Assembly: GCF_011250555.1 (NCBI RefSeq)
Contig: NZ_JAANMZ010000004.1
Coordinates: 1 to 64,000 of the forward strand
DNA: 64,000 nt
Reading direction: 5' to 3'
From: Bacillus sp. MM2020_4
Lineage (GTDB): Bacteria > Bacillota > Bacilli > Bacillales > Cytobacillaceae
Shown one piece after another: positions 1 to 64,000 of the stretch (its first letter is position 1; each line of letters opens with the position of its first letter). The notes under the pieces were generated by a model. That model saw nothing but the letters and a program-made list of their open reading frames with translations, did not search any database and was not told the DNA's origin. The position numbers were made by a program, and so were the translations under genes.

Positions 1-13
1 CCGTTATGTATTC

Positions 14-670
14 CTATTTATTCATGACAACCCCAACCAGTTTTGCTTTTGCAAAATCCAACACTTTTTTAGCTTCAGCCGCTTTTTCAAATTTTGTTTT
101 ACCATTTTGGATGACCAATATAACCCCATCACATTGATTTGCCAATAATTTAGTATCTGTTACTTCTAGTAGTGCATTTGTATCTATTAATATTGCAGCA
201 TATGATTTTGATGCTGTCTTTAGAAGGTCCTGCATCATATGGGAACCTAATAATTCAACTGGATTATACTGGATACGCCCACTAACTAAGAGATCTAGCC
301 TTCCGATTTCTGTATGTTGAATAGCCTCATAGAAAGATACTTTCCCAGTAAGTACATCTGTTAGCCCAATTGAATTAGATGTCTTAAAAAAGGAATGCAA
401 AGCAGGTTTCCTTATACTTGCATCTATTAATAGAACCTTCTCTTTCTGTTGTGCCATTGACACTGCCAGATTAGCCGCAGTAGTCGACTTACCTTCACCA
501 TCACCGGGCGAAGTAATTAAAAAAATTTGACTTTTTTCTTCAATCATAGAAAATTTAATATTTGTTTGAATCGTCCGAAATTGCTCCGATATCTTTGATT
601 CTGGATGTGAGTAGGTAACAATTGTCCTCTTTTTGTTAGCTAACAAAGATTTTCGCTTATTTATTACCAA
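14..670 (-). CDS. CpsD/EpsB-like bacterial tyrosine kinase, probably catalytically degenerate
   Basis: P-loop ATPase of the BY-kinase family, the cytoplasmic partner of the Wzz/EpsA-type membrane protein encoded just upstream; such pairs control exopolysaccharide polymerisation. The Walker A motif GDGEGKST lies near residues 56-63. Walker A' reads LLIDASIRKP (about 80-89), so the usual second Asp (DxD) is Ser. The Walker B segment is ILIDTNA rather than IDxPP. The protein stops at VVMNK, without the Tyr-rich tail that carries autophosphorylation sites in typical members. Start taken as TTG at 670 because AAGAGGTG lies 6 nt before it; GTG at 679 overlaps that site. It overlaps the upstream gene by 14 nt. 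The operon probably continues beyond the left edge. Confidence 0.85.
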   Translation of the reverse strand: MVINKRKSLLANKKRTIVTYSHPESKISEQFRTIQTNIKFSMIEEKSQIFLITSPGDGEGKSTTAANLAVSMAQQKEKVLLIDASIRKPALHSFFKTSNSIGLTDVLTGKVSFYEAIQHTEIGRLDLLVSGRIQYNPVELLGSHMMQDLLKTASKSYAAILIDTNALLEVTDTKLLANQCDGVILVIQNGKTKFEKAAEAKKVLDFAKAKLVGVVMNK

Positions 671-1394
671 TGTTCTCACCTCTTAGGTTATATTCAAGCT
701 GCATAGTATTCGTTTTCCTTTTTACACTTCTTTTGCTTACTTTTGACACTCTTCCTAATACAGGTACACCAAGTAATAATTCAATTTCACGGACTGAACG
801 AATTCTGTCATCCAATGACTCTAATAAAAATGCTAATCCAATACCAATTATTAAACCACCGGCAACCGCGATAAATAACTTATTATTGTTACCTTGATTA
901 ATTGCTACTGGGCTTACTTTAGCACCCGATAATAACCGTATATAGTCTTGACCGATTATGTTTGGTACTTCATCCCTAAATACCTTGGCCGTAGTATCCG
1001 CTAGTTTCGCTGCAAAAATGGGATCGGGGTCTATTACACTAATACTTACAACCTGGGACCCATCGACACTGCCAACACTAATTTGTCCTGCCAACGCTTC
1101 AGCAGTTCTATTAAGTTCTAGTTCTTTTATCACCTTGTCTAAAATGACTGAATCTCTAATTATTACTTGAAGGGTTTTTCTTGATTCTTCATCTGCACCT
1201 ATTATGATCCTTGAAGAAGATTGATACAGTGGAATAGTCCTGGTTTGACTTAGAAGTACCCCCACAATACCGGCAAGTATTGTAACTACTGCTATGACCC
1301 AGAATCGTCTTTTAACTACTAGGAAAAGTTCTTTTAAATTTATTTCCTTGGCTTTCTTTTTCTCAGCATTGTTAAATTGATCAAAACTATTCAT
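657..1394 (-). CDS. Wzz/EpsA-like polysaccharide chain-length modulator
   Basis: Membrane protein of the CpsC/CapA/YveK/EpsA family (245 aa) that partners a BY-kinase in exopolysaccharide chain-length control. A cytoplasmic N-terminus leads into TM1 (about 30-50, FWVIAVVTILAGIVGVLL), an extracytoplasmic Wzz domain, and TM2 near 172-192 (LFIAVAGGLIIGIGLAFLL) followed by the DDRIRSVREIE motif typical of the juxtamembrane region. The C-terminal cytoplasmic tail is short and basic. The ATG is preceded by AAAGGTGG. It is the first gene of the operon and has a good sigma-A promoter 130-160 nt upstream with an operator inside its spacer. It corresponds in position and kind to B. subtilis epsA, with the kinase-like gene as epsB. 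Confidence 0.88.
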   Translation of the reverse strand: MNSFDQFNNAEKKKAKEINLKELFLVVKRRFWVIAVVTILAGIVGVLLSQTRTIPLYQSSSRIIIGADEESRKTLQVIIRDSVILDKVIKELELNRTAEALAGQISVGSVDGSQVVSISVIDPDPIFAAKLADTTAKVFRDEVPNIIGQDYIRLLSGAKVSPVAINQGNNNKLFIAVAGGLIIGIGLAFLLESLDDRIRSVREIELLLGVPVLGRVSKVSKRSVKRKTNTMQLEYNLRGENIGNK

Positions 1395-1431
1395 TTAACC
1401 ACCTTTAATGTAAGACATTTATCCTTTAAGT

Positions 1432-1447
1432 ATTCTAAATAAAGAAC
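1432..1447 (-). promoter_or_regulatory. SinR-like operator in the EPS leader
   Basis: Minus strand reads GTTCTTTATTTAGAAT, a 16-nt inverted repeat one base short of a perfect GTTCT...AGAAC palindrome. It matches the operator at 1536-1551 in length and core and lies about 80 nt downstream of the predicted EPS transcription start. GTTCTYT is the recognised B. subtilis SinR box; assignment to SinR here is inference. Confidence 0.5.
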
Positions 1448-1529
1448 AAAATAACAAAAAAGAAAACCTTATAATTTTATTATTTCGACCCTTCAGCACC
1501 CGGAATATATTTTAGACTTTATAACATTT

Positions 1530-1558
1530 ATTATAGTTCTTTATACAGAACAGGTCAA
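1530..1558 (-). promoter_or_regulatory. Sigma-A promoter of the EPS (epsA/epsB-like) operon
   Basis: Minus strand: -35 TTGACC (1553-1558), exactly 17 nt spacer, -10 TATAAT (1530-1535). It lies upstream of the Wzz-like gene, giving a 5' leader of about 130 nt. The spacer is occupied almost entirely by the palindrome GTTCTGTATAAAGAAC. Confidence 0.75.
1536..1551. promoter_or_regulatory. SinR-like palindromic operator inside the EPS promoter
   Basis: GTTCTTTATACAGAAC on the plus strand: outer half-sites GTTCT and AGAAC are exact inverted repeats separated by 6 nt. It fills the -35/-10 spacer, so a bound protein should block RNA polymerase. It resembles the GTTCTYT SinR boxes that repress eps in B. 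subtilis. Confidence 0.6.
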
Positions 1559-1964
1559 TCGAATATTTTAAACTGTTAGATAAATGATGTTAAGTGGTAA
1601 TGGTAATATACTAGCAAACACTGAACCCCATTTGTTTTCTGCCAATGTATTGGATTACTTAATAAACCTTCTAGAAATGTATTTGCTTTGTGAAATAACA
1701 AATAAGTTTCATTTACAAATCCTCCTATTATTTCCTTGGCGCTTGGTTTTCCTCCAAGACCAAAAAAGGACATAAAGGAAAATATTAAAAATGAAGATAC
1801 GTAGGAAATGGTAATATCACAGCATCCCCTGAATAAGGCTATAAAAGTATAACCCACCATGTCACTCAACTTGGGAAACAACAAAAAAAGATAAAATCCC
1901 CCTCCCCAAATAATAGACAGAATAACTGGTTGTGGACCTCATTAATAATTTCAACTTGACCCTT

Positions 1965-2420
1965 TCAATTACCCATTCTTTTAGCAAATTTGCTTACCAC
2001 CACAAATTGGTCCATGACCTCTGCACCTGTTATAAATAAAGGGCCACTTCGCAGCCATGCATGAGCAATTAGTTTTCCATTTTCATCTTTCGAAGTTCCA
2101 AAATAAATAGTACTTTCGATTTTTCGCTTTTCCAACATTTTCATCGCTGCAATTGCCTTAACTAGACACATGCTTTCCCAAATTGTATAGCGGCTCATAA
2201 TATTAACTGCTTGGGATACATTCCTAATAAGTTTTCTATTCCCTTCATCCATATCAAAAGTAGTTTCTTTCATATGCTCTCCTAAGGAAGGAGCAACCTT
2301 TGAAAATGATATGCCTTTTAGAATTCGTGCCCAACCAAGAAGAAGAAAAGCCTCTACTAATAGCAGTTTTATCTTCATATCTAATAACATAAAAATCTTT
2401 AACCTTTTCAAAACTGTCAT
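1965..2420 (-). CDS. Lasso peptide leader peptidase (B2 protein, transglutaminase-like)
   Basis: Cysteine protease of the lasso B2/Transglut_core3 family (151 aa), expected to cut the precursor leader after the Thr-x pair. Visible motifs: WESMCLVKA with the likely catalytic Cys85, and LIAHAWLRSG with His120; an acidic residue (Glu134 or Asp137) may complete the triad. The length fits stand-alone B2 proteins of Firmicutes, where the RRE domain is a separate protein. It is the last gene of the C-A-K-B1-B2 run, 28 nt after B1. The ribosome binding site is weak (AGTAGGT), so it may rely on read-through from B1. No terminator is visible after it. Confidence 0.88.
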   Translation of the reverse strand: MTVLKRLKIFMLLDMKIKLLLVEAFLLLGWARILKGISFSKVAPSLGEHMKETTFDMDEGNRKLIRNVSQAVNIMSRYTIWESMCLVKAIAAMKMLEKRKIESTIYFGTSKDENGKLIAHAWLRSGPLFITGAEVMDQFVVVSKFAKRMGN

Positions 2421-2448
2421 TAGAAATTACCTACTTTTTTCATATTTA

Positions 2449-2748
2449 TTACAACGAGCGATCTAAAATTTCAATTAAGCCTTCATCCAATAAGAGTTCC
2501 AAAAACGATATAACATGGTCCTCACACTCTGACAATTTGACATCATAATTGGACATTAGGGTTTCAAGCAATTGTTTGACTGCCATTTCTTCCCCAATCA
2601 GATCCCAAATATCGCCGCCAATTTCACCTAAATTGTAGTACTTGCCTTTATTAACACTTAACATAACCTTTTCTCCACCCATATCACTAACAATGTTTCC
2701 TTTTATCTGGACAACGGAGTCGTTTAATGAAATCTTACTTTTAATCAT
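2449..2748 (-). CDS. Lasso peptide RiPP recognition element (B1, PqqD-like)
   Basis: Small PqqD-fold protein (99 aa) expected to bind the precursor leader and hand it to the B2 peptidase and the cyclase. Family signs: the early beta strands (VVQIKGN, KVMLSVNKGKYYNLGEIGGDIWDLI) with the NLGEIGGDIW core usual for lasso B1/PqqD proteins, then helices with SNYDVKLSECEDHVISFLELLLDEGLIE. It begins 2 nt after the kinase gene ends, whose last codons contain the AAAGGAGAG ribosome binding site for this ATG, indicating translational coupling. Confidence 0.9.
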   Translation of the reverse strand: MIKSKISLNDSVVQIKGNIVSDMGGEKVMLSVNKGKYYNLGEIGGDIWDLIGEEMAVKQLLETLMSNYDVKLSECEDHVISFLELLLDEGLIEILDRSL

Positions 2749-2750
2749 TT

Positions 2751-3680
2751 TTACTCTCCTTTTTCGATAGCATTTAATATTGTTGATACTAATTCGGTTG
2801 CGCTAAATCCATTAACAGGTCGTTTCAATTGATATATATCTATTTTATTTACTATATTGGCAGAAGTTTGAAAGTGCCAGTTCATTAACCCCAAATCCCT
2901 TATAAGGAAGTTTCGAAATGTATTGGAAAATAGGATATAAAACCGTTCCATTTTTTCTATTCTACGTATTTCAATCTTAGTATTCTTTGATTTTATTAAT
3001 TCAAAGACTCCCGCAAGCGGTAATGGTTCTCTAAAGTAATTTGTAGAAACTGGTACACTATACTTGGTTTCTCTCCCAAATATTGAATTGTAATCATTAG
3101 CATCCATTCCAAAATTACTTAGACTTTCTTTCCATAGCTTTTGCTGGGGATAGGATGGAGTTACAAATGGAATTGATTCTTCTTGCGAAAGAGAAACAGC
3201 TAAAACATCGTCACTTAAAAGTTGATACCCTTCACTTAAAAATGCAGATGCCAGCGTAGACTTTCCAGCCCCTGACTCCCCAATAATAGCATATGCTTTC
3301 CCGTTAATCGCCAAAGCACTTCCATGTAATGGAAATACTCTTCTTTGTAGTAAAATCGCCCCCATACAAGTTCCTAATAGATAAAGGCGAATGATATCCT
3401 CATCATAATCATTTAATGGAGAAACGATTATTTTTTTTCCTTCCATAATACAGAAGGTAGCAATATTAGGCACTTGGAACATAACTAAATTTTCATTAAC
3501 AACAAATGCACTCTGAGTATTTGATAATTCAAGCCATAACTTTGATAAGTCTTTAATTTTTATTTCCAAATCAATTGAAACTTTTTTATTATTCATTTGA
3601 GGTAATTCAGGAAAAGGAATTTCACTTTTAATCATATAGCCAAAAGCTTTGTAAATCACTTGTGTAGTTATTTCAATCAT
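2751..3680 (-). CDS. HPr-kinase-like lasso precursor kinase (PadeK/ThcoK type)
   Basis: Kinase-fold protein (309 aa) of the HPr kinase/phosphorylase-like group found in paeninodin-type lasso clusters, where it phosphorylates the C-terminal Ser of the precursor. The P-loop GESGAGKST sits near residues 133-141, preceded by HGSALAINGKAYAII and followed by LLSDDVLAV, the usual second motif of HPrK-like ATPases. The N-terminal part (1-120) is the variable beta-rich region of these enzymes. The precursor upstream ends in Ser, the expected acceptor. A 14-bp hairpin separates it from the precursor gene, and it is coupled to B1. Its role is inferred from family and context. Confidence 0.87.
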   Translation of the reverse strand: MIEITTQVIYKAFGYMIKSEIPFPELPQMNNKKVSIDLEIKIKDLSKLWLELSNTQSAFVVNENLVMFQVPNIATFCIMEGKKIIVSPLNDYDEDIIRLYLLGTCMGAILLQRRVFPLHGSALAINGKAYAIIGESGAGKSTLASAFLSEGYQLLSDDVLAVSLSQEESIPFVTPSYPQQKLWKESLSNFGMDANDYNSIFGRETKYSVPVSTNYFREPLPLAGVFELIKSKNTKIEIRRIEKMERFYILFSNTFRNFLIRDLGLMNWHFQTSANIVNKIDIYQLKRPVNGFSATELVSTILNAIEKGE

Positions 3681-3707
3681 TCTTCCAACTCCAATATATC
3701 CAGGGTT

Positions 3708-3753
3708 ATGTTGAAGGTCCTATATTCTTAATTCATACAAGGACCTTCAACAT
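3708..3753. promoter_or_regulatory. Strong hairpin between lasso precursor and kinase genes
   Basis: A perfect 14-bp inverted repeat: ATGTTGAAGGTCCT at 3708-3721 and AGGACCTTCAACAT at 3740-3753, with an 18-nt loop. On the minus-strand transcript it lies between precursor A and kinase K. No U-run follows, so it is more likely an RNA-stabilising or partial attenuator element that keeps precursor mRNA in excess over enzymes than a complete terminator. Confidence 0.7.
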
Positions 3754-3821
3754 GTGTACCTAAAATAATTGTAATCTACTAGGTTCCATATGTATGAAAT
3801 ACAAGTAGATTCGTTCCCCTT

Positions 3822-3953
3822 TTAGCTGAATGTTAAATCGCTTTTTAGGGTACCATCTGGAAAATCATTATCCAAACGATCCCCGTCAGCCCCAAGCATA
3901 GTCATATTAACATCAAGCACTTCTAATTCTGGTTTCTGCCATTCCTTTTTCAT
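3822..3953 (-). CDS. Lasso peptide precursor (A), paeninodin-like
   Basis: A 43-codon ORF between cyclase C and kinase K, with GGGGGGTGATTTA directly before the ATG. The predicted leader MKKEWQKPELEVLDVNMTM carries the WxxP and LxVLDV elements of lasso leaders, and Thr18 is at the conserved -2 position. The predicted 24-residue core starts at Leu20. Its first nine residues, LGADGDRLD, put Asp at core position 9, the right place to close a macrolactam with the Leu1 amine. Positions 7 and 8 are Arg and Leu, so no other 7-9 ring is possible. The acidic tail ends in DLTFS; the terminal Ser is the expected phosphorylation site. Core identity and modification are predictions. Confidence 0.88.
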   Translation of the reverse strand: MKKEWQKPELEVLDVNMTMLGADGDRLDNDFPDGTLKSDLTFS

Positions 3954-3967
3954 TAAATCACCCCCCT

Positions 3968-5908
3968 TCAAGAAAATTCTTTAATAAAACGATATACAAC
4001 TAAACTTTGCATTAAAATTTTATAGTCAGGATTTGTATCCAATTCCGGTCGAGCCCCTTGTCTTGCCATTACAAGAGCTTTTTCAATAACTAATCCATTT
4101 AAATATTCTATAGCCCTTTTATCTGTTCTAAGATGTTCGAGTTCATTTATGAATTTATCCCAATGTGGAACCATTCGATGAACCCAATCAGCACCTTGAA
4201 CCCCTCGGATACGTTGATTTAATCTAACCTTATCTGGTAATAAATTCTCTGTAGCCCTTCTTATAAGAGCTCGATCTAATCCATTTTGAACATATTGTTC
4301 TTCAGGTACTGATAAACAAAAACGAACTACCCGAATATCATTAGTTGGATCTCGCTTCCATAATGAGTGCTTTAAAGATAGTTTTGATGTAAGTGTATTA
4401 CCTGCATTCCATGGAAAGATATCTTCAAAAAGTGTTCTTCTTCCCTCATAAATATTTGAAGGTGAAAACCATCCTGATTGCCCAATACCATGCTTTTTTA
4501 GTTTTTCCATAATCCCAATACGTTTTGCAAATTCCGGGTTAATTAGAGACGGACGTTTATAAAGGGTTCCCTTTGGAAATAGTTGTTCAATTATCGGAAA
4601 GCCCACTCTCGCAATTGCTGGTAATCTTCGAAGTCTAGGACCGCCTACATTTTTGCAGTATTGATTTAATTCCTCAAAAAGCCGAATCCATTTTAGTCTT
4701 TTTAAAAGAATGCCGAAATAGTCAAGGGCTGATCCCCAAGATATGGTGAAATTTCCTCTATCTCCATTTAGTAAAACCCCAATCCCTTCCTTATGAGCAC
4801 TCTCAAACACGCCCTTTAACCAAAAAGAATTCTCAAAGAACTTGTAAGGCATTTCCATAATCTCAAGCATGTCATGGATTTCCGAATATGAATTCTTTCT
4901 CTCAAAATCCAAGTAGTGATCACTTATACCGCCAACGTGTTCTACTGTTAATTTAATAAAGGGCCTCTCATCGGCCATTAATTGCTTTGGAGTGAAGTCG
5001 ATAAAATCATTCGGTGGGATATAACTAAATGTGTGTAGTGTTTTATTTTCCTCCTTCATTGCCTTTGCAGCAAAACCAACTACCGCCCCGGAATCTAAAC
5101 CTCCACTTAACTGTGAACCCACTTTACGATGTGTTCGTAACCTACAGTTTACAGCCTCTTGAAAAACTTCTTGAAATGCTTCCACATACTCTTCGTTTGA
5201 TTTTAGTTTTAATCGTTCCCCCGTTGAAAACATCCCATATCTCGTAAGCTTAATTTTCCCCTGAGCTAGTAAAATACTATGAGCTGGAGGTAACTGTTCT
5301 ATATTTTTATAAGGTGTTGTTAAAGCATCTAATGTATCAATCATTCCGGAGATAGACAGGAATTCAGCAAGCCATTGTTCATTCAGTTGTTTATCTACAT
5401 AGGATAAAGAAAGTAATGGTTCTATTGTTGTACAAAAGGCAAAGCGTAATTGATTCTGGTAATAATAAAGGGTTCTATATCCCGAAAGATCTCTTGCACC
5501 AAAAAATTGTTGCCTTTTCTCATCCCATATCATAAAAGCGAAATCCCCTATTAAGTACTTCGGCGATTCTTCCCCCCACTTATGATAAGAAAGCAAAATT
5601 AACTCACTATCGGTTATTTCTTTTCTTTTTCTTTTATCAACTTGTAATCTCTCAAATAACTCTTCCCGATTATCAATAATTGCATCAGCCGTTATTGCTA
5701 GTTTCCTTTCATGATCATAGTAAGGAAGTTTTTCGCCGACGGACTCTGGGGTAATCCATTGGGCATGGCAGCCGAGGAAGACTTTATCGCTATTCCATAT
5801 CTGAACGTCGTTTGCAGGGTATCTTTCTAATTCCTTCATTAGGGTCCTGCCGTGTTCGAGGTTAATAGGTTCATCGTTTAAATGATATATTCCAGCTATT
5901 GCGCTCAT
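3968..5908 (-). CDS. Lasso peptide cyclase (C, asparagine-synthetase-like)
   Basis: ATP-dependent macrolactam synthetase of the asparagine synthetase B fold (646 aa). It should adenylate the core Asp9 side chain and close the ring with the Leu1 amine. The N-terminal Ntn-type domain begins MSAIAGIY; the Cys2 nucleophile of true glutamine-dependent enzymes is Ser, as is common in lasso cyclases that need no ammonia. The ATP pyrophosphatase loop SGGLDSGAVVG is near residues 267-277. The C-terminal half has the RWKRDPTND-like substrate helix (LWKRDPTNDIRVVRF). The ribosome binding site is GGAGG. It is the first gene of the operon, 14 nt before the precursor gene. Confidence 0.92.
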   Translation of the reverse strand: MSAIAGIYHLNDEPINLEHGRTLMKELERYPANDVQIWNSDKVFLGCHAQWITPESVGEKLPYYDHERKLAITADAIIDNREELFERLQVDKRKRKEITDSELILLSYHKWGEESPKYLIGDFAFMIWDEKRQQFFGARDLSGYRTLYYYQNQLRFAFCTTIEPLLSLSYVDKQLNEQWLAEFLSISGMIDTLDALTTPYKNIEQLPPAHSILLAQGKIKLTRYGMFSTGERLKLKSNEEYVEAFQEVFQEAVNCRLRTHRKVGSQLSGGLDSGAVVGFAAKAMKEENKTLHTFSYIPPNDFIDFTPKQLMADERPFIKLTVEHVGGISDHYLDFERKNSYSEIHDMLEIMEMPYKFFENSFWLKGVFESAHKEGIGVLLNGDRGNFTISWGSALDYFGILLKRLKWIRLFEELNQYCKNVGGPRLRRLPAIARVGFPIIEQLFPKGTLYKRPSLINPEFAKRIGIMEKLKKHGIGQSGWFSPSNIYEGRRTLFEDIFPWNAGNTLTSKLSLKHSLWKRDPTNDIRVVRFCLSVPEEQYVQNGLDRALIRRATENLLPDKVRLNQRIRGVQGADWVHRMVPHWDKFINELEHLRTDKRAIEYLNGLVIEKALVMARQGARPELDTNPDYKILMQSLVVYRFIKEFS

Positions 5909-6001
5909 TGTTTCCTCCTGCCAAGTATGTAAAAGTCATCTATTTTCAAAATCCATACTTTTAACCTATGCTTACCCATTGTTTAATTATTCAGACTACT
6001 C

Positions 6002-6029
6002 ATTATAAAATTATGTTCTACAAAGTGAA
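6002..6029 (-). promoter_or_regulatory. Possible second, proximal promoter of the lasso operon
   Basis: Minus strand -35 TTCACT (6024-6029), 16-nt spacer, -10 TATAAT (6002-6007), about 95 nt before the cyclase ATG. A degenerate SinR-like element (GTTCTACAAAGTGAAT, 6015-6030) overlaps its spacer and -35. Weaker than the distal promoter. Confidence 0.4.
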
Positions 6030-6030
6030 T
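6015..6030. promoter_or_regulatory. Degenerate SinR-like half-palindrome
   Basis: GTTCTACAAAGTGAAT keeps the GTTCT half-site and the 16-nt span of the other operators, but the second half is TGAAT instead of AGAAC. It overlaps the proximal lasso promoter. Confidence 0.35.
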
Positions 6031-6155
6031 ATTTTCTCATATTCCCTCTACTATTCATTTAGCCCTAAAGACCCGCAATTTCTCCTATTTTTTAATAAGT
6101 AATAGATTTAACACCATTGAATACTCATTAAAATGTAACTAATTACGAACATGTA

Positions 6156-6171
6156 GTTCTACATAAAGAAC
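6156..6171. promoter_or_regulatory. SinR-like palindromic operator at the lasso promoter
   Basis: GTTCTACATAAAGAAC on the plus strand, GTTCTTTATGTAGAAC on the minus strand; it differs from the EPS operator only in the two central bases. It lies roughly at +8 to +23 relative to the predicted start of the distal lasso promoter. A further GAAC half-site is at 6147-6150. Confidence 0.6.
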
Positions 6172-6185
6172 AATTTGATAAACCA

Positions 6186-6214
6186 ATAATATAATCTAAT
6201 AGTCATAGTGTCAA
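6186..6214 (-). promoter_or_regulatory. Sigma-A promoter of the lasso peptide operon
   Basis: Minus strand: perfect -35 TTGACA (6209-6214), 17-nt spacer, -10 TATTAT (6186-6191). Transcription would start near 6179, giving a 270-nt leader before the cyclase gene. It is divergent from the met operon promoter at 6267-6295. Confidence 0.7.
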
Positions 6215-6266
6215 CCAGTATCTCCTATACAAAAACCAACAAAAACTGCAATTTTCATAAAAGTAA

Positions 6267-6295
6267 TTGACATCCGAATCAATCTGTAGTAAATT
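6267..6295 (+). promoter_or_regulatory. Sigma-A promoter of the S-box/met operon
   Basis: -35 TTGACA (6267-6272), 17-nt spacer, -10 TAAATT (6290-6295), ending 25 nt before the first helix of the SAM riboswitch. Confidence 0.7.
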
Positions 6296-6320
6296 TTATA
6301 AATAATCTAAATAATCGATT

Positions 6321-6435
6321 TCTTATCAAGAGAGGTTGAGGGAATGGCCCTACGACGCCTCAGCAACCATCAATGGATTCATCCATTGAAAAGGTGCTAA
6401 GTCCTGCAAATTAGCTGCTAATTTGCAAGATAAGA
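6321..6435 (+). promoter_or_regulatory. SAM-I (S-box) riboswitch aptamer
   Basis: P1 is closed by TCTTATC (6321-6327) and GATAAGA (6429-6435). Between them are the hallmark S-box segments AGAGGTTGAGGGA, CCCTACGACGCCTCAGCAACC and AAGGTGCTAA, with the P3 and P4 hairpins. SAM binding stabilises P1 and lets the downstream terminator at 6461 form, switching off metI-metC-yitJ-metH when SAM is plentiful. The segment 6432-6470 (AGAAG...CTTCT) can serve as antiterminator. Confidence 0.96.
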
Positions 6436-6460
6436 AGAATGACACTTTGGTCGTGCTTAC

Positions 6461-6492
6461 AAAAGTCTTCTTCTTATAGAAGACTTTTTTTT
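6461..6492 (+). terminator. S-box riboswitch expression-platform terminator
   Basis: Stem AAAAGTCTTCT (6461-6471) pairs with AGAAGACTTTT (6478-6488), followed by a T-run. The left arm overlaps sequence that can pair with the 3' side of the aptamer P1 in the SAM-free state. Confidence 0.92.
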
Positions 6493-6579
6493 ATTATTAC
6501 GCAACTTTATCGCCGCAGAGCATTAAAGCAGCACTGACGAAACGAAACTATTTCATTTATTAAACAAGGAGTGTTCACC

Positions 6580-7692
6580 ATGTACAAAATTGATACGAAA
6601 CTTGCCCAAATTGGAAATCGCAGTGATACAGCTACAGGAACCGTAAATCCTCCCGTTTATTTTTCAACAGCTTTCAGACACAATGGGATCGGGCAATCAA
6701 CAGGTTTTGACTATTCACGGACGGGGAATCCAACACGCCAGATTCTTGAAAAAACGATTGCCGATTTGGAATGTGGTGATCAGGGTTTCGCCACAAGCTC
6801 GGGGATGGCGGCAATTTTCACCATTCTTTCTTTATTCCAAAGCGGTGATGAATGGTTAGTAAGCGAGGATTTATATGGCGGCACCTACCGTTTATTAGAA
6901 CAAGGCTATAAAAAATGGGGCTTAACGTGTCAATATGTCAATACATGTTGTCCTGAAGAGATTGAACGGAAGATTTCACCACAGACGAAAGCGATCTTTC
7001 TTGAGACTCCTACCAATCCCCTCATGCAACAATCCGATATTGCCGCTGTTTCAGCCATTGCTAAGAAACATGGCCTATTGCTGATTGTTGATAATACTTT
7101 CTATACTCCACTATTACAGCAGCCAATCGTACTTGGTGCCGATATTGTCATTCATAGCGCGACGAAATATCTTGGCGGTCATAATGACGTTCTTGCTGGG
7201 CTGATTGTCGCAAAAGGGAAGGAACTTTGTGAGGCCTTGGCCTTCCATCATAACGGGGCAGGCGGTGTCCTGAGTCCTTTTGACTCCTGGCTGTTAATGC
7301 GCGGCATGAAGACCTTGTCGCTTCGGATGAAACAACATGAGAAAAATGCAAAAGAGATTGTGGAATACCTTTCCCGACATGAAGCGGTGACCGATGTTCT
7401 TTATCCGGGAAGAGGCGGGATGGTTTCATTCCGGTTAAAAGAAGAAGCATGGATTAATCCGTTTTTACAAGGCTTAAAGCTAATTACCTTCGCCGAAAGT
7501 CTTGGCGGCACTGAAAGCTTTATTACGTACCCGGCAACGCAAACACACGCGGATATTCCAGAAGAAATAAGGATTCAATCAGGCGTTGACAACCGTTTAT
7601 TGCGTTTTTCCGTTGGCATTGAAGATGCAGAGGATTTAATTGTTGACCTTGAGGGCGCTTTTGCCCATCTCAATGAAGGAGTGATCGCCTAA
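6580..7692 (+). CDS. metI: Cystathionine gamma-synthase / O-acetylhomoserine thiolyase MetI
   Basis: PLP enzyme of the Cys/Met metabolism family (370 aa). It joins O-acetylhomoserine with cysteine to give cystathionine, or with sulfide to give homocysteine. Motifs: YSRTGNPTR, SSGMAAI, ETPTNPLM, and the Schiff-base lysine in HSATKYLGGHNDV (Lys196). Start chosen as ATG 6580, with AAGGAG ending 8 nt before it; the in-frame GTG at 6571 lies within that site. It is the first gene after the S-box switch, and its stop overlaps the start of metC (TAATG). Confidence 0.94.
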   Translation: MYKIDTKLAQIGNRSDTATGTVNPPVYFSTAFRHNGIGQSTGFDYSRTGNPTRQILEKTIADLECGDQGFATSSGMAAIFTILSLFQSGDEWLVSEDLYGGTYRLLEQGYKKWGLTCQYVNTCCPEEIERKISPQTKAIFLETPTNPLMQQSDIAAVSAIAKKHGLLLIVDNTFYTPLLQQPIVLGADIVIHSATKYLGGHNDVLAGLIVAKGKELCEALAFHHNGAGGVLSPFDSWLLMRGMKTLSLRMKQHEKNAKEIVEYLSRHEAVTDVLYPGRGGMVSFRLKEEAWINPFLQGLKLITFAESLGGTESFITYPATQTHADIPEEIRIQSGVDNRLLRFSVGIEDAEDLIVDLEGAFAHLNEGVIA

Positions 7693-8885
7693 TGGCACAG
7701 GAAGAATTTAGTTTTGAAACCAGGCTTCTCCATAATAAACATAAAATCGATCCAACCACCGGTGCTGTCAGTGTGCCGATTCAGCATGCATCCACCTTCC
7801 ATCAATCTGATTTTGATCAGTTTGGTAAGTACGATTATGGCCGTAGTTTAAATCCGACAAGGGAAGCACTTGAAGATGTCATTGCTGAACTCGAAGGCGG
7901 GGTAAAAGGATTTGCCTTTTCATCCGGTATGGCCGCGATCTCGACGGCATTTCTTCTGCTTTCTGCCGGGGATCATATGGTGATAACCGAAGATGTGTAC
8001 GGCGGTACCTTCCGAATGGTGACGGAGGTTCTTTCACGGCTTGGGATTGAACATACATTTGTTGATATGACAAATCTTGATGAAGTAAAACAAGCGATTC
8101 AACACAATACTAAAGCCTTTTATGTGGAAACACCGTCGAATCCATTGATGAAAGTAACTGACATTAAGGCGATTAGTAAGATAGCAAAGAAAACGGGTGC
8201 GTTCACCTTTGTTGATAACACGTTCCTTACTCCAGCCTTTCAAAAACCATTGGCATTAGGTGCAGATGTTGTCCTCCATAGCGCTACAAAATTTTTATCC
8301 GGGCATAGTGATGTCGTGGCAGGACTCGCGGTTGTCAAGGACGAAGATTTAGCCAAAAGATTAGGCTTTTTACAAAATGGCTTTGGCGCGATCCTGGGTG
8401 TTCAAGATGCTTGGCTTGTATTAAGAGGCATTAAGACGCTGCACGTCCGTCTGGAACAATCACAAAAGTCGGCTATGAAACTAGCGGAATTTTTAGATGC
8501 CCATCACCTTGTTGAAAAAGTTCATTATCCAGGGCTTGAAAGTCATCCGCAATATCAGCTGCAAAAAGAGCAAGCAGCTAGTCCTGGGGCCGTGTTATCG
8601 TTTGAACTGGCTACTGAAGATGCGCTGCGAATCTTTCTTGCCAATGTAAAAATCCCTGTATTCGCGGTTAGTCTCGGTGCAGTTGAATCGATTCTTTCCT
8701 ACCCGGCAAAAATGTCTCATGCGGCAATGCCACAAGCGGAACGAGAAAAGCGCGGGATTACCAATAGCCTTATCCGCCTATCGGTTGGGCTCGAAAACCC
8801 AGAAGATTTGATTAAAGACTTTTCACAGGCCCTCCGTCATGTTGAACAAAAACAATTGGTTTTACCACAAGGAGAAACTCCATGA
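7692..8885 (+). CDS. metC: Cystathionine beta-lyase MetC
   Basis: PLP enzyme (397 aa) paralogous to the preceding gene. It splits cystathionine into homocysteine, pyruvate and ammonia. Motifs: [29 protein letters not shown], and the PLP lysine in [16 protein letters not shown] (Lys200). The gene order metI-metC behind an S-box is the standard Bacillus arrangement and supports the beta-lyase role, although MetI/MetC paralogues are hard to tell apart from sequence alone. It is coupled by a 1-nt overlap upstream and an ATGA overlap downstream. Confidence 0.9.
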
Positions 8886-10744
8886 GTTTTTTAGAAAAAT
8901 TACAAAATCAGATTTTAATCGCTGATGGTGCGATGGGAACCCTTCTTTATTCCTATGGAACGGATTGCTGCTTTGAGGAATTGAATCTGTCGCAGTCAGA
9001 ACAGATTCAATCCATCCATAAAGCTTATATAGATGCCGGAGCAGACGTGATTCAAACCAATACCTATGCTGGGAACTACTTAAAACTGCAGCGCTATGGA
9101 CTAGAAGACTCGGTGAAAGAAATTAACAGTGCTGCCGTTCGCAATGCCAAAAAGGCCGCAGAAACTAATGCCTATGTACTTGGAACAATGGGCGGTAATC
9201 GCGGTGTTAAGCCCAACTCTATTTCTATCGATGAGCTGAAACGCAGCTTCCGCGAACAATTATACTGCCTGCTGCTTGAAGGGGTTGACGGTTTATTGCT
9301 GGAAACCTTTTACGACTTAGAAGAACTCGAAACCGTTCTGACCATTGCCCGGAAGGAAACCAAGCTGCCGATTATTGCCCAGGTTTCGCTTCAAGAGCCA
9401 GGCATTTTGCAAAATCAATTGCCTGTTAACGAAGCTATGACAAGGTTAGAAGGTCTGGGAGCAGATGTCATTGGCCTAAATTGCCGGCTTGGGCCGCATC
9501 ATATGCTGCTCGCACTGGAACAGATTGAACTTCCAAAGCATGCCTTTCTCTCGGCCTACCCAAATGCCAGTCTGCCGACCTATACGGATGGGAAATTTCA
9601 TTACGAAGGGGATGCTGATTATTTTTGTCAGTCAGCTCGTGCCTTTCGCAATGAAGGGGTTCGCCTACTTGGCGGATGCTGCGGCACAACACCGGCGCAC
9701 ATCCGGGCATTTGCGTCAGAACTGAAGAATAGTGTTCCCATTACCGAAAAGGTAGTCAAATTGAAACCAAAGAAGAGTGTCGTCGAAACTTCTGCTGTTA
9801 AAAGGGAGTTCACTCCCCTTCAGGAAATTGTAAAGGAACGACCGTCGGTAATCGTGGAATTAGATCCACCAAGAAAGCTGGATACAACGAAATTTTTCGA
9901 AGGGGCCCAGGCGTTAAAGGACGCGGGAATTGATTCGATCACATTGGCCGACAATTCACTGGCCACCGTACGGATTTCCAACGAATCCCTCGGTTACTTA
10001 TTAAAAGAGAGATTAAATGTAAGACCGCTCATCCATTTATCCTGTCGCGACCGCAATATTATCGGCTTGCAGTCACACTTAATGGGTCTGCACACACTTG
10101 GCTTGAATGATGTCCTAGCCATCACCGGTGACCCTGCCCGGGTTGGCGATTTCCCTGGTGCCTCTTCCGTGTATGATGTATCTTCATTTGAATTGATTCA
10201 AATGATTAAGCAGTTAAATGAAGGTCTTTCTTTTTCCGGAAAGGATTTGGGGCAAAAAACAGCATTCAGTATTGCCGCCGCCTTTAACCCGAATGTCCGC
10301 TCCGTAGAAAAAGCTGTAAAGCGGTTGGAGAAGAAAATCCACTATGGGGCTGATTACTTTATCACCCAGCCGGTTTTTTCCGAGGAAAAGCTGCTGGAAG
10401 TCTATCAACATACGAAACATTTAGATGCACCGATTTATATTGGCTTAATGCCACTTATCAGTAGCAAAAATGCCGAGTTTCTTCATAATGAAGTACCCGG
10501 TATAAAAATCGCTGATTCGATCCGTGAGCGGATGGCGGGCTTGAATGATAACCCGCTTCAGGCCACAAGAGAAGGAATTGAAATAACCAAGTCACTTATT
10601 GACGCGGCTTTGGATTTATTTAACGGAATTTATTTAATAACACCATTTTTACGCTATGAATTAACCACTGAGCTGGCCCAATATGCTAGAAATCGTGCCA
10701 GCGAAATAAGGGGGAACAGCTATGCCAAAAACATCGTTTATTGA
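8882..10744 (+). CDS. yitJ: Bifunctional homocysteine S-methyltransferase / methylenetetrahydrofolate reductase (YitJ-like)
   Basis: Two-domain enzyme of 620 aa. The N-terminal half (about 1-285) is a homocysteine S-methyltransferase domain with [19 protein letters not shown] and the zinc-binding [10 protein letters not shown] near 263-272. The C-terminal half (about 310-605) is a MetF-like flavin domain: [22 protein letters not shown]-type [12 protein letters not shown], and [10 protein letters not shown]. It should reduce 5,10-methylene-THF to 5-methyl-THF and can also methylate homocysteine. It overlaps metC by 4 nt and metH by 23 nt, so it supplies the methyl donor to MetH from the same mRNA. 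Confidence 0.93.
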
Positions 10745-13700
10745 GCAACTAAAAAATCGCATCCTTGTTATGGACGGGGCAATGGGAACCATGCTGCAGC
10801 AGGCGGAGCTTACTCCTAATGATTTTGGCGGCGAGCAGTATGATGGCTGCAACGAAAACTTGAATTTAACCGCTCCAGCTGTCATTGCAAACATTCACCG
10901 CGAATATTTGGCGGCTGGCGCCGACATTATCGAAACAAATACGTTTGGGGCAACGAGCATCGTCCTTGATGAATATGAATTAGGATTTAAAGCCTATGAG
11001 ATCAATAAAATTGCCGCCATGATTGCGGTTCGGGAAGCGATGAAGGCTTCGACCGATGAGTGGCCCCGCTATGTGGCAGGTTCGATGGGACCGACAACGA
11101 AAACACTAAGTGTTACCGGTGGAACAACCTTTGATGCGCTCTCTGCTTCCTACGAAGAACAAGCGATTGGTTTAATTGACGGTGGTGTTGATTTACTCTT
11201 GCTGGAAACGAGCCAAGACATGCTTAATGTGAAGGCCGGCTATGTCGGGATTCAGAAGGCTTTTGAGAAAACAGGAAAGACACTGCCATTGTTCATTTCC
11301 GGAACGATTGAGCCGATGGGAACCACGCTCGCAGGACAAACGATTGAGTCGTTCTATATTTCTGTTGAGCATATGAATCCTGTCGCCGTTGGTTTGAACT
11401 GTGCCACAGGTCCGGAATTTATGCAGGATCATGTTCGTTCGCTGGCAGGGCTTGCTGCTACTGCGGTCAGCTGTTATCCGAATGCCGGTTTACCGGACGA
11501 GGAAGGGCATTACCATGAAACACCTGAAACACTTGCCAAGAAGCTTTCGGATTTTGCCGCTCACGGCTGGCTGAATATTGTCGGCGGCTGCTGTGGTACG
11601 ACACCTGAACATATTCGAGCCATTGCTGAGGCGATGAAAGAATATAAGCCGCGGGAAGTTCAACAATCCAGTGTTCATATGGTCTCCGGTATTGAGCCTT
11701 TTGTTTACGATGACCCGACTTTAAGACCTATCTTGGTTGGCGAGCGGACGAATGTCATTGGATCAAGGAAATTCAAACGGTTAATCACAGAGGGTAAATT
11801 TGAAGAAGCAGCGGAAATTGCCCGTTCACAGGTAAAAGGCGGTGCGCATGTGATTGATCTTTGCCTTGCAGATCCAGACCGTGATGAAATAGTAGACATG
11901 GAAAATTTCATCAAAGAGGTAGTGAAGAAGATTAAAGTACCACTTGTGATTGATTCAACCGATGAAAGGGTCATTGAACGGGCCCTTAAATATTCGCAGG
12001 GAAAAGCGATTATTAATTCGATTAATCTTGAAGATGGGGAAGAGCGTTTTGAAGCTGTTGTACCTTTAATCCACCGTTATGGGGCAGCTGTCGTTGTTGG
12101 AACCATCGATGAAAAAGGAATGGGCGTTACCGCTGAGCGGAAACTGGCGATTGCTAAACGTTCTCATGACCTGCTAGTGAATAAATACGGCCTTAAACCA
12201 CAGGATTTAATTTTTGATCCGCTTGTTTTTCCAGTTGGCACGGGCGATGCTCAATATATCGGTTCTGCCAATGCTACGGTTGAAGGAATCAGGTTAATCA
12301 AAGAGCAACTTCCAGGCGTTCAAACAATTCTCGGTGTGAGCAATGTTTCATTTGGTCTTCCTCCTGTTGGCAGAGAAATTCTAAACTCTGTGTATCTGTA
12401 CCATTGCACGTTGGCAGGGCTTGACTATGCCATCGTCAATACGGAAAAATTGGAGCGGTTTGCGTCGATTTCGAAGGAAGAAGTTCAATTAGCAGAAGCT
12501 CTTCTTTTTGATACAACAGATGAAACCCTTGCAACCTTTACTGAATTTTATCGCGGCAAAAAGAAAGAATCGAAAGTAACCGGCACCAATATGAGCTTAG
12601 AAGAACGGCTTGCCTATTATGTGGTGGAAGGGACAAAAGAAGGCTTGCTGCCTGATTTAGACCTTGCGCTTGAGTCCTACTCTGCCCCTCTTGAAATCAT
12701 TAACGGGCCATTAATGGATGGGATGAAGGAAGTTGGGCGCTTGTTCAACGACAACCAATTAATTGTTGCGGAAGTACTGCAAAGCGCCGAAGTAATGAAA
12801 GCATCCGTATCACACTTAGAGCCGCATATGGAAAAAGGCGATGTTTCTGCCTCGAAAGGAAAAGTGATTCTGGCAACGGTTAAAGGCGATGTCCATGATA
12901 TCGGGAAAAACTTAGTGGATATCATTCTAAGTAATAATGGCTATCAGGTACATGATCTTGGGATTAAGGTGACACCTACCGAGTTGGTTCAGGCCATTCA
13001 AAAGGAAAAACCGGATTTTGTTGGGCTATCTGGTTTGCTGGTTAAATCCGCGCAGCAAATGGTCTTAACCGCTCAAGATATGAAGGAAGCGGGGATTTCT
13101 TTACCTATCTTAGTTGGCGGTGCCGCCCTATCCCGGAAATTCACGGATACAAAAATTTCTAAAGAGTATGATGGTCTTGTTCTTTATGCAAAGGATGCGA
13201 TGACGGGCTTATCCCTTGCTAACCAGTTAGGCTCACCCGAAGAACACCAAAAGCTGCACGATGAAAAAGCGGAAAGACTTGCTGCTTTAGAGATCCCAAG
13301 GGAATTGCCAATCCGGCCGAGTGGCTCAGTTGCCGTGAAAGTACGGCCTGCCATTTCCACTGAGGCACCGGTCTTTACGCCATTAGATACAAAAAGGCAT
13401 ATTTTGAGGTCCTATTCTCTCTCCCATATCGAACCGTATATCAATATGCAAATGCTCCTTGGACATCATCTTGGTGTGAAGGGGAAAATTGCAAAATTAC
13501 TTGCAGAGCGGGATGAGAAGGCAGTAAAAATAAAAGAGATTGTTGACCAATTACTAGCAGAAGCAAAAGCGAATCAATGGATTACACCTGCGGCTGCCTA
13601 TCAATTTTTCCCTGCACAATCAGATGGGAACAAAGTGTATATCTATGACCCGGAAAATCCGGATGTCGTTATTGAAACGTTTGATTTTCCACGACAGGAA

Positions 13701-14171
13701 TCAGCACCGCATCTTTGTTTAGCGGACTTTTTAAAATCCGTTGACAGCGGTGTGAAAGATTATGTTGGCTTCTTTACGGTTACTGCCGGAAGAGGAATTC
13801 GTGAAAAAGCCGACCAGTTGAAGGCTGAAGGTCGTTTTCTTGAATGCCATGCTCTTCAGGCAATGGCGCTGGAGACGGCAGAGGGCTTTGCTGAATTGAT
13901 TCACCGGCAGATGCGCGACCGCTGGGGATTCCCGGATCCACTTGATTTTTCGATGCAAGATCGGTTTGCCGCACATTATCAAGGACAACGCTTTTCGTTT
14001 GGCTACCCGGCATGTCCGGAATTAGAGGATCAGAAAAAGCTGTTTAAGCTTATTGGCCCAGAGGAAATCGGCATCCAATTAACAGACGGCTGTATGATGG
14101 AACCGGAAGCATCCGTGTCAGCGATCGTCTTTGCTCATCCGGAAGCTAGGTATTTTAATGTGTTGAGATAA
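10722..14171 (+). CDS. metH: Cobalamin-dependent methionine synthase MetH
   Basis: Full-length B12-dependent enzyme (1149 aa) that moves the methyl group of 5-methyl-THF to homocysteine. Domains in order: homocysteine-binding barrel (1-310, zinc motif [10 protein letters not shown] near 288-297); pterin-binding barrel (about 330-610, [13 protein letters not shown]); cobalamin cap and Rossmann domains (about 640-860, with the His ligand motif DVHDIG near 723-728 and GLSGLLVKS); and the SAM-dependent reactivation domain (about 890-1149, [15 protein letters not shown] near 1090). It is the last gene of the S-box operon. All catalytic segments are intact. Confidence 0.96.
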
Positions 14172-14181
14172 GGGGTTATTT

Positions 14182-14215
14182 TCCGCGGAATTTTGTGGGC
14201 GATTCCGCGGATTTT
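14182..14215 (+). terminator. Possible metH terminator (CCGCGG hairpin)
   Basis: TCCGCGGAA (14182-14190) pairs with TTCCGCGGA (14203-14211) around a 12-nt loop, followed by TTTTATGTTT. The arms are also direct repeats 22 nt apart because CCGCGG is palindromic, so this could be a diverged member of the adjacent repeat array. Confidence 0.5.
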
Positions 14216-14251
14216 ATGTTTGTTTAAAGGACATTTTCTTAAAAATTGAGA

Positions 14252-14345
14252 TTCCGCCAATTTGGTCCGGATTTCCGCCAATCTAGAGGATAAAGTCCGC
14301 CAAACTTTGTATTATTTCCGCCAAATTTTCCTTTGATTCCGCCAA
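14252..14345 (+). repeat. 21-bp-period array of TTCCGCCAA motifs (five units)
   Basis: Motif starts at 14252, 14273, 14295 (GTCCGCCAA), 14316 and 14337, giving steps of 21, 22, 21 and 21. The 9-10-nt motif is conserved while the intervening 11-12 nt vary. The same family recurs at 58603-58714. It lies between metH and the marR promoter. Confidence 0.85.
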
Positions 14346-14388
14346 ACACTTCTATACTACCTTTTTTATGATAAAACAGTACCCTTCC

Positions 14389-14417
14389 TTGACAATTATC
14401 ACTAAATCCACTATAGT
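14389..14417 (+). promoter_or_regulatory. Promoter of the marR-MFS operon
   Basis: -35 TTGACA (14389-14394), 17-nt spacer, -10 TATAGT (14412-14417). The palindromic operator starts inside the -10 box. Confidence 0.75.
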
Positions 14418-14430
14418 TACCTAGGTAACT
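14415..14430. promoter_or_regulatory. MarR-type palindromic operator
   Basis: AGTTACCTAGGTAACT is a perfect 16-bp palindrome overlapping the -10 box and the start region of the marR promoter, 23 nt before the marR ATG. This is typical of an autoregulated MarR repressor site. Confidence 0.75.
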
Positions 14431-14453
14431 AATTTTCCTAATTGGAGCGCATT

Positions 14454-14867
14454 ATGATAAGCCACGAATTATTCCATACTCTTCATCAGCTTTCACGTCA
14501 ACTTACCAATAAACTCAATGAGTCCTTAAAACCATTTGGATTATACAGTGCCCAGTGGGCTGTCATTTTTGTCCTTAAAAATAAAGGGTCACTTACGCAA
14601 AAAGAACTTTGTGATTATTTATTTGTTGAAGCGCCGCCGATGACCCGAACCATCCAACGTCTCGTCAAACAAGGATATGTGAGGCAGGTTCCAGGGAAGG
14701 ACAAACGAGAAAAACATGTGCAATTAACTGATGCAGCCTTGAGTGAATACCCACTGTGGGAAAGTGTCGTCACAACGGTGAATCAGGAGTTATTAAAGCA
14801 CTTTCCGGTGGCATCACAAGAAGAGCTTCTTAAACTGCAAACCAACTGGTTACAGCAAATTTTATAA
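14454..14867 (+). CDS. MarR family transcriptional regulator
   Basis: Winged-helix regulator of 137 aa. The central region holds the recognition helices and wing: GSLTQKELCDYLFVEAPPMTRTIQRLVKQGYVRQ followed by PGKDKREKHVQLTDA, the DxR-x-K/R wing typical of MarR. Start taken as ATG 14454, with GGAG 7 nt upstream; the in-frame TTG at 14442 has no site. It is followed after 14 nt by an MFS efflux gene and preceded by a palindrome on its own promoter, so it probably represses both genes until an inducer, likely a transported toxic compound, binds. Confidence 0.92.
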   Translation: MISHELFHTLHQLSRQLTNKLNESLKPFGLYSAQWAVIFVLKNKGSLTQKELCDYLFVEAPPMTRTIQRLVKQGYVRQVPGKDKREKHVQLTDAALSEYPLWESVVTTVNQELLKHFPVASQEELLKLQTNWLQQIL

Positions 14868-14881
14868 TAGGGGTGCATCGT

Positions 14882-16090
14882 ATGATTAAACCAAAACTTT
14901 GGAGCAAAGATTTTATCAGCGTTTCTTTAAGTAACTTTTTTCTATTTTTAACCTTTTACATCCTACTGGTCACTTTACCGTCGTACGCAATGGATGAGTT
15001 ACATAGCAGTTCTTCTGTCGCAGGGCTTATGACAACGGTATTTCTGCTGTCCGCCATCATTTCACGTCCGCTTGCTGGGCAATGGCTTGAAAGTAAAGGA
15101 CACAAGAAAGTACTATTAATTGCCCTCGTTTTATTTGCCGGCGCTTCCCTTTTATACTTTTTTCCAACATCAATTATTGGATTTCTAGTTGTCCGTTTAG
15201 TACACGGGATTGGCTTCGGGATGGCGACAACAGCTGTTGGTACAATCGTAGCTGATATCATTCCAGTCTCACGACGCGGCGAAGGAATGGGCTATTTCGT
15301 GATGTCAACAAATATGGCAATGGTCATCGGGCCATTTGTTGGGTTACTGGCCATCCAACAGTGGGGATCTTCTATTCTTTTTATCCTTAGTGTCGTTGTG
15401 GCGGTTGGTTCTTTACTTACCGGATTAAGTGTTGGGATTAAGAAACCAGTACAACCTGCTGAAAAAGCCATTTCTTCATCATTTTCATTTAGAAATCTTT
15501 TCGAGGCTTCTGCCATTCCGATTGCCCTGGTAGGCAGCTTCATGGCCATTGTTTATTCTGCCCTGCTTTCATTCGTGTCAATATATGCAAATCAAATTCA
15601 TTTAGCAAATGTTGCCAGTCTGTTCTTTGTGGTCTATGCCATTGTTTTATTATTATCAAGACCATTTACAGGAAAGTGGCTCGATCAATATGGTCCAAAT
15701 GTCATTTCCTTCCCCTGTATTGCACTTTTTGCCATTGGTATGCTTGTTTTAAGCCAAAGTACTGGGGCTGGAACATTCTTATTATCTGCTGGATTGATTG
15801 GCTTGGGCTGGGGAACACTCTTTCCTACCTTTCAAACTATTGCCATCCAAGATGCTGAACCTAGAAAAAGAGGTCTGGCAACAGCAACCTTTTTATCCAT
15901 ATATGATACCGGTATTGCACTAGGTTCATTCATTGTCGGGATTATCGCGGTAAAAATGGATTACAGTACGTTATACTTCTTTTGTTCCTTCTATATTTTA
16001 ATTGGAATGGTGCTATATTACTTCCTTCATACGAAGAAACAGCGTTCTGCTGATTCAGTGAAGGAACAAACGACCGTTCATGATGCGTAA
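14882..16090 (+). CDS. MFS efflux transporter (12 TM), MarR-controlled
   Basis: Major facilitator protein of about 402 aa with 12 predicted membrane helices. MFS motif A is seen as SRPLAGQWLESKGHKK in loop 2-3, and a motif-A-like repeat, SRPFTGKWLDQYGP, in loop 8-9. HGIGFGMATTAVGTIVADI resembles the TM4-5 region of drug efflux members. ATG 14882 is chosen over the in-frame GTG at 14873, which lies within the ribosome binding site (AGGGGTG). It is co-transcribed with marR. The substrate cannot be told from sequence. Confidence 0.88.
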   Translation: MIKPKLWSKDFISVSLSNFFLFLTFYILLVTLPSYAMDELHSSSSVAGLMTTVFLLSAIISRPLAGQWLESKGHKKVLLIALVLFAGASLLYFFPTSIIGFLVVRLVHGIGFGMATTAVGTIVADIIPVSRRGEGMGYFVMSTNMAMVIGPFVGLLAIQQWGSSILFILSVVVAVGSLLTGLSVGIKKPVQPAEKAISSSFSFRNLFEASAIPIALVGSFMAIVYSALLSFVSIYANQIHLANVASLFFVVYAIVLLLSRPFTGKWLDQYGPNVISFPCIALFAIGMLVLSQSTGAGTFLLSAGLIGLGWGTLFPTFQTIAIQDAEPRKRGLATATFLSIYDTGIALGSFIVGIIAVKMDYSTLYFFCSFYILIGMVLYYFLHTKKQRSADSVKEQTTVHDA

Positions 16091-16157
16091 CTCATTCGAA
16101 GCAAAGCTCCGCCAGATGGTATATAATAGAATGAAACCAAATGGAGGAGTGATTTTC

Positions 16158-16364
16158 ATGGCGAAATCCAAAGCCAAGAAGGTAAGAGAAAAACTTGCAC
16201 GCGCGGGAAAACTAAATCCCGATGCAAAGCGAAGTGGGTTTGTTTTCACAGATATGCGTACAAGAATGACGAAGACGAAAAAGGATCATTTATATCAGTT
16301 TAAATATAAGAACCATCAATCCAATGACGGAAATGATGGTTCTTTTTTTATTGTAAATAGTTAG
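16158..16364 (+). CDS. Small basic conserved protein (YqkK-like)
   Basis: A 68-aa Lys/Arg-rich protein starting MAKSKAKKVREKLAR, with GGAGGAGTG 8 nt before the ATG. It recalls the small B. subtilis protein YqkK; this is from memory and not checked. No membrane or zinc motif is seen. Its last 16 codons overlap a terminator hairpin (AAGAACCATCA at 16309-16319 with TGATGGTTCTTTTTTT at 16334-16349), so transcripts may end before the stop codon in some molecules. Function unknown. Confidence 0.65.
   Translation: MAKSKAKKVREKLARAGKLNPDAKRSGFVFTDMRTRMTKTKKDHLYQFKYKNHQSNDGNDGSFFIVNS
16309..16349 (+). terminator. Terminator hairpin inside the 3' end of a coding region
   Basis: AAGAACCATCA pairs with TGATGGTTCTT, followed by seven T residues. 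It lies upstream of the stop codon at 16362-16364. Confidence 0.65.
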
Positions 16365-16462
16365 ATTTCCAAAAGTTTTGAAATGAGCCGATGATTTTAC
16401 ATACTACAATGGTTACGATACGATAATACTGGTAAAAACTTATTCATATGGAGGTTTTGAAG

Positions 16463-17026
16463 ATGTTTGATGTTGTAATTATTGGTGCCGGCCCTACCGG
16501 TGCAAGTGCTGCTTTATTTACGGCGAAAGCTGGAAAGAAAACCTTAGTCATTGATAATGATAAAAGTGTGACAAAGCGTGCATGGATAGAAAATCATTAC
16601 GGTGTAGCCGAAATAAGCGGTCCTGACCTTGTTGAAACAGGTAAAAAACAAGCGAGTAAATTTGGTGCCGAAATCGTTCAGGCCACTGTTACAAACGTTA
16701 GCAAAGCAGATAATAGCTTTAAGGTTGAAACTGATCAAGGCGAATATGAAGCACAGCACGTGATTGTAGCAACCGGCATGATGGCTGATCTTGCTGAAAA
16801 AATCGGCCTAACCACAAAGCCCGGTACTGAACCAAGAATTAAAACCATCCTTGATGTCGATGCAGCCGGAAAAACAAATATTAACGGAATCTGGGGCGCT
16901 GGCACTATCGCTGGTATGAGCATGCACACGATTATTACCGCCGGAGATGGCGCAAAAGTGGCCATCAATGTGATTAGTGAATTGAATGGTGAACGCTATG
17001 TTGACCATGATGTTTTAAAAGCGTAA
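16463..17026 (+). CDS. Short FAD-dependent oxidoreductase, thioredoxin-reductase-like, lacking the NADPH domain
   Basis: A 187-aa flavoprotein fold. The Rossmann motif VVIIGAGPTGASAALFTA is at the N-terminus, VIVATGM in the middle, and NGIWGAGTIAGMSMHTIITAGDG at the C-terminus resembles the FAD-site GD motif of thioredoxin reductases. The inserted NADP-binding domain and its CxxC redox pair are absent; about 120 residues fewer than TrxR. Electrons must therefore come from a partner or a different site. Start ATG 16463 follows GGAGG by 7 nt; ATG 16448 lies before the site. Monocistronic with a terminator after it. Confidence 0.82.
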   Translation: MFDVVIIGAGPTGASAALFTAKAGKKTLVIDNDKSVTKRAWIENHYGVAEISGPDLVETGKKQASKFGAEIVQATVTNVSKADNSFKVETDQGEYEAQHVIVATGMMADLAEKIGLTTKPGTEPRIKTILDVDAAGKTNINGIWGAGTIAGMSMHTIITAGDGAKVAINVISELNGERYVDHDVLKA

Positions 17027-17046
17027 AAAGGAACTATTCCAATACC

Positions 17047-17076
17047 TAAAGAGACTCCGTGGGGTCTCTTTTTTTT
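17047..17076 (+). terminator. Rho-independent terminator after the FAD oxidoreductase gene
   Basis: AGAGAC (17050-17055) pairs with GTCTCT (17064-17069) in a hairpin followed by a T-run. Confidence 0.85.
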
Positions 17077-17199
17077 ACAAAAAAACTATTAATTGACAAG
17101 GTCTATCCTTCCCTTTTAAAATTGCTTTATCTTGAAAATTGTAAGAGAGGATCATTTTGGCCAGTATTATCATTACGGGAACTACTAAGGAGAAATTTT

Positions 17200-18714
17200 A
17201 TGATCAAAAAAGACAATAATCTTAAGCTTGTTGTTACGGGTATTTTACTAGCCATTCTTATGTCGGCCATGGATAATACGATCGTTGCAACGGCAATGGG
17301 AACCATCGTTTCCGACCTAGGCGGCTTTGACAAATTTATTTGGGTCACATCAGCCTATATGGTTGCCGTTATGGCCGGAATGCCTATATTCGGTAAACTC
17401 TCTGATATGTATGGCCGAAAACGCTTTTTTATTTTTGGATTAGTGGTATTTCTTGTAGGTTCTGCCCTTTGCGGAATTGCTCAAACGATTGTTCAACTAA
17501 GTATCTTCCGAGCGATTCAGGGGATTGGCGGCGGTGCCCTTATGCCGATTGCCTTTACGATCGTATTCGATATTTTCCCACCGGATAAACGTGGAAAGAT
17601 GACCGGCTTACTTGGGGCTGTATTCGGGGCCTCCAGTGTATTAGGTCCGCTACTTGGAGCCTATATTACAGATTATATTAGCTGGCATTGGATTTTCTAT
17701 GTGAATGTTCCAATTGGTATTATTTCGCTTATTTTAATTGTTCGTTTTTATCATGAATCATTAACCCATTCTAAGCAAAAAATTGACTGGGTCGGAGCGA
17801 TTACGCTTGTTATTTCTGTAGTCAGTTTAATGTTTGCTCTTGAACTAGGCGGGAAGGAATACGCTTGGGATTCTGTGCAAATTATGGCTTTATTTGCTAG
17901 CTTTTTTGTCTTTATTATTGCCTTTTTCATCACCGAATTTAAGGCAGCTGAACCGATTTTGCCGCTTTGGCTGTTTAAGAAAAGATTGTTTGCGACCTCG
18001 CAAATCCTTGCCTTTCTTTATGGTGGTACCTTTATCATATTAACCGTGTTTATTCCTATTTTTGTCCAGGGAGTTTACGGCGGTACCGCTAAAAATGCCG
18101 GCTTGATTTTGACACCGATGATGTTGGGATCTGTGGCAGGAAGTTCTGTTGGCGGAATCTTTTTAACCAAGACTTCCTATCGGAATCTAATGTTGATTTC
18201 GATTGTTTCTTACGTAATTGGAATGTTCTTCCTTGGCACAATGACAGTGGATACAGCCCGCTGGTTATTGACACTCTATATGATTCTGGTCGGCTTTGGG
18301 GTTGGTTTCTCCTTTTCATTATTGCCGACTGCATCGATTCATAATTTGGAGCCGCAATACCGGGGAACAGCTAACTCGACGAACTCTTTTCTTCGTTCGT
18401 TTGGGATGACACTTGGAGTGACGATTTTCGGAACCATTCAGAGCAATATTTTTCAGGATAAATTGAAAGCTGCTTTCGCAGGTATGCAAGGTGGAAGTAA
18501 TTTCAAGATGGGCGATCCTCGCGAAATTTTCCAAGCCAGTGAGCGTGCGAAGATTCCTGACTTTATCCTTTCTAAAATTGTTCATGCGATGTCGGATTCC
18601 ATTACCCATGCTTTCTTGCTGGCATTGATTCCGATTGCTCTTGCAGCTGTCACCATCTTCTTTATGGGTAATGCCCGGGTTGAGGTGACGAAAAAGGAAT
18701 CTGCTAAAAGCTAA
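17200..18714 (+). CDS. DHA2-family multidrug MFS exporter (14 TM)
   Basis: About 504 aa with 14 predicted helices, as in the EmrB/QacA (DHA2) group of proton-driven drug exporters. Family signs: MSAMDNTIVATAMGTI in TM1 (the LDxTIVNVALP position), GKLSDMYGRKR motif A near 60-70, and RAIQGIGGGALMP in TM4-5. ATG 17200 is preceded by AAGGAGA; the longer open frame upstream (from 17059) covers the preceding terminator and is not used. No regulator gene is adjacent. Substrate unknown. Confidence 0.9.
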   Translation: MIKKDNNLKLVVTGILLAILMSAMDNTIVATAMGTIVSDLGGFDKFIWVTSAYMVAVMAGMPIFGKLSDMYGRKRFFIFGLVVFLVGSALCGIAQTIVQLSIFRAIQGIGGGALMPIAFTIVFDIFPPDKRGKMTGLLGAVFGASSVLGPLLGAYITDYISWHWIFYVNVPIGIISLILIVRFYHESLTHSKQKIDWVGAITLVISVVSLMFALELGGKEYAWDSVQIMALFASFFVFIIAFFITEFKAAEPILPLWLFKKRLFATSQILAFLYGGTFIILTVFIPIFVQGVYGGTAKNAGLILTPMMLGSVAGSSVGGIFLTKTSYRNLMLISIVSYVIGMFFLGTMTVDTARWLLTLYMILVGFGVGFSFSLLPTASIHNLEPQYRGTANSTNSFLRSFGMTLGVTIFGTIQSNIFQDKLKAAFAGMQGGSNFKMGDPREIFQASERAKIPDFILSKIVHAMSDSITHAFLLALIPIALAAVTIFFMGNARVEVTKKESAKS

Positions 18715-18722
18715 TTAAAAAC

Positions 18723-18758
18723 GTACCGGCCCTTTATTTAGGCCCGGTGCATTTTTTT
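18723..18758 (+). terminator. Terminator of the DHA2 exporter gene
   Basis: GTACCGGCCC and GGCCCGGTGC form a 10-bp stem with one mismatch, followed by seven T residues. Confidence 0.8.
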
Positions 18759-18982
18759 ATTCAGCAAACTTGCCGTCCATATAATCACGATACGCTTGAC
18801 GGATTTCTTCTTCCGTGTTCTTGACAAATGGACCCTGGCCACAATCGGCTCATTTAATGGCCTCCCCGCATATAACAACACTCTGAGTCTTTCTTCTGCC
18901 TTAATGGCAACCTCACTGTTTTGTCCTGCCTCACCTTTTTCAAGTGAAAGAACTTGTCCCTTTTCAAAATAATGGTATCGTT
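18757..18982 (-). pseudogene. 3' remnant of a pirin-family gene, frameshifted
   Basis: The minus strand encodes the C-terminus of a pirin in two frames: FEKGQVLSLEKGEAG... KAEERLRVLLYAGRPLNEP, then GPFVKNTEEEIRQAYRDY ending MDGKFAE-stop. The RPLNEP and GPFVxNTEEEIRQA segments are pirin-C signatures. Near 18833-18835 a GGG run lacks one G, shifting IVAR out of frame with the GPF part. Upstream, the frame hits a stop near 18983 and the gene's N-terminal two thirds are absent; a 21-bp repeat array begins 27 nt further on. Confidence 0.8.
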
Positions 18983-19008
18983 ATTGAGATTTATTTTCAA
19001 ATATAATG

Positions 19009-19105
19009 ATTCGCTCGTTGAAAGGTTAAATTCGCTCATTGAAAAGGTAAATTCGCTCATTGGCTTCAAAAATTCGCTCATTGAACTTATTAATTTCATT
19101 GATAG
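19009..19105 (+). repeat. 21-bp-period array of ATTCGCTCATTGA motifs (left of NERD gene)
   Basis: Units start at 19009, 19030, 19051 and 19072, with a degenerate fifth (ATTTCATTGAT) at 19093: exactly 21 bp each. The 12-13-nt motif is conserved and the 8-9-nt remainder varies. The same family, same orientation, recurs at 20222-20300 on the other side of the NERD gene. Confidence 0.88.
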
Positions 19106-19225
19106 AAACTATAAAATTGCAAATGACATATTTTAGACAATCTTTTCAACAAGAATCGCTATAATTCGGCAGGAAATTCAATCTTCTCCTTAGAATTTAT
19201 TTATAAAAAGAAAGGAGTGAACATT

Positions 19226-20203
19226 TTGCTTATAAAAGAAAGGACAAAACCGTTGATTTTGCTTATTTTAGAGGCTTTACTTCGGAGACTCCCCTTGAGT
19301 CACCAAAAATATCAGCAGATTTCAGACGAATGTGGGAGGAGACAAGCCGGATACCTAGGCGAGAAATCTATGGATTACTATTATCGGGACCTCCCGAACC
19401 AGAAATATACGATCCTACACGATTTAAACCTTCCTGATGGTGACTACAACTGCCAAATCGACACCCTACTCCTAACACCAGAATTTGCCCTAGCAATCGA
19501 TGTAAAAAATTTGGCAGGAAAGTTACTATTTGATACAGACAATGAACAGCTTATACAAATCAACAATGGGAAAGAAAAAGGATACCCCTATCCGATTGCA
19601 CAGGCAGAAAGGCATAAAAAGCACCTACAGAAACTTCTTGCAGCACACCATTTCCCTCCAGTGCCAGTTGAATATTTAGTAGTTATCAGTAACCCGTATA
19701 CCTCATACGTTATTACAGGAAAGAACGCCTACAAAGTGAAACCTTACATATGCAAAGCAGATATCTTTTTAAAAAAAATTGAACTCTTGGAAAAACAATA
19801 TTTGCAACCACTCCTTACCGCAAAATACCTCCGTAAGCTTTGCCGCCGCCTTGTGAAAATGAATACCCTGCCGATAAACTATCTATTGAAAAAATACGGT
19901 ATTCAGAATTCGGACCTACTAACAGGTATCCACTGCCCTTCTTGTTCTCATCAAACCCTTATTCGTAAAAAACAGAATTGGTACTGCTCCTCCTGTCATT
20001 CTTTTTCAAAAGATGCACATATAGAGGCATTGAAGGATTACTTTTTGTTGTTTGGTTCGACCATAACCAATAAGCAGTTTCGGGATTTTGCCCATCTAGA
20101 ATCCCGCCATATTGCAAAAAGAATTCTACAATCTTGTTCCTTTCTTGAATATTCCGGCAAGAACAGATACCGATACTATTCACCAAAGATCTTCCCTTGG
20201 TGA
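19226..20203 (+). CDS. NERD-domain protein with C-terminal zinc ribbon
   Basis: About 325 aa. The nuclease-related domain (NERD) spans roughly 35-155: GEKSMDYYYRDLP, then QIDTLLLTPEFALAIDVKNLAGKL, with the Q-I-D and E/D-x-K residues of the restriction-endonuclease-like fold (here AIDVKN). A four-Cys zinc ribbon, CPSCSH...WYCSSCHS, lies near 235-262, followed by a C-terminal region that could be winged helix. Start probably TTG 19226, 8 nt after AAAGGAG; GTG 19217 overlaps the site. It stands alone between two arrays of the same 21-bp repeat. Role unknown; DNA processing is only a family-based guess. Confidence 0.82.
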   Translation: MLIKERTKPLILLILEALLRRLPLSHQKYQQISDECGRRQAGYLGEKSMDYYYRDLPNQKYTILHDLNLPDGDYNCQIDTLLLTPEFALAIDVKNLAGKLLFDTDNEQLIQINNGKEKGYPYPIAQAERHKKHLQKLLAAHHFPPVPVEYLVVISNPYTSYVITGKNAYKVKPYICKADIFLKKIELLEKQYLQPLLTAKYLRKLCRRLVKMNTLPINYLLKKYGIQNSDLLTGIHCPSCSHQTLIRKKQNWYCSSCHSFSKDAHIEALKDYFLLFGSTITNKQFRDFAHLESRHIAKRILQSCSFLEYSGKNRYRYYSPKIFPW

Positions 20204-20221
20204 GATTCTTTTAAAAGGACG

Positions 20222-20300
20222 ATTCGCTCATTGAAACGGTAAATTCGCTCATTGAACATTAAAATTCGCTCATAGAACTCTTAAATTCGCTCATAGAGCT
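20222..20300 (+). repeat. 21-bp-period array of ATTCGCTCATTGA motifs (right of NERD gene)
   Basis: Units start at 20222, 20243, 20264 and 20285, exactly 21 bp apart; the last two read ATTCGCTCATAGA. Same family and orientation as 19009-19105. It starts 19 nt after the NERD stop codon. Confidence 0.88.
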
Positions 20301-20332
20301 CCATCCTGCAGGAAAATTTTCTTTAAAAACCT

Positions 20333-20361
20333 AAAAAGGACGCCATGACCTGGTGTCCTTT
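20333..20361 (-). terminator. Terminator of the acidic cytosolic protein gene
   Basis: AAAGGACGCCA (20335-20345) pairs with TGGTGTCCTTT (20351-20361); on the minus strand the hairpin is followed by T residues. Confidence 0.75.
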
Positions 20362-20387
20362 CCCTTTACATGAAAAATTACCACTTT

Positions 20388-20783
20388 TTATGCCTCAAGA
20401 TCCTTGCCTTCTTCAACAATATGGAACAAGAGGTGTGCCAAATGATGGACCGGGCCGTATTCTTCTTCCTCTTCATTTGTTTCTTCATTGAATTCCAGAT
20501 CATTTAAGAAAAGCGCCATAAATTCGTAAAAGTCCTTCAGTTGGAATGAAAAACAGGCTACGGGCTCTTCGTTGTCCTCTTCATATTGCAGGACCATGTA
20601 GGAGAGGTCACCATCGGCATCCTCCGCATCGAAAAAGACAAAAAAACCAATATTGGTATCGAGTTCAAATAAATGTCTCGTTCCGCCTGCTGTTGCCTTA
20701 TCAAACTCTTCCTGATTAAGTTTTTGAATTTGCATGCTATCTACATTATCTTCCTGATGAAAACCTACGACAAATGATTTCAT
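20388..20783 (-). CDS. Conserved acidic protein of unknown function
   Basis: A 131-aa, strongly acidic soluble protein; the C-terminal half has an Asp/Glu-rich stretch (NEETNEEEEEYG). Start set at the ATG giving MKSFVVGFHQED, 9 nt after GGAGG; an earlier in-frame ATG at 20822 precedes that site. No catalytic motif, signal peptide or membrane segment is visible. I do not recognise the family. It has its own terminator and appears monocistronic. Confidence 0.75.
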   Translation of the reverse strand: MKSFVVGFHQEDNVDSMQIQKLNQEEFDKATAGGTRHLFELDTNIGFFVFFDAEDADGDLSYMVLQYEEDNEEPVACFSFQLKDFYEFMALFLNDLEFNEETNEEEEEYGPVHHLAHLLFHIVEEGKDLEA

Positions 20784-20882
20784 ACATTCAACCTCCATAG
20801 TTTCTTCCATAATAAAAAACACATATATCTATCATACCCCTTTTTGATGACGACAACCAATTTTCCCTTTAAAAATAAGAGG

Positions 20883-21044
20883 TTATTCCTCCCCTTCAAA
20901 ATGTTCATTTAGGAGTGAATTTTCATTTGGAGCAAATTTCAAGGACTGTAAACTCATTTCAGGCTCAAGTCCATAAAGAGTTTTAACAGGTTTCTCTTCA
21001 TTTTCGCCACAATTTAGATGCTGCTCAGCTTCTTTTTCATTCAT
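20883..21044 (-). CDS. Small acidic protein, 53 aa, unknown
   Basis: Open frame starting MNEKEAEQHLNCGENEEKP and ending HFEGEE, preceded by AAAAAAGGATGATTCCA; an ATG three codons earlier is also possible. Strongly acidic with a single Cys. It lies between the corA terminator and the preceding gene on the same strand, too short for usual ORF calling. Coding status rests on the ribosome binding site and composition only. Confidence 0.5.
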   Translation of the reverse strand: MNEKEAEQHLNCGENEEKPVKTLYGLEPEMSLQSLKFAPNENSLLNEHFEGEE

Positions 21045-21123
21045 TGGAATCATCCTTTTTTAGATTTTACTTTCTTCTATTGTCTGCCTTAGGTTTGGAT
21101 CACATGCTACATAATTTCTTACC

Positions 21124-21157
21124 AAAAAAAGAAAAACCAGCTCAATAAAAAGCTGGT
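21124..21157 (-). terminator. corA terminator
   Basis: ACCAGCT (21136-21142) and AGCTGGT (21151-21157) form the stem; the minus strand continues into a long T-run. Confidence 0.85.
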
Positions 21158-21160
21158 AAT

Positions 21161-22099
21161 CTAGAAATATTTCTTTTTCCAAAAAATGAATGCTGTTAAG
21201 CTTGTTATAGATGCAGAGATTACGAGCGGAATGGCATAGGAATGCGTCGCATGCTGGAAAGGAATGTCGACGTTCATTCCGTAAAAGCTCGCCACCATCG
21301 TTGGGAACGACAAGATAATCGTAATCGAAGTTAAGAATTTCATGACAATGTTCAAGTTATTTGAAATGATGGAGGCAAAGGCATTCATCATCCCGCTTAA
21401 GATGGAACGGTACGTTTCAGCCATTTCAATTGCCTGGGTGATTTCGATAATAACATCCTCTAATAATTCCTTGTCTTCCTCGTACATTTTTAAATAGTTA
21501 AAGCGCAGAATCTTATCGAGTACAACCTTATTCGAGCGTAACGAGGTTGTAAAATAAACCAAACTTTTCTCTAATGCAAGAAACGCGTATAGTTCTTTAT
21601 TTTTCAATGATTGGTGCACTTCACGTTCGATTTCATTCGTTTTCTTATTGATCTGCTTTAAATAACGTAGGTAATAGGATGAAATGACAAACAGAATCTG
21701 GAGAGCAAATCTTGTTTTTTTAAAGGTAAAGAATTCTTTGACTCTGTTCTTTCGGAATTCTTCTAGTATCGGTGTATCTTTTAATGAAACGGTAATAATA
21801 CATTCATCTGTTAAAATAATGCCAATTGGAATGGTTTCATAAACGGTCAGTCCTGATTCGTCTTGGACCGTATACGGAAAGTCGACAATAATATAAATCC
21901 TGCCGTCATCCCGTTCAATCCTTGGACGTTCTTCATCATCCAAGGCATCCTTTATGATATCAACATCGACTTGCGCATCATTGGATACTTTATTTATTTC
22001 TTCTGCCGTTGGTGCGTACATATTGACCCAGCAGCCCTTTGAAATCACATCAACTTTTTCTAACACCCTTGCATCGGTGCTTTTAAAAATTTCTAACAT
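21161..22099 (-). CDS. corA: CorA family magnesium/cobalt transporter
   Basis: 312-aa inner-membrane divalent cation channel. A soluble N-terminal domain and long helices (about 1-245) are followed by two C-terminal membrane helices. The ion-selectivity loop YGMNVDIPF sits between them near 275-283, and the protein ends in the basic FWKKKYF. Length and topology are typical. It has a 200-nt leader with a hairpin covering the Shine-Dalgarno sequence, and its own terminator. Whether it carries Mg, Co or another ion is not decided by sequence. Confidence 0.93.
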   Translation of the reverse strand: MLEIFKSTDARVLEKVDVISKGCWVNMYAPTAEEINKVSNDAQVDVDIIKDALDDEERPRIERDDGRIYIIVDFPYTVQDESGLTVYETIPIGIILTDECIITVSLKDTPILEEFRKNRVKEFFTFKKTRFALQILFVISSYYLRYLKQINKKTNEIEREVHQSLKNKELYAFLALEKSLVYFTTSLRSNKVVLDKILRFNYLKMYEEDKELLEDVIIEITQAIEMAETYRSILSGMMNAFASIISNNLNIVMKFLTSITIILSFPTMVASFYGMNVDIPFQHATHSYAIPLVISASITSLTAFIFWKKKYF

Positions 22100-22107
22100 G
22101 CGAAAAC

Positions 22108-22132
22108 CTCCTCACTCACTTTGTTTGAGGAA
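22108..22132 (-). promoter_or_regulatory. Hairpin sequestering the corA ribosome binding site
   Basis: On the minus-strand RNA, UUCCUCA pairs with UGAGGAG (7 bp including one G-U, 11-nt loop). The 3' arm contains most of the GAGGAGG Shine-Dalgarno at 22107-22113, eight nt before the corA ATG. It could limit translation; no known Mg riboswitch sequence was recognised. Confidence 0.45.
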
Positions 22133-22303
22133 GCCAACAACCTTTTTCAGAGTTGATATTCAAGATATTCAATTCAAAGACATTGACTTCCCCTCGCCTA
22201 CTTGGGTCCGGGTCTATGGAATAACTCAAAAATATCAACTCCTTCGCATTTTAATATACTATCTTATCATAAACCAAATACCAGAAAGGTCATAGTAGTT
22301 TTT

Positions 22304-23209
22304 TTAGGAATTATTACTATCGTCAGGAAAATAGGGATTTAAATGAATGAGTACTTCACGAATGTTGTCATTTTCATCCATTAATTTTTGTTTGATTGAT
22401 TTTGCCAGATCGTGACCTTGTTTAATGGTTTTAAAGTGATCAATGGAAATGCGTAAATCCACCAATACATAATGCCCATGTTCTCTTGCCCGAATGCGGT
22501 CAATCCGCTTTACCTCTTGAAATTCGCCCACAATGGAAATGTATTCCTGCAGTGTCTCTGTATTAATATTACGCTCAAGTAAGATGTCAAATGCCTCTGT
22601 CAGCATTTCCTTTGCAATTTTAAATATTAAATAGGCGACGAAAATACTTGCTGCCTTGTCCCCATATAGTAAGAAATGGATATCCATTCGTTCCCCCACA
22701 ATGGAAACGAGCACCCCGATTGCCGCTGCAATTGATGCAACTATATCTGCTTTATGGTCAAAAGCAATCGCTTCGATGGCCTTACTTTGATTCTGTTTAG
22801 CGACCTTAAGTGAACTTCTGTATAAAATAATTTTCGTAATAAACGAAAAAAGTGCGACCCACATCGCTAAGAAACTAGGTGACTCCACTTCGTGGAAGAA
22901 ACCACTAAAGCCTTCGTAGGCAACATAAATGGCCACAAGTAAGAGCAGAAATCCAATTATTTCAGAGACGATTACCTCTGCCTTTCCATGACCATATGGA
23001 TGTTCTTTGTCAGCTGGTTTGTTCGCAATTTTTATCACCAATAAGACGATGACGGAGGCGAACACATCAGCAGCAGAATGGATCCCGTCCGCGAATACCG
23101 CGTCACTATGACCGTACCCGCCAATGATGACTTTTCCTAATGTTAGGATAATATTACTAATCACACTAATCCAGGCTACTTTTTTAGCCAGCGATTCTCT
23201 CATTTCCAT
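22304..23209 (-). CDS. Cation diffusion facilitator (CDF) family metal exporter
   Basis: 301-aa metal/proton antiporter. Six membrane helices fill about residues 10-205. The TM2 metal-site motif DAVFADGIHSAADVFAS and the TM5 motif AFDHKADIVAS give the HxxxD pairs. The C-terminal cytoplasmic domain (about 210-290) holds the usual HYVLVDLRISID and VLIHLNP segments. AAAGGTGG precedes the ATG. It probably exports Mn, Fe or Zn; the substrate cannot be fixed from sequence. A neighbouring CorA gene makes this a small metal-transport locus, but the two are separately transcribed. Confidence 0.92.
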   Translation of the reverse strand: MEMRESLAKKVAWISVISNIILTLGKVIIGGYGHSDAVFADGIHSAADVFASVIVLLVIKIANKPADKEHPYGHGKAEVIVSEIIGFLLLLVAIYVAYEGFSGFFHEVESPSFLAMWVALFSFITKIILYRSSLKVAKQNQSKAIEAIAFDHKADIVASIAAAIGVLVSIVGERMDIHFLLYGDKAASIFVAYLIFKIAKEMLTEAFDILLERNINTETLQEYISIVGEFQEVKRIDRIRAREHGHYVLVDLRISIDHFKTIKQGHDLAKSIKQKLMDENDNIREVLIHLNPYFPDDSNNS

Positions 23210-23270
23210 CGTAATCCACCTTTGAAATTCCTTTAGCCATCATAGCAAATACAAACTGGATGGGTCTAGA

Positions 23271-23308
23271 GAAAAAGTCTTGTGCAGCCTAATAAATGTT
23301 GGCTGCAC
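23271..23308 (-). terminator. Possible terminator downstream of the 45-aa ORF
   Basis: GTGCAGCC (23282-23289) pairs with GGCTGCAC (23301-23308); the minus strand then has GACTTTTTCTC. Confidence 0.55.
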
Positions 23309-23320
23309 ACAAATAATTTC

Positions 23321-23458
23321 TCATTCTTCAGGACCCTCATTGTCCTTTTTCCTCATTTCTACTTCCTCCACAACAGAAATTCTGTTTATTTGGTCATGAA
23401 GATAATGGAATGCCTGATCTAATTCTTCTCGTGTTGGAAATTCCTTTTTTCGATTCAT
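23321..23458 (-). CDS. Small hydrophilic protein, 45 aa, unknown
   Basis: Frame starts MNRKKEFPTREELDQAFHYL and ends KDNEGPEE, with AAGGGGATT before the ATG and a hairpin just after the stop. Charged and probably helical, with no motif I recognise. Too short for usual ORF callers. Confidence 0.55.
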   Translation of the reverse strand: MNRKKEFPTREELDQAFHYLHDQINRISVVEEVEMRKKDNEGPEE

Positions 23459-23551
23459 TAACAAATCCCCTTCCAATATTTATAGGAGTAATAATTTTAA
23501 AATAAGAAAAAATACCGGTGTAGTGCTTTTTAAAAAAAGGAGGATGACAGA

Positions 23552-23758
23552 ATGGACAATAAAAAGGCAAATCCCAAGAAAGAGTTAGCAGGCAGTTTTT
23601 ATCATCCGAGTTATTATCAAGAAAAGGATACCTTATCCTCAGGACTTGCGACTACACATGAGCAAGTGAGCGACACCTATACCGAGGGACAAATAGGCGC
23701 CGTTATTGATGATGTAAACGGAAAGGATATCCCGATTCCCCGAAAAGAATTTGAATAA
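23552..23758 (+). CDS. DUF4025 / YozQ-like small protein
   Basis: 68-aa soluble protein. The central SGLATTHEQVSDTYTEGQIGAVIDD matches my memory of the DUF4025 (YozQ) family. AAGGAGG lies 8 nt before the ATG. Monocistronic, sharing a bidirectional terminator with the convergent yteA-like gene. Function unknown. Confidence 0.7.
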   Translation: MDNKKANPKKELAGSFYHPSYYQEKDTLSSGLATTHEQVSDTYTEGQIGAVIDDVNGKDIPIPRKEFE

Positions 23759-23770
23759 GGATTATAATAA

Positions 23771-23806
23771 GGAAAACAGCTTTCAACCGAAAGCTGTTTT
23801 CTTTAT
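23771..23806. terminator. Bidirectional terminator between yozQ-like and yteA-like genes
   Basis: AAAACAGCTTTC (23773-23784) pairs with GAAAGCTGTTTT (23789-23800), flanked by A- and T-rich tails on both sides. Confidence 0.85.
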
Positions 23807-24562
23807 TTATTTTTCATCCTCAACGTAAGGGTCGTGTTCATATGCAGGCAGATCGCCAAAGGTTGTCATGATTCCTTCTTCATCGAGGGCGTCTTCATAC
23901 TTTTCATGCTGTGGATTTGGATACACCTTTATATCATTTCCATACATATCATTACCGACAAAATTTTCATAGTCCTCCACGTAACCGATATTTTCATCGG
24001 CTTCCACATACATATCTTGATAATCATCTTGCGGAAAGGCTAAATCCGATGGCGTATCAGAAGTTCCCCAGGCTGCCACGGTCTGCCAGGAATCCTCAGC
24101 ATCAAAACTAACGTTTTCCTTCCTTTCATCCATATCAAACTTTCCAAATGGAGGAGCCAACACTTCTTCCTCGACTGGACGATTATGGGAGGTAGCTTGA
24201 TCCTGGCTGTGCTCAATACAAAAGGTGGTATTAGGAAGGGCCTGTAACCGTTCAAATGGAATGTCTTTTCCGCAGACATCACATTTTCCATACGTTCCAT
24301 TTTCCATTGCTTCTAAGGCCCTGTCAATATTCCCTAACTGTGTTTCAGAATGCTCATTTAAAGCAATATCCTTTTCGCGTTCATATAATTCTGTTGCTTC
24401 ATCGGCCGGATGGTTATCGTAGCTCGATAACTCCCCCATCGATTCATGGGCATGCCCACGTTCTAACCCGAAATGATCATTTTGTTCCAACCGTCCCTCC
24501 GCTTCGGCCTTTTCTTGCAACAATTGTAACCGTAGCTCAGCTAACTGCTGTGTCGATAACAT
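23807..24562 (-). CDS. YteA-like sporulation protein, DksA/TraR zinc-finger family
   Basis: 251-aa protein of the yteA family. The N-terminal coiled-coil region (1-90) contains GRLEQNDHFGLERGHAHESMGELSSYDNHPADEATELYEREKD-type family sequence in part. The zinc-finger region CDVCGKDIPFERLQALP...FCIEH (about 96-118) has Cys-x2-Cys but Cys-x2-His at the second pair. The acidic C-terminus (about 150-251) is typical of Bacillus members. DksA/TraR proteins bind the RNA polymerase secondary channel; the specific role of YteA-like proteins is unknown, and they are described as sporulation-associated. Confidence 0.85.
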   Translation of the reverse strand: MLSTQQLAELRLQLLQEKAEAEGRLEQNDHFGLERGHAHESMGELSSYDNHPADEATELYEREKDIALNEHSETQLGNIDRALEAMENGTYGKCDVCGKDIPFERLQALPNTTFCIEHSQDQATSHNRPVEEEVLAPPFGKFDMDERKENVSFDAEDSWQTVAAWGTSDTPSDLAFPQDDYQDMYVEADENIGYVEDYENFVGNDMYGNDIKVYPNPQHEKYEDALDEEGIMTTFGDLPAYEHDPYVEDEK

Positions 24563-24779
24563 GCGCTAAACCCCTTTCATGGAAAAAGCGTTATCTATCT
24601 CACCATTTATTTCATTTATTTTTTATCGTACCCTTATATTTTCATTTGTTTCACGCTTGATTATGTATTTAAAATTGAATTCCATCAAAATCCTATCATC
24701 TGATTCGCAAAGGAACCGTATAAGAATTGGTTTGGGGTGTATCTTAAGGATGAAAATGATTAGAATGAGGGGGATTTAC

Positions 24780-24941
24780 GTGGTTAATTTAGACTTTGAA
24801 AAATTTAAAAAAGAACAGCGCGAACATAAGGCGGAATATATAGGAAGCGACAAAAACAAGCAACCAGGCTTTAACGACCCTGAATATAACAACCAGGATG
24901 ACACTGATAAATCACCAGGAGCAACAGGAAGAGAGCTATAG
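24780..24941 (+). CDS. Small hydrophilic protein, 53 aa, unknown
   Basis: GTG start 5 nt after GAGGGGGATT; frame MVNLDFEKFKKEQREH... ending GATGREL. Lys-, Glu-, Asp- and Asn-rich, no Cys or membrane segment. A longer upstream extension in the same frame (from 24579) lacks a plausible ribosome binding site and resembles non-coding sequence. A terminator follows after 5 nt, supporting a real transcript. Confidence 0.55.
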   Translation: MVNLDFEKFKKEQREHKAEYIGSDKNKQPGFNDPEYNNQDDTDKSPGATGREL

Positions 24942-24946
24942 ATGAT

Positions 24947-24979
24947 AAAAAGGTTGGGGCGGCATCCCTCAACCTTTTT
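24947..24979. terminator. Bidirectional terminator
   Basis: AAAAAGGTTG and CAACCTTTTT arms around a GC-rich loop, between the small plus-strand gene and the convergent enoyl-CoA hydratase gene. Confidence 0.8.
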
Positions 24980-24988
24980 ACTGAAATC

Positions 24989-25765
24989 CTATTCCCCTTT
25001 AAAGTTCGGCGGGCGTTTTTCCTTAAATGCTGTTAATGCCTCGATTCGATCCTTTGTAGGAATTATGACTTCATACGCCTTCGCTTCGATGGCCAATCCT
25101 GTTTTTACATCCACATTGCTTCCATAGTTTACGGCGAATTTCGCTTGTGTCACGGCAAGGGGAGCATTTTTCATTATTTCTGCTGCCAATTCTATAGAGG
25201 AATCGAGTAACTGGCTCTTTTCGACTACTTTATTTACCAGTCCTAAATCAAAGGCATTGGTAGCCTTAATCTTTCTTGCTGTTAATATCAATTCCTTCGC
25301 TTTCGAAAGTCCAATGATTCGGCTTAAGCGTTGTGTGCCCCCGGCACCGGGGATTATTCCCCAACTTACTTCCGTTAAACCCATTGTTGCTTCTTTCACG
25401 GCAATACGAAAATCACAAACTAAGGCAAGCTCAAGCCCGCCACCAAGTGCATACCCATTGATAGCAGCAATCGTTGGTTGCGGTAACTCTTCAATCTTTG
25501 TGAAAACAGACCGGATCATGCCCACGTTTCTTTGAACCTCTTTTTCATTTAGTGTCCGTCTTTCCTGTAAGTCTGCCCCCGCACTGAAGGCCTTTTCTCC
25601 CGCTCCGGTAATAATAACGACGCGGATATCCTTATCATGTTTCAGCCCGTCTACCACCTCTTCTAACTGTAGAAGCGTTTCCATATCAAAGCAATTTAAT
25701 TGATCTGGGCGATTGATGGTTAGGACTGCTACTCGATTTTCTACCTTTACTACAACCTTTTCCAC
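24989..25765 (-). CDS. Enoyl-CoA hydratase/isomerase family protein
   Basis: 258-aa crotonase-fold enzyme. The oxyanion-hole and catalytic segments are all visible: AFSAGADLQERR, GYALGGGLELALVCDFRIA with the first catalytic Glu, and LTEVSWGIIPGAGGTQRL with the second. Both glutamates of true enoyl-CoA hydratases are kept, so hydration of 2-enoyl-CoA is the likely reaction. Start chosen as GTG 25765 (VEKVVVKVEN), 6 nt after GGAGGAGG; the earlier ATG at 25795 includes that site. It stands alone, so no pathway is suggested by neighbours. Confidence 0.88.
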   Translation of the reverse strand: MEKVVVKVENRVAVLTINRPDQLNCFDMETLLQLEEVVDGLKHDKDIRVVIITGAGEKAFSAGADLQERRTLNEKEVQRNVGMIRSVFTKIEELPQPTIAAINGYALGGGLELALVCDFRIAVKEATMGLTEVSWGIIPGAGGTQRLSRIIGLSKAKELILTARKIKATNAFDLGLVNKVVEKSQLLDSSIELAAEIMKNAPLAVTQAKFAVNYGSNVDVKTGLAIEAKAYEVIIPTKDRIEALTAFKEKRPPNFKGE

Positions 25766-25879
25766 ATTGATTCCTCCTCCTGATACAATTAACATTAATA
25801 GGAAGATGATTTACATGTCAATAAGAATGGACAAAATAGTGCAAAAAATCGAATAGTTCACTATAGCACTAGTATTTAT

Positions 25880-26506
25880 TTAATTAAATAAATTTGTAAA
25901 TGCCTGCATTCCAAAGTAGAGGCCAAAGCCTATCAAGGATAGTCCGGACAAGATAGAAATCCCCACAAGCCACTGAGAGGTTAAATATTTCCGAGAACTA
26001 CTTGCCACACCTGCCATGGCAACATCCCATATCAAGAGCCCAATAAAAATCGCGCTGCTATAAAGGACCAATTGACTGGTATCATAGGTGGCAGCTGTCT
26101 TCGCCAGAACCGAGCCATAAATACCTAACCAAAAGAGAATGGTCAGTGGATTCGAGATGGACATGAGGAATCCTGAGAAAAACGATTTAATCAGTGGTTC
26201 CTTGCCTCTGGCATACTCTAAATTAATTTTCCCGGCATTCATGAAGGTTTCAATCCCCGTATACATCAAGACGAAACAGCCAAAAAACCAAAGAAAGGTT
26301 TGCATAAATGCTGTTTCAAGAAACTGGACAACCCCTATGTAAACGATTAGCATATAAATCCCATCGGCGACAACAGCCCCTACCCCAATGAGCCAGGAGT
26401 GCATAAAACCATTCCTTATTCCCCGATCAATTTGCGCCGCATTAATCGGGCCGATTGGTGCCGCTAGCGACAATCCTAACAAGATATAACCTAAAAATAT
26501 ATTCAT
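25880..26506 (-). CDS. LysE/RhtB family amino-acid exporter
   Basis: 208-aa inner-membrane protein with six predicted helices. The N-terminal family motif GLSLAAPIGPINAAQIDRGIR is characteristic, and SISNPLTILFWLGIYGS in the middle is the second conserved loop. GGGGGAA precedes the ATG. It probably exports an amino acid or a related metabolite; the substrate is not predictable. Confidence 0.9.
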   Translation of the reverse strand: MNIFLGYILLGLSLAAPIGPINAAQIDRGIRNGFMHSWLIGVGAVVADGIYMLIVYIGVVQFLETAFMQTFLWFFGCFVLMYTGIETFMNAGKINLEYARGKEPLIKSFFSGFLMSISNPLTILFWLGIYGSVLAKTAATYDTSQLVLYSSAIFIGLLIWDVAMAGVASSSRKYLTSQWLVGISILSGLSLIGFGLYFGMQAFTNLFN

Positions 26507-26571
26507 GATAAATTCCCCCTAAAATGAAGCCTGTCTTCCCATATTTATTCAGGTAGGGGAGGTTGTACCAC

Positions 26572-26604
26572 AAAAAAAGAGTTCTCCATTATGGAAAACT
26601 CTTG
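26572..26604 (-). terminator. Terminator of the glycosyltransferase gene
   Basis: AAGAGTTCTCC (26578-26588) and GGAAAACTCTT (26593-26603), followed on the minus strand by a T-run. Confidence 0.8.
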
Positions 26605-26609
26605 GAAAG

Positions 26610-27650
26610 CTATTTGTTTGTTTCTGATACTTTTCTAAGATCAAGGCTGAATCCTTCATCCATCACTGTTTGATTTAGCAAATGGTGCCTTGGAATGGGC
26701 AGATTAAAGGAATCGATATCGACAATATACTTTGGACGCTGCTTGGTTTCTTTATAAATTTTTCCGACATATTCACCAATCAATCCAATCGCAATTAATT
26801 GCAGTCCGCCAATTAACCAAATAGAGGTAATCAGCGAGGTCCACCCTGACTCGGTGTCGCCAAAAAATTTCAGTGTTAAGAAATACCCGCCAAAAATGAG
26901 ACTCATGAAAAAGGAAACAAACCCCGTGATTAATACAAATCGGATGGGTGAAATAGAGAAGGAGGTAATGCCATCAAAGGCAAAGCCGAGCATCTTTTTG
27001 ACAGGATACTTCGTAACCCCGGCCTGCCTTTCTAAGCGATCATAATAGACCACATCTGAACGAAAGCCAAGCAATGGAACGATTCCTCTTAAGAAAAGAT
27101 TTACCTCACTAAACCGTTCTAATTCATCCACTGCTCTTTTGCTCATTAACCGGAAATCGGCATGATTATAGACGAGGTCAACCCCCAACTTCTTCATTAT
27201 TTTATAAAACCCTTGGGCAGTGCCTCGTTTAAACAGTGTATCCGTTTCACGGCTCTTACGGACACCATAAACAATTTCATATCCGTTATTGAACTTTAGG
27301 ATAAATTCCCGAATGACACGAATATCATCTTGCAGGTCAGCATCAATCGAAATCATACAATTAGATCGCTCTTTTGCGGTAAATAAACCAGCAAGTAAGG
27401 CATTTTGATGCCCCACGTTCCGCGATAATTTCAAGCCGCGGACATATTCGTTTCGCAGCCCTTCTTTGTAAATTAACTCCCATGTACGATCCTTACTTCC
27501 GTCATCAACAAAGAGGATTTTGCTCTGCTTTGATACTAGCCCCTCATCTATCAGTTCTATTAGCAACGACTGTAGCTGGGCAAAGGTATCCGGCAACACT
27601 TCTTCCTCGTTATAGCATGGCACAACAATCGTAAGGACTGACTCGATCAT
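26610..27650 (-). CDS. ykoT: GT2 polyprenyl-phosphate glycosyltransferase (YkoT/GtrB-like)
   Basis: 346-aa membrane-linked glycosyltransferase. The GT-A domain (about 1-230) starts TIVVPCYNEEEVLP and has the metal-binding ISIDADLQDD near 98-107 and the GVRKSRETDTLFKR loop. Two C-terminal membrane helices (about 240-300) and the IGEYVGKIYKETKQRPKY motif are typical of enzymes that load a sugar onto undecaprenyl phosphate. Its neighbour, a large YkoS-like membrane protein 20 nt upstream, repeats the B. subtilis ykoST pairing, suggesting the pair decorates a surface polymer. Confidence 0.87.
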   Translation of the reverse strand: MIESVLTIVVPCYNEEEVLPDTFAQLQSLLIELIDEGLVSKQSKILFVDDGSKDRTWELIYKEGLRNEYVRGLKLSRNVGHQNALLAGLFTAKERSNCMISIDADLQDDIRVIREFILKFNNGYEIVYGVRKSRETDTLFKRGTAQGFYKIMKKLGVDLVYNHADFRLMSKRAVDELERFSEVNLFLRGIVPLLGFRSDVVYYDRLERQAGVTKYPVKKMLGFAFDGITSFSISPIRFVLITGFVSFFMSLIFGGYFLTLKFFGDTESGWTSLITSIWLIGGLQLIAIGLIGEYVGKIYKETKQRPKYIVDIDSFNLPIPRHHLLNQTVMDEGFSLDLRKVSETNK

Positions 27651-27670
27651 CTGTATACTACCCCCGATGT

Positions 27671-29347
27671 CTACAATGTCTTATATAAGTAAATCTTCCA
27701 TGCTGCTTTTTTCGAAATGAACACTTTATCAAGTACTAGTTTATTTTGCTCGGCATTGTCGATTGGTATGGCCGAAAAGATATAACGTCCGCCCATTTCC
27801 TTAAAAACATCCGTATTCAGCTCAAGATTTTTTAAATGGCGTTTGGAATCTTTCTTCAGCATATATCGTTTTCCAAGCTGGGCCGTAAAAATATAGCAGC
27901 GTCCGCCCCATTTATCAAAATAGTTTCGAATGGTTTTATTTTTGGCCAATTCTTTTTCAATTATTTTCCTAAATTGATGTTTATAGCTTAATGGATAAAA
28001 ATTATTATAGGTGTCAATCGTGTAAAAGCCATTGTATTGCGCGACTGCAGGGTGCAGTCCGATACTGGCAATCCGGTAATCCTCTTGTGGGAGGGCGATA
28101 TGCTCTTTGATTTCCTGAAATAAATCCTCTGCGAAAAATTCCTTAACGGTTGGCTTATCTTGATAAATGATTTCATCGTTACATAATGCCAAGAAGAAGA
28201 TTTGCAAAATGATCAGCCACTTTGCCAGTTTTGTCCAATCAATCCCTTGTAGTGAAATAATTTTTAATGCAAGGGCAAAGGCTGAATAGATGACAAGCGG
28301 CCTCAAAAAATGGTAACGGGCAAAATTAAACGTATTCATAAAGTGAAATTTTTCGGTTAAGGGCAGCCACCCATCATAAAACCAAAACGCATACCATAAC
28401 GATAAGAGAATATTGAGCGTGAACAAAAAAACAAATAGTTTTTCCTGTTGCCAGAGTTTTTTTGAAAAAACAAAGTAGATAGCAATAAAGGTGGCCGGGA
28501 CAATAAATAGAGTGTGTACGGTCAGTACATGGGTGTGTCCCAGCAGGTAATTTTTGATAAAAAGCCGGACTGCCCCCCCAAATGGCAGATGTGCATGAAA
28601 ATATTCATCACGGCTATTCGGCTCTTTTGAAAATAAAAATGAATAGACGAGTCGGTACTCAACAAGCATAAATAGGATGGTCATATACCCAAGTGCCAAC
28701 AAAAAGCGAAGGTTCCAGCCTTTTCCACGGAAAACATCCCAAAGCCATAGGACCCCGATTGCACTTAAAAAAAAGAAAAATCCTAAAACGATGCTCGCAT
28801 AAAACGGGATGATTGTGAGGACGAGATAATCTTTCCAACTTCCATTTCCATTCCGGATGTTGAGAAGGGCCCAAAGTGCCAGCGGCATTCCTAATGTACT
28901 TAACATTCCTGATGGCCAAAACGGTGTTAAGGCAAAGGCAAGGGCGCTCCCTATTTGCAGGAGGAGCCATTTATCACCAGTAAGAAAATGCTCCTTTAGC
29001 AGTAAATACATACCAAAGAAGGCGGCAACCCTTGTTAATGCTTGGCTTAAACCGTAGGCCAGCATGGTAGGAAATAGGGCATACAACCAGACAATCACGC
29101 TGTATTCCGTCCCAAAGGCGTTTCTCGATAGCTGCCCATTGATAATCTGGGGAATGACTGCATTTGCACTGCCAAATAGTTCTCCACTCTTCGCCAATAC
29201 CTTATACCACGCCAGGTTTGAATCTAAATTATCATGGACCCGGATATGGGCATTTTCCTGCAGGATGAATAGTGGAGAGAGATAGATCGCGAGAACAAGT
29301 AAAGCGAAGAAGATCAGTCTCCGCTCTTTTTTGGTATCAATAACCAC
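27671..29347 (-). CDS. ykoS: Large polytopic membrane protein, YkoS-like (DUF6044)
   Basis: 558-aa protein with about 11-12 predicted membrane helices in residues 10-400 and a C-terminal soluble portion. The start region KERRLIFFALLVLAIYLSPLFI and the extracytoplasmic loop ENAHIRVHDNLDSNLAWYK suit a GT-C-like architecture (acidic pair in loop 1). GTG 29347 is chosen because GAGGTG lies 7 nt before it. It forms an operon with the YkoT-like glycosyltransferase, so it probably uses the lipid-linked sugar made by that enzyme; this is inference. Confidence 0.82.
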   Translation of the reverse strand: MVIDTKKERRLIFFALLVLAIYLSPLFILQENAHIRVHDNLDSNLAWYKVLAKSGELFGSANAVIPQIINGQLSRNAFGTEYSVIVWLYALFPTMLAYGLSQALTRVAAFFGMYLLLKEHFLTGDKWLLLQIGSALAFALTPFWPSGMLSTLGMPLALWALLNIRNGNGSWKDYLVLTIIPFYASIVLGFFFFLSAIGVLWLWDVFRGKGWNLRFLLALGYMTILFMLVEYRLVYSFLFSKEPNSRDEYFHAHLPFGGAVRLFIKNYLLGHTHVLTVHTLFIVPATFIAIYFVFSKKLWQQEKLFVFLFTLNILLSLWYAFWFYDGWLPLTEKFHFMNTFNFARYHFLRPLVIYSAFALALKIISLQGIDWTKLAKWLIILQIFFLALCNDEIIYQDKPTVKEFFAEDLFQEIKEHIALPQEDYRIASIGLHPAVAQYNGFYTIDTYNNFYPLSYKHQFRKIIEKELAKNKTIRNYFDKWGGRCYIFTAQLGKRYMLKKDSKRHLKNLELNTDVFKEMGGRYIFSAIPIDNAEQNKLVLDKVFISKKAAWKIYLYKTL

Positions 29348-29430
29348 TCTTCTACACCTCAAAAATTTATCTTATAAGGGCACGTTTATTTTACATTTTG
29401 CTTTTGGCATGGAAATTATTCCTTTTGATC

Positions 29431-29462
29431 AAAAAAACCTTCCGGGAGTTCGGAAGGTTTTT
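29431..29462. terminator. Terminator of the spo0E-like gene
   Basis: AAAACCTTCCG (29434-29444) pairs with CGGAAGGTTTT (29451-29461); A-rich and T-rich flanks allow either direction. Confidence 0.85.
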
Positions 29463-29469
29463 AAAATGC

Positions 29470-29634
29470 TTAATGCTTTATGTTTTTTTTATTATAAACA
29501 TTTAATAGAAGATCGAGTCTTTGACTGCATTGAATAACATTTGGATTTGAATAGCCATATTGATGTGCCAAAAGGATCATTTCCATTCTTGTCTTTTCAA
29601 TATTTGACAATAGTAAATTCATACCAGTTCCCAT
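29470..29634 (-). CDS. Spo0E-like aspartyl-phosphate phosphatase
   Basis: 54-aa two-helix protein of the Spo0E family, which dephosphorylates Spo0A-P or other response regulators. Family pattern: LSNIEKTRMEMILLAHQYG, then the SQRLDLLLNVY motif (usual form SQxLDxLLNxY). AAGGTGG lies before the chosen ATG (MGTGMNLLL); a longer upstream frame is not needed. It is monocistronic with a strong terminator, and would delay sporulation if it acts on Spo0A. Confidence 0.87.
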   Translation of the reverse strand: MGTGMNLLLSNIEKTRMEMILLAHQYGYSNPNVIQCSQRLDLLLNVYNKKNIKH

Positions 29635-29863
29635 CTTACGACCCACCTTCCATGTTGTACCTGTATCAATAGTGATAAACATAATTTATAAGTTTTTCAT
29701 AAAAAAGGCAAGCATTAAAATACGAACTTTTTGTGAACATTTACCCATGTGAAATTATAATCATTCAATAATAATGAGAACTTACACTTTTGTCAATAAT
29801 AGGTAGTACCAAGGAAAATGGAAGGAGTCTGAAGCTGGATAATTCTCGAAAAGAGGTGTGGTC

Positions 29864-30850
29864 ATGCCGAACAGAGTCTATATCAGTTTTTTGCGGTTAC
29901 CGCTTCTCATTCGAATCCTTTTAATCGCATTGCTTGTATTTTTGTCATTTGGAATCTCCATTCACTTTTTAGAGCCCGAAACCTTTCCAACTATTTTTGA
30001 CGGTATTTGGTGGGCGATTATTACGGCCTCCACTGTGGGATACGGTGATTATGTACCCCATTCTTTTTGGGGCAGGCTGACTGCATTGATCTTAATATTA
30101 CTGGGTGTTGGCATTGTCTCCTCTTATTTTGGTACTCTCGCAGCTGCTGCGGTTACCAAACAAGATGCCTTTTCAGAGGGAAGAATCCCGTTTAAAGGGA
30201 ACGGCCATATCATTATTATCGGCTGGAACGAGCGATCAAAGGAACTCATTCATAAGCTTACAACTGTTCATCATCCGCAAATGATTGTCTTAATTGATGA
30301 AACACTTGAAGCCAATCCGGTAAAGTCAAAATTTGTCCATTTTATCCAAGGAAAAGGCCACGTCGATGAAACCATCATCAAAAGTGATATTGAAAAAGCG
30401 GAAAAGGTACTGATTACTGCTGATCGAGGAAATGATGAGCTCCAAGCTGATATGAACAGTATTTTAACATTGCTCACGATTAAAGGGTTATGTGCTCAAG
30501 TTAAATGCATTGTTGAGATTTTGACAGCCGAGCAAGTTGTCAATGCCATGAGGGCTGGCGCAGACGAAGTGATTCAATCCAATAAAATAACGAGTGTCTT
30601 TATGGTTAACAGCCTGCATTCCAATGGTGATGGGCTGTTATCGAATGTTGTCCATCAATTACAGGAAAGCAGATTGTCGTCCAGTGCTGTAAATCGTGAT
30701 GATATCGGTAAATCCTTCAAAGAAGTATCCTCGGGACTATTAGCAAACGGATTTCTATTGATTGGGATCAAAAGAGGAGAGGAAACTATTCTAAACCCCG
30801 CACATTCAATTAAAATTGAAGAAAGCGATGAACTTTTAACGTTTAAATAG
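29864..30850 (+). CDS. yugO: Potassium channel with RCK/TrkA-N domain (YugO-like)
   Basis: 328-aa two-helix potassium channel. TM1 is about 15-35, the pore loop carries TASTVGYGDYVP with the GYGD selectivity filter, and TM2 is about 72-95. The cytoplasmic RCK domain follows (GHIIIIGWNERSKELI, the Rossmann start, with NELQADMNSI and the NKITSVFMVNS region) plus a short C-terminal lobe. ATG 29864 is used, after AGAGGTG. In B. subtilis YugO supports membrane-potential signalling in biofilms, which is of interest next to the biofilm-type regulation at the left end. Confidence 0.92.
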   Translation: MPNRVYISFLRLPLLIRILLIALLVFLSFGISIHFLEPETFPTIFDGIWWAIITASTVGYGDYVPHSFWGRLTALILILLGVGIVSSYFGTLAAAAVTKQDAFSEGRIPFKGNGHIIIIGWNERSKELIHKLTTVHHPQMIVLIDETLEANPVKSKFVHFIQGKGHVDETIIKSDIEKAEKVLITADRGNDELQADMNSILTLLTIKGLCAQVKCIVEILTAEQVVNAMRAGADEVIQSNKITSVFMVNSLHSNGDGLLSNVVHQLQESRLSSSAVNRDDIGKSFKEVSSGLLANGFLLIGIKRGEETILNPAHSIKIEESDELLTFK

Positions 30851-30889
30851 AAAAGAGTGCGGACGCCCCAATCGCGTCTGCACTCTTTT
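30851..30889. terminator. Bidirectional terminator between yugO and pgi
   Basis: AAAAGAGTGCGGACGC (30851-30866) pairs with GCGTCTGCACTCTTTT (30874-30889). Confidence 0.9.
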
Positions 30890-30897
30890 GAGCTATA

Positions 30898-32244
30898 CTA
30901 CAGTCGTTTCTCAAGCTCTGCTTTCTTTTCTTCATACCCAGGCTTACCTAATAAGGCGAACATATTGACTTTATAAGCCTCTACACCTGGCTGGTCAAAT
31001 GGATTCACTCCAAGAAGGTAGCCGCTCATTGCACAGGCTTTTTCAAAGAAATAAACAAGGTAACCAAATGTATACTCATCCATTGCTGGAATGGAAACAA
31101 TTAAATTTGGTACCCCGCCGTCTGTATGGGCGAGCATTGTTCCTTCGAATGCTTTGTTATTTACAAAGTCAATCGTTTTTCCTGCTAGGTAATTCAAGCC
31201 GTCCAAGTCATTTTCAAACGCTTCGATTTTCAGCTCATGACGCGGTTTTTCCACCTTTATGATGGTTTCAAACAAATCGCGGCGTCCTTCTTGCACATAT
31301 TGTCCAAGTGAGTGCAGATCTGTCGAAAAGTTTGCGGAAGATGGGTAAATACCCTTTTGATCTTTTCCTTCACTTTCACCAAACAGCTGCTTCCACCATT
31401 CAGAGAAATACTGCAAACCTGGTTCATAATTGATCAGCATTTCAATCGTTTTTCCTTTATTGTAAAGCGCATTTCTTACGGCAGCATATTGGTAGGCAGG
31501 ATTCTCTTCAAGCTCTGAATGGCTGAAGTCTCCTTGAGCTGCTGCTGCCCCTTCCATCATCTTTTCAATGTTTGCTCCGCTGACTGCGATGGGCAACAAG
31601 CCTACTGCCGTTAAAACAGAGTACCGGCCACCAATATCATCCGGAATAATGAAGGATTCATAACCTTCTTCTGTTGCTAACGTTTTTAACGCACCTCTTG
31701 CTTTGTCTGTTGTTGCATAAATACGTTTACGTGCTTCCTCTACGCCATATTTTTCCTCAAGGAGCTTGCGGAAAATACGGAAGGCAATTGCCGGCTCTGT
31801 TGTTGTTCCGGATTTAGAGATAACGTTAACAGAGAAATCCTTGCCATCAAGAAGATCGATTACATCGTGCATATAACTAGAACTAATATTGTTGCCAACA
31901 AAAATGATTTGCGGCGTGCTGCGTTTTTCTTTTGGAAGCACGTTGTGGAAGCTGTGCGACAGCATTTCAACGGCCGCCTTTGCCCCGAGGTACGAACCGC
32001 CAATTCCAATGACAAGAAGAACATCTGAATCAGCTTTAATTTTCTCAGCAGATTTTTGAATCCGTGAAAATTCCTCTTTGTCATAATTGGTTGGCAGTTC
32101 AATCCAACCTAAAAAGTCGCTACCGGCACCAGTACCCTCATTTAGAGAATGGTGGGCTACTTTTACAGCATCCCTTAAGTATGTAAGTTCATGTTCACCA
32201 AAAAAAGTAAGTGCTTTTGAGTAATCAAAACGAACGTGTGTCAT
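30898..32244 (-). CDS. pgi: Glucose-6-phosphate isomerase Pgi
   Basis: 448-aa enzyme of glycolysis and gluconeogenesis, interconverting glucose 6-phosphate and fructose 6-phosphate. Signature segments: [58 protein letters not shown] and the C-terminal [12 protein letters not shown]. Length matches the short Bacillus-type enzyme. GGAGGA lies before the ATG. Its position between yugO and yugJ is as in B. subtilis. Confidence 0.97.
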
Positions 32245-32354
32245 GAATGATCCTCCATCAAATTTATTTACATTACAACTTTATCGAATGCCGACAAGAT
32301 TATCAAGAAAGGACACCCTTTGTAAGCGTGCCCATTTTCGACATTTTTCTACGT

Positions 32355-33518
32355 TTATAAAGATGCCCGGTAAATCGCTAAAACATCCGCACGATTTAAC
32401 TTTGTGAAGTTGCCAAACTCACCGTTTGCCATTGCACGATCCGCCATTAAATCGAGCTTCGTATCATCAATTTCATAGTCTGCTAAACGTGATGGTGCTT
32501 CAATGCTGTTCCAAAACTCACGGAGCTTGTGAATGCCTTCGAGACCTGCCTCCTCGGCACTTTTCCCGGAAGCATCTACACCGAGCACCCGAACAGCAAG
32601 CTGTTTAAAGCGCTCCGGTTTCACGTGCAGGTTATGCTCCATCCAGTGTGGGAAGAGAATCGCCAGCCCACCGCCATGCGGGATGTCATAGACGGCAGAA
32701 ACCGCATGCTCAAGATTATGGGTTGCCCAATCGCCGCGATAGCCCATATTTAAAATACCGTTCAATGCCATGGTGCCGCTGTAAAGAATCGTTGCCCGGT
32801 GCTGGTAGTTTTCTAAGTCTGCCAACAATTTTGGCGCGGTTTCCATCACGGTAGTGAGCAACGATTCGCACATCCGATCCTGAAAGTCTGTATGTTCTTC
32901 AAGATGAAAATAATGTTCCAAAATATGTGACATCATATCGACGATTCCATAAATCGTTTGATTTCTTGGTACTGTGAAGGTGTTAACAGGATCTAAGATA
33001 GAAAATTTCGGGAATGTGACAGCACTCCCCCAGCCATGTTTTTCGTTCGTCTCCCAATTCGTGATGACCGAGCCGGCATTCATTTCCGAACCAGTGGCCG
33101 CAAGTGTCAATACCGTACCAAAGGGAAGAGCTTCCATTGCAAAAGCCTTTTTCACCACTAAATCCCAAGCATCCCCATCATACTTAGCACCCGCAGCAAT
33201 TAACTTGGTGCAGTCAATGACACTGCCGCCGCCAACAGCTAAAAGGAACTCAATTCCTTCCTTTTTACAGATTTCCACCCCTTTACGGGCAGTTGATATA
33301 CGGGGATTCGGTTCCACACCCGAAAGTTCAAATACCTCGGCACCGATTTCATGTAAAAGCGCTGTAACTTTTTCATAAAGACCACTTCGTTTAATACTGC
33401 CGCCACCATAGACAAGCAACACTTTTTTTCCGTATGATGGAATTTCCTTTTTTAATTGCTCAAGCTGGTCTTTGCCAAAAATCAATTTTGTTGGATTCCA
33501 AAAAGTAAAATTCTGCAC
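32355..33518 (-). CDS. yugJ: Iron-containing (NADH-dependent butanol) dehydrogenase YugJ
   Basis: 387-aa group-III alcohol dehydrogenase. The NAD-binding GGGS motif appears as [13 protein letters not shown], and [12 protein letters not shown] as the second. Metal-ligand region: MSHILEHYF and the [14 protein letters not shown] loop. GTG 33518 ([15 protein letters not shown]) is the chosen start, as it gives the family length; the ATG at 33545 is 9 codons upstream and less well placed. It would reduce aldehydes such as butanal with NADH, or detoxify aldehydes. Substrate not determined by sequence. Confidence 0.9.
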
Positions 33519-33612
33519 ATTAACACCATCCTTTTCATTACTCATTATTAGTTAAAATCATAAATTTTGCAAAAAAAGAAACCCCTGCATCAAAAAGATA
33601 CAAGGACTCCCT

Positions 33613-34884
33613 TTAGACCCAGCCCCTAAACATGGCGGCTTCAGCTAATTTTCTTACACCAACCATATAAGCTGCCAAACGCATATTTACCTTCTTAGTT
33701 TGTGCTAGTTCATAAATTTCATTAAAGGATTTGACTAGCCTCACTCGCAATTTCTCAGCTATTTCCTCTTCAGACCAATAATAGCCTTGTTTATTTTGAA
33801 CCCATTCAAAATATGACACCGTAACACCGCCTGCCCCTGCTAACACATCCGGCACCAGCAAAATTCCACGCTCGGTAAGAATCGTTGTCGCCTCAAGTGT
33901 TGTCGGCCCATTGGCGGCCTCAACAACAATACTCGCCCTAATATTGTGGGCGTTTTCCGCTGTGATTTGATTGGAGATGGCAGCAGGTACCAAAATATCA
34001 CAATCCAACGTAAGCAATTCCTCATTGGTCATCGCACCATCAAATAAACTGGTCACCGTACCAAAGCTGTCCCGCCGATCCAATAGATAATTAATATTTA
34101 ATCCATCAGGATCATAAAGAGCGCCGTAAACATCAGAAATACCGATAACGATGGCTCCTGCATCATGTAAAAACTTGGCAATATAGCTGCCGGCATTCCC
34201 AAATCCTTGGACAATCACCCGAGCCCCTTTAATCGAGATACCCCGCCTTTTCACCGCTTCCTCGATACAAATCGTCACCCCTTTTGCTCCTGCTTTTTCG
34301 CGGCCCTCAGAGCCTCCGAGCACAAGTGGTTTTCCCGTAATAAAGCCCGGGGAGTCATTTTGCCGAAGGTGACTGTATTCATCTAACATCCAGGCCATAA
34401 TTTGCGAATTCGTATACATATCCGGAGCCGGAATATCCTTTGTTGCCCCGACGACTTGACTAATCGCCCGCACATACCCACGGCTTAAGCGTTCTAGTTC
34501 GCCAAATGACATGGAATGTGGGTTGCAAACGATACCACCTTTGCCACCCCCAAAAGGCAGATCAGCAATTCCGCATTTCATACTCATCCACATCGATAAT
34601 GCCTTGACTTCCTCTTCATTTACCCCGGGATGATAGCGTACACCGCCCATTGTTGGCCCAAGGGCGTCATTATGCTGTGCGCGAAAGCCTGAAAAAATTT
34701 TCGTCGCTCCATCATCCATCCGTACAGGAATCCTGACACTAAGTGATTTCAAAGGTTCTGCCAATAACTGAGCTATCTCTTCGTTATACCCTAGTTTTTT
34801 TAATGCATCGTGAATCACCATCTGCGTTGATGTAAGAAGGTTGACTATTTCTTTTTTCTTTCCGTCTCCATCAGTTGTCCCCAT
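33613..34884 (-). CDS. NAD-specific glutamate dehydrogenase (GudB/RocG type)
   Basis: 423-aa catabolic glutamate dehydrogenase, converting glutamate to 2-oxoglutarate and ammonia. The catalytic lysine is in PFGGGKGGIVCNP, the NAD Rossmann motif in VIVQGFGNAGSYIAKF, and the substrate region in AANGPTT. Length is typical. It starts 14 nt after rocD and is co-transcribed, so the two enzymes drain ornithine carbon through glutamate. GudB and RocG cannot be told apart safely; the rocD linkage favours a role in arginine and ornithine use. Confidence 0.93.
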   Translation of the reverse strand: MGTTDGDGKKKEIVNLLTSTQMVIHDALKKLGYNEEIAQLLAEPLKSLSVRIPVRMDDGATKIFSGFRAQHNDALGPTMGGVRYHPGVNEEEVKALSMWMSMKCGIADLPFGGGKGGIVCNPHSMSFGELERLSRGYVRAISQVVGATKDIPAPDMYTNSQIMAWMLDEYSHLRQNDSPGFITGKPLVLGGSEGREKAGAKGVTICIEEAVKRRGISIKGARVIVQGFGNAGSYIAKFLHDAGAIVIGISDVYGALYDPDGLNINYLLDRRDSFGTVTSLFDGAMTNEELLTLDCDILVPAAISNQITAENAHNIRASIVVEAANGPTTLEATTILTERGILLVPDVLAGAGGVTVSYFEWVQNKQGYYWSEEEIAEKLRVRLVKSFNEIYELAQTKKVNMRLAAYMVGVRKLAEAAMFRGWV

Positions 34885-34898
34885 TTTGGCACCCCTAC

Positions 34899-36110
34899 TT
34901 ATTTTTCCACGTTACCCAATACTTTACTAATTCGCTCAATAGCCCAATCTAAATCTTCTTTACTGATAACGAGCGGCGGTGCAAATCGAATCACTGTGTC
35001 ATGCGTTTCTTTACATAATAACCCATGATCTTTTAATTGTTCGCAATATGGTCGGGCTGGTTCCGTTAATTCCACGCCAATAAACAATCCTCGTCCGCGA
35101 ATATCCTTGATTTTAGGATTCTTAATTTCCTTTAATTCGCTGATAAAATAATCCCCTAGCTCTAAGGATTTTTCTGCAAGTTTTTCATCTACAAGCACAT
35201 CAAGTGCCGCGATAGAAACGGCGCAGGCCATCGGATTTCCACCAAATGTTGACCCGTGGGACCCTGGGTTGAAGACACCTAATATATCCTTATCCGCAAC
35301 CACGCACGAGATAGGGAATACTCCTCCGCCCAAGGCCTTACCGAGGATATACATATCCGGTTCAATGCCTTCCCATTCGCAAGCAAACATTTTTCCAGTA
35401 CGTGCTAAACCTGCCTGAATTTCATCAGCGATAAAGAGTACATTGTTTTCCTTACATAGATCAAATGCTGCCTTCATAAAGCCTTCAGGTGGAATGACAA
35501 TTCCTGCCTCACCCTGAATAGGCTCGATTAAAAAGGCCGCTGTATTTGGGGTAATGGCTTGTCTAAGCGCTTCTAAATCACCATATGGAATGAGCTTAAT
35601 ACCTGGCAGCATCGGTCCAAACCCTCGTTTATATTCGGCATCTGATGACAATGAAACAGCCGTCATCGTTCTTCCGTGGAAATTCCCTATACAGCCGATA
35701 ATTTCTGCCTGATCCTCAGCAATCCCTTTTACATCATAACTCCAGCGACGTGCAGCCTTCACAGCTGTTTCAACAGCCTCTGCCCCTGTGTTCATCGGTA
35801 AGACCATTTCTTTCATCGCTAACTGGCAAACCTTTTCATACCAAGGTCCAAGCTGGTCGTTATGGAAAGCCCTTGATGTTAATGTAACCTTATCTGCTTG
35901 ATCCTTTAATGCTTGAATAATTTTCGGATGGCGGTGTCCTTGGTTTACTGCAGAGTATGCACTAAGCATATCCATAAATTTATTGCCTTCAGGATCTTCT
36001 ACCCAAACACCCTCAGCACGTGAGATGACAATTGGCAGCGGATGATAATTATTTGCACCGTATTTCTCCGTCTTTTCAATCAATTCGTTTGTATTCCTAT
36101 TAGCTGGCAT
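34899..36110 (-). CDS. rocD: Ornithine aminotransferase RocD
   Basis: 403-aa class-III PLP aminotransferase that moves the delta-amino group of ornithine to 2-oxoglutarate, giving glutamate semialdehyde and glutamate. Motifs: [24 protein letters not shown], the PLP aspartate in [16 protein letters not shown], the Schiff-base lysine in [13 protein letters not shown], and [24 protein letters not shown] precedes the ATG. With the following glutamate dehydrogenase it forms a two-gene unit inserted between yugJ and yugI relative to B. subtilis. Confidence 0.94.
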
Positions 36111-36190
36111 ACATCATTCCTCCATTTCATTCTTTCTATTTATGTATAGTCAATACTATTGTAGCCGAGCATGGAAAAAGAATGAACTAT

Positions 36191-36240
36191 AAAAAAAAAA
36201 AAAGCCTGAGCCAATTTAATTGAATTGGTCTCAGGCTTCT
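36191..36240 (-). terminator. Terminator of yugI
   Basis: Arms AGCCTGAGCCAATT and AATTGGTCTCAGGCT give a long stem with a bulge; the minus strand continues into an uninterrupted T-run. Confidence 0.9.
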
Positions 36241-36246
36241 TCTGAC

Positions 36247-36648
36247 TTATTTTTTTATTAAATCTTCGCGTTGGGATTGATCAATCCACTCTTGCAGCTT
36301 ATCTTTTAATGTGTTAAATCCTTGCCCGCCTTCAACTTCAGGAATGATTGCCGCAGCTTGGCGTTTGCGTGGCTTCTTTGGTTTTGCAGCCTGTTGAACA
36401 GGTGCTTCCTCAGTTGCGCGGATTGAAAGGCCGATTTTGCCAGCTCCTTCATCAATTGACAAAACTTTAACCTTAATTTCATCGCCGACTTTAAGGTGCT
36501 CATTAATATCTTTTACATAGCCGTGCGTAATTTCTGAAATATGAACAAGACCTTGTGTTTGTTCGTCAAGTGCAACAAACGCTCCATAAGGCTGAATTCC
36601 TGTTACCTTACCTGCTAATATACTACCTATTTCAACTTTCTCTGTCAT
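36247..36648 (-). CDS. yugI: S1-domain RNA-binding general stress protein YugI (GSP13)
   Basis: 133-aa protein with one S1 RNA-binding domain (about 5-77): GSILAGKVTGIQPYGAFVALD, GLVHISEITHGYVKDI and KVKVLSIDEGAGKIGLSIRA. A basic linker (KPKKPRKRQ, near 90-98) and an acidic C-terminal part follow, as in B. subtilis GSP13, a ribosome-associated general stress protein. AGGAGTG precedes the ATG. Confidence 0.93.
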   Translation of the reverse strand: MTEKVEIGSILAGKVTGIQPYGAFVALDEQTQGLVHISEITHGYVKDINEHLKVGDEIKVKVLSIDEGAGKIGLSIRATEEAPVQQAAKPKKPRKRQAAAIIPEVEGGQGFNTLKDKLQEWIDQSQREDLIKK

Positions 36649-36872
36649 AAAAACACTCCTAATTAATAAAAAATTTTATCCCTTATATACGCATTAAAAT
36701 ATTATATCATACTACCTAGTTTTAATCAAAAAAGCTTTTTTTATGAAAACGGTGTTGCTCTAGCCCTTTTTAAAAAAAGTTAACAAAATGTTCAAAAATG
36801 GAATAAGAGAAAAGAAATTTACCATGATATACTAATAGTGAGAAGTTATAATTTCAAGAAGAGGTGAACTGT

Positions 36873-37103
36873 ATGAGCTCAATTGGTACCACTATTAAAG
36901 CTGCTCGCGAGATGCTCCATATGACCCAAGAGGAATTGGCTCAGAAGGTTAGAGTTGGAACGCAGACAATTGAGAAATATGAATCTGGGGAACAAATGCC
37001 GAGTACCCAGACAATCATGAAGCTGTCCACTGTGCTGGATATCCCGGCTTCTGAATTATTACAGCACCACGTTCATCCAAATTCCTCACCTACGAAACTG
37101 TAA
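36873..37103 (+). CDS. XRE-family helix-turn-helix regulator, 76 aa
   Basis: Single HTH_3 domain: TIKAAREMLHMTQEELAQKV, RVGTQTIEKYESGEQMP and STQTIMKLSTVLDIPASELL, with no sensor domain. ATG 36873 is used; AAGAGGTG precedes it and overlaps the in-frame GTG at 36864. It is the only gene between yugI and yugE, monocistronic with a terminator. Target unknown. It is not SinR: it lacks the C-terminal oligomerisation helices. Confidence 0.88.
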   Translation: MSSIGTTIKAAREMLHMTQEELAQKVRVGTQTIEKYESGEQMPSTQTIMKLSTVLDIPASELLQHHVHPNSSPTKL

Positions 37104-37117
37104 TATATTCTAAATGC

Positions 37118-37146
37118 AAAAGCGGTAAAATGTACCGCTTTTTTAT
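37118..37146 (+). terminator. Terminator of the XRE regulator gene
   Basis: AAAAGCGGTA pairs with TACCGCTTTT around a 5-nt loop, followed by a T-run. Confidence 0.85.
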
Positions 37147-37227
37147 TTTTTTACCATTTTATTGTTTAGAAAAAGGTAATTCTGGGTATCCTTTAGACGT
37201 AAAGCTTTCTAGTATTCCCCCTTTTTG

Positions 37228-37262
37228 AAAAGGACAACCAAATTGGTTTGTCCTCTTTTTTT
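37228..37262 (+). terminator. Second terminator-like hairpin downstream of the XRE gene
   Basis: AAAAGGACAACCAA pairs imperfectly with TTGGTTTGTCCT and is followed by seven or more T residues. No gene is evident between it and the previous terminator 80 nt earlier; an unannotated short RNA is possible. Confidence 0.6.
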
Positions 37263-37328
37263 ATGAGTAAGCATAAATATTTAGCACTGAGAATTGTCCA
37301 ACGATCAACAAGCACCCTGCTTTTTATT

Positions 37329-37592
37329 TTATAGTGAGCAAGTTTCATTTTCTTTCATGATTAATAATTCCTCTGCCACTTTTAGACAGCTTTTCAGAGG
37401 GATTATTTTTTCAAAGGAAAATTCATATATGGCTTGAATTCTCTTGGCCAGTTTAGCGGGATCATTCAGTTCATGGACGGCTTGAATCGTGTCTGCTATT
37501 TCCGTGTCATAGTCCCCACTTTTCAAATGAAAGGGATCCCACTCATTTAGCACATCCACAAATTGCAAATTTGTTTGCAGCTCTTTTCTCAT
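37329..37592 (-). CDS. yugE: YugE-like protein (DUF1871)
   Basis: 87-aa all-helical protein. VVDVLNEWDPFHLKSGDY-like sequence (here FVDVLNEWDPFHLKSGDYDT) followed by EIADTIQAVHEL is the DUF1871 signature. Start set at MRKELQTN, after AGGAGACAAAAAT. Function is unknown; structures of the family show a small helical bundle. Neighbouring genes match the yug region of B. subtilis. Confidence 0.85.
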   Translation of the reverse strand: MRKELQTNLQFVDVLNEWDPFHLKSGDYDTEIADTIQAVHELNDPAKLAKRIQAIYEFSFEKIIPLKSCLKVAEELLIMKENETCSL

Positions 37593-37649
37593 ATTTTTGT
37601 CTCCTATAACATACATTTGAATCATTTTATCATACTTGTAGGTATGAAC

Positions 37650-38834
37650 CTATTTAATACCAGTTAACAGCTGTTGAAGAATTTCCTCCGCTGGGAGCAG
37701 CGCATTCCCTCCGCCTTGGGCAAAGGACTCGTTTCCTCCGCCTTTGCCGTTTAGTAATGGCAAGACTTCACCCACCAATGTTTTCATATTTTCCTTTCTG
37801 GCAGTTCCACGGGCACACACTAGCTGCAGACGGGTTTCATTCGTGGATACAAACAAAACGAGTACCCCATCATCTTCAGCAATAACGGACCGGGCCAGCT
37901 TTTGCAGCTCCTGAATCGTTCGATTTTGAAATACCGCAGCGACAAGTTGATTGTTGTTAGCCAATAAGTGCTTCGCCTCATATTGAAGTAAACTTTCTTG
38001 CGCTTGCTCAAGTGCCTTTTCCGTGCGTTTTCCATTTTCCAGCAGTCGTACCACAGCCTGCTCCATTTCCATTTCTGGAGCATTAAGAAGCTTCGTTAAC
38101 CTAAGCAGTAGCTTTTGCTTATCGCCAAGCAGATTTACCACGCGTTCGCCGCAGGCAAACTGCACACGGACCTTTTTCCTTTGTCTTTCCCAATCCAATA
38201 CTTTAATCGCTCTGACTTCACCGGTTGCCTTTGGATGCGTCCCACCGCAGCCATTATAATCGAAGTCTGGAATAATCACGAGACGGATATCCTCTTTAAC
38301 CTTCGTCGCTTTCCTTAAGGGGTAGTGCGACAACTCTTCTTCTGTTACCCACTTAGTTTCAATCTGCCTGTTCTCTAAAATAATCCTGTTCGCAAGTGCC
38401 TCTGCTTTCTTCACTTCCTCCCTTGTTAAATCATCAGTTTCAAGGTCAATCGTCAGGTTGTCCACCCCCAAGTGAAAACCTACTGTATGGTAATCAAATA
38501 ATTGCTCAAAAGCTGCCGATAAAATATGCTGTCCCGCATGCTGCTGCATATGATCAAATCGTCGTTCCCAGTCAAGAGTGCCTGACACCTCTTCAGCGCC
38601 ATTTTGAAATGGGGCTTCAAGATAATGGCGAATCTCACCATTAACTTCTTCTACATTCACGACTTTTTTATCCGCGATGATGCCGGTATCGTGCGGCTGC
38701 CCCCCACCCGTGGGATAAAAAGCTGTTTCGTTTAAAACGGCATACCATTTGCCATTTTCATCTTGTTCATGTTTTTCTACATGTGCTGTAAAAGATTTTA
38801 TGTAAGCATCTTGATAATATAGTCTGTTTTTCAT
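37650..38834 (-). CDS. Alanyl-tRNA editing protein, AlaX-L type
   Basis: 394-aa trans-editing factor that hydrolyses mischarged Ser- or Gly-tRNA(Ala). The N-terminal part (about 5-95) is the AlaRS-like beta domain with FYPTGGGQPHDTG. The zinc site is formed by HAGQH near 96-100 and CGGTH near 198-202. A coiled-coil linker (about 240-290) and a C-terminal DHHA1 domain with GNGKGGGNESFAQGGG (here LNGKGGGNESFAQGGGNA) complete the long form. GAGGTG precedes the ATG. Confidence 0.9.
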   Translation of the reverse strand: MKNRLYYQDAYIKSFTAHVEKHEQDENGKWYAVLNETAFYPTGGGQPHDTGIIADKKVVNVEEVNGEIRHYLEAPFQNGAEEVSGTLDWERRFDHMQQHAGQHILSAAFEQLFDYHTVGFHLGVDNLTIDLETDDLTREEVKKAEALANRIILENRQIETKWVTEEELSHYPLRKATKVKEDIRLVIIPDFDYNGCGGTHPKATGEVRAIKVLDWERQRKKVRVQFACGERVVNLLGDKQKLLLRLTKLLNAPEMEMEQAVVRLLENGKRTEKALEQAQESLLQYEAKHLLANNNQLVAAVFQNRTIQELQKLARSVIAEDDGVLVLFVSTNETRLQLVCARGTARKENMKTLVGEVLPLLNGKGGGNESFAQGGGNALLPAEEILQQLLTGIK

Positions 38835-38905
38835 TGCAAATACACCTCGTTATTTCTGTATGAACATATTGTCTAAAAATATAGAAATTTAATCAAGTCA
38901 AAATA

Positions 38906-38936
38906 GTAAAAACCTGTCCTTTTTACAGAACAGGCC
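38906..38936 (-). terminator. Terminator of the Gly/Gln-rich repeat protein gene
   Basis: AACCTGTCCT and AGAACAGGC arms; minus strand ends in a short T-run. Confidence 0.7.
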
Positions 38937-38953
38937 ACTATTAAAGATGTAAA

Positions 38954-39337
38954 TTACTTTTTATCCTTCTTCCGCTGCCCAAATGTTGCTGGATTAAATC
39001 CGCCCATTCCTTGTGGGAAGCCTGTCTGCTGCTGTCCGCCCATTCCTTGCGGGAAGCCCATTTGCTGCTGACCACCCATCGTTTGGGGGAATCCCTGGTG
39101 CCCAAAACCGCCCATTTGCTGCCCAGGAAAACCATGTTGACTACCACCCATCTGTGGATATCCATGCTGGTAGCCGCCCATCATTTGCGGGTAACCATGT
39201 TGATACCCACCCATCATTTGCTGGCTGCCTGGGTATCCACCCATCTGTTGTCCGAAACCTGGCTGCTGGAATCCGCCCATCATTTGTGGAAAGCCCATTT
39301 GCTGCCCAGGAAAACCGCCGAATTGTCTTTTCTCCAA
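38954..39337 (-). CDS. Low-complexity Gly/Gln/Met/Pro-rich repeat protein
   Basis: 127-aa protein made of short repeats: GGYQHGYPQMM twice in tandem, GGQQQ(M/T)GFPQGM twice, plus many QMGGF and PGQQMG variants; it ends in the basic RKKDKK. TTG start, 8 nt after AAGGAGGCG, is the only start in the right place. No signal peptide or cysteine. Composition resembles spore-coat or surface-layer proteins of Bacillus, but this is a guess from composition. The near-identical 33-bp DNA repeats suggest expansion and contraction. Confidence 0.75.
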   Translation of the reverse strand: MEKRQFGGFPGQQMGFPQMMGGFQQPGFGQQMGGYPGSQQMMGGYQHGYPQMMGGYQHGYPQMGGSQHGFPGQQMGGFGHQGFPQTMGGQQQMGFPQGMGGQQQTGFPQGMGGFNPATFGQRKKDKK

Positions 39338-39431
39338 TTAATTCGCCTCCTTACATTCTCCCTGTTAGTGTATGTACCACTTTTTGGATAAGCTTAGATT
39401 CATACCTATAAGAAAAATATTTTTTTCCATC

Positions 39432-39460
39432 AAAAAAGCTATCCCATAACGGAGATAGCA
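39432..39460 (-). terminator. Terminator of the Cu/Zn SOD-like gene
   Basis: GCTATCCC (39438-39445) and GAGATAGC (39452-39459); minus strand continues into T6. Confidence 0.82.
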
Positions 39461-39468
39461 TTACGAAT

Positions 39469-40020
39469 TTATTCTTTTTCGTCCTGGGCCTTTTTTTGCC
39501 CTGCTTTTTTATCTTTCGAAATTTCTCCGCAGGCAATCCTTTTCCCCGAGTCCCCGGCAGGCTGACTCATCCCATCGTCTTTCCCTTCATGTACGACGAT
39601 GGAAGTTCCTTCTTTAGTGAACAGTGATTTTTTCCCATCCTTTAAGGTGACGTTTGGAGCCATTAAATCTGCTTTTGCCGTTTCATCATCCCCGACAATT
39701 AAATTCGGCAGGTCTCCCGCATGCGCTCCTTTCGGATGTAGAAGGCCATGTTCCTTTTTCTCAGGGTTAAAATGGCTCCCCGCAGACTTAAAATCAGGTG
39801 CTTTGCATTTTCCTGTGTCATGAATGTGGATCGCATGCTCCCCGGCCGGAAGCCCCTTCAAATTTACGGTCATTTTAACACCGCTTGACTGCTCGGCTAA
39901 TGTCACAGTCCCGAGCGAATCACCAACGGTATTAAACATTTCTACATCTACCTTTTTGACTTCCTTTTCCATACATCCTGTAAGCATGAGGAGTGGAATC
40001 ATCAGCAAATACTTCTTCAT
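39469..40020 (-). CDS. Cu/Zn superoxide dismutase-family lipoprotein
   Basis: 183-aa secreted lipoprotein: signal [16 protein letters not shown] with lipobox LTGC, then a SodC-type domain. All metal ligands are recognisable: HIH (Cu), SHFNP (bridging His), [16 protein letters not shown] (Zn His, His and Asp) and VVHEGKDD (fourth Cu His). The disulfide cysteines are also present (KCKAP, ACGEI). As I recall, the B. subtilis homologue YojM lacks some Cu ligands; this copy has the full set and so may be active. Start is the ATG after GGGGGAA. The C-terminal tail is Lys-rich. Confidence 0.9.
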
Positions 40021-40125
40021 ATGTTTTCCCCCAACTAAAGGCAATTTGCCGTTAGTATGGGCAAACGGATCATGACCTATTCAAATTCCACCAGTTCCTT
40101 TTATAAAAAAAAGGAACTGCCTTTG

Positions 40126-40335
40126 TTAGCTGTCCCTTTGTGTTGATTGATTATTTTTTATTTGTTCCTCTAACGCTTTTGTCTTTTCAGCTTCACGTTT
40201 AGAAATTCTCATAATAAAGCGCATCGTAAAAAAAGCGGCAATCATAAAGATTGTTAGGCTGATGACAGCGGGTATATATTCTGATTTATCCTCTGGAAAG
40301 TATAAAAATAACGCTAGAACGGATGGTTGAAACAT
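40126..40335 (-). CDS. Small single-pass membrane protein, 69 aa, unknown
   Basis: One predicted helix near residues 20-42 (YIPAVISLTIFMIAAFFTMRFI) and a charged, coiled C-terminus (KREAEKTKALEEQIKN). GGGAGAAG lies before the ATG. No family recognised. It lies between two lipoprotein genes on the same strand but has its own spacing. Confidence 0.65.
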   Translation of the reverse strand: MFQPSVLALFLYFPEDKSEYIPAVISLTIFMIAAFFTMRFIMRISKREAEKTKALEEQIKNNQSTQRDS

Positions 40336-40425
40336 TTTTCTTCTCCCTTTCTTTTAAAGGAACTGCTCTATGTATTATAGCAACAAAAAACATTTCACAC
40401 CAATGATTCCATTCAATTAGATCGC

Positions 40426-41175
40426 TTACTTTAATACATGGATCTTTTTAATGATTACATCTGTTTCCGGCTTGTCTTTTGCATCTGCAGGAGTGGCCGC
40501 AATTTTATCGACAATATCCATCCCCTCAACGACCTGACCAAATACGGTATGGCGATGATCAAGCCAAGGTGTCCCCCCATTTTGATCATAGGCGTCGATA
40601 ATTTCCGTCGGGTAGCCGGCCTTTTCCATTTCCTTCTTCATCGCAGGGTCGAGTGATGAACTTTGAACGATAAAAAACTGGCTGCCGTTTGTATTTTCAC
40701 CCGAATTGGCCATTGACAAGGCACCACGAAGATTATACAAATTCTTCGAGAATTCATCCTCAAATGGCTTTCCCCAAATACTCTCTCCACCGGTTCCGTT
40801 GCCATTCGGATCGCCGCCTTGAATCATGAAGTCTTTTATGACGCGATGAAAAAGTAAACCGTCATAATAGCCTTCTTCACTGTGCTTCACAAAGTTTTCA
40901 ACGGCCTTTGGCGCATATTCAGGGAATAATTTGATTTTAATCGTCCCCATCGATGTTTCCATTTCTACTAGTTTTTCATTTTCTGAAACCTCTGTTGATA
41001 GCTGAGGATAAACAGCATTTGTCACTTGTTGTTCTCCTTCCTTCTTCTGTTCCGTTTTTGGTGCAGTAGTTTTCGATTTCGATCGTGTATCCTCGTTCTT
41101 TGAGGTTGTCCCACATGCAGCCAATACCAGAATAATCGATAATAACGTAACCAGCATTTTCAAATTCTTACCCAT
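40426..41175 (-). CDS. Cyclophilin-type peptidyl-prolyl isomerase lipoprotein
   Basis: 249-aa extracytoplasmic folding factor. Signal with lipobox LAAC (near 18-21), a Lys/Thr/Glu linker (25-60), and a cyclophilin domain (about 68-249): [63 protein letters not shown] and [17 protein letters not shown]. The catalytic Arg (FHRV), Phe and Gln (QGGD) residues are present. GGAGGAATGATAT precedes the ATG. It probably acts on secreted proteins at the outer face of the membrane. Confidence 0.92.
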
Positions 41176-41302
41176 ATATCATTCCTCCATTTTTACACTT
41201 TAACCGAAATTTCATTTTTTTGCACTTTGTTTTTAATTTAGACCTTTTTCTATTAAAATGAAAGTATAGAAGAAAAAATTATAGGCAGGAGTTGTTTAGT
41301 TA

Positions 41303-41680
41303 GTGGAATTACAGGTGGGTGAAGTTGTAACCGGGATTTATAAAACTGGGAAGTACATCGGTGAAATAACCGAGATTCGTCCCCAACATTATTTAGTCAG
41401 GGTGTTAGCTGTCATGAAGCATCCGATGCAAGGGGATCTGCATAGTCCAAAGGACGCAGATGTGCTTATTTTTCATGAAAGGCGCGCGCTCAGCTTTAGG
41501 GAACAGGCCAATATTCCAAAACAAATGGTCAAACCGTTTGAGAATGAAGTTCCTGAATATATGGAATCGCTAAAAGAGGCCGTTGCAAAAATGAAAACGG
41601 AGCTTTCTGCAGCAGGTTCGGAATGGGCTGAAATGAGTTTGAAAGCAATGGAAACATTGGAGAAGGATTATAAAATTTAA
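41303..41680 (+). CDS. kapB: Kinase-associated protein KapB
   Basis: 125-aa SH3-barrel-like protein: VGEVVTGIYKTGKYIGEITEIRPQHYLVRVLAVMKHPMQGDLH is the family core. In B. subtilis it is needed for KinB to start the sporulation phosphorelay. GTG start 11 nt after CAGGAG. No kinB gene is present directly upstream, unlike the kinB-kapB operon; the upstream gene is the unrelated, divergent cyclophilin gene. It is followed by a bidirectional terminator and kapD. Confidence 0.87.
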   Translation: MELQVGEVVTGIYKTGKYIGEITEIRPQHYLVRVLAVMKHPMQGDLHSPKDADVLIFHERRALSFREQANIPKQMVKPFENEVPEYMESLKEAVAKMKTELSAAGSEWAEMSLKAMETLEKDYKI

Positions 41681-41687
41681 CAAACGT

Positions 41688-41720
41688 TAGGCCAAATCAG
41701 TTTGAATGATTTGGCCTTTT
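41688..41720. terminator. Bidirectional terminator between kapB and kapD
   Basis: AGGCCAAATCA (41689-41699) pairs with TGATTTGGCCT (41707-41717), with T-rich 3' flank. Confidence 0.85.
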
Positions 41721-42342
41721 ATGCGAATTCATTTAATAGCTTCGAAAAATCGACACGATCGCCAATTGTCGTGGGTTTTGGTTTTTCTAAATAGCGTTTA
41801 TCCTTTTCGACAAGTTTGAATATATTGTAGGTAGTCATAGCGTCATCAAGTGCGCGGTGATGCCGGCCTGTCCCTTCCTTGCCGTATTCCTGGACAGCTT
41901 TCCATAGACCTGTTTGATTCTGATCCCCAAAGAACCGTTTATATTCCATAGATAAATCCATTTCAGCACCATGAAAAGGAAAATCAACCCCTGCCATTAA
42001 ACAATTGTGCCGCAGGACCTTCATATCCATATTTCCCCAAGTAACAATTGTGGTTTCTACATGATCCTTATTGAACTCCGCCAATTTTTTGATCAGTTCA
42101 AAAATAGACACCCCGTTATCCACCTGCTGCTGTGAAATATGTAGGAAGGATTTACAGCGCTCTGATAAGTTCGGAAATTTTAAAGGGGTCACATAGGATG
42201 AGAATTGCTCCGTTATTTGATCATCAACAACAGCCACAATTCCAACCTCAATGATTTCTGCAAAAAAGTCTTTCATTCGCACATTTCGTTCCGGCATTGT
42301 AAACTCAAAATCAATAAATAAATATTGCCGTCTTGCTCTCAT
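41719..42342 (-). CDS. kapD: KapD, DEDDh exonuclease, inhibitor of the KinB pathway
   Basis: 207-aa 3'-5' exonuclease-fold protein. Motif I YLFIDFEFTMPE (Asp and Glu), motif II IVTWGNMDMKVL (Asp), motif III GRHHRALDDAMTTY (His and Asp) are all in place. B. subtilis KapD represses sporulation through KinB by an unknown mechanism; nuclease activity is implied by the intact catalytic residues. It is convergent with kapB. Confidence 0.92.
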   Translation of the reverse strand: MRARRQYLFIDFEFTMPERNVRMKDFFAEIIEVGIVAVVDDQITEQFSSYVTPLKFPNLSERCKSFLHISQQQVDNGVSIFELIKKLAEFNKDHVETTIVTWGNMDMKVLRHNCLMAGVDFPFHGAEMDLSMEYKRFFGDQNQTGLWKAVQEYGKEGTGRHHRALDDAMTTYNIFKLVEKDKRYLEKPKPTTIGDRVDFSKLLNEFA

Positions 42343-42489
42343 CTTTTCACCACCTTTTCTTTTTTATCCTACTATCATTATATAAAGAAACCTGTACAAA
42401 AAACTGTGCTTTTTTTCTATTTTTTTATTTATCTACCATTATATCATGAACTTTGTGGAAATTTTTTAAATTTTTGTACAATTTATTGA

Positions 42490-42523
42490 TAAAAGGGCAT
42501 GGAAAATCAATCCATCCCCTTTC
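42490..42523 (-). terminator. Terminator of the hotdog thioesterase gene
   Basis: AAAAGGGCATGGA and TCCATCCCCTTT arms with one mismatch; minus strand ends in T residues. Confidence 0.75.
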
Positions 42524-42527
42524 CGCT

Positions 42528-42911
42528 TTATTTCCTTAGCTTCATAACTGCCATTGTACATCTGGACACACAAATGAGTCGGTCTTGTTCATCGTGAATC
42601 TTAATATCCCAAACCATTGTTGATTTTCCTTGATACAGGATCGTACCCACTGCCGTGACAATCCCTTCTGTCGCTGAACGAACATGATTTGCATTAATTT
42701 CTAATCCTGCCACAGCTTGCGTTTCCTTGTCTACCAATTCATAGGCGCCAACACTTGCAACCGTTTCAGCTAATGCTACAGACGCACCGCCATGCAGTAA
42801 TCCCATAGGCTGTTTCGTTCTTTCATCCACGGGCATCGTGGCAATCACTTTCCCTTTTTCTAAATTGGTAATCTCAATCCCCAGTGCTTCTAATAATGTA
42901 TTTTTGACCAT
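42528..42911 (-). CDS. yuxO: PaaI-type hotdog thioesterase (YuxO-like)
   Basis: 127-aa hotdog-fold acyl-CoA thioesterase. The catalytic region MGLLHGGASVALAETVASVGA has the HGG and Glu of the PaaI/EntH/MenI clan, and NANHVRSATEGIVTAVG the dimer strand. In B. subtilis yuxO lies near comA; several relatives hydrolyse DHNA-CoA in menaquinone synthesis, which is a plausible job here but not shown. Confidence 0.88.
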   Translation of the reverse strand: MVKNTLLEALGIEITNLEKGKVIATMPVDERTKQPMGLLHGGASVALAETVASVGAYELVDKETQAVAGLEINANHVRSATEGIVTAVGTILYQGKSTMVWDIKIHDEQDRLICVSRCTMAVMKLRK

Positions 42912-42983
42912 TTTTCATCTCTCTCCTCTATGTAGTTTTCTCTAAAACTTATTCTCTACTTTTGGGAAATTTCCTTTAAATAA

Positions 42984-43013
42984 GAAAAAAAACAGCCACA
43001 GGAGCTGTTTTTT
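42984..43013 (-). terminator. Terminator of the GYPPM-repeat protein gene
   Basis: AAAACAGC and GCTGTTTT arms, with A-rich 5' flank giving a T-run on the minus strand. Confidence 0.8.
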
Positions 43014-43022
43014 ACCACGTTG

Positions 43023-43271
43023 TTAATAATATCCCGGATAACCCGTTGGCGGATAGCCCATCGGAGGGTATCCCATTGGGGGATAGCCCATTGGCGGATA
43101 GCCATAAAACGGGCGGCTTGCCACAAATCCGCCTGCCAATCCGCCGCCGATTAGACCGCCTAAAAAGCCAAGCCCACCTATCGCTAATGGCCAGCCAAGA
43201 AACCCAATAAACCGTTGATCTTGGACCGGGTATTGATTTCGATACAGATACGGGCTTTGATATGGATACAT
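43023..43271 (-). CDS. Gly/Tyr/Pro-rich membrane protein with GYPPM repeats
   Basis: 82-aa protein. Tyr-rich N-terminus (YPYQSPYLYRNQYP), a glycine-zipper-like hydrophobic stretch (about 23-50, GGLGFLGGLIGGGLAGGF), then GYPPM repeated three times and GYPPT once before GYPGYY. The repeats are encoded by near-identical 15-bp units. GGAGGTAG lies before the ATG. Composition suggests a spore-coat or cell-surface protein; function unknown. Confidence 0.75.
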   Translation of the reverse strand: MYPYQSPYLYRNQYPVQDQRFIGFLGWPLAIGGLGFLGGLIGGGLAGGFVASRPFYGYPPMGYPPMGYPPMGYPPTGYPGYY

Positions 43272-43382
43272 ACCACACTACCTCCTTTTATCTACGATAC
43301 TTGCCTACACTATTTCATATGCGAGAAACAGGGGTTTGGAGTGGGCTTTATGGGTAGGGCTAGAACGGGGCCATTCACCACG

Positions 43383-43419
43383 TGAAAAAGCCTCCAAAGG
43401 AATTTGAAGGCTTTTTCAT
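43383..43419 (-). terminator. Terminator of pepA
   Basis: GAAAAAGCCTCC and GAAGGCTTTTTC arms around CAAATTCC-type loop, overlapping the pepA stop codon region. Confidence 0.82.
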
Positions 43420-44930
43420 TAATTCTTTTCAATTGGTTCGAATCTTTCCACAAACAATGCCAGTGTTCTTGTCATCACTCCTGTTGCACCCGCCGGGCCA
43501 AGATCATAGGCCTTAGAAGTGGTGGCTGTTCCAGCAATATCTAAATGTACCCATGGCGTACCTTCAGCAAACTCGCCAATGAAGGCACCGGCTACAAGGG
43601 CATGCCCTTCACTGCCCGGGGAATTATTCAAGTCTGCGACTTTACTGTTTCTCACACGCTCTTTCTCCGTCTCAAACAATGGTAAGAGCCACATTTGCTC
43701 ACCAGCCTCTACGGCAGCTTCAAGAACTTGTTCATATAGTGATTCATGATTTGTCATAGCACCCGTCGTATGCAATCCAAGTGCGGTGATCACTCCGCCG
43801 GTTAAAGTCGCTACATCGACCAAATAATTAGCCCCATGGTGTTTTGCATAGGTAACGGCGTCAGCCAGTACAAGACGGCCTTCTGCATCTGTATTTAACA
43901 CTTCAATTGTTTTCCCGCTCATTGATGTAATCACATCATCTGGTTTGAAGGCACCGCCGCTAATCATATTGTCTGTTGACGGGATGACAGCGACAACGTT
44001 TTGCTCCGGTCTGATTTCCCCGATAATTTCCATAGCACCCAGAACAGCGGCAGCACCGCCCATATCCGTCTTCATGCCGACAATCCCCGTTTTTGTTTTA
44101 ATGGAATAGCCGCCCGTATCAAAGGTAATACCCTTGCCGACTAAACCGATAACATCCGTCCATTCTTCTTTTCCTTGATATTTTAGGACGATCATCTTTG
44201 GTGGTTCTAAAGAACCCTGGTTGACAGCAAGCAATGCCCCCATGCCTAGCTTTTCAATATCCGCTTTATCGAGAATTTCCACTTCAAAGTCATACTTTGC
44301 AGCAAGCTCAGAAGCATAAGTAGCCATATCCGTTGCTGTAAGTAAGTTCCCAGGAATATTTACTAGTGTCCGGGCTGAATTCGTCCCCTTACCAAATGCG
44401 TAGCCAACCGACAGCGATATCTGAACATCCTCTACATCCATTGCCTCACTGTAAACGGTCACTTGCTCCATTCTCTTTTCCGGCTCATTCGATTTCTGTC
44501 GATAGCCATCAAACTGGTAGGTTGAAAGGGCAAATGCTTCACCCAATGCATGTGCTGCATCTAGGCCATCTAATTCCGGTGCAGTGAAGGAGTCTAAATA
44601 AACAGCTATTTCTTCAAGTTTACTTGCCTTCACTTCCTTAAAAATCTTGCCAAGCGCTTCTTTTAGTTTGTCAAAGGATAATTCCTTTTCCTTGCCAAGC
44701 CCAACAAACCAAATTCGTTTCGCTCCTAATTTTCCTAAGCTATGTACTTTACTAATACTTTTTGCCTTAGCAGAGATATCACCTGATTTAACTAACGCGG
44801 TCAATTGCCCGTCAAACCTGGCATCAAGTGCTGCCAACGATCCTGAGAATTTTTCAGGTCTATCAACTAAACCGATGATCAAGCCCTCATCTTGCGCTGA
44901 CAGGTCCCATTCTTTTTTTACATGAAACAT
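43419..44930 (-). CDS. pepA: Leucyl aminopeptidase PepA (YuiE)
   Basis: 503-aa M17 metallo-aminopeptidase. The N-terminal macro-like domain spans 1-170; the C-terminal catalytic domain has [33 protein letters not shown] (metal Lys and Asp) and the signature [17 protein letters not shown] near 345-361. Length is typical. It releases N-terminal residues from peptides in the cytosol. Position near yuiC-yuiB-yuiA follows B. subtilis, though a DUF309 gene takes the place of yuiD. Confidence 0.94.
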
Positions 44931-44993
44931 ATTTACACCACCTTTATCATTTTCTTCTATATTATAACGAAAGAAATAAAATATTTCGACCTT

Positions 44994-45377
44994 CTAATCA
45001 TCTTCCATGTACAGCACTAAATGAGGCAGCTTCGGCAAATTTCCAACTTGCTCAAAGGGAATCCGGTCGATGTTTTTCGGAAAAGTCGCTAGGCTTGCTT
45101 TAATAAAAGGATAAACCTTTTCTAAATCCAGTCCCCAGAATTTTGGACGGTAGGCCTGCAAATAGTCATATGCTGTTTGCATCATCACGCGAGCCCCCTT
45201 CACATTCCCGTATTCATAATGGTAGATGGCCACACTCATTTGCAATAATCCTTTTAAAAATAAATTGTCCTTCTCCGTCATCCACATTTCTTCCAGTAAG
45301 TCGTGGCATGTGTAATAGTCTCCTTCATTGAACGAGACAAAAAATTCATAGTACTCCATTGGGTAGCTATTCAGCAA
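44994..45377 (-). CDS. DUF309 family protein
   Basis: 127-aa helical protein: FFVSFNEGDYYTCHDLLEEMWM is the diagnostic DUF309 segment (His-Asp near 20-21 of the motif), followed by FLKGLLQMSVAIYHYEYGN. The conserved Cys-His-Asp suggests a metal or active site, but no function is known. B. subtilis has a related protein YpuF at another locus. Confidence 0.82.
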   Translation of the reverse strand: MLNSYPMEYYEFFVSFNEGDYYTCHDLLEEMWMTEKDNLFLKGLLQMSVAIYHYEYGNVKGARVMMQTAYDYLQAYRPKFWGLDLEKVYPFIKASLATFPKNIDRIPFEQVGNLPKLPHLVLYMEDD

Positions 45378-45418
45378 TTAGAATCCCCCCATTGTAACGT
45401 TTACTATTATTATAATGT

Positions 45419-45444
45419 AAAAAAACAGGCTGCTGCCTGCTTTT
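45419..45444 (-). terminator. Terminator of yuiC
   Basis: AAACAGGC and GCCTGCTTT arms with a short loop, T-run on the minus strand. Confidence 0.82.
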
Positions 45445-46054
45445 ATCTTTTTTCCGAACTAATATATTGTTGTCGGAATACCTGCAATGTTTTATCCTCG
45501 TTTAAGGCCTGCAATTGATCCTCAGTAATCTTTCCATTCCCGTTTTGAACGACATAAACTTCGACCTGTTTTTTACCCCAGTGTTTGTAAACATCATCGA
45601 CCGTTTCATAATAAAGGTCTAATTCGTTGCCCTTGATGGCGCCTCCCTTATCTGCCACAACTCCGTATCCATAGCCTGGAATAAAGAGGATCGTTCCAAT
45701 CGGAAATACAGTTAAATCTGCTGCTATAGTAGAAAATAAATCACGTTTTACTTTTACACCCGAGTAAGTAATTCCGTATTCAGGATGATTTTGTCTTTTT
45801 CCAGTTGATTCATAACCAGCAGTATATCCTGTGGCAGTAACTATATGTTTAGGGTATTTTGACCAATCAAAGGCATCCTCTAGCGATGGCGGCGTTGTTC
45901 CGGAAACCTCTTTACTTGACGTGATGGCCGACGCAAATTGAGCGATCAGTGTTTTAGCCTTTACGCCGGAAATAGATTGGAAGGTCGCTCCTAATGCCAT
46001 AAAGAAAAGACATGTCATGGCAAAGCGCTTTATCCAATTTTTCGTTTTACTCAT
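45443..46054 (-). CDS. yuiC: 3D-domain secreted protein YuiC
   Basis: 203-aa exported protein. N-terminal signal or anchor: basic KNWIKRF then a hydrophobic stretch to about 30. The 3D domain (about 75-170) shows [53 protein letters not shown] with the three conserved Asp. YuiC of B. subtilis is a small lytic transglycosylase of this fold, related to the MltA barrel. It ends with an extra [14 protein letters not shown] tail. Confidence 0.9.
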
Positions 46055-46147
46055 TGAATTTTTTCACTCCTCCAAAATATTCATTCCCATTGTGAAAGGA
46101 ATTATACAAAAAGAGGAGGAAAAAAAGTGAAAGAGCTCTGTAGCTGG

Positions 46148-46188
46148 ACACAAAAAAAGACTCCTACCTAATGGTAAAAGTCTTAAAA
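46148..46188 (-). terminator. Terminator overlapping the end of yuiB
   Basis: AAAGACTCCTACC and GGTAAAAGTCTT arms, T7 on the minus strand. The hairpin overlaps the last codons of yuiB. Confidence 0.65.
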
Positions 46189-46506
46189 CATTTGATATCC
46201 ATTTTTCCGTAATAATTTTATCGTGAGCCCGGCGGCGATTGCCCCAGCTAGTCCGCTAATTAAAATGAGAATATCGGCAGTTGCTAATGAACTGAACCTT
46301 TTTCCAAGGTCTTGAAAGGCTGCACCGCTATTGGTAAAATACTCGCTAAAGCTGACTTTATCTACGATAAAAATGGCTACAATCGGGTATACGACCGCCA
46401 TCACCCATGACATTCTAAGGAGCATATTTAGGATAAATCCAATACCGAAAAATAAGACAAAAAATAGCACAATTGATATGATTAAAACAACGATGCTCAT
46501 TTGCAC
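46183..46506 (-). CDS. yuiB: YuiB-like membrane protein
   Basis: 107-aa protein with three predicted helices: about 5-30 (VVLIISIVLFFVLFFGIGFIL), 33-52 and 78-98. MRMSWVMAVVYPIV-type segment (LRMSWVMAVVYPIVAIF) is conserved in YuiB. Function unknown. The gene order yuiC-yuiB-yuiA is the same as in B. subtilis. Confidence 0.85.
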   Translation of the reverse strand: MQMSIVVLIISIVLFFVLFFGIGFILNMLLRMSWVMAVVYPIVAIFIVDKVSFSEYFTNSGAAFQDLGKRFSSLATADILILISGLAGAIAAGLTIKLLRKNGYQMF

Positions 46507-46637
46507 CCGAGATTCCCCCTTTATACATCAACATTTAGTGTACTGAATGTCTAAAAGGGAGTCAATAAAAGATGCCTTTTTGAGGAAAAAAAATAGCTCC
46601 TCCTCAATCAATCCGGAGAAGCATGGTTAAAAACCTT

Positions 46638-46763
46638 CTATTCCTTTTTCTTCCCTGTTCCACCACAGCATGAGCACGTTTCTGAACCTCCAAGTACCAA
46701 TTGAAAATAGCCGTTTCCGGCACAATAATCACAATTTTTTGTATCCACACTCTTCACTGTCAT
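46638..46763 (-). CDS. yuiA: YuiA-like small zinc-ribbon protein, 41 aa
   Basis: Frame starts MTVKSVDTKNCDYC and contains two CxxC/CxxCxGxG elements: CDYCAGNGYFQLVLGG and CSCCGGTGKKKE. This DnaJ-like zinc-binding pattern and the position beside yuiB identify YuiA. AAGGGGATG precedes the ATG. Short enough to be missed by ORF callers. Function unknown. Confidence 0.78.
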   Translation of the reverse strand: MTVKSVDTKNCDYCAGNGYFQLVLGGSETCSCCGGTGKKKE

Positions 46764-46941
46764 TCCAACATCCCCTTCGAATAATTAACCCAATTTTCTG
46801 ATAATATACCAAGAATTCTAGAAAAAGAAAAGCTCTAAATTCTTGCAAATCTTGAAAGGAAAGCGGATACATCATCAATTTTCTTTCATTTCCGAACTGT
46901 TACTCAAATTTTCAAAAGATTATGAAAATATCATTCAAAAT

Positions 46942-46972
46942 AAAAAGAGACAGGGAGCTCCTGTCTCTTTTG
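46942..46972 (-). terminator. Terminator of yumB
   Basis: AAAAGAGACAGG (46943-46954) pairs with CCTGTCTCTTTT (46960-46971). Confidence 0.88.
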
Positions 46973-46986
46973 GGAACCTTTTAAGA

Positions 46987-48204
46987 TTAAAAAACGTTAA
47001 ATTTCCCTTTTTTCATGACCAAACCAGCGCCGCCAATCATATAAAGGGCACGATTATCGACTACTTTTTTCATGAATGATGCTTTTGCACCAGTCAGTTT
47101 TTTACCAAAGACAACACCGATGGCGTCATCTTCACCAAGTGAGCAAACTGTTCCTTTATTATCAAAGGTGAAGGATTCAAGCTCAGTCTTGTTTCGAATG
47201 AGAGCACCAATGTTACGAGCTACAATCTCACCTTGCTGCATGGCAATTTGCGCTGTTGGCGGATATGGGCGATTGATTTCTTCATTAATGACCAATGAAC
47301 TGTCACCGATAATGAAGACATTATCAAATCCTGGAGCACGAAGATCAGGATTAACTTTTACACGGCCACGCATTGCTTCAAAACCGGATTTTTCAATAAT
47401 CGCATTTCCACGGACACCAGCAGCCCAAACAACTGTCTCAGCCTTAATTTCATACGGCTCTTCGTCGCCTTTTCCTACCAGAATCGCACCAGGAGAGGCT
47501 TCCTTAATAGCAGTACCAATCAAAAATTCCACGCCTTTACGCTCAAGCGTTGAAACCGCGTAGTTTACTAATTCAGGATCGAAGCCAGGTAACACAGTTG
47601 GAGCAGCTTCCACACAAGTGATTTTAACTTTATTAAAATCAACATCATACTCATGGCATAATTCAGGAATACGGTTGGTTAATTCGCCAAGGAATTCAAT
47701 TCCGGTAAAGCCTGCACCACCGACAACGATAGACAGACGATTCTCGTTCTTTTCTGCTTCCATATTATATGTGGCAAATTGATATTCAATATGCTCGCGC
47801 AATTGACGGGAAGAATTGACACTGGTAATACCAAATGCATATTCTTTAAGCCCTTTAATACCGAATGTTTCTGGTTCACCGCCAAGAGCGATAACAAGGT
47901 AGTCATAATTGACTTCCCCTTTTTCCAAGATCACTTTCTGTTCGTCCTTATTAATTTCAACTACTGTATCCTGAACAAAATCTACCTTGCTGCGGTCAAT
48001 CACATTACTAATATCATAACGAACCTTATCGTGATGCAATGTACCTGCAGAAGCCTCATGTAACCATGTAGTTTCGTAGTGGTAATCATTCTTATTCACT
48101 AATACAATATCCGCTTCATTTACACCGATTAATTTTTGCAAACGAACTGTTGTTAGTAGTCCGCCGTAACCTGCACCGAGAATAACTATTTTTGGCTTTC
48201 TCAA
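46987..48204 (-). CDS. yumB: Type II NADH dehydrogenase-like protein YumB
   Basis: 405-aa two-dinucleotide-binding flavoprotein. FAD motif [19 protein letters not shown] at the N-terminus; the NADH motif [19 protein letters not shown] near 165-183; [12 protein letters not shown] near 300. C-terminal part contains the membrane-surface segment [18 protein letters not shown]. It should oxidise NADH and reduce menaquinone without proton pumping. TTG start at 48204, 11 nt after AAAGGTGG, gives the family length; GTG 48219 overlaps the site. Confidence 0.92.
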
Positions 48205-48654
48205 CGTGATCACTTCCACCTTTATATTATATTTGAATAAATCCTCTTTTTCTTATCTTCCACTGCTCGAACCATTTTTATTTTGATTTGCGGAAAAATG
48301 TATGTGATAAAATTCACGAATATTGATAAAGAAAAAGAACTGAATCTAAGTACACAAGGAATGACAGAGTTTGTAAAATAATGAGCAATAGAAGGATTAG
48401 ACTTCCCAGCCATTCATAAAAATGTACTACTTTTGTCACAAAATCTTAACAATATATCCACAATACATCTTATGCTACTTTCACTCTATTTTCAAGCGAT
48501 TTATAGAAATTATTTAACAAAGTTTATTGGAAATTTTACATTTAAAAATGCAGATCCTTTTTTCCCAGTCAGAATATTTGATATAATGATGGGACGTTTT
48601 TTTAAATTGTGATATTATAGTGGATAGTATTACTACTAGTTGGGGGGATTCGGA
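48205..48654. other. 450-nt intergenic region between divergent yumB and yumC
   Basis: AT-rich, no convincing ORF. A TATAAT at 48582-48587 may be the yumC -10 box, but the matching -35 position is poor. Nothing else recognised. Confidence 0.5.
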
Positions 48655-49653
48655 GTGCAGGAAAATCAAAAAATTTATGATATTACTATCATCGGCGGCG
48701 GTCCTACCGGTCTGTTTACTGCCTTTTACGGGGGAATGAGACAAGCTTCCGTTAAAATCATTGAAAGCTTGCCACAGCTTGGCGGTCAATTGTCAGCCCT
48801 TTATCCTGAAAAGTACATTTATGATGTCGCCGGTTTTCCAAAAATCCGCGCACAAGAATTGATAAATAATTTAAAAGAACAAATGGCTAAATTTGAGCCA
48901 ACTGTTGCACTTGAGCAATCGGTTGAAAAATTGGAAAAGCAAGAAGATGGAACGTTTAAATTAACAACGAATAGCGAAGTTCACTATTCCAAGTCGATTA
49001 TCATCACTGCCGGAAACGGTGCCTTCCAACCGCGCCGACTAGAGCTTGATAGTGCGGTACAATATGAAAAGAAAAATCTTTATTATTTTATTGAAGACTT
49101 AAACCAATTTGCGGGTCAAAAAGTAGTTGTGTTTGGTGGCGGCGATTCTGCAGTTGACTGGGCATTAATGCTTGAGCCAATTGCCGAGAAGGTGACAATT
49201 GTTCACCGGCGTGATAAATTCCGCGCTCATGAACATAGCGTAGAAAATTTATATAACTCCAAGGTGGATGTGAAGACTCCATATGTTCCCGCAGAATTAA
49301 TTGGGGATGCAAACGGAATTAAACAAGTTGTGCTCGAAACGGTAAAAGGTGAAGAAAAGGTAGCGATTGATGTCGACGCTGTCATCTGTAACTACGGATT
49401 TGTTTCCTCCCTTGGTCCGATTAAAGAATGGGGTCTTGAAATCGAAAAGAATTCTATTGTCGTGAATTCAAAAATGGAAACGAATACACCGGGTATTTAT
49501 GCGGCTGGCGATATTTGTACCTATGATGGGAAAGTAAAATTAATTGCCTGTGGATTTGGTGAAGCACCGACTGCAGTAAATAACGCAAAATTCTTTATCG
49601 ATCCAAAAGCAAAAGTACAACCATTACACAGTTCTTCCATGTTTAATAAGTAA
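48655..49653 (+). CDS. yumC: Ferredoxin/flavodoxin-NADP+ reductase YumC
   Basis: 332-aa thioredoxin-reductase-like FNR. FAD motif [24 protein letters not shown] domain with [19 protein letters not shown] and [14 protein letters not shown]; no CxxC pair, as expected for this FNR class; C-terminal [34 protein letters not shown] 48655 follows GGGGGATT by 7 nt and gives the expected length; the in-frame TTG at 48640 precedes the site. It passes electrons between NADPH and ferredoxin or flavodoxin. Confidence 0.96.
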
Positions 49654-49656
49654 AAG

Positions 49657-49687
49657 AAAAGGCGTCCATATGGGCGCCTTTATTTTT
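49657..49687 (+). terminator. Terminator of yumC
   Basis: AAGGCGTCC and GGGCGCCTT arms around CATAT, followed by a T-run. Confidence 0.8.
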
Positions 49688-49690
49688 GGA

Positions 49691-50056
49691 TTAGCATTCC
49701 TCTGGTGTACCGGTTGCTGTTGCAGTCCGGAACGATGAACCGCAGCCACATGATGCAATGGCATTTGGATTATCAATGGTGAATCCGCCGCCCATCATGG
49801 ACTCTTTATAATCAATTTTTGTACCTTGAAGAATTGCGGCACTTTCTTTATCAACGATCACATGGATGCCATGCTGTTCAAACTGAAGATCATCCTCGTT
49901 TACCTCGTGTTCAAAACCCATGCCATAAGACAAACCGCTGCATCCGCCGCCCTTTACACTCACGCGTAAAAAGGCACCTTCTTCTTCATTATGCTTCATC
50001 ATTTCTTTTACATGTAGTGATGCCGCTTCCGTTACGATTACCACTTCGTTACTCAT
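49691..50056 (-). CDS. yutM: HesB/IscA-type iron-sulfur carrier YutM
   Basis: 121-aa A-type carrier. The three conserved cysteines are in GGGCSGLSYGMGF and the C-terminal ASCGCGSSF. Start set at MSNEVVIVTEAA, with GGGGGAG before it; the longer frame upstream is not supported. It probably ferries [2Fe-2S] or [4Fe-4S] clusters to apo-proteins; lipoyl synthase and other Fe-S genes lie nearby. Confidence 0.92.
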   Translation of the reverse strand: MSNEVVIVTEAASLHVKEMMKHNEEEGAFLRVSVKGGGCSGLSYGMGFEHEVNEDDLQFEQHGIHVIVDKESAAILQGTKIDYKESMMGGGFTIDNPNAIASCGCGSSFRTATATGTPEEC

Positions 50057-50232
50057 CAAAACTCCCCCTTTTGGAAAAGGTGTTTCCATAATTGATGTTG
50101 TCTGGGACGCCATATCGTTTTCCAAGGCCTTTATTATAGTATATACACTTGGTACCGGGTACTCAAATGTTTAGATTCTTCTTTTTAACATATGCTACCT
50201 ATATATAAAAAGAGAGCGGTATGCTCCCTTTT

Positions 50233-50267
50233 TCGTCTAGCTGCAGCGCCTAGGCGCTTCCGCCTTT
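50233..50267. repeat. Short derivative of the ~148-bp GC-rich intergenic element
   Basis: On the minus strand it starts with a GCGGAAGCGCC block and ends with GCTGCAGCTAGAC, matching the two ends of the element at 56319-56466 (AGCGGAAGCGCC and GCTGGAGCTAGAC) joined with almost nothing between. The joint GCGCCTAGGCGC is palindromic. It looks like an internal deletion. Confidence 0.65.
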
Positions 50268-50268
50268 A

Positions 50269-50508
50269 TTAAAACATTGGATTTTCTTCAAGGTATTGGT
50301 AAATGTTATCGACCAGTTCATCTGGTGTGTTTCCGGTTACGACCTCACCGTTAACAAGAGCAAATAGTGTGACGGCACATTTCCCGCAGTACCCAAGGCA
50401 TCCATATTCAATAATATCCAAGTTAGGATCTTTTTGTAGTTTTTCAAGTGCCCTTTGAGCACCGTTTGCCAAGTTGCTTATACAAAATTCAATGATCGGT
50501 TTAAACAT
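50269..50508 (-). CDS. yuzB: YuzB-like thioredoxin-fold protein (DUF1450)
   Basis: 79-aa protein: [21 protein letters not shown], then [24 protein letters not shown] with four Cys in a [2Fe-2S] thioredoxin-like arrangement (Cys9 plus CxxxCGKC). It may bind an Fe-S cluster and act in redox transfer. Order yutM-yuzB-yutJ is as in B. subtilis. Confidence 0.9.
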
Positions 50509-50709
50509 GTAATCACCTCTCCACCACTCATTATCCTACTCCATTTAACAGGCTCCGTCAATTATCATAATCATGGCATAAGTGTCAAGAAAAGCATGAA
50601 AGATGTTGTTATTTTGACACAATTTAGATATACTCTATTGTGGTTATTAAAACAGAAAAATTATCTATCTATACTTATGAAAACCGGTTAAACGAAGGGG
50701 AATAAAAAA

Positions 50710-51777
50710 ATGAAAAACCTTGTCATTCTTGGTGGCGGATATGGCGGGATGAAGATATTAAGCGAACTTCTTCCCAACCATTTACCTGAGGACGTAACGA
50801 TTTACTTAGTCGACCGCGTCCCCTACCATTGCTTAAAAACAGAGTATTACGCATTAGCTGCTGGCACGATTTCTGATAAGGAAGTACGTGTTGCTTTTCC
50901 CGAACATCCCCGTTTGGTGGTAAAGTACGGTGAAGTTACCGGGATCGATACAATTGGTCGAAAAATAAACATGGCGGATGCCGAACCACTTGCCTATGAT
51001 GACCTAATCATCGGTCTTGGTTGTGAGGATAAGTATCATGGGGTACCGGGTGCAGAACAATTCACCTACAGTATTCAAAGTATTGAAAAAGCCCGTCGCA
51101 CATACTCAGTGCTAAATAATCTAGGCCCTGGCTCTGTTGTGGGAATTGTTGGTGCCGGCTTAAGCGGGGTTGAATTAGCGAGTGAATTAAGTGAAAGCCG
51201 TGAAGACCTGAATATCAAGTTATTTGACCGTGGGAAGCATATTCTTTCGGCCTTTCCGGAGCGGTTAAGTAAATATGTTGAAAATTGGTTTGTTCGAAAC
51301 AATGTTGAGATTATTAATAATTCCAATATTACTAAGGTGGAAGAAAATCGGATCTATAATCATGATGAACCTATTGATTGTGATGTCATTGTTTGGACTG
51401 CAGGCATTCAGGCCAATAAAATCGCCCGGGACATGGATAGCGAAAAAGATCGGTCAGGAAGGTTGATCGTAACCCAGCACCATCATCTCCCTAATGATGA
51501 ACATATTTTTATCGTAGGTGACTGTGCCAGCTCCCCACATGCCCCTAGTGCTCAACTAGCGGAAGGACAGGCAGAACAAATCGCTGAGGTATTGAAGAAA
51601 CGCTGGAACGGAGAACCAGTACCGGAAAGCTTCCCTCCAATTAAATTAAAAGGCGTTCTTGGCTCTCTCGGGAAAAAACAAGGCTTTGGGATGATGGCAG
51701 ATCGTGCTATCACAGGACGTGTCGCCCGAATGTTAAAATCAGGGATCTTGTGGATGTATAAGTTTCATAATGGATAA
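50710..51777 (+). CDS. yutJ: NADH dehydrogenase-like protein YutJ
   Basis: 355-aa flavoprotein of the type II NADH dehydrogenase family, paralogue of YumB. NLVILGGGYGGMKILSEL binds FAD; VGIVGAGLSGVELASELSE near 145-163 binds NADH; HIFIVGDCASSPHAPSAQ and LKGVLGSLGKKQGFG near the C-terminus. AAGGGG lies before the ATG. With YumB this gives two NDH-2-like proteins within 5 kb; substrates may differ. Confidence 0.92.
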   Translation: MKNLVILGGGYGGMKILSELLPNHLPEDVTIYLVDRVPYHCLKTEYYALAAGTISDKEVRVAFPEHPRLVVKYGEVTGIDTIGRKINMADAEPLAYDDLIIGLGCEDKYHGVPGAEQFTYSIQSIEKARRTYSVLNNLGPGSVVGIVGAGLSGVELASELSESREDLNIKLFDRGKHILSAFPERLSKYVENWFVRNNVEIINNSNITKVEENRIYNHDEPIDCDVIVWTAGIQANKIARDMDSEKDRSGRLIVTQHHHLPNDEHIFIVGDCASSPHAPSAQLAEGQAEQIAEVLKKRWNGEPVPESFPPIKLKGVLGSLGKKQGFGMMADRAITGRVARMLKSGILWMYKFHNG

Positions 51778-51778
51778 T

Positions 51779-51818
51779 AAAAAGAAGAAGCATTCCGTCA
51801 AGAATGCCTCTTCTTTTT
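51779..51818. terminator. Bidirectional terminator between yutJ and yuzD
   Basis: AAGAAGAAGCATTC pairs with GAATGCCTCTTCTT, flanked by A and T runs. Confidence 0.85.
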
Positions 51819-52143
51819 ACATTGCTCTATACCCATACTTCTCAAGTTCAGCAAAAATGGTTTTTAACCGCGGGTTGCCTTCGCCGACGATTTTTTCTTT
51901 AATGACGACGACAGGGTAAAACATGTCCTCATCGATTACTCTTTGGGCGAAAGATACTTTTTCACTCTCACCTGTTGGCTGATGAATATCCACATACGTC
52001 ATCTTAAACGGTTGTTCTGGGAATTTCCTAGCAATCGCTGCTTCCAGCCATTCAAATGTTTCTTTGGAAGAAGGTAAATTCACACAGCTTGGGCATAGAG
52101 TTTGTGCCCCATAAAGAACAATTTCCACTTCCTTGCTATTCAT
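51817..52143 (-). CDS. yuzD: YuzD-like thioredoxin-fold protein (DUF1462)
   Basis: 108-aa protein with YGAQTLCPSCVNLPSSKETFEWLEAAI; the CPSC redox pair is near residues 16-19. MTYVDIHQPTGE and FYPVVVIKEKIVGEGNP match DUF1462. ATG 52143 is chosen after CAGGAATG; two extra codons upstream are possible. It may be a disulfide or Fe-S related factor; it is convergent with yutJ and divergent from the Fe-S scaffold gene yutI. Confidence 0.9.
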   Translation of the reverse strand: MNSKEVEIVLYGAQTLCPSCVNLPSSKETFEWLEAAIARKFPEQPFKMTYVDIHQPTGESEKVSFAQRVIDEDMFYPVVVIKEKIVGEGNPRLKTIFAELEKYGYRAM

Positions 52144-52283
52144 AAAAATCATTCCTGTCGTTTTTCTTTCATTTTACTATAAATACTAGGGAAATGTATG
52201 TAAATGTGTATTTTCCTAATTTCTGAGAATGGATTTTTGCCACGGATGACATTATAATGTAAGTAGGAAAGGAGTCGATTAAC

Positions 52284-52520
52284 ATGGAAGAACAAGAAAT
52301 GTTTGGGCAAGTTCAAGAAGTATTAGATAAATTACGTCCATTTCTTCTTCGCGATGGCGGGGATTGCGAATTAGTAGATGTAGAGGATGGTATTGTTAAG
52401 CTCCGCTTGCTTGGTGCCTGTGGTACCTGCCCAAGCTCTACAATCACATTAAAAGCCGGCATTGAAAGGGCTCTTTTAGAAGAAGTCCCTGGTGTTGTGG
52501 AAGTAGAACAAGTATTCTAA
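52284..52520 (+). CDS. yutI: NifU C-terminal-like Fe-S scaffold YutI
   Basis: 78-aa NifU-like protein: [26 protein letters not shown] and the cluster ligands [14 protein letters not shown] (CxxC). Single-domain form, as in Firmicutes. It assembles or carries [4Fe-4S] clusters. AGGAGTCG precedes the ATG, and a strong terminator follows. Confidence 0.94.
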
Positions 52521-52533
52521 TGAATGTATTTCA

Positions 52534-52563
52534 AAGCGATTGCCACAAAAGGCAATCGCTTTA
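52534..52563. terminator. Terminator between yutI and yutH
   Basis: AAAGCGATTGCC (52534-52545) pairs with GGCAATCGCTTT (52552-52563). Confidence 0.9.
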
Positions 52564-52568
52564 TTTAT

Positions 52569-53582
52569 TTAACCAAAAAGCCACTCCAGCTGTGGCAAAT
52601 TCAACTGTTTAACCGGCGCACCCGATAGTTGAAAGAATCCGGCCAAGAACCGCTCATATTCACTTGATTGCCGTAAAATCTTACTTAACCTTTCCTCCAA
52701 CACCTTTTTTTCCTGTTCAGAACGGGTGATATAATAGCTCTCAACACAGTCAAAATAATGCAGTGGAAAAACAAGTCGTGAATAGAGTAACCGCCAAGAA
52801 AAGGACGATAATGGTGAGATGCTTTGGTACTCCTCGAAAAACTGCCTTAATTCTACATCGTACGTTTGGATATTGCGAAAATACCTCTCCCTTGTCCACT
52901 CGGCCAAATCACGGCTTCGATGGTCAAAAACCCAATCAAACGGATTTTTAATCGTGTATTGATTATGGGGCCCCCATGTTTTATGGGTAAAACGTTCATG
53001 ACAAACGGTCCCGCTATCCGTTTCTAACGGTTCATCATCAATCTCCGTGTCAACTAAATATTGAATCGCATTTTCCGTTAGTCCAAGGTAATAGGGAAAA
53101 GAGTCAATAAACATCCGTTCAAACTCATCCTCAGGTGTTTGAAAGAGGAGGCCATTCCAAACTCCCTCCATTTGCTCCAGGCGCCTTTCCCATAAAGCCT
53201 TCCATTCCCCAATCCTGCTTGAACGTTCTATTTGGAAAGGAACCCTTCGGCCCCGCTCATGGAATTTAGCCAGCTTCCGTCCCAATTTCATTTTCCTTTG
53301 CTCTTCCATCTGCCGGTTAGCTAACACGCAATACTTATTTTGTTCCCAGGTAGTAATTAACTGTCCTTCCTTTGACGGCAAAAAGATCGGAACATGTTGG
53401 TCACCATAATTTCGTAAATGCTCCGCAATTTTTTCAAGCTCGGTAATATCAGCCTCTTCCTTACCTGTCGGGCTTGAAATTAAATACAGCCAGCCATTGC
53501 CTCTCAGTGCGTCATAAGCATCTAATTTTACATACTCTTCTACTGTGATCCCATATTGGTTTTCAAGCATTTTTTGAAGCAT
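52569..53582 (-). CDS. yutH: Spore coat-associated kinase-like protein YutH
   Basis: 337-aa protein of the CotS/CotI/YutH family, which has an aminoglycoside-phosphotransferase-like fold. Visible: KLAKFHERGRRVP near 103-115, VCHERFTHKTWGPHN near 195-209 (catalytic-loop position, without a clear HxD), and NPFDWVFDHRSRDLAEW near 218-234, where a metal-binding Asp is expected. AAGGTGGG lies before the ATG. Family members are phosphorylating or structural parts of the spore coat; this one's kinase activity is uncertain. Confidence 0.87.
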   Translation of the reverse strand: MLQKMLENQYGITVEEYVKLDAYDALRGNGWLYLISSPTGKEEADITELEKIAEHLRNYGDQHVPIFLPSKEGQLITTWEQNKYCVLANRQMEEQRKMKLGRKLAKFHERGRRVPFQIERSSRIGEWKALWERRLEQMEGVWNGLLFQTPEDEFERMFIDSFPYYLGLTENAIQYLVDTEIDDEPLETDSGTVCHERFTHKTWGPHNQYTIKNPFDWVFDHRSRDLAEWTRERYFRNIQTYDVELRQFFEEYQSISPLSSFSWRLLYSRLVFPLHYFDCVESYYITRSEQEKKVLEERLSKILRQSSEYERFLAGFFQLSGAPVKQLNLPQLEWLFG

Positions 53583-53749
53583 CTATAGTCCCACCTTTTT
53601 TCAGACCTTCTCTATTGTCATGTATATGTATCGATTTCAAAAAACTTGTTGTTTTTCAAAGAGTACGCCTAGTTTAAATAGGATTTTTCCCTTCAAAATT
53701 GCATAGAGTATATATATAGTGGAAATCCAAAGAAAAGGGGATTATCGAA

Positions 53750-54259
53750 ATGGCAGACGACAAAAAAGTGGACCTATCCGAAGAAACCGCACGCAGATGG
53801 CTAAAGGAACGTGGCGTTGAAATCCAGGATATGGCCGATTTAGTCTTCTTTTTACAGGAAAAATATCACAAGAATTTAAAAATGGAAGATTGCATCGCAA
53901 ACGTGGAACGCGTCCTTTCGAAACGTGAGGTTCAAAATGCCATCCTAACAGGTATCCAGCTTGATATGCTCGCTGAAAAAGGGTTGCTGGAAGAGCCTTT
54001 GCAATCCATCATCGGAACAGATGAAAGTCTCTACGGAGTCGACGAAATCTTGGCCTTTTCGATTGTGAATGTATATGGTTCCATTGGATTCACCAATTAT
54101 GGATACATCGATAAACTAAAGCCGGGGATTTTAGCGCATTTAAATGATAAATCAACAGGGGAATGCCATACCTTTTTAGATGATATTGTTGGGGCGATTG
54201 CCGCTGCCGCTTCAAGCAGACTTGCACATAGGGCAGCTAGGGCTGAAAAAGAAAAATAG
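53750..54259 (+). CDS. yutG: Phosphatidylglycerophosphatase A-like protein YutG
   Basis: 169-aa PgpA-domain protein. VYGSIGFTNYGYIDKLKPGIL and the acidic HTFLDDIVGAIAAAASSRLAHRAA match the family's C-terminal metal-binding helix. Lacks clear membrane helices, as in B. subtilis YutG. It would dephosphorylate phosphatidylglycerol phosphate in phospholipid synthesis; activity of the soluble form is not established here. AAAAGGGG precedes the ATG. Confidence 0.87.
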   Translation: MADDKKVDLSEETARRWLKERGVEIQDMADLVFFLQEKYHKNLKMEDCIANVERVLSKREVQNAILTGIQLDMLAEKGLLEEPLQSIIGTDESLYGVDEILAFSIVNVYGSIGFTNYGYIDKLKPGILAHLNDKSTGECHTFLDDIVGAIAAAASSRLAHRAARAEKEK

Positions 54260-54260
54260 T

Positions 54261-54291
54261 AAAAGGGATGGGCGAAGAACCCATCCCTTTG
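54261..54291. terminator. Bidirectional terminator between yutG and yutF
   Basis: AAAGGGATGGG (54262-54272) pairs with CCCATCCCTTT (54280-54290). Confidence 0.88.
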
Positions 54292-55056
54292 TCATATTTC
54301 CCACTCATCTAATGAATCAATTGAATACGTCGGCATCCGGTCGTAACCGGCCAGCAATTCTTTTGTCGTGACACCCGTATGAACCAATAAAGTATCCAAA
54401 CCAGCATTCATTCCCGCTAGAATATCGGTATCATAATAATCACCGACCATTAACGTGTCCTCTTTAGCCGTTCCTAACACCTTTAATGCCTGTTCCATAA
54501 TAATCGATTCCGGCTTACCAATGAAAATTGGCTCTGTTTGGGTGGAAACGGTGATGACCGATGTCAGTGACCCGTTACCAGGCAAGAGTCCTCTTTCGGT
54601 AGGAATAGCGATATCACCATTTGTGGAAATAAACGTCGCCCCATTGCGGACAGCCAGGCATGCAACCGCTAATTTTTCATAGCTAATTTCACGGTCAATC
54701 CCGACCACGACATAGTCAGCATCGACGCCAGCAAATTGCAATCCTTTCTCTTCAATCGCTGTTCGAACCCCCTCTTCGCCAATTACATAAACAGTAGCGT
54801 CATTCTTCCGTTCATAAATATAATTAGCTGTTGCCTGGCTCGTTGTAAACACGAGTTTTTCCTCTGCGGGAATATCAAAGTCTTTAAGCTTTTCAGCCAC
54901 CTGTAGCGGTGTTCTTGATGAATTATTGGTCACAAATAAGTAAGGGATTCCTTGATCCCGTAGCTTTTTAACAAAGTCAGATGCCGCTTCAATCCGCTCT
55001 GTTCCTTTATACATCGTTCCATCTAGATCAATTAAATAGCCTTTATATTTTTTCAA
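54292..55056 (-). CDS. yutF: HAD-superfamily NagD-like phosphatase YutF
   Basis: 254-aa HAD hydrolase of subclass IIA. Motif I KGYLIDLDGTMYKG (nucleophile Asp), motif II YLFVTNNSSRTP, motif III lysine in IFIGKPESIIM, motif IV MVGDYYDTDILAGMNAG. The cap domain between them is the C2a type. It probably hydrolyses small sugar or nucleotide phosphates. Confidence 0.92.
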   Translation of the reverse strand: MKKYKGYLIDLDGTMYKGTERIEAASDFVKKLRDQGIPYLFVTNNSSRTPLQVAEKLKDFDIPAEEKLVFTTSQATANYIYERKNDATVYVIGEEGVRTAIEEKGLQFAGVDADYVVVGIDREISYEKLAVACLAVRNGATFISTNGDIAIPTERGLLPGNGSLTSVITVSTQTEPIFIGKPESIIMEQALKVLGTAKEDTLMVGDYYDTDILAGMNAGLDTLLVHTGVTTKELLAGYDRMPTYSIDSLDEWEI

Positions 55057-55109
55057 GCTATATCACTCCTAAAAGTCTTTCTCATAGTTAAAAAAAGACC
55101 GCTCTACGG

Positions 55110-55547
55110 TCAATTTTTGAACGCTGAAACCGGCCCTAATTCATTTATGAGATAATCGCGGACATTTGCTGAAAAACCCGCTAATTCTGGCAGGTACTTT
55201 GAAAATTGTTCCTGAAGGTCGCGATGATCAATTTCAATGTAATCCTGGACAAGCATCTTTCGATAGTGAATGAGAATTTTAAAATGGGCGCCTGTTTCAG
55301 CTGTGATTACTTTCTCATCGATTAAAATGTCAATAATATCTTCATAACTACCCGGGTCCCGCATAATAAAACCATCAATCATGGCATTTCCAACATCCAG
55401 CACTGCTTCAAGCATCATTTGGCATAAGCGCTCTAATGCTACCAGTTCTAGTGGTGTAGACCAGTTCTTTTGGCCGTGGAAGAGATTAATTAGCTTTTCT
55501 AAATAGTGCAATGTCGCTTCAATTTTTTCCCTGTCAACAAAATACAT
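55110..55547 (-). CDS. yutE: DUF86 / HepT-like helical protein YutE
   Basis: 145-aa HEPN-fold protein: MYFVDREKIEATLHYLEKLI, LERLCQMMLEAVLDVGNAMID, and HYRKMLVQDYIEID. HepT toxins carry RxxxxHxY at that site; here the His is Gln (RKMLVQDY), and no MNT antitoxin gene is adjacent, so a housekeeping role is more likely than a toxin. ATG 55547 is used; GTG 55556 is also possible. Confidence 0.85.
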   Translation of the reverse strand: MYFVDREKIEATLHYLEKLINLFHGQKNWSTPLELVALERLCQMMLEAVLDVGNAMIDGFIMRDPGSYEDIIDILIDEKVITAETGAHFKILIHYRKMLVQDYIEIDHRDLQEQFSKYLPELAGFSANVRDYLINELGPVSAFKN

Positions 55548-55704
55548 CCTGCCCACTTCCCTCTATGTAGTCATTCCTTTTTTATTGTAACATAATCCTG
55601 AAATGGTTCGTATTTTTCCGCCAGCAGAAATCAGTGAAACATGCCTCTAAATTTGTTACTATAGAGAGGATTGTACCAGTTCAAACCACAAAGGAGACCA
55701 TTTC

Positions 55705-55971
55705 ATGTCAGAACGCTATTATTTATACGATGATACAGAGGATACAAAAACAAGATTTATCAGCTTTGTTGGTGAAAACCAGCGCTTTGATTTAGCCATT
55801 GTTCAAACTAACCGCCATTACGGGAAGAGTCTTGTTCTAGATATGCAGGGCAATCGCTTTGCGATCATTGGACCGGATGATCTTGAGGAAGAGGGTTATT
55901 TAGAATTTGCCTTTCAATTAAACGAGGAAGATGCTGAGGAACTACGATCGTTCTTAACTGAAATCATCTAA
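55705..55971 (+). CDS. DUF3055 family protein
   Basis: 88-aa acidic soluble protein: YYLYDDTEDTKTRFISFVGENQRFD, then SLVLDMQGNRFAIIGPDDLEEEGYLEFAF is the DUF3055 pattern. AAAGGAG lies 8 nt before the ATG. Plus strand, followed by a second small plus-strand gene. Function unknown. Confidence 0.8.
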   Translation: MSERYYLYDDTEDTKTRFISFVGENQRFDLAIVQTNRHYGKSLVLDMQGNRFAIIGPDDLEEEGYLEFAFQLNEEDAEELRSFLTEII

Positions 55972-56026
55972 TCCACACATGATTTTCACCCCTGCTTGCA
56001 ATACTAAAGGCTAAAGGAGTGAAAGC

Positions 56027-56314
56027 ATGGGAAATAAAGACTCTGAGAACTATACGGAATTATCGAATGTGGAAAAACAACATAATTACCTTACAGCACA
56101 AGAATTTCCTGAAGGCCCATTCGGTTCACCCATTAGGAAAGATGAACCGGTAAAAAATAAGAGTACACCTTGGGTAGAAGGACAGCGGAGATATAGTGCA
56201 TATAATTGGGAGTTTAAATCACTGCACCAGGATAAGCCACGGCAAATGGAGGGTTCGCATCCGCCTCATGATGATCCGGATACAGATATACAGGAGCCAT
56301 ATTCAGAGGCTTAG
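56027..56314 (+). CDS. Small conserved cytosolic protein of Bacillus, unknown
   Basis: 95-aa hydrophilic protein with the strongly conserved-looking block QEFPEGPFGSPIRKDEPV followed by STPWVEGQRRYSAYNWEFKSLHQDKPRQM. AAAGGAGTG lies 9 nt before the ATG. Pro- and Asp-rich C-terminus (HPPHDDPDTDIQEP). I know similar cytosolic proteins from Bacillaceae but no function. Confidence 0.72.
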   Translation: MGNKDSENYTELSNVEKQHNYLTAQEFPEGPFGSPIRKDEPVKNKSTPWVEGQRRYSAYNWEFKSLHQDKPRQMEGSHPPHDDPDTDIQEPYSEA

Positions 56315-56318
56315 TAAG

Positions 56319-56466
56319 AAAAGCGGAAGCGCCCTGTTCAGCGGCGTATGGCCTGGAGCGCTCCAACTGAGATAAAGGAAACACGAAGAGCTCCAGCGAT
56401 TCGATGTTGACTTATCGTAGGGCGGAGAGCGAAGGAAACTAGCCGCTAGGGAGCTGGAGCTAGACA
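56319..56466. repeat. ~148-bp GC-rich intergenic repeat element
   Basis: Starts AAGCGGAAGCGCC, ends GCTGGAGCTAGACA, and contains internal inverted elements (TGGAGCGCTCCA, GAGCTCCAGC with GCTGGAGCT near the end). GC content is clearly above the surroundings and no ORF is present. It resembles a short non-autonomous element or structured RNA common in Bacillaceae intergenic regions. A deleted derivative is at 50233-50267. Confidence 0.7.
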
Positions 56467-56467
56467 G

Positions 56468-56502
56468 AAAAGAAGGATCAGGTTTCCTGATCCTTCTTAT
56501 TT
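56468..56502. terminator. Terminator of yutD
   Basis: AAGAAGGATCAGG (56470-56482) pairs with CCTGATCCTTCTT (56486-56498). Confidence 0.88.
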
Positions 56503-56772
56503 TTTTACCTTTTTTAGTACAAAATACGCACAGCCAAAATTGCAGTATTCATATAGGTACTCATTTAGTGTGCTAATTTTTGTATCAAATGTAGCTTTTT
56601 GGTTTTGATCGTCGAAAAAACCCTTTAGGCGCAGCTGACCATAGCCCCAATCACCAATAATATAATCATACCTCGTTAAAATATCACTATACCTGGCTTT
56701 AAAGGCTTCTTCGTTATATCCATTTCGATATTCCTGCAAAATTTCATATGCAGTATTGTTGATAACAATCAT
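56497..56772 (-). CDS. yutD: YutD-like protein (DUF1027)
   Basis: 91-aa protein: EILQEYRNGYNEEAFKARYSDILTRYDYIIGDWGYGQLRLKGFF in parts, and STLNEYLYEYCNFGCAYFVLKK are the DUF1027 hallmarks (two Cys in YCNFGC). Function unknown. The order yutE-yutD-yutC-lipA follows B. subtilis, with extra plus-strand genes inserted. Confidence 0.92.
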   Translation of the reverse strand: MIVINNTAYEILQEYRNGYNEEAFKARYSDILTRYDYIIGDWGYGQLRLKGFFDDQNQKATFDTKISTLNEYLYEYCNFGCAYFVLKKVKK

Positions 56773-56879
56773 CCTTATTCACCTCATTAACCCAGCGATT
56801 ACCTAATATCCATTATAACCGATTCCCCATCAATTACTAAGAAAAAAAATCCTTCCTTTGGCCATTCTAATAAAAGGAG

Positions 56880-57530
56880 GTGTTGAAATTGAAAAAACTG
56901 ATTTTAATCGCCGGATTGTGTGCAATCACCGCACTAACCGGATGTTCAAAGGATAATGCAAACCAAGATATTTATGAAGAAAGCGGCAACACCATTAACG
57001 TTAATAATAAAAGACATGAGCTCTACAACGAAGGTGCAAGTCGGGGGATTCGTAATGTCAGCAACAATTATGGCTTTGTCCGCCATCAAAAGAGTCCTGT
57101 GATGAATGATAATACGGCAAACAATCATTATGCTGCATTGGACCGAGAGCAAGTCGCTAACATTATAAGCAAGTACAGTACGTCTATTCCCCATGTCAAT
57201 GACGTGGCAACACTTGTCACAGACCAAGAAGTGTTAATTGCCTATGATACCGATTCAAAGGATCGCAACCTAACAGCTGACCAGGTAAAACAGACCGCCA
57301 TGTCAGTTGTACCTAGATATTACCACGTTTATATCACAGATAATAAAGTATTGATGCGTGATGTCGAAAATCTGGCTAATACCGATTCAAACGGTAAGAA
57401 TGCCCGCAATTTAGTTACCGGGCTCATTACGCAAATGAAAAAGTCTCCACAAGGTACGAGGGTAAATCCGAGTGAAGATGAAAATGGTCTGACACCGGAT
57501 GATCATACCACTAATCGGACAAATCGCTAA
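56880..57530 (+). CDS. yutC: YhcN/YlaJ-family sporulation lipoprotein YutC
   Basis: 216-aa lipoprotein: KKLILIAGLCAITALTGC with lipobox LTGC, then a region rich in Asn, and the YhcN/YlaJ domain (about 75-190): HYAALDREQVANIISKY, VATLVTDQEVLIAYDTD, AMSVVPRYYHVYITDN. TTG/ATG start after AAAGGAGG. The family contributes to spore formation or germination; its precise role is unclear. A Thr/Asn-rich tail ends the protein. Confidence 0.88.
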   Translation: MLKLKKLILIAGLCAITALTGCSKDNANQDIYEESGNTINVNNKRHELYNEGASRGIRNVSNNYGFVRHQKSPVMNDNTANNHYAALDREQVANIISKYSTSIPHVNDVATLVTDQEVLIAYDTDSKDRNLTADQVKQTAMSVVPRYYHVYITDNKVLMRDVENLANTDSNGKNARNLVTGLITQMKKSPQGTRVNPSEDENGLTPDDHTTNRTNR

Positions 57531-57577
57531 AAGAAAGAGTTCAACCCTTTTATTATTCAGGGTTGAACTCTTTTTAT
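57531..57577. terminator. Bidirectional terminator between yutC and lipA
   Basis: AAAGAGTTCAACCC (57534-57547) pairs with GGGTTGAACTCTTT (57560-57573). Confidence 0.92.
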
Positions 57578-58494
57578 TACGCTTCTTTTGCTTCTTTTTC
57601 GCCAAGAAGTTGCTTGTGCTTTGCTGCAGCATTGACTTGTTCATCGGCATGATAAGAAGAGCGAACAAGCGGGCCCGCTTGACAGTGGCTAAAGCCTTTA
57701 CTCATCGCAATTTGCTGGAATTCTGCAAATTCATCAGGACTGTAGTATTTTTCTACCTTTAAATGACTTCTTGAAGGCTGTAGGTATTGACCAATCGTCA
57801 TAATATCCACATTGTTAGCCCGTAAATCATCCATCACTTCCAAAATTTCTTCTTTTGTTTCACCAAGGCCGATCATTAAGCTTGATTTAGTGGGAATGCT
57901 TGGCTCCATTTCCTTCGCACGACGGAGAAACTCAAGTGAACGATCGTATTTCGCACGTGCTCTGACTCTTGGGGTTAAACGTCTTGTCGTTTCAATATTA
58001 TGATTCAAGATATCTGGCTTTGCATCCATCAACATTTTTAAATTTTCTTCTTTACCGCCCATATCTGAAGGAAGTACCTCAATGCTAGTAAACGGATTTT
58101 TCCGGCGAATCGCACGTACCGTTTCGGCAAACACCGCAGCACCGCCGTCTTTTAAATCATCACGAGCTACTGCTGTCACGACGACATGTTTTAGGTTCAT
58201 CAATTGAACAGAGTCAGCCACTCTTTCTGGCTCTTGCCAATCAAGTTCTGTGGGCAGTCCTGTTTTTACCGCACAGAAGCGGCAAGCGCGCGTGCAGGTA
58301 TCTCCAAGAATCATAAAGGTTGCGGTACGCCTTTCAGCCCAGCATTCGTGAATATTTGGGCAGCGGGCCTCCTCACAAACCGTATGAAGATTTTTCTCCC
58401 GCATCATTTTCTTTAAGCCCGTATACGTCTCATTCGTGTTCAACTTTATTTTCAGCCACTCCGGCTTACGTAAAATTTCTTCGTTTTTGCTCAT
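57577..58494 (-). CDS. lipA: Lipoyl synthase LipA
   Basis: 305-aa radical-SAM enzyme that inserts two sulfurs into octanoyl groups on lipoyl domains. Auxiliary cluster Cys in [13 protein letters not shown] (CX4CX5C); radical-SAM CX3CX2C in [32 protein letters not shown] is the C-terminal signature with the catalytic RSSY serine. Start is the ATG after AAGGGGTG; the longer upstream frame (to 58515) is not needed. Confidence 0.97.
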
Positions 58495-58602
58495 AATTAC
58501 ACCCCTTAAATCCAATTATGTACGTTGTCACTTTATCATACTGCGATAGGAACGACAAGCCAACAGGTAATTTTGAATTGGAGCTGAAGCTTTTACTAGG
58601 AT

Positions 58603-58714
58603 TCCGCCAACATTGGTGGGAATTCCGCCAAACTTGCGATTAATTCCGCCAAACTGCTACTTTATTCCGCCAACTTTACAATTAATCCCGCCAATAGGCA
58701 AGAATTCCGCCAAT
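58603..58714 (+). repeat. 21-bp-period array of TTCCGCCAA motifs (six units)
   Basis: Starts at 58603, 58624, 58645, 58666, 58687 (CCCGCCAA variant) and 58706; steps 21, 21, 21, 21 and 19. Same family as 14252-14345. It lies between the lipA start region and lytH, 100 nt before the latter. Confidence 0.88.
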
Positions 58715-58814
58715 CTCTTTCGTGTAACTTTTTTGATTACCAATTATTATCTCTAATGAAAAAGCTAAATCATCATAAACTAACCTTGTACATTAATTGG
58801 AAGGAGGATTCCTG

Positions 58815-59810
58815 GTGCGAGCTGTTTTCATTATAGGAACTATCCTTATATTACTTACCTCACCTTTGTCTGTCAGGGATGCTCATGCTAAAGAAGCTTC
58901 CGATCCCTATCTGGAAAGAATGAAGCTATATAAAAAAGTGGAAACAGTAACCCAAATTCCTTGGTACTATTTAGCGGCTATCGATCAATATGAAAGAAGT
59001 ATCCGTTTTGCTCGCCGCGATTTACCAAAACCGGAAAGTACCATTTCCATTTATTTTAGGCCTGAACAATGGGCGGGGTTAACGAATCCTAATCCTTCTG
59101 AAGAAAATCCAGCCATCATTCAGTTTTTTAATGGGATCGGTGTTGATGGGGATGGGGATGGAAAAGCGAGTTTAAAAAGTGATGAGGATGTTTTATATGC
59201 GTTCGCCCATTATCTTCTTTCATACGGGGTGGACCAGGATAATATTAAAATCGGTTTATGGAATTACTATCATCGCGATAAATCAGTACGGATTATCACA
59301 GGAAAAGCTAAAATTTATCGTCAGTTTGGCAGGCTTGATTTAGATAAACAAGTCTTTCCCGTGCCGCTTTATAGCAATCACAGCTATCGCAGTACCTGGG
59401 GCGATGCCCGCGGCTGGGGCGGTAGAAGAATCCATGAAGGGACCGATATCTTTGCCGGCTACGGCGTACCCGTACGTGCCACCAGCTATGGGATTATTGA
59501 AATGAAAGGCTGGAATAAGTTTGGCGGCTGGAGAATCGGGATCCGTGACATTAATAATACGTATCATTACTTTGCACATTTGAGCGGGTTTGCCAAGGAT
59601 TTAAAGGTTGGCCAAGTGGTTGAGCCGGGATTGGTCATTGGCGGTGTTGGCAGCTCCGGATATGGCCCTCCAGGAACATCGGGTAAATTCCCTCCACATC
59701 TACATTACGGAATGTATAAGGACAATGGGATCAGCGAATGGTCATTCGATCCTTATCCACATTTAGCAAAATGGAAGCGGCTTGAGCGGATGAATATGAA
59801 ACGGAAATAG
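58815..59810 (+). CDS. lytH: M23 metallopeptidase, LytH/YunA-like
   Basis: 331-aa secreted cell-wall hydrolase. Signal peptide at the N-terminus (AVFIIGTILILLTSPLSV, cleavage near AHA-KEA). A middle domain (about 35-180) is followed by the M23 domain (about 195-325) with the zinc ligands HEGTD near 212-216 and HLH near 297-299. In B. subtilis LytH/YunA is a sporulation-specific endopeptidase that trims cortex peptide side chains to L-Ala. GTG 58815 follows GGAGG; ATG upstream overlaps that site. Confidence 0.92.
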   Translation: MRAVFIIGTILILLTSPLSVRDAHAKEASDPYLERMKLYKKVETVTQIPWYYLAAIDQYERSIRFARRDLPKPESTISIYFRPEQWAGLTNPNPSEENPAIIQFFNGIGVDGDGDGKASLKSDEDVLYAFAHYLLSYGVDQDNIKIGLWNYYHRDKSVRIITGKAKIYRQFGRLDLDKQVFPVPLYSNHSYRSTWGDARGWGGRRIHEGTDIFAGYGVPVRATSYGIIEMKGWNKFGGWRIGIRDINNTYHYFAHLSGFAKDLKVGQVVEPGLVIGGVGSSGYGPPGTSGKFPPHLHYGMYKDNGISEWSFDPYPHLAKWKRLERMNMKRK

Positions 59811-59836
59811 GACTGTCCATGAAGGATAGTCCTTTT
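59808..59836. terminator. Terminator between lytH and yunB
   Basis: GGACTGTCC and GGATAGTCC arms with a T-rich flank. Confidence 0.7.
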
Positions 59837-60617
59837 AATTCTCTGATTTTTTTGTTTCTGATTTCTTTTCTGGAAGTTGTATGGATGGTGTGATCCCGCC
59901 ACCACTGTTATAGAATTGTGGAACTTCCCCTTCTACTAATCGGCCACCAACCGGAATACTTTGTTTTAACTTGGTAATTTTTGTTGCAAATGGAGTGATA
60001 ATTTGAACAGACACTTCGATTTCAACAGAGACTTGAATCCAGACACTATTAATGCCCATTTCTTTAGGTACAATATGAACATCCGGCTCGACTTCACCAA
60101 TCGCATGGAATTTCACCGGAATTTTTGGCCCAATATTCCCTAGTAATGAAATATTGGTGGCCTGGCCTAATGGCACATACCAAATAATCCCATCTTCCTT
60201 TCCGGTATTTTCTGTTTCAATCTCTACATCTGATTCTAATAATGCTATATCCCCCTTCTTTGCTGTTTTCAAATTCCTTTGAATTTGGGCAGTGGTTTCT
60301 GCCAATACCCGATTGATTAAATCTGTATTCAATTCGGCGTTTTGTTTTTTTCCATCACTGCTTTCCGTTATTTTTATAACCTCATTATTATCTCCTACAT
60401 TGGTTGTCCGTTTGGTAATGGCTCTATTAATAACAAGAGAAGCGATATTCCGTGTTTCCGTTTCAGCATATCTCATCAGTGTCGGTTCTAATCCCTTGTT
60501 TACAAGCACCAAACCGGTTGCTGTGGAGAAAAGGAAAAAGACCAATGTTAGGAGCATCACATAGCGGAATGGCAAAGGTCCCCGTTTGAAAAACCTCCGC
60601 CCTCTAAACTTTGCCAA
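59835..60617 (-). CDS. yunB: Sporulation protein YunB
   Basis: 260-aa single-pass membrane protein: basic N-terminus (RGRRFFKRGPLPFRY), one helix near 18-40, then an extracytoplasmic domain with RYAETETRNIASLVINRAI and a Lys/Ser-rich end. B. subtilis yunB is required for proper sporulation. It lies next to lytH, another sporulation gene. Confidence 0.9.
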   Translation of the reverse strand: MAKFRGRRFFKRGPLPFRYVMLLTLVFFLFSTATGLVLVNKGLEPTLMRYAETETRNIASLVINRAITKRTTNVGDNNEVIKITESSDGKKQNAELNTDLINRVLAETTAQIQRNLKTAKKGDIALLESDVEIETENTGKEDGIIWYVPLGQATNISLLGNIGPKIPVKFHAIGEVEPDVHIVPKEMGINSVWIQVSVEIEVSVQIITPFATKITKLKQSIPVGGRLVEGEVPQFYNSGGGITPSIQLPEKKSETKKSEN

Positions 60618-60677
60618 CTAAATCCCCCCCTTCAAGCTATATGTATGCTTGTAAAAGGGGAACTAGCCCAAATAGCT

Positions 60678-60708
60678 AAAAAAGCTTGCTTTCGTAAGCA
60701 AGCTTTTA
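60678..60708 (-). terminator. Terminator of yunC
   Basis: AAAAGCTTGCTT (60679-60690) pairs with AAGCAAGCTTTT (60696-60707), overlapping the yunC stop. Confidence 0.85.
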
Positions 60709-61008
60709 CACCATTTTCAACAAGGCATCTTTACCAATCATACCTTGATGAATCCCTAATTCCTCTGCCTCTAAAGTGACTGATTCTAATGGGGCATTTA
60801 GGAGTTGATCAATCGTTCTGACTCCGACGGCACGGCCAGCAATGATTTTGCGATCCTTTAATTTTTCATTTAATAGGCTAACATCTAAAGCACCGCACAT
60901 AATATATCCTTTATCATTTGATACCGTTAAAAGGGTGGTTTTAGGAAGTAACACGGTAACAGCCAAAAAAGTATGGCCGTCAATTTCAATTGGTGAAAGC
61001 TCAATCAA
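60706..61008 (-). CDS. yunC: YunC-like protein (DUF1805)
   Basis: 100-aa protein: LAVTVLLPKTTLLTVSNDKGYIMCGALDV, AGRAVGVRTIDQLLNAPLESVT and GIHQGMIGKDALLKM match DUF1805. TTG start at 61008 after AAAGGAG gives the family length; an in-frame ATG 14 codons upstream overlaps that site. Function unknown. It follows yunD on the same strand. Confidence 0.88.
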   Translation of the reverse strand: MIELSPIEIDGHTFLAVTVLLPKTTLLTVSNDKGYIMCGALDVSLLNEKLKDRKIIAGRAVGVRTIDQLLNAPLESVTLEAEELGIHQGMIGKDALLKMV

Positions 61009-61054
61009 AGGTCCCACACTCCTTTCCTCACTATCAAAGTATGATAACAAAGGA

Positions 61055-62419
61055 CTAAGCGTATGGGCTTGATGGCAGCTGAAGCCTCCATTTTATTAAA
61101 TCCCGCAAAAATTCCGGCAGAAAATAGTGCTTCTGCTTGTGTGGTAATACTTCTTTGAAAAAATGACCAAAGGTAAACATATCCGGCAGGGCTAACGTAT
61201 AGTTTTTCCCATACACAATTTCACTGCCATTCACAAAAACGGTATTCTTTTCGAAATGAATGCCATCATAAACAAACACGCCTAAAACGGTTCCTCTAAA
61301 ACCAAGGCCTTTAATTTGTTTGTGTGGTAATGTCTCATCTCTTGTTTGGAAAAGCACGGTTTGTAATTCCAGTCCCGTCAATTCCACCACACACGGATTA
61401 ATCGGATGTGGACAAACCTCTAGTAAATCATAGTTAGTGACCTCACCAGCTAATGTTCCAAGCAAGAGCCCAGCATTGATCATGGCACAATCGGCATTGC
61501 ACCACTCCCTCAGTGTCTGAGAAAGCAATTTTGAAAAATTCGTTTCACGAAAAGGGTCATGAACCAATGGCTCACGAAGAGTGGCAACCGGTTTGTTTAA
61601 CAATTCTTTCCCTTTGTTTAAAAAAGAAAGGATTTGTTCCTGTTCGTTTTTTATCATGGGGAGGTCAATAAAGTCATAAAGAATAGCTTCCTTATTCGTA
61701 ACCGTTTTTTGGTCATTCAGAGTGATCAGGACCTCACCAACATAGTAACCATACTTTCCCGCAGCACCAAGCAGGGTATCACCCACTTGCATTCCTTTTT
61801 CGAAAAAGTGGTGCGTATGGGCGCCTAAAATCACATCGATTTCCGGAAACTCCGTCGCAATCCGTTCATCCTCATTTTTACCAAGATGGGACAGTAAGAT
61901 GATGAAATCTGCTTCCTCTTTTAATGGTGTGAGCCATTTTTTCAGCTCTGATAGCGGTTCTGTCAACTTCCAGCCAAGCAATTCGTATAGTTGGGGAAAC
62001 GGGGCTGTGATTCCGATTACACCGATTCGCGTCCCCTTTTTTGTCTGATAAATCTTATATGGTTTTACCCACTCCGGATAGTGACCATCTTTTTTATACA
62101 GGTTAGCAACCAGTACATCAAAAGCAGCATCATCGTATAGCTGGTCTAAATCTTCATATGGGAGGTTAACCCCCTCATTGTTTCCAATCGTAACCGCCGT
62201 ATAATGGGCGTCATTTAATAGGGTAATGTTTCCCTGTCCTTTTGTTGCCTCTGTTAACGGATGCCAGCGATCAAGAAAATCACCGATATCAAAGAGAAAA
62301 ACATCCTCTTCTTGTTGCAGGTGAAGGGCATTCTTTTGTTTTAAAAATTGTTGTATTCGCGGCCAATGTTCTAAGTGACTATGGAGATCATTTGTATGAT
62401 AAAGATGGATTGTTTCCAT
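61055..62419 (-). CDS. yunD: Metallophosphoesterase / 5'-nucleotidase YunD
   Basis: 454-aa enzyme of the calcineurin-like plus 5'-nucleotidase C-terminal family. Metal motifs: YHTNDLHSHLEHW at the N-terminus, FDIGDFLDRW, VTIGNNEGVN and LGAHTHHFFEKG near 205-216. The C-terminal domain (about 290-454) holds the substrate-binding loop. No signal peptide is visible, so it acts in the cytosol, probably on nucleotides or cyclic nucleotides. Confidence 0.92.
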   Translation of the reverse strand: METIHLYHTNDLHSHLEHWPRIQQFLKQKNALHLQQEEDVFLFDIGDFLDRWHPLTEATKGQGNITLLNDAHYTAVTIGNNEGVNLPYEDLDQLYDDAAFDVLVANLYKKDGHYPEWVKPYKIYQTKKGTRIGVIGITAPFPQLYELLGWKLTEPLSELKKWLTPLKEEADFIILLSHLGKNEDERIATEFPEIDVILGAHTHHFFEKGMQVGDTLLGAAGKYGYYVGEVLITLNDQKTVTNKEAILYDFIDLPMIKNEQEQILSFLNKGKELLNKPVATLREPLVHDPFRETNFSKLLSQTLREWCNADCAMINAGLLLGTLAGEVTNYDLLEVCPHPINPCVVELTGLELQTVLFQTRDETLPHKQIKGLGFRGTVLGVFVYDGIHFEKNTVFVNGSEIVYGKNYTLALPDMFTFGHFFKEVLPHKQKHYFLPEFLRDLIKWRLQLPSSPYA

Positions 62420-62428
62420 TTTTCACCC

Positions 62429-63250
62429 TTACCCTGTAATCCCTTGAAAGATCAACCGGACAGCGACCACAACAAGGATGATTCTGATAATCAGGACAAT
62501 CGTTTTGCTCTTTAGTTTTGAATTTAATAATACGCCTACCTTCGCACCAATCCATGCGCCAGGTATTAATGCCAGCGCATAAAGCCAATTCACATTTCCC
62601 AAAGTAATATGGGTGATCGAGCTAAGGATGGCCGTCGGTAAAATCATAAACATGGATGTCGCCGTTGCCACATGCGGTGGAAAGAAAAACAGTAAAATCA
62701 TTGTGGGTACCATTAGCGAGCCGCCGCCGATCCCAAAAATTCCTGATAAAAATCCAACAATGAAGGAAATGATGATGGCAGTGATTGGACTAAAACCATA
62801 TTCGAAGGTCTTGCCGCTATTGTCAGTAAAGCTGCGAACAATACCCTTATCTTTCCGATACGGAAGCGGCCTTAATTTGTCTTTGACCACCATAACAATG
62901 GAAACAAAAAGAATAAAGACACCAAAGTAAATATTGAACGAGTGTAAATCTAATTTTTCCGTTACCCAGGCACCAAGGATGCTACCCGGTCCACTGCCGA
63001 TCAGAAAGATCAAACCACTTTTATAATCCACTGTTTTGTGTTTCATATAGGCTAACGTCGAAGATAGCCCGGTAAAAATCATCGTAAATAGGGAGGTCCC
63101 CACTACGACCTGTGGTGTGAGGTGGCTAAATGTTGATAATGTTGCTAAGTATAGCAAGGCAGGAACAACAATGATGCCTCCCCCCATGCCGATCAACGAC
63201 CCTAATGAGCTCGCAAGCAGCCCGACTAAAACTAATATGATCCATTCCAT
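62429..63250 (-). CDS. yunE: TSUP-family (TauE/SafE) transporter YunE
   Basis: 273-aa membrane protein with about eight helices. The repeated family motifs are LIGMGGGIIVVPAL in TM1 and IFGIGGGSLMVPTMIL in the second half, with HVATATSMFMI following. TSUP members export organosulfur or sulfur oxyanions; the substrate here is not known. It follows yunF and precedes yunD on the same strand, as in B. subtilis. Confidence 0.93.
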   Translation of the reverse strand: MEWIILVLVGLLASSLGSLIGMGGGIIVVPALLYLATLSTFSHLTPQVVVGTSLFTMIFTGLSSTLAYMKHKTVDYKSGLIFLIGSGPGSILGAWVTEKLDLHSFNIYFGVFILFVSIVMVVKDKLRPLPYRKDKGIVRSFTDNSGKTFEYGFSPITAIIISFIVGFLSGIFGIGGGSLMVPTMILLFFFPPHVATATSMFMILPTAILSSITHITLGNVNWLYALALIPGAWIGAKVGVLLNSKLKSKTIVLIIRIILVVVAVRLIFQGITG

Positions 63251-63278
63251 ATATTCTCACCTTCTACTGTCTGTCTTC

Positions 63279-64000
63279 TTAAAATAAATCTAACTGCCTT
63301 GGTGCGAGTCCTTCGTATTCTATTTGTAAAAGATTCATCATTTCTTTGGCGTTATCCGCTGCATCGCCGCCGGAGTTGTTGTTAAACAGGAGATAGACGT
63401 TTTCGGTCTCCAAGGCCAATCTTTGTATATGGTCCACCCATTCTGCCAGCTCTTGCTGATTATAGCGATAAAGGTAGCGAACTTCACGCCAGTTTTCAGC
63501 AGTCCGCTTTTGCCAGCCATGGACGTTACGGCCGTGAAATCTGATAAGTACATTGTGTGGGTCAATTCCCTCCAGGATCGTTGGAATCGATCCTTCGCCG
63601 GATTGGGGCTCATCACAAATGCTGTGAAGCCATTTTTCTGTTTTCATAAACTCGAGCGTTTGTTGGCGATATGACGGTGTAAACCATGATTGGTGCCGAA
63701 ACTCTAACGCACAGGGAATGCCATTCATTTGACGTTTACACCATTTTAAATAATCAACATTTTCACGTTTACATGAAAACCACGGCGGAAATTGAAATAA
63801 GACCATGGCTAATTTATTGTGTTGTATGTATGGTTCCAGTGATTCTTTAAAGGCAGCGAACATTGCTTGTTTTGTTTCAAAAGGAATTTCGCCACGTTGA
63901 TGACCCGTCATTCCTTGGTAGGCTTTTACGATAAACTGGAAGCCCACTGGGGTTTCAGTGACCCATTTTTCAGCATTTCTTGTTGGCTGAATCGCGTAAA
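63279..64000 (-). CDS. yunF: DUF72 family protein YunF (partial, 5' end outside window)
   Basis: The frame runs to the window edge without a start. Upstream of the first internal Met-like codon (63947) it reads AIQPTRNAEKWVTETPVGF, matching the DUF72 pattern, so the true start is to the right of 64000. Further segments: FIVKAYQGMTGHQRGE, LAMVLFQFPPWFSC, ALEFRHQSWF, YVLIRFHGRNVHGW-type (NVLIRFHGRNVHGW) and VYLLFNNNSGGDAADNA, ending in QLDLF. TIM-barrel family of unknown function. Confidence 0.92.
   Translation of the reverse strand, partial: YAIQPTRNAEKWVTETPVGFQFIVKAYQGMTGHQRGEIPFETKQAMFAAFKESLEPYIQHNKLAMVLFQFPPWFSCKRENVDYLKWCKRQMNGIPCALEFRHQSWFTPSYRQQTLEFMKTEKWLHSICDEPQSGEGSIPTILEGIDPHNVLIRFHGRNVHGWQKRTAENWREVRYLYRYNQQELAEWVDHIQRLALETENVYLLFNNNSGGDAADNAKEMMNLLQIEYEGLAPRQLDLF

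Follow-up and report, generated by a model that had tools for sequence, protein, structure and literature searches.

A predicted paeninodin-family lasso peptide precursor on an accessory island of Bacillus sp. MM2020_4

A short open reading frame (ORF) lies between a lasso cyclase gene and an HPr-kinase-like gene in Bacillus sp. MM2020_4, which raises the question of whether it encodes a lasso peptide precursor and, if so, what ring, tail modification and enzymes its product would have. The window analyzed here is the whole stretch of 64,000 nucleotides from the start of contig NZ_JAANMZ010000004.1. The 43-codon ORF and ribosome binding site claimed by an earlier note were recovered exactly, with precursor gene A (43 amino acids plus stop; MKKEWQKPELEVLDVNMTMLGADGDRLDNDFPDGTLKSDLTFS) at 3822-3953 on the (-) strand and a Shine-Dalgarno sequence AAGGGGGGTGAT (3957-3968, (-)) ahead of its ATG; this Shine-Dalgarno sequence overlaps the cyclase stop codon by one base, its own first and the codon's last. 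The assignment of gene A draws on a profile match, on syntenic homologues in 79 of 79 related loci and on alignment. Gene A scores 56.1 bits (cutoff 27; E = 2e-15) with NF033524, the NCBIfam model for paeninodin-family lasso peptides, which is far above chance, and this model would give the ORF its name. The leader MKKEWQKPELEVLDVNMTM (3897-3953, (-)) carries a WxxPxL motif (W-15, P-12, L-10; Trp 15 residues ahead of the core) with the spacing of PbaA, as well as Thr(-2), and the core LGADGDRLDNDFPDGTLKSDLTFS (3825-3896, (-)) ends in Ser24; the WxxP motif, the Thr at -2 and the core start LGADGDRLD were all present as the earlier note had described. Its remark that no peptide with this core had been described agrees with the literature texts searched, in none of which the string LGADGDRLD occurs, and the precursor as a query found no match in the PDB. 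Judged by its sequence, the ORF is a real, intact paeninodin-family precursor, its core sequence being new and its kind well known. Leu1 is uncommon among characterized lasso peptides; Leu is the first core residue in 28 of 108 related precursors.

To place the precursor among its relatives, GTDB species genomes were searched with the cyclase as query, yielding 79 loci (56-71% identity, nearly all Bacillales-type), each with a homologous precursor ORF directly after the cyclase gene; the commonest gene order was C-A-K-B1-B2-NT. Same-genus genomes (Neobacillus in GTDB usage) include N. novalis, N. soli and N. cucumis, which also contributed loci to the cyclase scan. Comparison of 108 distinct precursors (core start fixed 15 residues after the leader Trp) supported both the family assignment and the leader/core boundary, Thr(-2) being invariant (108/108). 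The last core residue is Ser in 106 of the 108 and Cys in two, while the penultimate position is diverse (the commonest residue occurs in just 17). A modification site under conservation should look like this, and the earlier suggestion that the kinase modifies the C-terminal Ser is borne out at the level of sequence. A plain lasso peptide without phosphate, made by an intact gene set whose kinase acts on another target, is improbable: two precursors of the set end in Cys, yet their loci have retained the kinase gene, but Ser is last in nearly all cores despite otherwise diverse tails, and phosphorylation of the C-terminal Ser has been shown in four relatives, namely paeninodin, ThcoA, SyanA and pseudomycoidin (PMC9266682). 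The Cys-ending precursors (L009:7956-8087 and L052 ~7950-8087), with a kinase gene nevertheless present, are a natural loss-of-site experiment. The survey also turned up small ORFs in L151, L157, L162 and L082 (L082:13373-13564) with family-type leaders, repetitive Gly/Pro/Asp tails and no ring acid at positions 7-9, possibly another RiPP type with the same leader.

The genes around the precursor follow the standard order of the paeninodin family (C-A-K-B1-B2), and all five are free of stops and frameshifts. Upstream lies an AsnB-like cyclase gene C (3968-5908, (-); SGGLDSG ATP motif at residue 268), which Pfam assigns to Asn_synthase (PF00733) and which matched NF033535 at E = 7e-126 and 421 bits, below the 525-bit cutoff, as is the paralogue in the same genome. 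Its N terminus reads MSAIAGIY, confirming the reported replacement of the AsnB Cys2 by Ser; with Ser at this position in 62 of the 64 homologues readable by pattern, Ser2 is the rule of the family and no oddity. The HPr-kinase-like gene followed by B1 and B2 was likewise found where expected. Kinase K (2751-3680, (-)) has weak matches to PF07475 and TIGR04352, aligns with HPr kinase structures, has the Walker A motif GESGAGKST, and keeps the His-Lys-Asp-Asp residues (H119, Walker-A K140, D157 and D158). Kinases of this family, PadeK and ThcoK among them, need these residues, and their target is the Ser at the C terminus of the precursor in its linear form (PMC9266682). B1 (2449-2748, (-)) is a discrete RRE of paeninodin type (NF033536, 129 bits, cutoff 80) that also matches crystallized PbaB1 (9x90) at 117 bits, the pocket of which prefers Trp in the leader (PMC13381572). 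B2 (1965-2420, (-)) is a leader peptidase with C85 and H120 (NF033537, 105 bits, cutoff 33). An ABC transporter and a nucleotidyltransferase are absent beside the cluster, unlike in most relatives.

Taken together, the sequence evidence for a paeninodin-family precursor is strong, and we consider it very probable that the ORF is such a precursor, matured by C, K, B1 and B2 along the following route. Gene set, motifs, conservation and island come from the sequence; the enzymatic steps, phosphorylation, threading and sharing in trans are modeled on characterized relatives. By this analogy, B1 would bind the leader at its WxxPxL motif, the HprK-like kinase would phosphorylate Ser24 on the linear precursor, B2 would cleave after Thr-Met, and C would adenylate Asp9 and couple it with the Leu1 amino group, so that a nine-residue ring traps the tail. 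The product would be a class II lasso peptide without cysteine, with an expected neutral monoisotopic mass of 2550.187 Da, rising to 2630.154 Da upon addition of one phosphate.

The earlier note had allowed a single ring, Leu1-Asp9, and the comparison agrees. Within the first eleven core residues acids occur at positions 4, 6, 9 and 11, and of D4, D6 and D9 only D9 falls in the usual range of 7-9. The window cyclase, placed on a 98-cyclase tree, falls within a 22-row group of moderate support (SH-aLRT 91; inner 14-row group, 97), and every precursor of this group has D9. An 11-residue ring via Asp11 was rejected because the group conserves D9 and not D11 (many members read TDAAF), and a ring joining Leu1 and Asp9 is therefore the best prediction for the window peptide. 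Among all 108 cores, D9 is the only acid within positions 7-9 in 70, and 30 have D10 and no acid at 7-9 (for example L017 (PbaA), L020, L021, L031, L033 and L047). Of the two features that the earlier note had expected of homologues, the Thr-x cleavage site thus held throughout (108/108) and the acid at core positions 7-9 did not, being lacking in 30 of 108; those 30 have Asp at position 10 and belong to other branches. The window core, having D9 and N10, was discarded as a predicted 10-residue-ring precursor. The D9/D10 label requires three changes on the cyclase tree, against ~30 with shuffled labels, and alignment of the two groups places a one-residue indel between the core start and the invariant Gly and Asp. 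An indel at this place might instead reflect a leader cut that falls one residue further on in D10-group precursors, without a larger ring. In six tandem loci (L019, L028, L049, L053, L055 and L059) a D10-only precursor and a D9 precursor have a single B1/B2 between them, which argues for the same leader cut in both and hence for an extra ring residue in the D10 group. D10-group precursors are thus predicted to give natural 10-residue rings. Structurally characterized rings have 7, 8 or 9 residues, and 10 has been reached only by engineering fusilassin (2026 review, PMC13352647); no report of a natural 10-residue ring was found in the literature searched, the coverage of which is incomplete. 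The large set of D10 relatives would take natural lasso rings beyond the characterized sizes.

The window cluster is part of an accessory island (window 1-6156; right junction near 6157). In G041, a complete genome of the same species, a gene that in the window's own genome lies at C59:~58.1-58.85 kb, and which we take to be DUF421-like, is followed after ~10 bp by the sequence of the window from 6157 onward (the metI leader). This junction makes C59:58,853-88,279 and window 1-6156 opposite ends of a single island, at least 35.6 kb long plus an assembly gap, that is absent at the same site in G041; searches of that genome for NF033524, B2 and lasso-type cyclases found nothing. The C59 part begins with a block of ABC transporter, nucleotidyltransferase-like, kinase, second precursor and second cyclase genes. 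It continues with an LPP-type cluster (LPP, linear polyphosphorylated peptides) of nucleotidyltransferase-like, ABC, SipW-like peptidase, RRE and kinase genes and a YAKPIV precursor, and ends in glycosyltransferase and other polysaccharide-type genes leading towards the window genes for a Wzz-like polysaccharide chain-length determinant (657-1394, (-); TIGR01006, 103 bits, below cutoff) and a CpsD-like polysaccharide-type tyrosine autokinase (14-679, (-); TIGR01007, 178 bits). A probable LPP precursor with the YAKPIV leader motif was located at L115:16574-16825. On the other side of the junction, metI also neighbors the lasso cyclase gene at six further loci, those of N. novalis, N. soli, N. 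cucumis and N. niacini PL-B1 among them, and is preceded in the window by an ordinary SAM riboswitch (6320-6436; Rfam). Very patchily distributed lasso and LPP clusters beside capsule loci were described in 2026 (PMC13381572); here the tie between the lasso cluster and capsule genes is positional. Presence or absence of the island within one species makes the role of these peptides approachable by strain comparison.

The neighborhood raises the question of whether precursor A itself belongs to the LPP, systems that also use an HprK-like kinase and an RRE and one of which lies on the same island. This is highly improbable: the RRE motif of the leader carries Trp instead of Tyr, and the cyclase and B2 genes adjoin the precursor (on these two grounds LPP identity was ruled out), no SipW-like or signal-peptidase-like gene was found in the window cluster, and the island carries its own LPP-type precursor with YAKPIV. 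It is also unlikely that the window holds a decaying remnant, one half of a formerly whole cluster that capsule genes have split and that is no longer productive. It has neither a transporter nor a nucleotidyltransferase gene alongside, and the half having both sits across the capsule genes; against this, the five genes keep intact frames, and N. novalis has a similar split arrangement in which the first cluster is complete. The cluster could nonetheless be silent or in mid-decay, though its five reading frames are intact. In the paeninodin-family reading, the missing ABC transporter and nucleotidyltransferase would probably be supplied by the second lasso locus of the same island.

This second locus (L115:9639-11776; G000:C59 ~63.6-65.8 kb) comprises a cyclase and a precursor with a two-cysteine core NGPGNANADCFDVSDGLQETHTGRSNASCLDKDAIGS of the type NGPGNANADCF...C... 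and has no lasso B1 or B2 of its own. A whole-genome search found one B2 and one paeninodin-type B1, both inside the window; another RRE match (36.5 bits, under the cutoff) belongs to the LPP cluster, and the Trp in the second precursor's leader fits the window's B1 better than the LPP RRE. In a family-level search, all 12 genomes with the cysteine type also had another paeninodin-family precursor, compared with 6 of the 49 genomes that lack it (Fisher P = 1e-8, relatedness ignored), and each of the 12 had two lasso cyclases and only a single B2. On the tree, the cysteine-type cyclases group as one clade (one change), and 17 loci have two C-A pairs in tandem ahead of a single K-B1-B2. Given the single B1/B2, the co-occurrence and the tandem loci, sharing of B1/B2 is very likely, and the window's B1 and B2 probably process both lasso peptides. 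Two lasso peptides that apparently share one leader peptidase are a testable lead; that they act together is conjecture. The fuller proposal of a split two-lasso system, in which one B1/B2 matures two peptides with their own cyclases as an obligate pair in capsule-linked biology, is possible but somewhat doubtful.

Between A and K lies a perfect 14-bp inverted repeat (3708-3753, (-); fold z-score, -3.9), and such a repeat follows most A genes, with the consensus GCCCTTATAC-loop-GTATAAGGGC. In an alignment of the window copy with those of 49 related loci, 96.3% of cells pair and both partners vary in 12 of the 15 pairs (0 of 500 shuffles reached that), values biased upwards by the choice of sequences for having an inverted repeat; sequence conservation across genera is more informative evidence for the hairpin than these pairing counts. 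The window copy is without a U-run. Its candidacy as a lasso-specific RNA was dropped when the model also matched ordinary terminators elsewhere in the genome, and the hairpin is accordingly best read as a terminator-like attenuator or a protector of the mRNA 3' end, likely raising precursor output relative to the enzymes. We propose no promoter here, since scanning predicted fewer sites in the region than in shuffled sequence, and an Rfam scan gave nothing beyond the SAM riboswitch of neighboring metI.

Compared with known systems, the window peptide adds one core to a widespread family of kinase-modified lasso peptides. The closest experimentally studied relative is PbaA of the pba cluster (Paenibacillus alginolyticus DSM 5050, L017; leader MKKEWLKPELEVLDVNQTM, tail ...GTPKDKLTWS), which has the same genes as the window cluster and, like it, adjoins LPP and exopolysaccharide genes, but PbaA has one residue more in the ring segment, with the conserved Asp at position 10 where the window core has Asp at 9. 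Paeninodin (Paenibacillus dendritiformis C454) shares the leader type, Thr(-2), the nine-residue ring (predicted here), the C-terminal Ser, the HprK-like kinase and discrete B1 and B2 proteins; paeninodin-like cores, however, start AGPG..., with Ala1 in place of the Leu1 of the window core, and sit on a different branch of the cyclase tree. With pseudomycoidin (Bacillus pseudomycoides psm cluster) the window peptide shares a Bacillaceae host and a kinase-modified C-terminal Ser, the modification being predicted for the window peptide; psm carries a nucleotidyltransferase gene linked to hexose addition, whereas none adjoins the window cluster. The closest core found belongs to a homologue from Halobacillus sp. 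A1 (L024, LGTEGDHLDNDFPEGTHRGDLTFS), which shares D9 and the LTFS tail and, unlike the window precursor, is encoded in a tandem arrangement beside another cyclase and a precursor of the cysteine type.
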